A DNA stretch of 40,163 nucleotides from Pseudomonadota bacterium (GTDB taxonomy: Bacteria; Pseudomonadota; Alphaproteobacteria; Rhizobiales; Xanthobacteraceae): assembly GCA_021815055.1 (NCBI GenBank), contig JAKAHJ010000003.1:1-40163 (forward strand), written 5' to 3'. The stretch's first letter is position 1; every line of letters starts with the position of its first letter. Below, piece by piece: positions 1-40,163 of this stretch. The translations under genes were made by a program, and so were the position numbers. The notes below the pieces were generated by a model that was not told the DNA's origin, made no database searches, and saw only the letters and a program-made list of their open reading frames with translations.

Positions 1-205
1 GCCAGAACGCGGCCGGCGGATGCGGCAGACTGTAGCCGGTCGCCAGCATCACGCCGGGCAGGAACAGCAGCGCGAAGGGAAAGCCGAACAGGAAGCGCAC
101 ATGGGTGGCGCCGACCGTGCCGAGCGAGGCGGTCAGCTCGCGCTGCATGGCATTGCGCGCCGTCTGCGCCGCCGCGGCGATCAAAGTGAAGACGGCCCAG
201 AGCAT
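1..205 (-). CDS. EamA/DMT-family transporter, N-terminal part (runs off the window start)
   Basis: Reverse complement from ATG at 205 reads MLWAVFTLIAAAAQTARNAMQRELTASLGTVGATHVRFLFGFPFALLFLPGVMLATGYSLPHPPAAFW with no stop; DMT-like N-terminus. Not in the supplied ORF track. Confidence 0.7.
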   Translation of the reverse strand, partial: MLWAVFTLIAAAAQTARNAMQRELTASLGTVGATHVRFLFGFPFALLFLPGVMLATGYSLPHPPAAFW

Positions 206-413
206 GGTCGGGGGTTCTCGCGCGGGGGACCGGAAATCGTGCCGCCTGTCATACGCGGGCACGCGCTTCGCATCCATCCCCCGCCGCCGCATTCGGGGGT
301 TGCGGACAAAATCGGGCAAGCCGAGGGATTGATTCCGTGCGGCAATCCACAATGGATCGGCGTGGCTCAGGGCGAGCTTTGGCCGCCATTGAATTTGGAT
401 TAAGAAAGTTCCC

Positions 414-1658
414 ATGGACCTCATCATCCGCAATGTGCGCCTGGCCGGCCGCCCTAACGACCTCCTGGACATCGGCATTGCGCGCGGCCGCATCGCGGCC
501 ATCGAACCCGGGCTTTCGGCCGACGCCGACATTTACGATGCGAAGGGCCGGCTCGCCTGCCCCGGCCTGATCGAAACCCACATCCATCTCGACAAGTCGC
601 GCATCATCGACCGCTGCGCGCCGCAGGAGCGCGCGAAGCTCAGCCCGGTGATCGGCGTCACGCCGCTCAAGAAGGACATGACGGCCGAGGACGTGCATGC
701 GCGCGCGGCCGAGACGCTCGAGCAATGCATCAAGCACGGCTGCACGCATATGCGCACGCAGGTCGAAGTCGACCCCGGCATCGGCATGCGCGGCTTCGAG
801 GGCGTAGAAGCGCTGGTCGACGAATACAAATGGGCGATCGATATCGAGCTCTGCGTTTTTCCGCAGGAGGGCCTGATCAGCTATCCCGGCACCGACGAGC
901 TGCTGGTCGAAGCATTGAAGCGCGGGGCCAAGGTGATCGGCGGCGCGCCGCGCTACGACAAGGACGGCCCCGGCCAGATCCGCCGCATTTTCGAGCTGGC
1001 GCGCGAATTCGATGTCGACATCGACATGCATCTCGACGTCGGCAATACGGCGGAGCACATGGATATCCATCTCGTGCGCGAACTGACCGACACATATAAG
1101 CGCGGCGGGCGCGTCGTGGTCGGGCACATGGCCAAGCTGTCGCTGCTGCCGCCGGCCGAGCTCAACGCGCTCGCGCGCTCGCTCGCGGACAGCGGCATCG
1201 CCGTGACGGTGCTGCCGGCCACCGACCTGTTCCTGATGGGACGCGACCAGGACCACGATGTCCGGCGCGGCGTCGCCGACGCCAATGTGCTGATGGCGAA
1301 CGGCGTGACCTGCTCGCTGTCGACCAACAATGTGCTCAATCCGGCGACGCCCTATGGCGACTGTTCGCTCATCCGCATTGCCAACCTCTACGCCAATGTG
1401 CTGCAGGTCGATCGCCCGGCGCAGTTGTGCGAATGCTTCGACATGCTGACGCATGCTTCGGCCCGGCTGCTCAATCTGAAGGAGTACGGCTTGGCGGTGG
1501 GAAAGCCGGCCGATGTCGTGATCGTCGATGCGCGCACGCCCGAACAGGCGGTGGCCGAGATCGCGCAACCGGTCGCCGCGTTCAAAAACGGCCGGCGCAC
1601 GATGGAATGGGCGCCGCCCGAATTGCTGCGGCCGCGGGATGCAGCACGCGATGTTTGA
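414..1658 (+). CDS. Amidohydrolase family protein, cytosine deaminase (CodA)-like
   Basis: HIHLDKS metal motif, GH motif and C-terminal LNLKEYGLAVGKPADVVIVDA typical of amidohydrolases. Confidence 0.85.
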   Translation: MDLIIRNVRLAGRPNDLLDIGIARGRIAAIEPGLSADADIYDAKGRLACPGLIETHIHLDKSRIIDRCAPQERAKLSPVIGVTPLKKDMTAEDVHARAAETLEQCIKHGCTHMRTQVEVDPGIGMRGFEGVEALVDEYKWAIDIELCVFPQEGLISYPGTDELLVEALKRGAKVIGGAPRYDKDGPGQIRRIFELAREFDVDIDMHLDVGNTAEHMDIHLVRELTDTYKRGGRVVVGHMAKLSLLPPAELNALARSLADSGIAVTVLPATDLFLMGRDQDHDVRRGVADANVLMANGVTCSLSTNNVLNPATPYGDCSLIRIANLYANVLQVDRPAQLCECFDMLTHASARLLNLKEYGLAVGKPADVVIVDARTPEQAVAEIAQPVAAFKNGRRTMEWAPPELLRPRDAARDV

Positions 1659-1717
1659 TCTTCTTATTGCGGCGGCGCAGTCGCAGGTTTCTTAATCGCG
1701 GCGTCTAGCTTTTTTTG

Positions 1718-1742
1718 CGAACGGGTGCGACCCGCATTTTTC
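1718..1742 (+). terminator. Possible intrinsic terminator after the amidohydrolase gene
   Basis: CGGGT-gcg-ACCCG hairpin followed by CATTTTT. Confidence 0.4.
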
Positions 1743-1817
1743 CTCCTGCTAAACAAACTCGCATAATCGGACATAATCGGCCTGCTTTTGTCGCTTCAGT
1801 TAGCATAAAGGTGGGCT

Positions 1818-2576
1818 CTATGCCGCCTCCGCAAGGCGCCTGATTTTTTCACTTGGCGTATCGTCCTCGATTACATCAGCGGAGCGGGATAGAACGGTCA
1901 GCAGAGAACCGAGTTCGGCGCGATTCTGCACTACGGCCACGCGGTGAGGCGCATCTTTCAGAAGTGCTATATCGCCAAATTTCATTGTCGCGTTTGCGAC
2001 TGAATTGGGATGTTTTGTTACAAGCTCGAAAATCGTAGGTCGATGGTGTGGAACCGAAACAATGGCCGCAACACGCCATTTTTGCGTGGACGCTCCGACG
2101 ACCTCAACGTTCTTACTAACAATTTTCGGCTCAAAGACTTTGACAAGCTTTTCATACAATCGGACCTTTTTGTCCTCGAAAGTCTTTTCAGCTAGCGCGT
2201 CGCTTGCCCTTATTGTCGCCTCTTGTGAACAATTTGCGATGGTGACAACGGCACCGGCGAGTTGCTCGCGTGATGCTTCGAGCACGAAAAACGCCTGATT
2301 ATCAAATCGAACCCCTGCGGCCTCTGCGATTATGCCAGCCGGCTTGGCATACATCAGCCCGGCGCCCATCATTTCTGCTTCCTGATATCCAAAGCCCATA
2401 TCAGAAACAAAAAACCTGTCTTCCCCTTCTTCGATTCGGACGACGACAGTGGAGCCACTCGGATACATGAGCGGGGTCCGAATAAATGAGCCACCGACGC
2501 GATGTTCGGTCGCCACGATCTCTCGTGCGACCTCGTCAACTATCGCGTTGAATTTTGGGTTAGTGATCGCGCTCAT
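1818..2576 (-). CDS. Hypothetical protein (possibly DUF1828-like)
   Basis: ORF 1818..2606; internal ATG at 2576 (MSAITNPKF) lies just past the upstream stop. FVSDMGFGYQEAEMM resembles the DUF1828 'SD.G' motif; AT-richer than surroundings. Confidence 0.6.
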   Translation of the reverse strand: MSAITNPKFNAIVDEVAREIVATEHRVGGSFIRTPLMYPSGSTVVVRIEEGEDRFFVSDMGFGYQEAEMMGAGLMYAKPAGIIAEAAGVRFDNQAFFVLEASREQLAGAVVTIANCSQEATIRASDALAEKTFEDKKVRLYEKLVKVFEPKIVSKNVEVVGASTQKWRVAAIVSVPHHRPTIFELVTKHPNSVANATMKFGDIALLKDAPHRVAVVQNRAELGSLLTVLSRSADVIEDDTPSEKIRRLAEAA

Positions 2577-2584
2577 GAACCATC

Positions 2585-3094
2585 TCAGACTAGGGTTGGT
2601 TCCCATGGAGGCTCAACGACCAACTCTAAATTAAAGATTCTAAACTCTTTCTTCACAAACTCAATAAGCTCGCGAAAGTTTGCAGGGCTGCCATTCAACG
2701 GGATGGCAATAGGAAGGTTGCCGCCGCGGCGGAGGTGATTTTCCGCATATTGAAGGTTTAGGTCGAAAGGGTGGTAATGGCTGCCCGAAATGATCCTGTT
2801 TTGCCAAACAACCGGCCCTCGTCCTTTGTTGTTGTGGGTACTAATTGGGCGCCATTCGACTCTGGCAAGCGGACCACCTGGCTCGGCCGCAGGATGATAT
2901 TCTACCTGCATCGTCACAAGTTCGTCCGGCAACCGCTTCTTTGCCGTCGCCCGGAACTGGAGCCCCTCGATGACGACGCCGTCGATATCGAGCGGGCAGA
3001 CAACCTCCAATGCCGCCGAATCCCGCTCCACCCATTGCGGCTGCACCGCTAGGGCCTTCTGTGCATTAAACAGGGTCTCGAGGTTAATTGCCAT
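2585..3094 (-). CDS. Hypothetical protein, upstream partner of the 1818-2576 gene
   Basis: 169-aa ORF with a plausible globular sequence, same strand, end overlaps/abuts the next gene start; AT-richer than surroundings. Confidence 0.6.
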   Translation of the reverse strand: MAINLETLFNAQKALAVQPQWVERDSAALEVVCPLDIDGVVIEGLQFRATAKKRLPDELVTMQVEYHPAAEPGGPLARVEWRPISTHNNKGRGPVVWQNRIISGSHYHPFDLNLQYAENHLRRGGNLPIAIPLNGSPANFRELIEFVKKEFRIFNLELVVEPPWEPTLV

Positions 3095-3345
3095 CCGGTC
3101 CGCCAGCCCAAGGTAGACTCAAGCTGGCACCACCAAATATTGCAATCGAAAACGGATGCTTGTCTCACGGGGGATGCTCGCGAAAACTTATCCCCGGTCT
3201 CCGGACAGAGCTTATATTCCTCGCGTCTCGTCCGGCTGCGCCCGTCATCTCGAGTGGCGGTCGGCGGCAGGACGAGGCCGGCGCGCCGACAATGCGCGCC
3301 GAAGCAGGCAAGCCGACGCACATCTTGCGCAAGCTTGTCTGCGGT

Positions 3346-3522
3346 GGAGCGCCGGGAGGCGCAGCGCCTCGGGCGGCAGGCCTCGCAAACCTGCCGCATG
3401 CGGCGCGCGCGCCACTGGATGCGGGTCTCGCAAGCCTGCTTCCGTTCCGGCGCGCGGGCGGCCCGATCGCAAGGGCCGCCCCAAGGGGGCCTCGCAAGCC
3501 CTCTGGCGCCTCCCGGCGCTCC
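3346..3522. repeat. Multi-hairpin structured element closed by a perfect 17-bp inverted repeat
   Basis: ggagcgccgggaggcgc (3346-3362) / gcgcctcccggcgctcc (3506-3522); internal perfect stems 3373-3380/3390-3397 (8 bp) and 3456-3464/3473-3481 (9 bp), plus 3484-3490/3498-3504; loops contain TCGCAA. Confidence 0.75.
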
Positions 3523-3686
3523 ATTCCCTTCGGGGAAAGGAAAAAGGGACACCGGCCTACCCGGGGCCGTCAACAATACGGGCGCTGATGCTTGTCCGCG
3601 TAACGTGGCCTTTCAAAAAGCCTCGCTTTATCCGTAGTTTAATTGAGGTAGACTGAAGTTCCAGGAAGTCTGGACAGCGCGCACTC

Positions 3687-4802
3687 ATGGCGACCGAAAC
3701 ACTACAAACGATCACGCGGCTGACGCCGCTTGCCGATGTGCTGGCGCTGGTCTCCGCGCAGGTGACGCCGGTCGCGCCGCGCAGACTCTCGATCGGTGCG
3801 GCAGCCGGACGCGTGCTCGCCGCCGACGCGATGGCCGCGACGCTGCCGGAACACGCAATCGCCTTGCAGGACGGCTGGGCCCTGGCCGCCGACTTGACGC
3901 TCGGCGCCGGCTCCTATGCGCCGGCGCTTTTGCGGGACATTCCGGCGCGAATCGAAGCGGGTCAGGCGATGCCCGCCGGCACCGACAGCGTCGCGCCCTT
4001 CGATGCGATCCAAGTGACGCAAGGCCGAGCGGAAGCGGTGCAGCCTGTCAATCCGGGCGATGGTGTCTTGCCGGCCGGCGCCGACACGGATGCAGCCGTT
4101 CCGCTGCGGCGCGCGGGCGAGCGCCTGCGGCTCACCGATTGCGCCGCGTTGGCGGCGGCAGGACTTGCGGATGTCGCGGTGCGCGAGCCGCATATTATCG
4201 TCGCGCCGCTGCGCAATGACGGCATTGTCGATGCCGCGGCCCGGCTGATCGCGGTCGATATTGCGCGGGCTGGCGGACTTGCGCAGGTCGCGGATCGCGG
4301 CACGGGATTGACCGAAGCGCTGACCGCGCAAACCGCCGACGCCGTCATCGCCGTCGGCGGCACCGGTAACGGCCGCAACGACGATTCCGTTCACGTGCTG
4401 GCGCGCGAAGGCAGGCTCGCGCTGCACGGCATGGCGCTGACGCCGGGCGAGACCGCCGCGTTCGGCTTTGCCGGCGCAAGGCCCGTGCTGCTGCTGCCGG
4501 GGCGGCTGGATGCCGCCTTGTGCGTCTGGCTCACGGTTGGGCGGCCGATGCTACGGCGGCTCGCGGGAGCAGACGAAGAGCGTGAGCCGGCCGAGACCGT
4601 ACCGCTCGCGCGCAAGATTACCTCCACGGTCGGGCTGACCGAACTCGTGCCGGTGCGGGTGCAAGGCGGGCAGGCGGAGCCGCTGGCCGGCAAATATCTG
4701 CCGCTGTCGGCGCTCGCCCGTTCCAGCGGCTGGGTGCTGGTTCCGGCCGGGAGCGAGGGCTATTCCGCCGGCTCGACGGTTCAGGTAAGGCCGTGGCCAT
4801 GA
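3687..4802 (+). CDS. Divergent MoeA-like molybdopterin-binding protein
   Basis: MoeA-like layout (LTPLADVLALV..., LQDGWALAADLT, VGGTGNGRNDDS) directly upstream of and overlapping a MoeA gene. Confidence 0.75.
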   Translation: MATETLQTITRLTPLADVLALVSAQVTPVAPRRLSIGAAAGRVLAADAMAATLPEHAIALQDGWALAADLTLGAGSYAPALLRDIPARIEAGQAMPAGTDSVAPFDAIQVTQGRAEAVQPVNPGDGVLPAGADTDAAVPLRRAGERLRLTDCAALAAAGLADVAVREPHIIVAPLRNDGIVDAAARLIAVDIARAGGLAQVADRGTGLTEALTAQTADAVIAVGGTGNGRNDDSVHVLAREGRLALHGMALTPGETAAFGFAGARPVLLLPGRLDAALCVWLTVGRPMLRRLAGADEEREPAETVPLARKITSTVGLTELVPVRVQGGQAEPLAGKYLPLSALARSSGWVLVPAGSEGYSAGSTVQVRPWP

Positions 4803-6799
4803 CCGACGCCTTTAGGGCAAAGCCGGACCTTGCGGCCGAACTGATCGCACGCGTGCGCGCCGCCGCGCGGCAGGAACAGTTCCTCGAAGTGGTGTCCGCG
4901 GAGGTGGCGCGCGCGCGCTTTGCCGCGCATCTCGACCTCGCGCCGCTCGGCCCGGAGACCGTGTCGCTTGGCGAAGCGCTCGGGCGCGTCTTGGCGCATG
5001 ATGTACTGGCGCCGGTCGACGCACCGCCCTTCGACCGTTCCAATGTCGACGGCTTTGCGCTGCGCGCCGCCGATACGCTCGGCGCGAGCGACGGCCATCC
5101 GAAAATCCTCACGCTCAATGCCGAAGTCATCGCCTGCGGTCATGCGCCGCGGCTCACGGTCGCACCAGGCACGGCGACATCGATTGCGACCGGCGGCGTG
5201 ATCCCGCGCGGCGCCGACGCCGTCGTGATGATCGAGCACACCGAATTGCTCGAAGACGGCGCCCCGCGCATCGAATTACGCCGCGCGACCGCGCCCGGAC
5301 AGTTCGTCTCCTATGCCGGCTCCGACATCGCGCGGGGCGAAACCCTGCTGCGGCGCGGCGCGCGCATCGGCTCGCGCGAAATCGGCATGCTCGCCGCCTG
5401 CGGGCTCGCGCAGATCGACGTGGTGCGCCGTCCCAAAGTGGCGGTGATCTCGACCGGCGATGAGCTGATCGCGCTTGGCGCGCCACTTGAGCCGGCGAGG
5501 GTCTATGACAGCAATGGCGCGATCATCGCCGCGGCGATCGCAGAAGCCGGCGGCGAGCCGGTGCCGATGGGCGCGTTTCCCGACGACGAGGCCAAGCTGG
5601 AAAAAGCGGTGCGTGAGGCGCTCGCCATCTGCGACATGGTCGTGCTCTCGGGCGGCACGTCTAAAGGTGCGGGCGATCTTTCGCACACCATTGTCTCGCG
5701 TCTCGGCAAGCCCGGCATCCTGGTGCACGGCGTCGCGCTCAAGCCTGGCAAGCCGCTCTGTCTCGGCGTGGCGGAGGGCAAGCCGATCGCGGTGCTGCCG
5801 GGCTTTCCGACCTCCGCGATCTTCACCTTCCACGCCTTCGTTGCACCGGTGATCCGCGCGCACGCGGGGCTGCCGCCGGAAAGTGCCGAAACCATCGGCG
5901 CGCGCGTGCCGGTGCGAATCTCCTCGGAGCTCGGCCGCGAGGAATTCGTGCTGGTGTCGCTGATCGATACCGCCGAAGGGCCGGTCGCTTTTCCGATCGG
6001 CAAAGGCTCCGGGGCGGTGATGAGTTTCTCGCAGGCCGACGGCTTCCTCGCCATCGATGCGCTCGCCTCCGCGCTCGATGCCGGCAGCGACGCGCAAGTG
6101 ACGCTGATCGGCAGCGCCGCGCAGGCGCCCGATCTCGTCATCATGGGCAGCCACGATGTGGCGCTCGACGTGGTGGTGGGCGCGCTATCCGAACGCGGCT
6201 TCTCCGCGCGCGTGCTCGCCGTCGGCAGCCTCGGCGGCGTGGCGGCCGCAAGCCGCGGCGAATGCGATGTCGCGCCGGTGCATCTGATCGACCCGGTGAG
6301 CGGCCAATACAACGTGCATCTCGTCGCGCCCGGACTCACTCTGGTGCCCGGCTGGCGGCGCATGCAGGGCGTGCTGTTCCGCCCCGGCGACAAGCGCTTC
6401 GAGGGCCGCAGCGGGCAAGGGGCGCTACAAGAGGCATTGCAGGCCGCGCTCGCCGATCCATCCGCACTGATGGTCAATCGCAATGCCGGCTCGGGCACCC
6501 GCGTGCTGGTCGACAGGCTGCTCGGTGGCGCGCGGCCGCCCGGCTACGCCAACCAGCCGAAGTCGCACAACGCGGTCGCAGCCGCAATCGCGCAAAGCCG
6601 CGCCGACTGGGGCCTAGCCATCGAGCCGGTCGCGGCGATGTACGGCCTCGGTTTCCTGGCCGTCGCGCCGGAGCATTACGATTTTCTAGTCGTGGAGAGC
6701 CGGCGCGCGCGGCCGGCCGTGCAGGCCTTTTTGGCGGCCCTGCGCGATGAGAATGTACGCGCGCGCATCCGCGCCATCGGCATGCAGCCGGCGGAGTGA
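4799..6799 (+). CDS. moeA: Molybdopterin molybdotransferase MoeA fused to a C-terminal periplasmic-binding-protein-like domain
   Basis: MoeA motifs FDRSNVDGFALRAADT, STGDEL, LSGGTSKGAGDLS; C-terminal ~220 aa (MGSHDVALDVVVGAL...VNRNAGSGTRVLVDRLLG...KSHNAVAAAI) is PBP-like. ATG 4799 overlaps upstream TGA (ATGA). Confidence 0.85.
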   Translation: MTDAFRAKPDLAAELIARVRAAARQEQFLEVVSAEVARARFAAHLDLAPLGPETVSLGEALGRVLAHDVLAPVDAPPFDRSNVDGFALRAADTLGASDGHPKILTLNAEVIACGHAPRLTVAPGTATSIATGGVIPRGADAVVMIEHTELLEDGAPRIELRRATAPGQFVSYAGSDIARGETLLRRGARIGSREIGMLAACGLAQIDVVRRPKVAVISTGDELIALGAPLEPARVYDSNGAIIAAAIAEAGGEPVPMGAFPDDEAKLEKAVREALAICDMVVLSGGTSKGAGDLSHTIVSRLGKPGILVHGVALKPGKPLCLGVAEGKPIAVLPGFPTSAIFTFHAFVAPVIRAHAGLPPESAETIGARVPVRISSELGREEFVLVSLIDTAEGPVAFPIGKGSGAVMSFSQADGFLAIDALASALDAGSDAQVTLIGSAAQAPDLVIMGSHDVALDVVVGALSERGFSARVLAVGSLGGVAAASRGECDVAPVHLIDPVSGQYNVHLVAPGLTLVPGWRRMQGVLFRPGDKRFEGRSGQGALQEALQAALADPSALMVNRNAGSGTRVLVDRLLGGARPPGYANQPKSHNAVAAAIAQSRADWGLAIEPVAAMYGLGFLAVAPEHYDFLVVESRRARPAVQAFLAALRDENVRARIRAIGMQPAE

Positions 6800-6831
6800 T
6801 ATTGATTTTCGGCCACGCGGGCCAGCGCCTC

Positions 6832-6938
6832 TGTCATTCCGGGGCACGCGCGAAGCGCGGGAGCCCGGAATCCAGAACCTTGCGCGGGATTGCATCTGGA
6901 TTCCGGGTTCCGGCCTACGGCCGGCCCCGGAATGACAG
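6832..6938. repeat. Palindromic intergenic repeat (GTCATTCCGGGGC...GCCCCGGAATGACA)
   Basis: Terminal inverted repeats tgtcattccgggg / ccccggaatgaca between convergent moeA and atpC. Confidence 0.8.
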
Positions 6939-6945
6939 AGAGAGG

Positions 6946-7353
6946 TTAATGCATCGCCGTGCCGGTGAGGTGGCGGTCGACGGTCTTGTAGTGGTCGAGC
7001 CGGGTGATCAGCTTGTCGAGTTCGGAGCCGGCCTGCATCGCGGCAATACGCTTTTCAAGTTCGCTCATGCGCTGCGCGATCACGGCGCGGTCGATCGCGT
7101 CGACCGACTCGGCCAGGTCGGCCAGCACCGTGAGGCCTTCGCTCGAGACTTCCGCAAAACCGCCCAGCACGACGATCTTCTGCTCGCCGCCCGCCGCCTT
7201 CACGGTGAGGATGCCGGGTCGCAGCGTGGCGACCATCGGGGCATGTCCCGCCAGCACGCCGAAATCGCCTTCGGCGCCGGGGACATCCACCTGCTCGACC
7301 TCGCCGGAAAAGACCAGCTTCTCGGGAGAGACCAGTTCGAAATGCAGTGCCAT
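6946..7353 (-). CDS. atpC: F1F0 ATP synthase subunit epsilon
   Basis: [47 protein letters not shown]. Confidence 0.95.
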
Positions 7354-7383
7354 GACAGTCTCGACACGATCCGTTTCGTTGCT

Positions 7384-7492
7384 CCTCATCCTGAGGAGGC
7401 CGCGGCACGCGGCCATCTCGAAGGATGAGGCCGTGGACTTCGCACCTCACCCTTCGAGACGCCGGCCTGCGGCCGGCTCCTCAGGGTGAGGT
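7384..7492. repeat. Two adjacent CATCCTGAGGAG/CTCGAAGGATGAGG-type palindromic repeats
   Basis: 7384-7430 ctcatcctgaggaggccgcgg...ccatctcgaaggatgag and 7443-7492 cacctcacccttcgagacgccgg...ccggctcctcagggtgaggtg, between atpD and atpC. Confidence 0.8.
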
Positions 7493-7497
7493 GAAGA

Positions 7498-8946
<1,449 letters not shown>

Positions 8947-8958
8947 TCAACTGAATTC

Positions 8959-9855
8959 TCAAAGCGCCTCGGCGCCGGAAATGATCTCGATCAGTTCCTT
9001 CGTGATCATGGCCTGGCGCGTGCGGTTATAGGTGAGCGTTTGCTTGCGGATCATCTCGCCGGCATTGCGGGTGGCGTTGTCCATCGCGCTCATGCGCGCG
9101 CCCTGTTCGGACGCCGCGTTTTCCAAAAGCGCGCGGAACACCTGCACCGACAGGTTGCGCGGCAGCAGCTCGGCGAGGATCTCCTCCTCCTCCGGTTCGT
9201 ATTCGTAAGACCCCCTCCCTAACCCTCCCCCGCTTGCGGGGGAGGGATGGGAGGGGGACTCGAACACCGGCGGAATGATCTGCTGCGCGGTCGGGATTTG
9301 CGCGATGACCGATTTGAAGCGCGAGAAGAATAGCGTGCAGACGTCGAACGCGCCTTGCTCGAACAGCGCGACGATCTTCTTGGCGATCATGTCGGCGTGC
9401 TCGAAACCGATCTGCTTGACGCCGCGCAGTTCGACGGTCTCGATGATCAGCTTGCCGTAGAGCCGGCGCAATTGCTCGGCGCCCTTGCGGCCGACGCAGA
9501 GGATTTTCACCTCCTTGCCTTCCGCCGTCAGCGCATTCGCCTTTTCGCGCGCGAGCCGCACGATCGAGGAATTGAACGGCCCGCACAAGCCGCGCTCGGC
9601 GGTGCAGACCACCAGGAGATGAACCTTGTCGCCGCCCGTGCCGGCGAGCAGCTTCGGGGCCGCGTCGCTGCCGGCCACCGCCGCGGCGATCGAGCCCAGC
9701 ACCTTTCCCATGCGCTCGGCATAGGGACGCGCGGCCTCCGCCGCCGCCTGCGCGCGCCGCAGCTTGGAGGCCGCGACCATCTGCATGGCCTTGGTGATCT
9801 TCTGCGTCGCCTTGGTGGCGGCGATGCGAACGCGCATGTCCTTGAGGGAGGCCAT
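8959..9855 (-). CDS. atpG: F1F0 ATP synthase subunit gamma (with in-frame repeat insertion)
   Basis: [36 protein letters not shown]...C-terminal [19 protein letters not shown]. Confidence 0.97.
9211..9257. repeat. Palindromic element inside the atpG coding sequence
   Basis: Nested perfect stems ccccctccc (9211-9219)/gggaggggg (9249-9257) and ccctcccccgc (9223-9233)/gcgggggaggg (9236-9246). Confidence 0.9.
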
Positions 9856-9895
9856 TCTTCTCAGTCGCCCTTAAACGAACTGCTATCTTTTCCTT

Positions 9896-9985
9896 CGTCA
9901 TGCCCGGCCTCGTGCCGGGCATCCATGTCTTCATTTTCTTCCACGCCACAAGACGTGGATGGCCGGGACAAGCCCGGCCATGACG
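9896..9985. repeat. TCGTCATGCCCGGCC...GGCCATGACGA intergenic repeat
   Basis: Imperfect terminal inverted repeats plus internal cccggcctcgtgccggg hairpin, between atpA and atpG. Confidence 0.8.
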
Positions 9986-9990
9986 AATGC

Positions 9991-12113
<2,123 letters not shown>

Positions 12114-12400
12114 AGGCCGGACGCCGTCGCGGATGGGCGGCGCAACTTATTGGAATTCAAGAGGGAACTCCGATCTCTGAGGACGGCGCGGAAGCCCGCG
12201 AAAAACCCTCATGAAATCGAGCGGGTAGCTAACACAGGGCAATCCGCGGTGCAACAAGCTGCGCCAAATTGCGCGGCGCCGGCCGAACCGCGCGCCGCCA
12301 CGCGCGCGATCGGGACGGCCAAAATTGCATCCCAGGAATGCCTCGCCAGCGGCCGCCGGCGGCGATAGCTTGCCGGCCGCCGCCCGCGCACCGTCGCAAA

Positions 12401-13348
12401 ATGGGCGGCCCGCCGCCGGGATTTTACCATTCAGTGCCGCAACCGCCCACCAATGCCGGAGCATCCAGCACCGCCAAGCTCCTGGTCGTGCTGCTCGCGT
12501 TTGCCTGGGGCCTGAATTGGACGGCGGCGGCGGTCGCCCTGCACGAGGTCACGCCCTGGAGCCTGCGCTTTGCGGGCGCGGGGATCGGCGCCGCGACGCT
12601 CTTTTCGGTCGCGCTGCTCACCGGCCACAGCCTGCACGTGCCGCGCAGCGAGCGCCTGCATGTGATGATCGCCGGGTTCTTCAATGTCGCGGCGTTCCAG
12701 GTCCTGGCCGCTTTCGCGCAACTGTCGGGCGCCACCTCGCGCGCTATCATCATCACCTATTCGATGCCGATCTGGGCGACCGCCTTGAGCTGGCTCATGC
12801 TGCGCGAGCGGCTCGACCGCGTTCGCGTCGTCGCGTTGCTGCTGTGCATCGCGGGCCTCGCCATCCTGGTGTGGCCGCTGTTCGCGCAGGGCTTTCCGCC
12901 GTCGGTGTTTCTCGCGCTCGGCAGCGCGCTGAGCTGGGCCTTCGCCACGGTCTATGTGAAATGGGCGAAAGTCACGGTTCCGCCGCTCGCCAATGCCGCC
13001 TGGCAACTGGTGTTCGGCTTCCTGTTCGTCGCCGCCGGTACATTCGCCTTCGACGGCTACCCGCGGCTGTGGCCGCTGCATCTCCCGGCCGTGCTGGCGG
13101 TGCTGTTCATCGGCCTGTTCGGCGTCGGCCTCGCCCATTTCCTGTGGTGGGCCATCGTCGGACGGCTGTCGACGGTGACTGCGTCCATCGGCTCGCTTTT
13201 GGTGCCGGTGATCGGCGTGGGCGCCTCGACGATGTTTCTGGACGAGCAGCCAACCGTCACCGACCTCGTCGGCTTCGCACTGATCTTCGTTGCTGCAGCC
13301 TCGGTGCTGCTGCAGCGGAACGCGAAGCACGACGAAATGCCGGAGTAA
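12401..13348 (+). CDS. EamA/DMT family transporter
   Basis: Ten-TM-like hydrophobic sequence, FAWGLNWTAAAVAL..., C-terminal SLLVPVIGVGASTMFLDEQPT typical of EamA; start chosen at ATG 12401 within ORF 12269..13348. Confidence 0.85.
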   Translation: MGGPPPGFYHSVPQPPTNAGASSTAKLLVVLLAFAWGLNWTAAAVALHEVTPWSLRFAGAGIGAATLFSVALLTGHSLHVPRSERLHVMIAGFFNVAAFQVLAAFAQLSGATSRAIIITYSMPIWATALSWLMLRERLDRVRVVALLLCIAGLAILVWPLFAQGFPPSVFLALGSALSWAFATVYVKWAKVTVPPLANAAWQLVFGFLFVAAGTFAFDGYPRLWPLHLPAVLAVLFIGLFGVGLAHFLWWAIVGRLSTVTASIGSLLVPVIGVGASTMFLDEQPTVTDLVGFALIFVAAASVLLQRNAKHDEMPE

Positions 13349-13360
13349 CCGCTGCCGCGC

Positions 13361-15535
13361 TCAGAAGAAGCTCTGCGGATCGATATCCACCGCGAGCTGC
13401 AAGCTGCCTTTCGGTTTGGGCGCGGCGGAGAGCCAGTGGCGCAGATAGTTCGACAGATTGAAATCGCGCGGCGACTTCACCAGCAGCCGGAAGCGATGCC
13501 GTCCGCGTACCACCGCGATCGGCGCCTCAGCGGGACCGAGCACGCGCACCGTCTCCTCCTTGGGCGCGAGTGCGACCAGCGAACGGCCATAGGATTCCGC
13601 CGCATGGCGCTCGTTGGCGGAGATCACGAGGCTGGCGAGTCGACCGAAGGGCGGATAACCGGTGCGTTCGCGCAATTCGATTTCGTTTCGATAGAACGCC
13701 TCGCGATCGCCCAGGATGAGCGCCCGCATCACCGGATGCTCGGGCTGATGCGTCTGCAACAGGCCGACGCCGCGTCCCTCCTCGCGGCCGGCGCGGCCGA
13801 CCACCTGGTGCAAGAGCTGGAACGTCCGCTCGGCCGCGCGCGGGTCGCCATTGCCCAGCCCCAAGTCGGCGTCGACGATGCCGACCAGATTGAGTTTGGG
13901 GAAATGGTGGCCCTTGGCCACGAGCTGCGTGCCGATCACGAGATCGAAGCGTCCCTGCGCCACGTCGTCGAGCTCGGCGCGCAGGCGTTCGACCGATTCA
14001 ACAAGATCAGACGACAGCACCAGGATGCGCGCCTGCGGGAACAGTTCGGCGGCTTCCTGCTCCAGCCGCTCGACGCCGGGACCGACGGGCGCGAAGCTTT
14101 CGGTGGCATGGCACTTCGGGCATTCGTTCGGCTGCGGCATGTTGAAGCCGCAATGGTGGCAAATCAGCCGCCGCTTGAAACGATGATCGACCAGCCAGGC
14201 ATCGCAATTCGGACATTGCAGCCGGAAACCGCAGGCGCGGCACAGCGTCAACGGTGCAAAGCCGCGCCGATTGAGAAACAAGAGCGCCTGCTGCTTGCGT
14301 TCGAGCGAGATCTGCACCGCTTCGGCGAGACGCGGCGAGATGAAGCGCCCGCGCGGCGGACCTTCGCGCCGCAAATCGATCGGCTCGACCTGCGGCAGAT
14401 GCGCACCGCCAAAACGTTCCGGCAGATGAATGCGGCGATAGCGTCCGCGCCGCGCATTGACTTCGGATTCGACCGAGGGCGTCGCCGAGGCCAGCACCAC
14501 GGCTATTTTCACAATACTCCCGCGCACCACGGCCATATCGCGCGCGTGATAATGCGCGCCGTCCTCCTGCTTGTAGGCGGGGTCGTGCTCTTCATCCACA
14601 ATGATGAGCCCGAGATCGGCATAGGGCAGGAACAACGCGGAGCGCGCGCCGACTATCGCTTCCACTTCGTTGGCCGCCACCGCGGCCCAGGTGCGCGCGC
14701 GCTTGCGCGGCTGCAACTGCGAATGCCATTCCGCCGGCCGCGCGCCGAAGCGATCGGAGAAGCGATCGAGGAAGCCGACGGTAAGCGCGATTTCCGGCAT
14801 CAGGATCAGCGTCTGCCGCTTGCGCCGGATGTTCTCGGCGACTGCCTCGAAATAGACTTCCGTTTTACCCGAGCCGGTGACGCCGTCGAGCAGCGTCACC
14901 GTGTAGCCGCCCTGCGCGACCGTCGTGCGCAAGGCATCGGCGGCGGCGAGCTGGCCGAGCGAGAAGTCGGGCTTGCGGAAATCGGGATCGGGAGGACGCG
15001 TGAGCGGCTCGGGCGGCAGCACGACGGTCGCCAGCGTGCCCTCGTCGATCAGCCCGTCGATCACGCCGGCACTGACGCCGGATTCGCGCGCGGCATCGCC
15101 TTTCGCGCGCACGAACCCGTCGCCGAGAAGGCTGAGCACGCGCGCACGTGCCGGTGTCATGCGCTGCGGCGGCGGTCCGGCGAGCCGCACGCCGGCGCGC
15201 TCGCGCGCGGGGCCCAGATGCTCGCCCATGCGCAGCGCCATGCGCAACACCATGCCGCGCGAGGCCAGCGTATAACCCGACACCCAGTCGACGAACTGGC
15301 GCAGCTCGGGCTTGAGCGGCGGCACGTCGAGCTTGTCGCCGATGTCTTTCAGGCGGTTGTGCAGGCGCGGGTTCGGATTGGGGTTGTCGGCCCAGACCAC
15401 GCCGAGCGCCTCGCGGTTGCCGAGCGGCACGGTCACCACATCGCCGGGCACAAGCTCCGTTCCCGCCGGCACCCGGTAGGAATAGGCCTGATCCAGCGCC
15501 ACCGGCACCAATACGTCGACCACGCGCGTGCTCAT
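13361..15535 (-). CDS. priA: Primosomal protein N' (replication restart helicase PriA)
   Basis: GVTGSGKTEVYFEA, DEEHD, zinc-binding CRACG/CPNC/CHHCG/CPKC cysteines; start MSTRVVDVLVPVALDQAYSYRVP at 15535. Confidence 0.95.
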   Translation of the reverse strand: MSTRVVDVLVPVALDQAYSYRVPAGTELVPGDVVTVPLGNREALGVVWADNPNPNPRLHNRLKDIGDKLDVPPLKPELRQFVDWVSGYTLASRGMVLRMALRMGEHLGPARERAGVRLAGPPPQRMTPARARVLSLLGDGFVRAKGDAARESGVSAGVIDGLIDEGTLATVVLPPEPLTRPPDPDFRKPDFSLGQLAAADALRTTVAQGGYTVTLLDGVTGSGKTEVYFEAVAENIRRKRQTLILMPEIALTVGFLDRFSDRFGARPAEWHSQLQPRKRARTWAAVAANEVEAIVGARSALFLPYADLGLIIVDEEHDPAYKQEDGAHYHARDMAVVRGSIVKIAVVLASATPSVESEVNARRGRYRRIHLPERFGGAHLPQVEPIDLRREGPPRGRFISPRLAEAVQISLERKQQALLFLNRRGFAPLTLCRACGFRLQCPNCDAWLVDHRFKRRLICHHCGFNMPQPNECPKCHATESFAPVGPGVERLEQEAAELFPQARILVLSSDLVESVERLRAELDDVAQGRFDLVIGTQLVAKGHHFPKLNLVGIVDADLGLGNGDPRAAERTFQLLHQVVGRAGREEGRGVGLLQTHQPEHPVMRALILGDREAFYRNEIELRERTGYPPFGRLASLVISANERHAAESYGRSLVALAPKEETVRVLGPAEAPIAVVRGRHRFRLLVKSPRDFNLSNYLRHWLSAAPKPKGSLQLAVDIDPQSFF

Positions 15536-15607
15536 AAAGGCAGGTCTGGCCGATTCCGCGCGGTTAAGGAAGGGTGAAGGAAAGCCCGCCAGGATATCCG
15601 CGACCGT

Positions 15608-15652
15608 CCTCATCCTAAGGAGGCCGCGAAGCGGCCGTCTCGAAGGATGAGG
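15608..15652. repeat. CCTCATCCT...AGGATGAGG palindromic repeat in the priA/xerC divergent intergenic region
   Basis: 9-bp outer arms and ggccgc/gcggcc inner stem. Confidence 0.8.
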
Positions 15653-15671
15653 CGACTAAATCGGCCGAGGC

Positions 15672-16613
15672 ATGACAACGAGCGCCCTTTCCACCGCCCC
15701 CGACGTCGCTGCCGAAATCGCCCGCTGGCTCAGCTATCTCGGGGCCGAGCGCCGGATGTCGCCGAAGACGCTGGAGGCCTACCGGCGCGATGTCGGCCAG
15801 TTCCTCGCCTTTCTGACCGAGCATCTGGGCGCTCGGCCATCCCTCAAACAGCTCGCGAAACTCACCCCCGCCGATATCCGCGCCTTCATGGCGGCGCGGC
15901 GCGCAGGCGGCGCGGGCAGCCGCTCGCTGATGCGCGGGCTCTCGGGGGCGCGCTCCTTCGCGCGTTTCCTGGAACGCAACGGCAAGGGCAAGGTCGGCGC
16001 GCTGGCGGCCGTGCGCACACCGAAACTGCCGCGCGGCCTGCCGAAGCCGCTCACCGCCGGCGCCGCCCGGCAGGTGACCGATGCCGATTTGCGCGCGGGC
16101 GAAACGCGCGAGACCTGGGTGCTGGCGCGCGACGCCGCGGTGCTGGCCTTGCTCTACGGGTCGGGCCTGCGCATTTCGGAAGCGCTCGGCCTGAAGCGCA
16201 AGGACATAGAGCCCGGCACGGACGCGATCCGCGTCACCGGCAAAGGCAACAAGACGCGCATGGTGCCGGTGCTGCCGCGGGTAGCCGAACTGGTCGCGGA
16301 CTATGTCGCGCTCTGCCCCTATGAGCTGCCGGCCGATGGGCCTTTGTTCGTCGGCGCGCGCGGCGGCCCGCTCGGGCCGCGCATCGTGCAACTGGCGATG
16401 GCGGCCTTGCGCGGCGCGCTCGGCCTGCCCGACAGCGCGACGCCGCACGCCCTGCGGCATTCTTTCGCAACCCATTTGCTCGCGCGCGGCGGCGACCTGC
16501 GTGCGATCCAGGAACTGCTCGGCCACGCCTCGCTCTCGACCACACAGATTTACACTGCGGTCGACGCCGAACGTTTACTCGAAGTTTATACGAGCGCCCA
16601 TCCGCGCGCGTAA
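15672..16613 (+). CDS. xerC: Tyrosine recombinase XerC
   Basis: GSGLRISEAL, HALRHSFATHLLARGGDLRAIQELLGHASLSTTQIYTAV: R, HxxR, H, Y catalytic signature. Confidence 0.92.
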   Translation: MTTSALSTAPDVAAEIARWLSYLGAERRMSPKTLEAYRRDVGQFLAFLTEHLGARPSLKQLAKLTPADIRAFMAARRAGGAGSRSLMRGLSGARSFARFLERNGKGKVGALAAVRTPKLPRGLPKPLTAGAARQVTDADLRAGETRETWVLARDAAVLALLYGSGLRISEALGLKRKDIEPGTDAIRVTGKGNKTRMVPVLPRVAELVADYVALCPYELPADGPLFVGARGGPLGPRIVQLAMAALRGALGLPDSATPHALRHSFATHLLARGGDLRAIQELLGHASLSTTQIYTAVDAERLLEVYTSAHPRA

Positions 16614-16701
16614 CAATACGGTCGTGAAGAGCGTGTAGCGCCTCTTGCATGCGGTCGTGTCCTGCTGTCATCGTGGCCGCGAACAACAACAGGGTGGCGC
16701 G

Positions 16702-17298
16702 ATGGCCGGACCGCACGAACACATGGAACATGCCGAGCATGCCGAGCACGCATCGCACGGCGGCAACAAGAAGATCGCGCTGCTGATTTCGCTGCTGGCG
16801 CTCTTCCTCGCCTTTTCCGAAACGCTCGGCAAAAGCGCGCAGACCGAGAGCATCGGCCTCAACATCAAGGCATCCGACACCTGGAACTTCTTCCAGGCCA
16901 AGACCATCCGCCAGACCACCTACCGCATCGCCGCCGACGGGCTCGCCCTGCAGGCATCGAACGTCACCGATGAGGCGGCCAAGGCCGCGCTCACCAAGCA
17001 GATCGATGCCTGGCGCAAGACCGCGGCGCGCTACGAATCCGATCCGCAGGAGAAGGACGGCCGCAAAGAATTGCGCAAGCTGGCGGAAAAATATGAGCAC
17101 GAGCGCGATCTCCAGCTCGCCCGCTATCACCATTACGAGGTGGCCTCTGCCGCCTATCAGATCGGCATCGTGCTGGCATCAGCCGAAGTGATCACCGGCA
17201 TGGTGGTGCTCGGCTGGCTGTCCGGCCTGCTTGGGATCGCCGGGCTGGCCTTCACCGCCATCGGGTTCTGGGCGCCGCACGCGGTGCATTTGTTCTGA
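16702..17298 (+). CDS. DUF4337 domain-containing protein
   Basis: His-rich N-terminus, KIALLISLLALFLAFSETLGKSAQTE...NIKASDTWNFFQAKTIRQT; two C-terminal TM segments. Confidence 0.8.
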   Translation: MAGPHEHMEHAEHAEHASHGGNKKIALLISLLALFLAFSETLGKSAQTESIGLNIKASDTWNFFQAKTIRQTTYRIAADGLALQASNVTDEAAKAALTKQIDAWRKTAARYESDPQEKDGRKELRKLAEKYEHERDLQLARYHHYEVASAAYQIGIVLASAEVITGMVVLGWLSGLLGIAGLAFTAIGFWAPHAVHLF

Positions 17299-17380
17299 AC
17301 GGTTGCGCCGCGCAGCCACCGGCGGCGGATGGCGGCAATATAGGGGGCGGTGCGGCGGGAATTAAGGCGGACGCTTCTTA

Positions 17381-17511
17381 ATCCCTCCCCCGCTTGCGGG
17401 GGAGGGTGGACGCGAGCGCGAGCGAGCGAGCGGCCGGGTGGGGGATTCAATTAAAACCCCACCCGTCTCCGCGCTTCGCGCGGAGCCACCCTCCCCTTTC
17501 AGGGGAGGGAT
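17381..17511. repeat. Composite CCCTCCCCCGC...GGGGAGGG repeat element
   Basis: ccctcccccgcttgcgggggaggg at one end, ccctcccctttcaggggaggg at the other, with gtgggg/ccccac and ccgcgcttcgcgcgg inside. Confidence 0.85.
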
Positions 17512-17520
17512 CAGCGTGCC

Positions 17521-18924
17521 CTAAATATGAATCGCGCGCTTGTCGACGGCGAGCGCGGCTTCCTTGACCGCCTCCGACAGCGTCGGGTGTGCGTGGCAGG
17601 TGCGCGCGATGTCCTCGGCGGACGCGCCGAATTCCATGGCGACGCAGGCTTCCGCGATCATGTTGCCGGCATCGGGGCCGATCATATGCAGGCCGAGCAC
17701 ACGGTCGCTCTTGGCATCGGCGAGGATTTTCACGAAGCCGTCGGTGGTCATGTTGACCTTGGCGCGGCCATTGGCCGTGAACGGAAACTTGCCGGCCTTG
17801 AAGGCAACGCCCGCGGCCTTCAAATCCTCTTCGGTTTTGCCGACGGTCGCGATCTCCGGATAGGTATAGACCACGTTCGGGATCACGTCGTAGTTCACGT
17901 GACCGGCCTGCCCGACCAGGATTTCGGCGACCGCCACGCCCTCGTCCTCGGCCTTGTGCGCGAGCATCGGCCCCGCGATCGCGTCGCCGATCGCCCAGAT
18001 GCCCGGCACATTGGTCGCGTAGTAATGATCGACCGCGATGCGCTCACGCTCGTCGAGCTTGACGCCCGCTTCCCTGAGCCCGAGCCCTTCGGTGTAGGGC
18101 ACGCGGCCGATGGCGACGAGCACCACGTCGGCTTCGACGGTTTCCGCCGCGCCGCCTTTCGCCGGCTCGACGCTGGCTTTCAATTTCGCGCCCGAACTAT
18201 CCACCGCCGTCACCTTCGACGACAGTTTGAAACTCATGCCCTGCTTCTCGAACTGACGCTGCGCCTGCCGGCGCACCTCGCCGTCCATGCCGGGCAGCAC
18301 GCCATCCATGAATTCGACGACCGTGACCTTCGCGCCGAGCCTGCGCCAGACCGAGCCGAGCTCGAGCCCGATCACGCCGGCGCCGACCACCAAGAGATGC
18401 CCGGGCACCTGCGGCAATGACAGCGCGCCGGTCGACGACACGATGCGCTTCTCGTCGATCTCGATACCCTTGAGTCGCGCGACATCGGAGCCGGTGGCGA
18501 TCACGATCGACTTGGTCTCGAGTATCTCGGTCTTGCCGTCGCCGCCCCTGACCTCGACCTTGCCTGCGGCCGCGATGCGCGCCGAGCCGCGATAGGCGTC
18601 GATCTTGTTCTTCTTGAGCAGGAAATCGACGCCCTTCACATTGCCGTCGACGCCCTGGTCCTTGAACGCCATCATCGCCTTCAGGTCGAGCTTGGGCGCG
18701 CTTACGCCGATGCCCATTTTGGCGAAGGAATGACCGGCCTCCTCGAACAATTCGGAGGCGTGCAGCAGCGACTTCGACGGGATGCAGCCGACATTGAGGC
18801 AGGTGCCGCCGAAGGTGGCGCGCTTCTCCACCACCGCGGTCTTCAGGCCGAGCTGCGCCGCGCGAATGGCGCAGACATAGCCGCCGGGACCGGTGCCGAT
18901 GACGATGAGGTCGTAGGAGGACAT
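17521..18924 (-). CDS. lpd: Dihydrolipoyl dehydrogenase (E3)
   Basis: [41 protein letters not shown] redox motif, HAHPTLSEA. Confidence 0.97.
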
Positions 18925-18964
18925 GAGAGACTTATCCGTGTGTTCGCTACCTGAGCTCTCCCGG

Positions 18965-19064
18965 CCTCATGGTGAGGAGCCGCGCGCAGCGCGGCGTCTC
19001 GAACCATGGGGCCGCCCCATCCTTCGAGACGCCCGCCTTCGGCGGGCTCCTCAGGATGAGGCGG
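18965..19064. repeat. Tandem CATCCTGAGGAG-family palindromic repeats
   Basis: ctcatggtgaggagccgcgcgcagcgcggcgtctcgaaccatgggg and catccttcgagacgcccgccttcggcgggctcctcaggatgagg. Confidence 0.8.
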
Positions 19065-19068
19065 ATCA

Positions 19069-19161
19069 AAGATCCAGCACCAGCCGCGCCGGGTCCTCCA
19101 GGCATTCCTTCACGCGCACCGGGAAGGTGACCGCCTCGCGGCCGTCGACGATGCGGTGGTC
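19069..19161 (-). pseudogene. Duplicated remnant of the sucB 3' end (DHRIVDG...LVLDL*)
   Basis: 90 bp (19072-19161) identical to 19737-19826 except 2 mismatches; retains reading frame and stop: [31 protein letters not shown]. Confidence 0.95.
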
Positions 19162-19182
19162 CTGCGCAAGCATAAGATCGCT

Positions 19183-19470
19183 CTAGTTCGCGTGGGCAAG
19201 CAGCGCAGCCTGCTGTTCGGCGATTTCTCGGAGGCGATCGGCGCCAAAGTCGACATCTTCATTATCGGCCTCGCCCCAATAGATCGAATGACCATGGTCG
19301 CTGAGCCGCACGCCGCGGAAATAGTCGGGGTTGCTGAGCGGTTCGAATACCTTGCCGCGTGCGATGATGCCGCGCAGATCGACTACGCCTTCGTAGCCGT
19401 CATTCCACGTGAGCTTGAGTACGCCGTGAACGACAGGCTCCACGGAGAGGATGCGAGGCAATTCGGTCAT
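19183..19470 (-). CDS. DUF2442 domain-containing protein
   Basis: MTELPRILSVEPVVHGVLKLTWNDGYEGVVDLRGIIARGKVFEPLSNPDYFRGV; start ATG 19470 overlaps DUF4160 stop (ATGA). Confidence 0.85.
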   Translation of the reverse strand: MTELPRILSVEPVVHGVLKLTWNDGYEGVVDLRGIIARGKVFEPLSNPDYFRGVRLSDHGHSIYWGEADNEDVDFGADRLREIAEQQAALLAHAN

Positions 19471-19718
19471 GTGATCTTCTCCGGCTTTTCCTTTGCGATC
19501 ACCGTGTTCCAAGTCCGTAGCAATACATCGCGCCGTGTTTCGGCCCACGACAGTACGACAGCCAGTTTCGCCGGCGGTAGACTTCCTTTCATTACCCGCA
19601 GACTTCCGATCTCGATCTGCGCTGTAAACTCGGCATATACTGCATGAAAGTGTGCCGGCAAATGTTCGTTGGCGTAGAACCGGATTCTCACTCCCTCAAT
19701 GATCGCCACGGTTGGCAT
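19467..19718 (-). CDS. DUF4160 domain-containing protein
   Basis: MPTVAIIEGVRIRFYANEHLPAHFHAVYAEFTAQIEI...LPPAKLAVVLSWAETRRDVLLRTWN is a full DUF4160 signature. Confidence 0.9.
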   Translation of the reverse strand: MPTVAIIEGVRIRFYANEHLPAHFHAVYAEFTAQIEIGSLRVMKGSLPPAKLAVVLSWAETRRDVLLRTWNTVIAKEKPEKIT

Positions 19719-19730
19719 AAGTTCAATATA

Positions 19731-20954
<1,224 letters not shown>

Positions 20955-20980
20955 GGTTTGTCTCTTTCAATCGGTGACCC

Positions 20981-21083
20981 GTCACCCTGAGGAGCGAGCG
21001 CGAAGCGCGAGCCTCGAAGGGCGACGGCCAATGCGGTGCCCGTCATCCTTCGAGGGCCGCTGCGCGGCCACCTCAGGATGACG
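20981..21083. repeat. GTCACCCTGAGGAG...CCTCAGGATGACGG palindromic repeat pair
   Basis: Imperfect terminal inverted repeats with internal hairpins between sucA and sucB. Confidence 0.75.
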
Positions 21084-21093
21084 GATCGAGTCC

Positions 21094-24051
21094 TTACCCC
21101 AGCGCCTCGTCGAGGAACTGCTTGAGCTGCGCCAGGTGCTTCGACATCAGGCCGACCGCGGTGGAGGCGGAGGCCGGACGTCCGGCGTAGCGCGCGTTGC
21201 GATACTGGGCGCCGATCTGATTGAGCACCCAGGTGAGAAACACATCGACGAAGAACCAGGCGCCCATGTTGCGCGGCTCTTCCTGGCACCAGACGATCTC
21301 GGCCTGCTTGAAACGGGAGAGCTCGCCGATCAGCGTCTTGGTCGGGAACGGGAAGAGCTGCTCGATCCGCAGGATATAGATGTCGTCGATGCCGCGCTTC
21401 TCGCGCTCCTCGTAGAGATCGAAATAGACTTTGCCGGAGCAGAGAACGACGCGGCGGATCTTGTCGTCGACAACAAGCTGGATCTTCTCCCCGGCGAGCT
21501 TCTGCGCATCGTCCCACAACACGCGGTGAAAGGAAGTACCGGCAGTCATCTCGTCGAGCCGCGAGACCGCGCGCTTGTGCCGCAGCAGGCTTTTCGGCGT
21601 CATCAGGATGAGCGGCTTGCGGATTTCGCGCTTCAACTGCCGGCGCAGGATGTGGAAATAATTGGCCGGCGTCGTGCAGTTGGCAACCTGCATGTTGTCT
21701 TCGGCGCACATCTGCAGATAGCGCTCGAGCCGGGCGGAGGAATGCTCCGGCCCCTGCCCCTCATAGCCGTGCGGCAGCAGGCAGACGAGGCCCGACATGC
21801 GCAGCCATTTGCGCTCGGCCGAAGAGATGAACTGGTCGAATACGACCTGCGCGCCGTTGGCAAAGTCGCCGAATTGGGCTTCCCACAGCGTCAGCGCGTT
21901 CGGGTCGGACGTTGAATAGCCGTATTCGAAACCGAGCACGGCCTCTTCCGACAGCATCGAATTCAACACCTCGTAGTGGGCCTGGCCGGCGCCAAGATAG
22001 TTGAACGGCGTGTAACGCTCTTCCGTCTCCTGGTCGAACAGCACCGAGTGGCGCTGCGAGAAGGTGCCGCGTTCCGAATCCTGGCCCGACAGGCGGATCG
22101 GATGACCTTCCTTCAACAGCGTGCAGAAGGCGAGCGCCTCCGCAGTCGCCCAGTCGATGCCCTCGCCGGTCTCGATCGCCTTGGCGCGGTGTTCGAGGAA
22201 GCGCTGCACGGTACGATGGAGATGGAAGCCGTCCGGCACCTTGGTGATCATGGCGCCGATTTTTTTCAGCACCTTCTCGTCCACGCCGGTATTGCCGCGC
22301 CGCGGGTCGTCGGCATCGCGCGCGGGCTTCAGACCCGACCAGCGGCCGTCGAGCCAGTCGGCCTTGTTCGGCCGATAACCTTGTCCGGCTTCGTATTCGG
22401 CATCGAGGCGCGTGCGCCAGTCCGCCTTCATCTTCTCGACTTCGCCTTCGGTCACGACGCCTTCGGCGATCAGTTTCCTGGAATAGATCTCCGTGATCGA
22501 CGGATGCGACCGGATCTTCTTGTACATCAGCGGCTGGGTGAACGACGGCTCATCGCCTTCATTGTGGCCGAAGCGCCGGTAGCAGAACATGTCAACGACG
22601 ACCGGCCGCTGGAATTTCATCCGGTATTCGGTCGCGACCTTCGCCGCGAAGGTCACCGCTTCCGGATCGTCGCCGTTCACGTGGAAGATCAACGCCTCGA
22701 TCATCTTTGCGACGTCGGACGGATAGGGCGAGGACCGCGAATAGCGCGGATAGGTGGTGAAGCCGATCTGGTTGTTGACGATGAAGTGGAGCGAGCCGCC
22801 GGTACGGTAGCCCTTCAGGTCGGACAGGCCGAAGCATTCGGCCACCACGCCCTGGCCGGCGAAGGCGGCGTCGCCGTGGATCAAGAGCGGCAGCACCACG
22901 GTGCGGTCATCGGCCGGGCAGCCGAACAGATCCTGCTTGGCGCGCACCTTGCCGAGCGCGACCGGATCGACGATTTCCAGATGCGAGGGGTTCGGCGTCA
23001 GCGACAGATGCACCTTGTTGTTGTCGAACTCGCGGTCCGACGAAGCGCCGAGGTGATACTTCACGTCGCCCGAGCCTTCGATCTCGTCCGGCATCGCCGA
23101 ACCGCCCTTGAATTCGTGGAACAGAACCCGATGCGGCTTGCCCATCACCTGGGTGAGCACATTGAGGCGGCCGCGGTGCGGCATACCGAAGACGATTTCC
23201 TTCACGCCGAGATTGCCGCCGCGCTTGATGATCTGCTCAAGCGCGGGGATCAGCGCCTCGCCGCCGTCGAGGCCGAAGCGCTTGGTGCCGGTGTACTTGA
23301 CGTCGAGAAATTTCTCGAAGCCTTCGGCTTCCACGAGCTTGTTGAGGATGGCGCGCTTGCCCTCGCGCGTGAAGCTGATTTCCTTGTCGTGGCCTTCGAT
23401 GCGCTCCTGAATCCAGGCCTTCTGCGCGGCATTCGAGATGTGCATGAACTCGACGCCGAGAGTCTGGCAATAGGTGCGGCGCAGAATGGTGACGATCTCG
23501 CGCATCGACGCGAATTCGAGGCCGAGTACATTGTCGAGGAAGATCTTGCGATCCATGTCGGCATCGCCGAAACCGTAGGAGCGCGGATCGAGCTCCTCCT
23601 CGTCCTTCTCCGGCTCGAGCCCGAGCGGATCGAGCTTGGCGTGGAAATGGCCGCGGATGCGGTAGGCGCGGATCAGCATCAGCGCGTGGATAGAATCGCG
23701 CGTCGCCTGCATAACGTCCGCTGATGTGAGTTCGACGCCCCTACCCTGCGCTTTCGCGGAAATTTTTTCGCCGAGCCTCTTCTCGGTCTCGGCCCAGTGC
23801 CCATCGAGCGCGGCGATCAGGTCGCCATCCGGCCGGAGCGGCCAATTGGGCGCCTTCCAGGAGGCGCCGCGCGCGCTCTTGGTGACGTCCGTGGCCTCGT
23901 CTTTCAGGCTCTGGAAGAACGTGCGCCACTCGGCATCGACGGCGGCGGGATCGGCCTCGTAACGGGCATAGAGGTCTTCGATGTAAGCGGCATTGCCGCC
24001 GTACAGGAAGGAGGTACGGGCGAAAGCAGTGTTGGCGTCCTGGCGGGACAT
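21094..24051 (-). CDS. sucA: 2-oxoglutarate dehydrogenase E1 component
   Basis: 985 aa; FVYGGNAAYIEDLY-like N-terminus, GMPHRGRLNVL, YRRFGHNEGDEPSFTQP. Confidence 0.97.
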   Translation of the reverse strand: MSRQDANTAFARTSFLYGGNAAYIEDLYARYEADPAAVDAEWRTFFQSLKDEATDVTKSARGASWKAPNWPLRPDGDLIAALDGHWAETEKRLGEKISAKAQGRGVELTSADVMQATRDSIHALMLIRAYRIRGHFHAKLDPLGLEPEKDEEELDPRSYGFGDADMDRKIFLDNVLGLEFASMREIVTILRRTYCQTLGVEFMHISNAAQKAWIQERIEGHDKEISFTREGKRAILNKLVEAEGFEKFLDVKYTGTKRFGLDGGEALIPALEQIIKRGGNLGVKEIVFGMPHRGRLNVLTQVMGKPHRVLFHEFKGGSAMPDEIEGSGDVKYHLGASSDREFDNNKVHLSLTPNPSHLEIVDPVALGKVRAKQDLFGCPADDRTVVLPLLIHGDAAFAGQGVVAECFGLSDLKGYRTGGSLHFIVNNQIGFTTYPRYSRSSPYPSDVAKMIEALIFHVNGDDPEAVTFAAKVATEYRMKFQRPVVVDMFCYRRFGHNEGDEPSFTQPLMYKKIRSHPSITEIYSRKLIAEGVVTEGEVEKMKADWRTRLDAEYEAGQGYRPNKADWLDGRWSGLKPARDADDPRRGNTGVDEKVLKKIGAMITKVPDGFHLHRTVQRFLEHRAKAIETGEGIDWATAEALAFCTLLKEGHPIRLSGQDSERGTFSQRHSVLFDQETEERYTPFNYLGAGQAHYEVLNSMLSEEAVLGFEYGYSTSDPNALTLWEAQFGDFANGAQVVFDQFISSAERKWLRMSGLVCLLPHGYEGQGPEHSSARLERYLQMCAEDNMQVANCTTPANYFHILRRQLKREIRKPLILMTPKSLLRHKRAVSRLDEMTAGTSFHRVLWDDAQKLAGEKIQLVVDDKIRRVVLCSGKVYFDLYEEREKRGIDDIYILRIEQLFPFPTKTLIGELSRFKQAEIVWCQEEPRNMGAWFFVDVFLTWVLNQIGAQYRNARYAGRPASASTAVGLMSKHLAQLKQFLDEALG

Positions 24052-24184
24052 GCGTTCGGGTCCTTGCGCGGCTGAAATGCGCAGAAGCGCAACCGGCTGG
24101 ACCCCCGGGGCGGGGCCAGTCGGCAGCGCGTCCTTTTAACCCTATTTATGGCGCCTGTAAGTCTACAAAAGACTTAAGAGTGAA

Positions 24185-25069
24185 TCAGGATTTCAGTACT
24201 TCGACGAGCGTTTTCCCGAGGCGGGCGGGCGACGGCGACACCCGGATGCCGGCCGCCTCCATGGCCGCGATCTTGGATTCGGCGTCGCCCTTGCCACCGG
24301 AAATGATCGCGCCGGCATGGCCCATGCGGCGTCCGGGAGGGGCGGTGCGGCCGGCGATGAAGCCGACCATCGGTTTCTTGCGGCCGCGCCTGGCCTCGTC
24401 TTTCAGGAATTGGGCGGCGTCCTCCTCGGCCGAGCCGCCGATCTCGCCAATCATCACAATCGAGTGGGTCTTGGGGTCGGCCAGGAACATTTCCAGCATG
24501 GCGATGAATTCGGTGCCCTTGACCGGGTCGCCGCCGATGCCGACCGCCGTGGTCTGGCCCAGGCCCTCGCGCGAGGTCTGGAACACCGCCTCGTAAGTGA
24601 GCGTACCGGAGCGTGAGACGATGCCGACCGATCCGGGCTTGAAGATGTTGCCGGGCATGATGCCGATCTTGCATTCGCCGGCGGTCATCACGCCCGGGCA
24701 GTTCGGGCCGATCAGGCGCGACTTGGAGCCCGACAGCGCGCGCTTGACCTTCACCATGTCCATCACCGGAATGCCTTCGGTGATGCAGACGATGAGCGGG
24801 ATTTCCGCCTGGATCGCCTCGCAGATGGCGTCGGCCGCGCCGGCCGGCGGCACATAGATCACGCTGGCGTCGCAGCCGGTTTTCTCGCGCGCCTCGGCGA
24901 CGGTGTCGAACACCGGCAGGCCGAGATGGGTGGAGCCGCCTTTGCCCGGCGAAGTGCCGCCGACCATTTTGGTGCCGTATTTGATGGCCTGCTCGGAATG
25001 GAAGGTGCCGTTCTTGCCGGTGAAGCCCTGGCAGATGACTTTGGTGTTGTTGTCGATGAGGATGGACAT
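24185..25069 (-). CDS. sucD: Succinate--CoA ligase subunit alpha
   Basis: [29 protein letters not shown]...[23 protein letters not shown] 25069 overlaps sucC stop. Confidence 0.96.
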
Positions 25070-26238
25070 CAGGCGGCTTCCTTCACGGCCTTCACGATCT
25101 TCTGCGCGGCGTCGTCGAGGTCGTCGGCTGCCGTCACGTTGAGCTTCGACTCGGCGATGATCTTCTTGCCGAGATCGACATTGGTGCCTTCGAGCCGCAC
25201 CACCAGCGGCACTTTGAGGCCGACTTCCTTCACCGCGGCGACCACGCCCTCGGCGATCACATCGCACTTCATGATACCGCCGAAGATGTTGACCAGGATA
25301 CCCTTCACGTTCGGGTCGGAGGTGATGATCTTGAACGCGGCTGCGACTTTATCCTTGGTGGCGCTGCCGCCGACATCGAGGAAGTTCGCCGGCGTCATGC
25401 CGTAGAGCTTGATGATGTCCATCGACGCCATCGCCAGCCCGGCGCCGTTGACCATGCAGCCGATCGAGCCGTCGAGCGCGATGTAGTTGAGGTCGAATTT
25501 CGAGGCCTCGACTTCCTTCTCGTCTTCCTCGGTCAGATCGCGCAGTGCGATCACATCGGGATGACGGTAAAGCGCGTTGCCATCGAAGCCGACCTTGGCG
25601 TCGAGGCAGATGATCTTGTTGTCTTTCGTGACCACCAGCGGATTGATCTCGAGCAGGCTCATGTCCTTGGTGGTGAAGGCGGCGTAGAGCTTGGGCAGGA
25701 TGCTCTCGATCTGCTTGGCGAGATCGCCGGAAAGCTTGAGCGCCTGCGCCACGCGGCGGCCGTGATGCGGCATGATGCCGGTGGCCGGATCGACCGAGAA
25801 AGTGAGGATTTTATCGGGCGTCTTGTGCGCGACTTCCTCGATGTCCATGCCGCCTTCGGTCGACACCACGAATGCCACGCGCGAGGTCTCGCGGTCGATC
25901 AACGCGGACAGATAAAACTCGCGATCGATGGCCGAGCCTTCCTCGATGTAAAGCCGGTTGACCTTCTTGCCTTGCGGCCCGGTCTGGTGCGTGACCAGCG
26001 TGGAGCCGAGGATGCGGGTTGCCTCCGTCTTCACGTCGTCGATCGACTTCACCACCTTGACGCCGCCGGCCTTGCCGCGTCCGCCGGCATGGATTTGCGC
26101 CTTCACGACCCAGACAGGACCGCCGAGCTCTTCCGCGCCCTTGATCGCCTCGTCGACGGTGAATGCGGGGACCCCGCGCGGCACCGGTACGCCGAACTCG
26201 CGCAGCACGGCCTTGGCTTGATATTCGTGGATGTTCAT
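25069..26238 (-). CDS. sucC: Succinate--CoA ligase (ADP-forming) subunit beta
   Basis: [22 protein letters not shown]...[11 protein letters not shown]...[15 protein letters not shown]. Confidence 0.97.
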
Positions 26239-26251
26239 TAAGCCTCTCCCC

Positions 26252-26320
26252 GTAGCGAATAGTGAGTAGCGAATAGCGAGATCCAGCTTCTATTCGCTAT
26301 TCGCCACTTCGCTATTCGCT
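26252..26320. repeat. Repeat of AGCGAATAG/CTATTCGCT units in inverted orientation
   Basis: gtagcgaatagtgagtagcgaatagcgag ... ctattcgctattcgccacttcgctattcgct between mdh and sucC. Confidence 0.85.
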
Positions 26321-27295
<975 letters not shown>

Positions 27296-27378
27296 TCAGC
27301 TTGCTGCTGCCGCGGAGCGCGGCCGCGTGGTGGTTATCCCGTTAGGCCGATGGCGACAAGGCACCGAAAAAACTCTAT

Positions 27379-27404
27379 CTGGTATGTTGTATACATTATA
27401 CCAG
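27379..27404 (-). promoter_or_regulatory. 26-bp dyad overlapping an extended -10 (TGGTATAAT) upstream of mdh
   Basis: CTGGTATgtTGTATACAttATACCAG; minus strand reads TGGTATAAT at 27403-27395. Confidence 0.55.
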
Positions 27405-27543
27405 CAAAAGGTCCAACGAAAGTCCAGCGCTTTCGCGCCGAAATGCCTGCAAATGCGGAGAAACTTGTTGTGCAGCGCGAAAAAATTGGTGCGTTGCGAT
27501 TTGGAATAGCCGAGGCCTCATTTGTCACGGCGCGGCACCGCCG

Positions 27544-28293
27544 TCATCGCTTCTGCCGCGTCATGTCCTGCATGATCTCGACCTGGATCTGCTGGATCTC
27601 GGCCAGCCGCTCCCATTGCCGGTTGATCAGATGGTCCATCTTTTCGTGCAGGTGGCGGATTTCCAGTTCGGCCTTCAGATTGACTTGGTAGTCGTTCTCC
27701 GAGCGCAGCCGGTCTTTCGCCTCTTGCCGCTTCTGGCTCATCATGATGATCGGCGCCTGCACCGCGGCGATGCATGACAGCACCAGATTGAGCAGGATGA
27801 ACGGATAGGGGTCGAATATTTCATGCCCGGTCGCCCAGACATTGAACGCCATCCACACCACAAGCACAGCAAAGAATGCGCCGATGAAAGTCCAGCTTCC
27901 GCCAAAATCGGCAACCATATCGGCAACTTTCTCGCCTGCGGTGCGGCGGTCCTCCCACGTCGATTCGACGTCGCGGACGATGGTTTCCTCGCGCGCTAGG
28001 CTTTCCACCACCTGACGATCGAGCTCGCTCAACTCGCCGCGCTCGCGTTCGAGCAGTTCGGCGACATAGCGCGTGCGGTAATCGCTCACATGCTGGCGAC
28101 AGACGCTATCGTCGGCCGTCAGACTGGGATGCTCGGTTGTCATCATCTCCGCGATTGCCGGCCGTACCGCGCCGAATTTGACCGGCTCGCGTGCATCCTT
28201 CTGGCACAGCGCACAGTGCACGTGCGGACGCGGGCGCCGGCGTGGCGGAAGCGGCGTTTGCGCGGGCGTCGCGTTCGAAGTGGCGTCGGTCAT
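27544..28293 (-). CDS. DUF1003 domain-containing membrane protein
   Basis: DFGGSWTFIGAFFAVLVVWMAFNVWATGHEIFDPYPFILLNLVLSCIAAVQAPIIMMSQKRQEAKDR is the DUF1003 signature; N-terminal CxxC. Confidence 0.9.
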   Translation of the reverse strand: MTDATSNATPAQTPLPPRRRPRPHVHCALCQKDAREPVKFGAVRPAIAEMMTTEHPSLTADDSVCRQHVSDYRTRYVAELLERERGELSELDRQVVESLAREETIVRDVESTWEDRRTAGEKVADMVADFGGSWTFIGAFFAVLVVWMAFNVWATGHEIFDPYPFILLNLVLSCIAAVQAPIIMMSQKRQEAKDRLRSENDYQVNLKAELEIRHLHEKMDHLINRQWERLAEIQQIQVEIMQDMTRQKR

Positions 28294-28335
28294 CACAACG
28301 CTCCCACCGGCTAGAAAACCGGTTCCACTTGGTCC

Positions 28336-28423
28336 GTCATTGCGAGCGAAGCGAAGCAATCCAGAGGCCAGGTACTCGACACTGGATTGCGTCGTCGCCC
28401 TTTCCGGGCTCCTCGCAATGACG
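28336..28423. repeat. CGTCATTGCGAG...CTCGCAATGACG intergenic repeat
   Basis: gtcattgcgag / ctcgcaatgac terminal inverted repeats between DUF1003 and zapE. Confidence 0.85.
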
Positions 28424-28452
28424 AACCTGAATCGGCTTCGCCAGAACCCGCA

Positions 28453-29631
28453 TCAGGTTTCGACGATCTTGTCCGACCAATTTAGCGCTTCGGCCCGATG
28501 CGGACCATGCGGCAACCCGAGATAGGCCTGCGAGCGCATTTCGATCAGGCGCGAGGCCGTGCGCTTGAATTCGTTGGCCTCGTAACCCTCGCTCGCGAGA
28601 TAAAGCCGGTCCGGCTGCGCTTCCGCCGAGGCGATGAGCTTCACGGCATGATCGTACAACGTGTCGATCAGGATGATAAAGCGCTTGGCCTCGTTGCGGC
28701 GCTCGTAACCCATCACCGGAATGCCGTCGAGGATGATGGTGTGGAACTCGTGCGCGATTTTCAGGTAATCGCCCCCCGCCAGCGGCTGCGCGCACAAATC
28801 CGCGAATGTGAACCGCGCGACGCCCATGGCGGCCTGCGGCACCCGCACGGCATGACCCTTCACCATGAGTTCATGCGGCGTACCCCCCCCGTCGCCGGCA
28901 AGCCGCCGCCAGGCTTCATCGAGCGCGGTCTCAGCCGCTGCGTCCGGCGGCACGTACCAGGTCGGCACGCCTGTGAGCTTCTCCAGCCGGAAATCGGTGC
29001 GGGCATCGAGCCGCACGACTTCGCAGTACTGCTGCAGCAACGCGATGAAAGGCAGGAACAGCGCCCGGTTCAGCCCGTCCATATAGAGATCGCCGGGCGG
29101 CAGGTTGGATGTCGCCACCACGACGATGCCGAGTTCGAACAGGCGCGTGAACAGGCGCGCCAGAATCATGGCGTCGGCGATGTCGGTGACGTGGAATTCG
29201 TCGAAGCACAGGAGCCAGCTCTCGTCGGCGATGGCCTGCGCCGCGCGCAGGATCGGATCGTGGTTCGCGGAATCGCCGTTCTTGATGTCCTGCCGGTAGG
29301 CGAACACGCGTTCATGAACGTCGGCCATGAACTCATGGAAATGCACGCGGCGTTTGCGCTCGACCTGGCTCGCCTCGAAGAACAGGTCCATCAGCATGGT
29401 CTTGCCGCGGCCGACCTCGCCATGAACGTAAAGCCCTTTCAACGGCGGGGCAGCCTTCGTCCGCCGCCCGAACAGCCAGCCGAGCGACGAGGCCTTGCGC
29501 GCCAGCCGATGCTCGGCAAGCCGGGCGTCGAGGCCGGCAAGATGGCGCACCAGCGCGGCCTGCGCCGGATCGGTCTCGATCTTGCCGGCGGCAACCAGCG
29601 CGGCGTAGCGGGAGGTAAAACTGTCGGGCAT
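28453..29631 (-). CDS. zapE: Cell division protein ZapE (AFG1-like ATPase)
   Basis: GLYVHGEVGRGKTMLMDLFFE, LCFDEFHVTDIADAMIL, TSNLPPGDLYMDGLNRALFLPFI; start MPDSFTSRYAALVAAG at 29631. Confidence 0.93.
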   Translation of the reverse strand: MPDSFTSRYAALVAAGKIETDPAQAALVRHLAGLDARLAEHRLARKASSLGWLFGRRTKAAPPLKGLYVHGEVGRGKTMLMDLFFEASQVERKRRVHFHEFMADVHERVFAYRQDIKNGDSANHDPILRAAQAIADESWLLCFDEFHVTDIADAMILARLFTRLFELGIVVVATSNLPPGDLYMDGLNRALFLPFIALLQQYCEVVRLDARTDFRLEKLTGVPTWYVPPDAAAETALDEAWRRLAGDGGGTPHELMVKGHAVRVPQAAMGVARFTFADLCAQPLAGGDYLKIAHEFHTIILDGIPVMGYERRNEAKRFIILIDTLYDHAVKLIASAEAQPDRLYLASEGYEANEFKRTASRLIEMRSQAYLGLPHGPHRAEALNWSDKIVET

Positions 29632-29974
29632 TTCGATTGCAAACTTCGGCGCGGAATACCAGCGCAGATAGCCGGTATCGAGCGAGGTTGCGAGCCCAGA
29701 AGGAAGCGCGACCTGGAAAGCGCACCACATCCCGATACCTGGACGGTAAGCCGTTCGCGTGCGCGAGGGTCTTTTCGCCGTTTATGCTGCGCAACAAATC
29801 CGCAGCAAGCCGCTGTTAGCCATGCATTTTTCGCGGGATAGCCTCGCACCGCCGCCGACCGGTTGTCGTATTTTATGCTGCATTGCACCATATAACACTC
29901 GCCAAGCGCATCGCAGCGCACAAGGATGGAAACCTCGGGCAGGACAAAACCACGAACCCAATAGGAGACCAGGC

Positions 29975-30550
29975 ATGAGTGAGCCTTTGCCCAGCGGCGG
30001 AACCGTCCGCAAATTGTGGATCGGCGAAGCCGATGCCTACGGCGACCACCTGTTCCGCCTCGACCCCGAAAGCCGCCGCCGCCGGTTCACCGGCGCCGTG
30101 TCGGACATCTTCATCGCCCGCCACGCCGCTACGATCGACGGTTTGGGCGTGATCGTGCACGGCTTCTTCGTCGACGGCGTGCTGCGCGGGGCGGCCGAGC
30201 TGCGCCAGAACGACCGGCCTTTCGCCCACGAGGCGGAAGCCGCCTTTAGCGTCGAGGAGCCCTGGCAGAGCCTCGGCGTCGGCACCGCGCTGCTGGAGCG
30301 CACTTTGCGCAGCGCCCGCAATCGCGGCGTCAAATCGCTCACCATGCATTGCCTGGCCGAGAACCGGCGCATGCAGCAGCTCGCCCGCAAATTCGAGGCC
30401 GATCTCAAGTTCGATTTCGGCAGCGTGGTCGGTGAGGTCGATGCGCCGCGCTCGACGGCCTTATCGATCATGCACGAACTCGTCGATGACGCGCATGGCA
30501 TCACCCGCGCCGTGCTCGACGCCCAGGTGCGACTGCTGCGGGCGGCGTAA
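29975..30550 (+). CDS. GNAT family N-acetyltransferase
   Basis: LWIGEADAYGDHLFRLDPESRRRRFTGAVSD...VEEPWQSLGVGTALLERTLRSARNRGVKSLTMHCLAENRRMQQLARK; SD AGGAGA upstream. Confidence 0.88.
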   Translation: MSEPLPSGGTVRKLWIGEADAYGDHLFRLDPESRRRRFTGAVSDIFIARHAATIDGLGVIVHGFFVDGVLRGAAELRQNDRPFAHEAEAAFSVEEPWQSLGVGTALLERTLRSARNRGVKSLTMHCLAENRRMQQLARKFEADLKFDFGSVVGEVDAPRSTALSIMHELVDDAHGITRAVLDAQVRLLRAA

Positions 30551-30557
30551 GCATGAT

Positions 30558-30669
30558 GTCATTCCGGGGCGCGCCGAAGGCGCGAGCCCGGAATGCAGAG
30601 CCGAGTGCGCGACGCTTGTGATTCCTGGATTCCGGGCTCGCTCGCGTTCCGCGAGCGTCCCGGAATGAC
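30558..30669. repeat. GTCATTCCGGGGC...CCCGGAATGAC intergenic repeat
   Basis: Terminal inverted repeats between convergent GNAT and thpR. Confidence 0.8.
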
Positions 30670-30672
30670 CGC

Positions 30673-31209
30673 CTAACCCAACGGATATTCAGCTTCCACC
30701 ACATAGGGTCCGCCGCCGACCGAAGCGCGCGAGGAATAGAGCACGAAGCGCTCGACCCGAAAGCTCGCAGTGCGGAAAAGTCCGCGTAGCGCGAGATAAT
30801 CCGCCACGTCGCGGCTGGAAGACTCGCGCAGCCGCGCCAGAGTGACATGCGGCGTAAATTTCCGCCCCTCCGGTTCGAGGCCGATGCGCTGCATCAGACG
30901 TTCGTGCTCGGCCTGCACCTCGAGCAGCGGCTGCGATGACGCGACGCTCGCAATGACAGCGCGCGGCTTGCGTCCGCCAAATGAACGAAGCCCCTCCATA
31001 TGCAGTTCGAAGGGTCCGCCGCGCTTGACCCGTCCCAGCATGAACATGATCTCGCGCGCGATGGCATCGTCGACATCGCCGATGAAACGCAGCGTGAGAT
31101 GATAGTTTTCCGGGTCGACCCAGCGTGCGCCCGGCAGCCCGCCGCGCAACAGCGCCAGCGCCTGCACGACGTCGGGCGGAATTTCGAGCCCGGTGAAGAG
31201 ACGCGGCAT
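30673..31209 (-). CDS. thpR: RNA 2',3'-cyclic phosphodiesterase
   Basis: MPRLFTGLEIPPDVVQAL; HLTLRFIG and HVTLARL (two HxTx motifs). Confidence 0.92.
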   Translation of the reverse strand: MPRLFTGLEIPPDVVQALALLRGGLPGARWVDPENYHLTLRFIGDVDDAIAREIMFMLGRVKRGGPFELHMEGLRSFGGRKPRAVIASVASSQPLLEVQAEHERLMQRIGLEPEGRKFTPHVTLARLRESSSRDVADYLALRGLFRTASFRVERFVLYSSRASVGGGPYVVEAEYPLG

Positions 31210-31214
31210 GGCGG

Positions 31215-31913
31215 TTATCCGGCTTTCGATGCGCGTTTCGCGCGGGCGATCAATTCTTCCACTTGCGGCAGAATACGCGCCACGATGACGTCGACGCCGG
31301 CGGCATTCGGGTGCATGCCGTCCGCCTGATTGAGCGTGGGATCGGCGGCGACGCCTTCCAGGAAGAACGGATAAAAGACAACCGGATAGGCCGCGGCAAG
31401 CGCCGGATAGATGGCGTCGAAGGCCCTCGTGTAATCGGCGCCCATATTGGGAGGCGCCTCCATGCCGGCGAGCAGCACAGCGATATGCCGCTCTTGCAGG
31501 CGCGTGAGAATGGCGGCGAGCGCCTTCTGCGTCAGCTTGGGATCGAGCCCGCGCAAGGCATCGTTCGCGCCCAGTTCGACGATCACCGCGTCGGTGCCTT
31601 GCGGCACCGACCAGTCGAGCCGTTCGAGCCCGCCATTCGATGTGTCGCCCGACACGCCGGCATTGGCCACCGTCACAGCGAGCCCCTTGGCGTTCAGGGC
31701 TGTGGCCAGCTTTGCCGGGAAGGCATCCTGCACCGGCAGCCCCAAACCGGCACTGAGCGAGTCTCCCAGGACTACGATTTTCACCGGACGGTCCTCGGCA
31801 TGGGCGCCCACGCCCGCGGCAAAACAAGCAAACGTGACCAGGACCGCGGCGAATCGCTGGACCCAGGCGCGCCGGTTCCCATATGAGCGGGGTCGCAAAG
31901 GGTGAGGTCGCAT
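31215..31913 (-). CDS. tesA: Arylesterase / GDSL-type lysophospholipase
   Basis: Signal-like N-terminus, VVLGDSLSAGLGL, ELGANDALRG, DGMHPNAAGVDVI. Confidence 0.92.
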   Translation of the reverse strand: MRPHPLRPRSYGNRRAWVQRFAAVLVTFACFAAGVGAHAEDRPVKIVVLGDSLSAGLGLPVQDAFPAKLATALNAKGLAVTVANAGVSGDTSNGGLERLDWSVPQGTDAVIVELGANDALRGLDPKLTQKALAAILTRLQERHIAVLLAGMEAPPNMGADYTRAFDAIYPALAAAYPVVFYPFFLEGVAADPTLNQADGMHPNAAGVDVIVARILPQVEELIARAKRASKAG

Positions 31914-32697
31914 GAAAAGTAACTCCCAGGCGGGGCCGGCCATCGGTCTGGCCGGTGTCAATCTCTCGCTCGGGCAGGGGGCCGCCCGCGTTCATATCCT
32001 CAAGGATATCGACCTTCATATAGGCACCGGCGAGGCGATCGGCCTTATCGGACCGTCCGGCTCGGGCAAATCGACGCTACTCATGGTCATGGCCGGATTG
32101 GAGCGCGCCGACACCGGAACGGTGACTGTGGCGGGAGAAGAACTGACGCGGCTCGACGAGGACGCACTCGCGCGCTTTCGCGGACGCAATGTCGGCATCG
32201 TTTTCCAGTCGTTCCACCTCATACCGACAATGACCGCGCTCGAGAACGTGGCGGTGCCGCTGGAATTGGCCGGGGTCGGCGACGCACAGGAGCGCGCCCG
32301 CGCCGAGCTGACTTCGGTCGGTCTCGGGGACCGGTTCAAACATTATCCGGCGCAACTGTCCGGCGGCGAGCAGCAGCGCGTCGCCGTGGCGCGCGCGTTG
32401 GCTCCCGACCCGGCAATCCTGGTCGCGGATGAACCGACTGGCAACCTGGACGAAGACACCGGCCGCCAGATCATCGACCTCTTGTTCGCCGGACATCGGG
32501 GGCGCGGCAGTACGCTGGTGCTGGTGACGCATGATGCGGCGCTCGCCGCGCGCTGCGGCCGGGTGGTGCGGCTGCGGTCGGGGCGGATCGACGGCGATTC
32601 CTCGTCCCTCTCCCCCCGCAGCACTTCTTCTACCTCCCCCTGCAAGGGGGAGGTCGGCGAGCGAAGCTCGCCGGGTGGGGGTCAGCTTGAAATTTGA
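31912..32697 (+). CDS. ABC transporter ATP-binding protein (YbbA-like)
   Basis: GPSGSGKSTLL, LSGGEQQRVAVARAL, ILVADEPTGNLD; divergent from tesA. Confidence 0.94.
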   Translation: MKSNSQAGPAIGLAGVNLSLGQGAARVHILKDIDLHIGTGEAIGLIGPSGSGKSTLLMVMAGLERADTGTVTVAGEELTRLDEDALARFRGRNVGIVFQSFHLIPTMTALENVAVPLELAGVGDAQERARAELTSVGLGDRFKHYPAQLSGGEQQRVAVARALAPDPAILVADEPTGNLDEDTGRQIIDLLFAGHRGRGSTLVLVTHDAALAARCGRVVRLRSGRIDGDSSSLSPRSTSSTSPCKGEVGERSSPGGGQLEI

Positions 32698-32758
32698 CCC
32701 CACCCGACCCGCCCTCGCTGCCGCTCCGGCGGGCCACCCTCCCCTTTCAGGGGAGGGA
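32631..32758. repeat. Composite CCTCCCCC...GGGGGAGG / CCCTCCCCTTTCAGGGGAGGG repeat element overlapping the ATPase/permease junction
   Basis: cctccccctgcaagggggagg, gtgggggtcagcttgaaatttgaccccac, ccctcccctttcaggggaggg. Confidence 0.85.
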
Positions 32759-35305
32759 AAAGGAAGGTCGCGCTGGCTCCCCCTGCGTTTCGCGCTGCGC
32801 GAAATGCGCGCCGGCCTGCGTGGCTTCTACATTTTCATCGCCTGCATCGCGCTCGGCGCCATGGCGATCGCCGGCGTCGGCTCGCTGGCCGCCAGCCTGT
32901 CCGACGGGTTGGCGCGCGAAGGCCGCATTATCCTCGGCGGCGACCTGTCGTTCAGCCTGATCCAGCGCGAAGCGTCGCCCGCGGAAATGACCTTCCTGCG
33001 CGAGCATGGCCGCGTTTCGACCGCTACCACCATGCGCGCGATGGCGCGCACCCAAGACGGCCGTGCGACACTGGTCGAAATCAAGGCGGTCGACGGCGCC
33101 TATCCGCTGTTCGGCGCGGTCAAGCTCGATCCGGCCGGACCGCTCGCCGACGCGCTCGCACCTCGCGACGGCGTCTATGGCGCCGCCGCCGATCCGACCT
33201 TGATGGAGCGCTTCAGCCTCAAGCCCGGGGCCCGGCTGACGGTTGGCAATGCGACTTTCGAAATCCGTGCCGCGCTCGCGAGCGAGCCGGACAAGCTCGC
33301 CGGCGGCATCGGCTTCGGGCCGCGCCTGATGATGAGCGAGGCGGGCCTGCGCGCCACCGGCCTCATCCAGCCGGGCAGTCTGGTGCGCTGGCACTATCGC
33401 ATGCGGCTGCCCGAGCCGGATGCAAGCGACGCCGCCGCCAAAGCGGTGACGCGCGCGGCGCGCGCGCAATTGCCGCAGGCCGGTTGGGATATCCGCAGCC
33501 GCAGCAACGCCTCGCCGCAGCTCGAACGCAATGTCGAGCGCTTCACGCAGTTCCTCACCATTGTCGGGCTGACCGCGCTGCTGGTCGGCGGCGTCGGCGT
33601 CGGCAATGCGGTGAAGAGCCATCTCGACCGGCGGCGCGAGACCATCGCGACCATGAAGGCGCTCGGTGCCAGCGGGCGGCGCGTCTTCGCCATTTATCTC
33701 ACGCAAGTAATGCTGCTGGCGCTGATCGGCGGCGTCATCGGCATGGTGCTGGGTGCGATCATGCCCTTCGCCGTAGCCTCGACTTTCGCCGCCATCGTTC
33801 CCTTGCCGATCGTGCCGGCGGTGCATCCCGGCGAACTGGCGCTGGCGCTGGTCTACGGCTTCATGACCGCGCTGACGTTTGCGCTCTGGCCGCTCGGACG
33901 CGCGCATGACGTGCCGGTCGGCGCGCTGTTTCGCGACATGGTGACGCCGCAAGCGCAAAGACCGCGCTCGCTCTATGTCGCGCTCACCGCGGGCGCGGTC
34001 GCCGCCTTGGCGGCGATGGCGGTGCTGCTCGCCTACGACCGGCGGGTGGCCATCATTTATGTCGGAGTCGCGGCGGCGGTGTTCCTTTTGCTGCGGCTGG
34101 TGGCTTCGCTTCTGATGTGGCTCGCCGCCCGCGCGCCGCGCGCCCGTTCCACCGTGCTACGCATGGCGGTCGCCAATATCCACCGGCCGAGCGCGCTGAC
34201 CCCGACGGTCGTGCTGTCGCTCGGGCTCGGCATCGCGCTGCTGGTGACGGTGATCGAGATCGACGCCAATTTGCGTCAGCAGTTCGCGCACGAGTTGCCG
34301 GCCAAGGCGCCATCGTTCTTCTTCCTCGACATCCCGTCCGATCAGGCCGAGCGTTTCGATTCCTTCGTGCAGGCGCAGGCGCCGCAGGCGAGCCTGGAAG
34401 AAGTCCCCATGCTGCGCGGACGCATCGTCTCGGCGGGCGGCATTCCGGTCGAAAAGATCAAGCCCAAGGACGCCGCCGCCTGGGTGCTGCAAAGCGACCG
34501 CGGCATCACCTACAGCAGCACGGTGCCGGAAGGCTCGCGCCTGGTCGCGGGCGAATGGTGGAAGCCAGACTATGACGGCCCGCCGCTGGTCTCGTTCGAG
34601 CAGCGCATCGCCGACGGGCTCGGCCTCAAACTGGGCGATTCCGTCACCGTCAACGTGCTCGGCCGCGATATCACCGCCCGCATCGCCAATCTGCGGCGCG
34701 TCGACTGGCAGAGCCTGAGCATCAATTTCGTGATGGTGTTCTCGCCCAATGCCTTCCGCGGCGCGCCGCACACGCGGCTCGCAACGCTCACCTATCCCGA
34801 CGGCGGCAAGCCGGCGGAGGAAGGCGCGCTCATCCGCCGCGTCGCCGAGGCGTTTCCGACCGTCACCGCGGTGCGCGTGAAGGACGCGCTCGAGGCGATC
34901 GGCACGATCGTCGCCGATCTGGTGCTGGCGATCCGCGGCGCGAGCGCCATCACTCTGATAGCGGCGGCGCTGGTGCTCGGAGGCGCGCTCGCCGCCGGGC
35001 ACCACGCCCGGGTCTATGACGCGGTGATCTTGAAGACTTTGGGCGCCACGCGGCCACGGCTGCTGGCGGCCTATATGGTCGAGTACCTCTTGCTCGGCTC
35101 GGCCACGGCGGCGTTCGGGGTTTTGAGCGGATCGCTCGCGAGCTGGCTGATCGTGACCGAGCTCATGCACCTGCGCTTTACCTGGCTGCCGACGCCCGCC
35201 CTGGGCGCGGCGTTCGCCGCGGTTGCGGTGACCCTCGTCCTGGGCCTCCTGGGCACGTTCCGGGCGCTCGGGCAGAAGCCGGCCCCCGTGTTACGGAATC
35301 TTTAA
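32675..35305 (+). CDS. ABC transporter permease, FtsX-like (YbbP-like)
   Basis: ORF 32531..35305; LRFALREMRAGLRGFYIFIACIALGAMAIAGVGSLAASLSDGLAREGRIILGGD, FtsX-type TM blocks. Start uncertain (GTG 32675 or TTG 32687). Confidence 0.85.
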   Translation: MGVSLKFDPTRPALAAAPAGHPPLSGEGKGRSRWLPLRFALREMRAGLRGFYIFIACIALGAMAIAGVGSLAASLSDGLAREGRIILGGDLSFSLIQREASPAEMTFLREHGRVSTATTMRAMARTQDGRATLVEIKAVDGAYPLFGAVKLDPAGPLADALAPRDGVYGAAADPTLMERFSLKPGARLTVGNATFEIRAALASEPDKLAGGIGFGPRLMMSEAGLRATGLIQPGSLVRWHYRMRLPEPDASDAAAKAVTRAARAQLPQAGWDIRSRSNASPQLERNVERFTQFLTIVGLTALLVGGVGVGNAVKSHLDRRRETIATMKALGASGRRVFAIYLTQVMLLALIGGVIGMVLGAIMPFAVASTFAAIVPLPIVPAVHPGELALALVYGFMTALTFALWPLGRAHDVPVGALFRDMVTPQAQRPRSLYVALTAGAVAALAAMAVLLAYDRRVAIIYVGVAAAVFLLLRLVASLLMWLAARAPRARSTVLRMAVANIHRPSALTPTVVLSLGLGIALLVTVIEIDANLRQQFAHELPAKAPSFFFLDIPSDQAERFDSFVQAQAPQASLEEVPMLRGRIVSAGGIPVEKIKPKDAAAWVLQSDRGITYSSTVPEGSRLVAGEWWKPDYDGPPLVSFEQRIADGLGLKLGDSVTVNVLGRDITARIANLRRVDWQSLSINFVMVFSPNAFRGAPHTRLATLTYPDGGKPAEEGALIRRVAEAFPTVTAVRVKDALEAIGTIVADLVLAIRGASAITLIAAALVLGGALAAGHHARVYDAVILKTLGATRPRLLAAYMVEYLLLGSATAAFGVLSGSLASWLIVTELMHLRFTWLPTPALGAAFAAVAVTLVLGLLGTFRALGQKPAPVLRNL

Positions 35306-35341
35306 GTTTTTTGCGACATTCGGTCGCGCGGCATAAGCCCT

Positions 35342-35370
35342 CTGACAACGGCCATCCCCTCGGCTATAAT
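35342..35370 (+). promoter_or_regulatory. Putative sigma70-type promoter for the Bax inhibitor-1 gene
   Basis: CTGACA - 17 bp - TATAAT. Confidence 0.65.
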
Positions 35371-35526
35371 TGTTAAAGATAGGCAATGCGGTCAGCCATC
35401 AAGGGGCCACATCTGGCGCGAAGACTTGCGACCTACTAGATTCAGGACCGCAGGCGCGACGGCCGGAATACCGGCGCGCCGAGTTCGCGACCGGCCGCAT
35501 GCCGGAACATGGAGAGGACAACTTCG

Positions 35527-36282
35527 ATGTCGGACTTCGACCGTAACGTAGCAGCCCGCGGCTTCGGCGCCGCGCGCGCCGCGGAGATCGATGCGGGCCT
35601 GCGCGCCTACATGCTCCGCGTCTACAATTACATGGCCACCGGCGTCGCTCTGACCGGCGTCGTCGCCTGGCTCACCTTCAATGCCGCCGTCACTACCAAT
35701 GGCGCCGGCAAGCTCGTGCTGACCTCGTTCGGTCATGCGATCTACAGCGGCCCGCTGACGATCGTACTGTTCCTGGCCACGCTCGGAATCGTGTTCTTCA
35801 TGAGCTTCCGTATCGACCGCCTGCAGCCGTCGACCGCGCTCATGCTGTTCATGGGCTATGCCGGCTTGCTCGGGCTGATGCTGTCGTCGGTGTTCCTGGC
35901 CTATACGGGCGTGTCGATCACGCGCACGTTCTTCATCTCGGCGGCCTCGTTCGGCGCCTTGAGCCTGTACGGCTATACGACGCAGCGCGATCTGTCGCCG
36001 ATCGGCTCGTTCCTGATCATGGGCCTGTTCGGCCTGATCCTGGCAATGATCGTCAACATCTTCCTGAAGAGCAGCGGGCTCGACTTCGCCATCTCTGCGA
36101 TCGGCGTGCTGATTTTCGCCGGGCTAACCGCCTGGGATACCCAGAAGATCAAGGAGATGTATTCCGTCAATGACGACGGCACCGTGGCAGGCCGCAAAGC
36201 GGTGATGGGCGCGCTGACGCTCTATCTCGACTTCATCAACCTGTTCCTGTTCATGCTGCGCTTTCTCGGCGATCGTCGCTAA
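35527..36282 (+). CDS. Bax inhibitor-1/YccA family membrane protein
   Basis: LRAYMLRVYNYMATGVALTGVVAWL...FISAASFGALSLYGYTTQRDLSPIGSFLIMGLFGLI...GLTAWDTQKIKEMY. Confidence 0.95.
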   Translation: MSDFDRNVAARGFGAARAAEIDAGLRAYMLRVYNYMATGVALTGVVAWLTFNAAVTTNGAGKLVLTSFGHAIYSGPLTIVLFLATLGIVFFMSFRIDRLQPSTALMLFMGYAGLLGLMLSSVFLAYTGVSITRTFFISAASFGALSLYGYTTQRDLSPIGSFLIMGLFGLILAMIVNIFLKSSGLDFAISAIGVLIFAGLTAWDTQKIKEMYSVNDDGTVAGRKAVMGALTLYLDFINLFLFMLRFLGDRR

Positions 36283-36308
36283 GTCCGCAGCAGAAGCAGA
36301 CCTGTTCG

Positions 36309-36343
36309 GCGCCCCGGCCTCGTGCCGGGGCGCTTTGTTTTTT
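36309..36343 (+). terminator. Intrinsic terminator of the Bax inhibitor-1 gene
   Basis: GCGCCCCGGC-ctcgt-GCCGGGGCGC followed by TTTGTTTTTT. Confidence 0.9.
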
Positions 36344-36360
36344 GCTATTGTTGCGGCGCC

Positions 36361-36918
36361 ATGCCCTCCACCATCCGCCCCGCGACCCTCGCCGATATCC
36401 CCGCCATCACCCATATCTACGCCCATGCGGTCGCCCACGGCACCGCCTCGTTTGAGCTGGAGCCGCCGAACGAAGCGGAAATGGCCGAACGGATGCAGGT
36501 CATCCTCGACGGCAAGTTTCCGTATTTCGTCGCGGAGCTGAACGGAAAAATTGCCGGCTATGCCTATGCCTCGCTCTATCGGACGCGGCCGGCCTACCGC
36601 TTCACGGTCGAGAATTCGGTCTATGTCGATCCTGCGATCCATCGCCGCGGCATCGGCCGGCTGCTGCTCGAACGGCTGATCGATGCCTGCACGGCGCTCG
36701 GCTACAGGCAAATGATCGCGGTCATCGGCGACTCGAACCAGGCGGCTTCGATCGGCGTGCACAAGGCCTGCGGCTTCGAGCCGGCCGGCAATCTGAAAAA
36801 CATCGGCTACAAGTTCGGGCGCTGGCTCGACACGCCGCTGATGCAGCGCGCGCTTGGCGAGGGGGCAACGACGAAGCCGGAGATTGGTTTGTCCCGGGCG
36901 CAGCGCAACACGAAGTGA
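36361..36918 (+). CDS. GNAT family N-acetyltransferase, phosphinothricin acetyltransferase-like
   Basis: IRPATLADIPAITHIYAHAVAHGTASFELEPPNEAEM...AYRFTVENSVYVDPAIHRRGIGRLLLERLID. Confidence 0.9.
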   Translation: MPSTIRPATLADIPAITHIYAHAVAHGTASFELEPPNEAEMAERMQVILDGKFPYFVAELNGKIAGYAYASLYRTRPAYRFTVENSVYVDPAIHRRGIGRLLLERLIDACTALGYRQMIAVIGDSNQAASIGVHKACGFEPAGNLKNIGYKFGRWLDTPLMQRALGEGATTKPEIGLSRAQRNTK

Positions 36919-37020
36919 TGCGCTGCAGACCCGGGACCGTAAAGCAATCCGCGCTTTGGAACGGCCCCGGCTCTGCGGCGCATCACTTCACTATCGCTCG
37001 TGCTGCGCCGCGTCCGGGGC
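36895..37020. repeat. Inverted repeat of CCCGGGCGCAGCGC/GCGCCGCGTCCGGGGC type
   Basis: cccgggcgcagcgcaacacgaagtgatgcgctgcagacccggg and ccccggctctgcggcgcatcacttcac...gtgctgcgccgcgtccgggg. Confidence 0.7.
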
Positions 37021-37032
37021 ACGCCCGTTTGG

Positions 37033-37416
37033 CTAATTCACCACCAGCGACAGGGTCGACTTGTCGATCGCCCGCAGCACGCGCTCGAGCTCATGGCCGC
37101 GGCGCAGGATATGGCCGGTGGCCGAGATCACGCTGTAGACGCCCTGGCGGCGCTCGAGCTTGGGATTTTTTTCGATCCGGTAGAGCGGCACTTCCGACGC
37201 GCGCCGGAATACCGAGAACACCGCGCGGTCTTTCAGGAAGTCGATGGCGTAGTCGCGCCATTCGCCGGCGGCGACCTTGCGGCCGTAGAGATCGAGAATG
37301 CGGTTGAGCTCGCGGCGGCTGAAGGTGACTTGGGTTACGGGGGCGGCAGCGCTGCGCGCCGCGGACGTGCCCCCCTGGAGCTGGCTGGGATCGGTGTCGC
37401 CGGGACCGAGCGTCAT
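37033..37416 (-). CDS. DUF2794 domain-containing protein
   Basis: VTFSRRELNRILDLYGRKVAAGEWRDYAIDFLKDRAVFSVFRRASEVPLYRIEKNPKLERRQGVYSVI. Confidence 0.88.
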   Translation of the reverse strand: MTLGPGDTDPSQLQGGTSAARSAAAPVTQVTFSRRELNRILDLYGRKVAAGEWRDYAIDFLKDRAVFSVFRRASEVPLYRIEKNPKLERRQGVYSVISATGHILRRGHELERVLRAIDKSTLSLVVN

Positions 37417-37599
37417 GCGGCGCCTCCTTTTTGCATTTCTGTCATAAGGAATGATTGCGCCGCCGGCCGTCCGCTGCAAGCCTTCCTTGGGTGCGCTGCG
37501 GGACTAAAAACGAGGCAAAAACGGCCGAAACCCGCGCTGCGCGATCACGAACTCGTTAATTGCCCACACAATAACGCCTAATTTCGGTCAATCGCCCGA

Positions 37600-37767
37600 C
37601 ATGCTACAGCGCGAAAAGGTCAGCGTTGCCTCATGGCCCGGTCCGGTTCGATCTCCGGATTCCTCAGCCCCCCAGCCCCCCGGGGGTCAGCCGACCGGGC
37701 CAGTTGAGTTCCGCGTACGGTTCAATCCCCTAAACCTTCGGGCCGGTTTTCACCGGCCCGTTTTTTT
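37600..37767 (+). ncRNA. Candidate orphan structured small RNA ending in an intrinsic terminator
   Basis: Perfect 10-bp stem tggcccggtc (37634-37643)/gaccgggcca (37693-37702) upstream of a strong terminator, with no plus-strand CDS upstream; 5' end unknown. Confidence 0.45.
37739..37767 (+). terminator. Intrinsic terminator
   Basis: CGGGCCGG-ttttca-CCGGCCCG followed by T7. Confidence 0.92.
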
Positions 37768-37773
37768 CGTGCC

Positions 37774-37851
37774 CGTCATTCTGCGGCGCGGACCATAAAC
37801 GCGTTTACGCGCGTCTTCGACGCGCTATGGCACGTGAGCCCGGAATGACGG
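37774..37851. repeat. CGTCATTC...GGAATGACG intergenic repeat
   Basis: Imperfect terminal inverted repeats with internal aaacgcgttt palindrome. Confidence 0.6.
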
Positions 37852-37857
37852 ATAAGT

Positions 37858-38616
37858 TCAGTGCAAATCGGCAGTCGCGGCGCCCAGCATCACGCCGGGC
37901 TTGGCGTCGGGTCCGCCCTGCACAAGGACGACCACGTGGTCGATGTCCTTGAGCGAATAGTGATCGCCGGCAAGATTTGTCACCGGCAGCGTGAACGTCT
38001 CGGCCTTGCCGTTCCACTCGCCGAGCTTCACCCAGTTTCGCACCACGTTGGTATAGGTCAGCGTGCGGCCGCGATTTTCGCCGCGGCCGATTGTGACGGG
38101 CACTTTGCCGCTGATCGGGCAAAGCCAGACCTCGCCGTGCCGCCGCGCATCTTTTGCGTCCGGCACGTTCACGACGATCTTGCCGTCGGCAACCGAAATC
38201 GCGACCGGCAATACGAGCGGCTTGGCTACGCTGTCCGTCTTCGCGATCGCGTCTTCGATCGCGGTCCTGTCGCTGCCGAGCACATGCATGACACCGTTCA
38301 CCACGACTTGCGGCGTGTAGACCGCGCGGTCGCCGCGCGCTTCGGCATAGGCGCGCTGCCGTGAGGAGTGGGCATGCAGCGCAAGCGTGTCCTTCCAGCC
38401 GAGATAGTCCCAGTAATCGACCGGCAGGCTCATCGTCAGCAGCGTGGGGTCGCCCGCCAGTTTGCCCATGAGCTTGTCGGCAGCCGGGCAGGACGAACAG
38501 CCCTGGCTGGTGAACAGCTCGATGACGGCGCGTAACCCGGCGGCACGAGCCGCCGGGATCGAAGCCGCAGTGCCGAAAATAAGCGCGGCCGCGAAGGCGA
38601 TGTGGCGATACTTCAT
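37858..38616 (-). CDS. DUF1223 domain-containing secreted thioredoxin-like protein
   Basis: Signal peptide; AVIELFTSQGCSSCPAADKLMGKLAGDPTLLTMSLPVDYWDYLGWKDTLA. Confidence 0.9.
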   Translation of the reverse strand: MKYRHIAFAAALIFGTAASIPAARAAGLRAVIELFTSQGCSSCPAADKLMGKLAGDPTLLTMSLPVDYWDYLGWKDTLALHAHSSRQRAYAEARGDRAVYTPQVVVNGVMHVLGSDRTAIEDAIAKTDSVAKPLVLPVAISVADGKIVVNVPDAKDARRHGEVWLCPISGKVPVTIGRGENRGRTLTYTNVVRNWVKLGEWNGKAETFTLPVTNLAGDHYSLKDIDHVVVLVQGGPDAKPGVMLGAATADLH

Positions 38617-38730
38617 GACGGTCCCACGTTCCCCTGCCCGCAAACCGCCTTATAAGGCGGCGCACCGATCACCCGCCACTCACTTCGTGGTGAGTGGTTG
38701 ATGCGGCAAGCCGAAGATCGTTAACGCCGG

Positions 38731-40163
<1,433 letters not shown>

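Follow-up and report, generated by a model that had tools for sequence, protein, structure and literature searches.

The window considered here (the whole analysed stretch of 40,163 nucleotides from a pseudomonadotan genome) contains, at 3346-3522, an inverted repeat enclosing a series of hairpins, and this locus raises the question of whether such a structure is a dispersed DNA repeat, part of an mRNA, or an RNA gene in its own right. On comparative sequence evidence, we regard it as probably one copy, with a predicted plus-strand RNA spanning ~3224-3600, of a multicopy, putatively self-associating, structured noncoding RNA (ncRNA) gene family, for which a multivalent scaffold or titrator role is tentatively proposed.

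The perfect 17-bp inverted repeat described in the original prediction is present (3346-3362 / 3506-3522) and extends to 19 bp (3344-3524) when one T-A and one G.U pair are counted. It encloses four arms, all of which carry the proposed shared TCGCAA in their apical loops, and the TTCG-loop hairpin reported immediately downstream is found as well. The plus-strand fold of 3344-3524 reaches -145.2 kcal/mol, whereas shuffled sequences average -111.1 (z -6.6; none of 200 is as stable), and the minus-strand fold of the same region is nearly equal (z -6.3); since both strands fold about equally well, the strand required a separate test. The word CTCGCAA is not enriched across the window (8 found, 10.2 expected) and is special there by its loop position only, not by its frequency. 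The copy scores 77.2 bits with covariance model R1 and 76 bits with covariance model R2, and neither of the two ORFs scanned over the region (3165-3524 minus and 3088-3588 plus) has a Pfam match. The unit is larger than first recognised, with a promoter-like stretch, three 5′ hairpins together spanning 3225-3342, and 3′ hairpins followed by a tail to ~3595 (Table 1).

Table 1. Parts of the family copy in the window, in order of position.
Feature	Position	Strand	Basis and remarks
P2 promoter-like stretch CTTATCCCC-N-TTATATTC	3187..3219	+	-10-like TTATAT at 3212-3217
5′ hairpin A, self-complementary loop CTCGAG (3249-3254)	3225..3278	+	fold; predicted kissing-loop dimerisation hairpin
5′ hairpin B, GACAA-type loop (GGCGCGCCGACAATGCGCGCC)	3279..3301	+	fold
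5′ hairpin C (GCAGGCAAGC / GCTTGTCTGC)	3304..3342	+	fold; not general in the family
Cloverleaf core	3344..3524	+	near-invariant closing stem GGAGCGCCGGGAGGCGC / GCGCCTCCCGGCGCTCC, four arms; folds, covariance models
Arm 1, loop CCTCGCAAA	3364..3406	+	fold
Arm 2, loop TCTCGCAAG	3407..3455	+	fold
Arm 3, loop GATCGCAA	3456..3481	+	fold
Arm 4, loop CTCGCAA	3484..3504	+	fold
3′ hairpin D, UUCG loop	3524..3537	+	hairpin at the same place in most copies
Purine-rich linker GGAAAAAGGGA	3538..3549	+	seen again in many copies, several genera
3′ hairpin E (CGGCC..GGGCCG)	3553..3569	+	conserved in own-genome copies
Conserved tail CAACAATACGGGCGCTGATGCTTGTCC	3570..3600	+	approximate 3′ boundary of the unit

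Across the family, the cloverleaf has four arms in 58 of 67 representatives and two, three, or five in the remainder. Its closing stem is near-constant (sampling was seeded from exact stem matches, and copies with changed stems are under-represented), whereas the arm stems are hypervariable but still paired. In a 79-row alignment, which was fitted to the model, leans toward structure, and includes five antisense rows, each of the 31 arm pairs shows changes in both strands of the stem; the covariation score is 0.52, compared with 0.045-0.098 for slid partners, and 96.7% of cells are paired. Of 258 apical loops, 111 contain UCGCAA, where 0.5 would be expected; none of the 67 representatives has TCGC[AC]A on its antisense strand, and 13 of the 67 cloverleafs lack TCGC[AC]A altogether. 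For the strand itself, copies were given an orientation from their tail and loop words, independently of G.U pairs, and folded with G.U forbidden; among the resulting 1x1 mismatches on the plus strand, G.T outnumbers A.C by 68 to 22, and 34 elements favour G.T against five with the opposite preference (p 2e-6). G.U pairs thus exceed A.C mismatches on one strand only, which indicates that selection acts on the RNA and is the pattern expected when the plus-strand RNA is the molecule selected. The earlier suggestion of selection on the loop sequence is supported by the UCGCAA enrichment and the G.U bias together, for the RNA of one strand.

These observations bear directly on the view that the element is a REP/BIME-like intergenic DNA or 3′-UTR element, lacking its own gene, that is perfected by template switching at inverted repeats. 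Copies are indeed nearly always intergenic, dispersed, and hairpin-rich, and B. japonicum has repeats of this type, Br-REP1 and Br-REP2 (PMC5082802); however, template switching predicts pairing that is fully Watson-Crick and shows no bias between strands, in conflict with the one-sided G.U excess, and the constant loop sequence, the family's own promoters, and an orientation unrelated to neighbours also argue against it. This reading is already disfavoured, and we consider it improbable.

The window copy's transcription start is predicted at ~3224, the CGACAAC/T loop of hairpin B is found again in other copies, and a longer class of copies has an extra structured 5′ domain. In the genome from which the window derives (2.5 Mb, ~69% complete), similarity between copies fades just past ..GATGCTTGC; there, near-identical RNA bodies stand behind differing promoters, and the homogenised unit starts at the predicted transcription start and ends near GATGCTTGC. 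No intrinsic terminator was recognised in family copies, and a GCTGTTTGA..TGAATC tail was discarded as a general feature, being present in only 18 of 115 copies.

Approximately three quarters of the copies have a recognisable promoter, with 28 of 103 having none by the patterns used. The arrangement P1 (TTGAC-N15-19-TANNNT, often with TCCTA words) lies upstream of 37 of 103 copies, compared with none downstream and one antisense, and P2 lies upstream of 16 of 103 copies, with none in downstream flanks and none antisense. P2 has four matches in the window's own genome, of which three precede family copies and the fourth precedes a copy that breaks off after its 5′ domain; 25 relatives have no match. 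A palindromic operator TAGGANTATANTCCTA considered for P1 was rejected, as the exact word has no match in 20 genomes and only the TCCTA words remain. In one copy (L315; G000:C91, promoter 6887-6919, minus strand), the promoter and 5′ domain give way directly to unrelated sequence. A third class of promoter-like stretch, found in the MAG G224 (7.7 Mb, 9% contamination), joins a TTGAC box to a second box, either GTTC-N7-GTTC or GAAC-N7-GAAC. This second, LexA-type box is present in all 26 analysed G224 copies and in no downstream flank (background 0.016 per 260 bp), an identical box type precedes lexA and ssb of G224, and the box fits the published Caulobacter LexA consensus, of TGTTC-N6-TGTTC type (PMC13384398). 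By their promoter box, the copies of that MAG would be genes of the SOS (LexA) regulon; the window copy has no LexA-type box. Three near-identical LexA-boxed G224 copies (L359, L364, and L370) belong to the class with the long 5′ domain, and their closing stem is a variant, GGAGCGCCGCAAGGCGC.

A protein-coding reading was rejected: cloverleaf lengths show no preference among the three reading frames (24/22/21), which are also disrupted by indels. The same features weigh against a type I toxin-like mRNA, in which a structured 5′ UTR would precede a small stress-induced peptide. Multiple copies, RNA structure, and in some cases SOS induction are traits of type I toxin genes, a profile that the LexA-type boxes of G224 would suit; nevertheless, no conserved peptide was noticed among copies in addition to the frame evidence, and we judge this explanation very improbable. 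The original prediction had also mentioned spurious MERREAP ORFs in Bradyrhizobium-type genomes. Such an ORF does recur (antisense ATGGAGCGCCGGGAGGCGCC, in 62 of 115 copies); in the large-genome genus g41 (probably Bradyrhizobium), the R2 core was found in none of three genomes tested. If the gene-family reading is correct, it also accounts for many spurious hypothetical proteins of the MERREAP type.

How far the family extends was assessed at several levels. Blastn revealed further copies sharing the closing stem in the window's own genome, and covariance model R1 recovered nine full-length copies there together with shorter two-arm forms. Such short forms, 85-95 nt long, are represented by L198, L200, L147, and L168 and by copies in G054 and G057, with ~8-11 matches per genome in the latter two. 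An exact match to the 17-base stem is present in 89 of 300 genomes and 22 of 47 genera of the same family (probably GTDB Xanthobacteraceae), while the reversed control gave stray single matches. R2 recovered the core from 21 of 52 family genomes, representing 20 of 45 genera, and from no genome among ~117 belonging to other families of the order, the larger R2 searches applying stricter filters under which weak matches can drop out. The idea of a dispersed family is thereby supported, both within the window's own genome and across genera. An initial search of named genomes for the 17-mer gave chance matches in many unrelated GC-rich genomes, and for this reason only matches with a second arm and a fold were kept; the carriers named in this way are Afipia, Rhodoplanes, Pseudorhodoplanes, and further Xanthobacteraceae, and it is these names that point to GTDB Xanthobacteraceae as the family.

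With respect to existing annotation, Rfam 15 at its gathering threshold yields only BjrC174 in the window, located elsewhere than the element; no relevant sub-threshold match by E-value was obtained in the element region, and none of 20 family loci has a match. Searches of the open literature gave nothing relevant on the stem sequence, the MERREAP word, the promoter words, multicopy LexA RNAs, or Rhodopseudomonas repeats. By the measure of Rfam 15 and the open literature, this family of stand-alone RNA genes is previously undescribed.

The dispersal of copies also gives rise to the main rival explanation, namely a selfish, non-autonomous mobile element that spreads as RNA or as its DNA and relies on a transposase or reverse transcriptase acting in trans, with structure and stress promoter serving its spread. 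In G224, where stem matches number up to 34 plus 33, ~30 dispersed copies are 90-98% identical across 210-330 bp with unrelated flanks; the window copy is missing from the same place in 29 relatives; the homogenised part in the window's own genome matches the predicted transcript; and LexA control is common among mobile elements. On the other hand, inspection by eye showed no target-site duplication or associated enzyme, several copies occupy orthologous positions across species or genera, as stable genes do, and none was found in phages or plasmids by blastn, with none of 53 viral contigs containing the 17-mer having a cloverleaf. Moreover, promoters differ between near-identical copies, so that the unit does not move with its promoter. 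Orientation relative to neighbours is unbiased (29/25/24/15), and one of 93 copies lies inside an ORF. At the window copy itself, no clean empty site was found: from 3609 onward the sequence is again homologous to the region upstream of moeA in relatives, but the neighbours on the upstream side are not the same. (Downstream lie two tandem MoeA-type genes, at 3687-4802 and 4793-6799, the second encoding MoeA fused to a further domain.) We regard the selfish reading as unlikely, though a serious competitor; the plain mobile hairpin repeat of the original prediction is not upheld, most copies having their own promoter-like stretch and a conserved 5′ and 3′ RNA architecture. Separately, ~180 bp of unrelated DNA interrupts one G224 cloverleaf (L362, 1608-1908).

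The gene-family reading gains a further dimension from the first hairpin. A palindromic hexamer occupies 37 of 60 non-redundant first-hairpin loops, against a shuffled mean of 6.7 and maximum of 17 in tests that ignore relatedness, copies of one genome not being independent, and against only 9 of 57 later 5′-region loops (difference p 5e-7). Twelve different palindromes are represented (TCATGA, TCTAGA, CTCGAG, ACCGGT, CGATCG, and seven others), although some first hairpins are near-perfect palindromes whose loops are then palindromic automatically, and copies share ancestry. The loop sequence changes while its self-complementarity stays, and the plain reading of such a pattern is intermolecular pairing. 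Dimerisation through a kissing interaction of the 5′ loop is thus somewhat favoured by the sequences; RNA dimers of this general kind have been reviewed (PMC7357161). Against the model stands a G224 subfamily, S1, which has a different first hairpin with a non-palindromic loop and few UCGCAA loops.

Taken as a whole, the evidence makes it very probable that the elements constitute a family of structured, transcribed ncRNAs, although the copies with no promoter by the patterns used, the cloverleafs lacking the loop word, and the failure to recognise an intrinsic terminator count against the model. In the proposed mechanism, the gene's own regulated promoter would yield an RNA of 300-450 nt, released as a pulse under stress, which would be DNA damage for LexA-controlled copies; two RNA molecules would pair through their self-complementary first-hairpin loops, each would then display several UCGCAA loops on its cloverleaf, and the dimer would offer ~4-10 identical loop sites. 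With that many identical sites, the RNA would most likely serve a single RNA-binding partner as a multivalent scaffold or titrator, although that the function is a multivalent UCGCAA platform can be proposed only tentatively. More speculative still is a new class of bacterial RNA genes with no known counterpart, amplified to dozens of copies, stress-controlled (by LexA in one lineage and by other regulated-looking promoters elsewhere), and multimerising by self-complementary loops into a damage-induced UCGCAA-array scaffold. If the gene-family reading is correct, a structured RNA gene, multicopy and so far without annotation, is present in many genera of one family of soil and water bacteria, RNA genes probably form a large share of the SOS regulon in one lineage, and an RNA that conserves self-pairing, not sequence, joins the few families suspected of acting as RNA multimers. 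Cultured hosts exist among Afipia and Rhodoplanes relatives.

The window contains several other features of note. The BjrC174 match, to a known abundant Bradyrhizobiaceae sRNA, lies at 37544-37764 on the plus strand (68.7 bits). A GC-rich palindrome (ACCCTCCCCCGCTTGCGGGGGAGGGAT) at 9222-9248 lies in frame within ORF 8959-9855 (minus strand), which looks like the gene for the ATP synthase gamma chain and gains 13 protein letters from it, and its inverted twin is located at 17381-17407. Ordinary REP-type hairpin repeats are present at 6895-6937 and 30557-30599, as well as at 7445-7491 and 19015-19061; these are of the kinds TGTCATTCCGGGG.. and CTTCGAGACGCC.., the first resembling Br-REP2.

Among known systems, the Br-REPs of B. 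japonicum are likewise dispersed intergenic hairpin repeats, Br-REP1 having three stem-loops; they are described in 3′ UTRs without promoters of their own, whereas in the present family the arms covary, the loops are constant, and copies have promoter-like stretches of their own, and neither Br-REP consensus, CCGGAATCTCGAGATTCCGG or CGAGATTCCGGG..CCCCGGAATGA, was seen in the element when compared by eye with the published description (PMC5082802). The retroviral dimerisation initiation site offers a parallel in that self-complementarity of a hairpin loop outweighs its sequence, but the likeness is one of analogy, between a bacterial gene family and retroviral dimers to which it has no relation. 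CsrB/CsrC-type titrating sRNAs display one loop word on many hairpins; here, however, the dominant word is UCGCAA and not a repeated GGA, the arms are gathered in one closed cloverleaf, and nothing points to CsrA, contrary to the CsrA-sponge-like logic initially suggested. Also comparable are GOLLD, ROOL, and OLE, large ornate bacterial ncRNAs of mostly unknown function that form homo-oligomers partly through kissing loops (PMC12286853). The present family resembles them in its elaborate fold, its oligomerisation being predicted from the palindromic 5′ loop; the Rfam models of the three give no match at the gathering threshold in the window or the 20 family loci, and there is no sequence relation. 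It differs from them in that blastn did not find it in phage and plasmid collections, in its shorter length of 300-450 nt, and in its many dispersed chromosomal copies.
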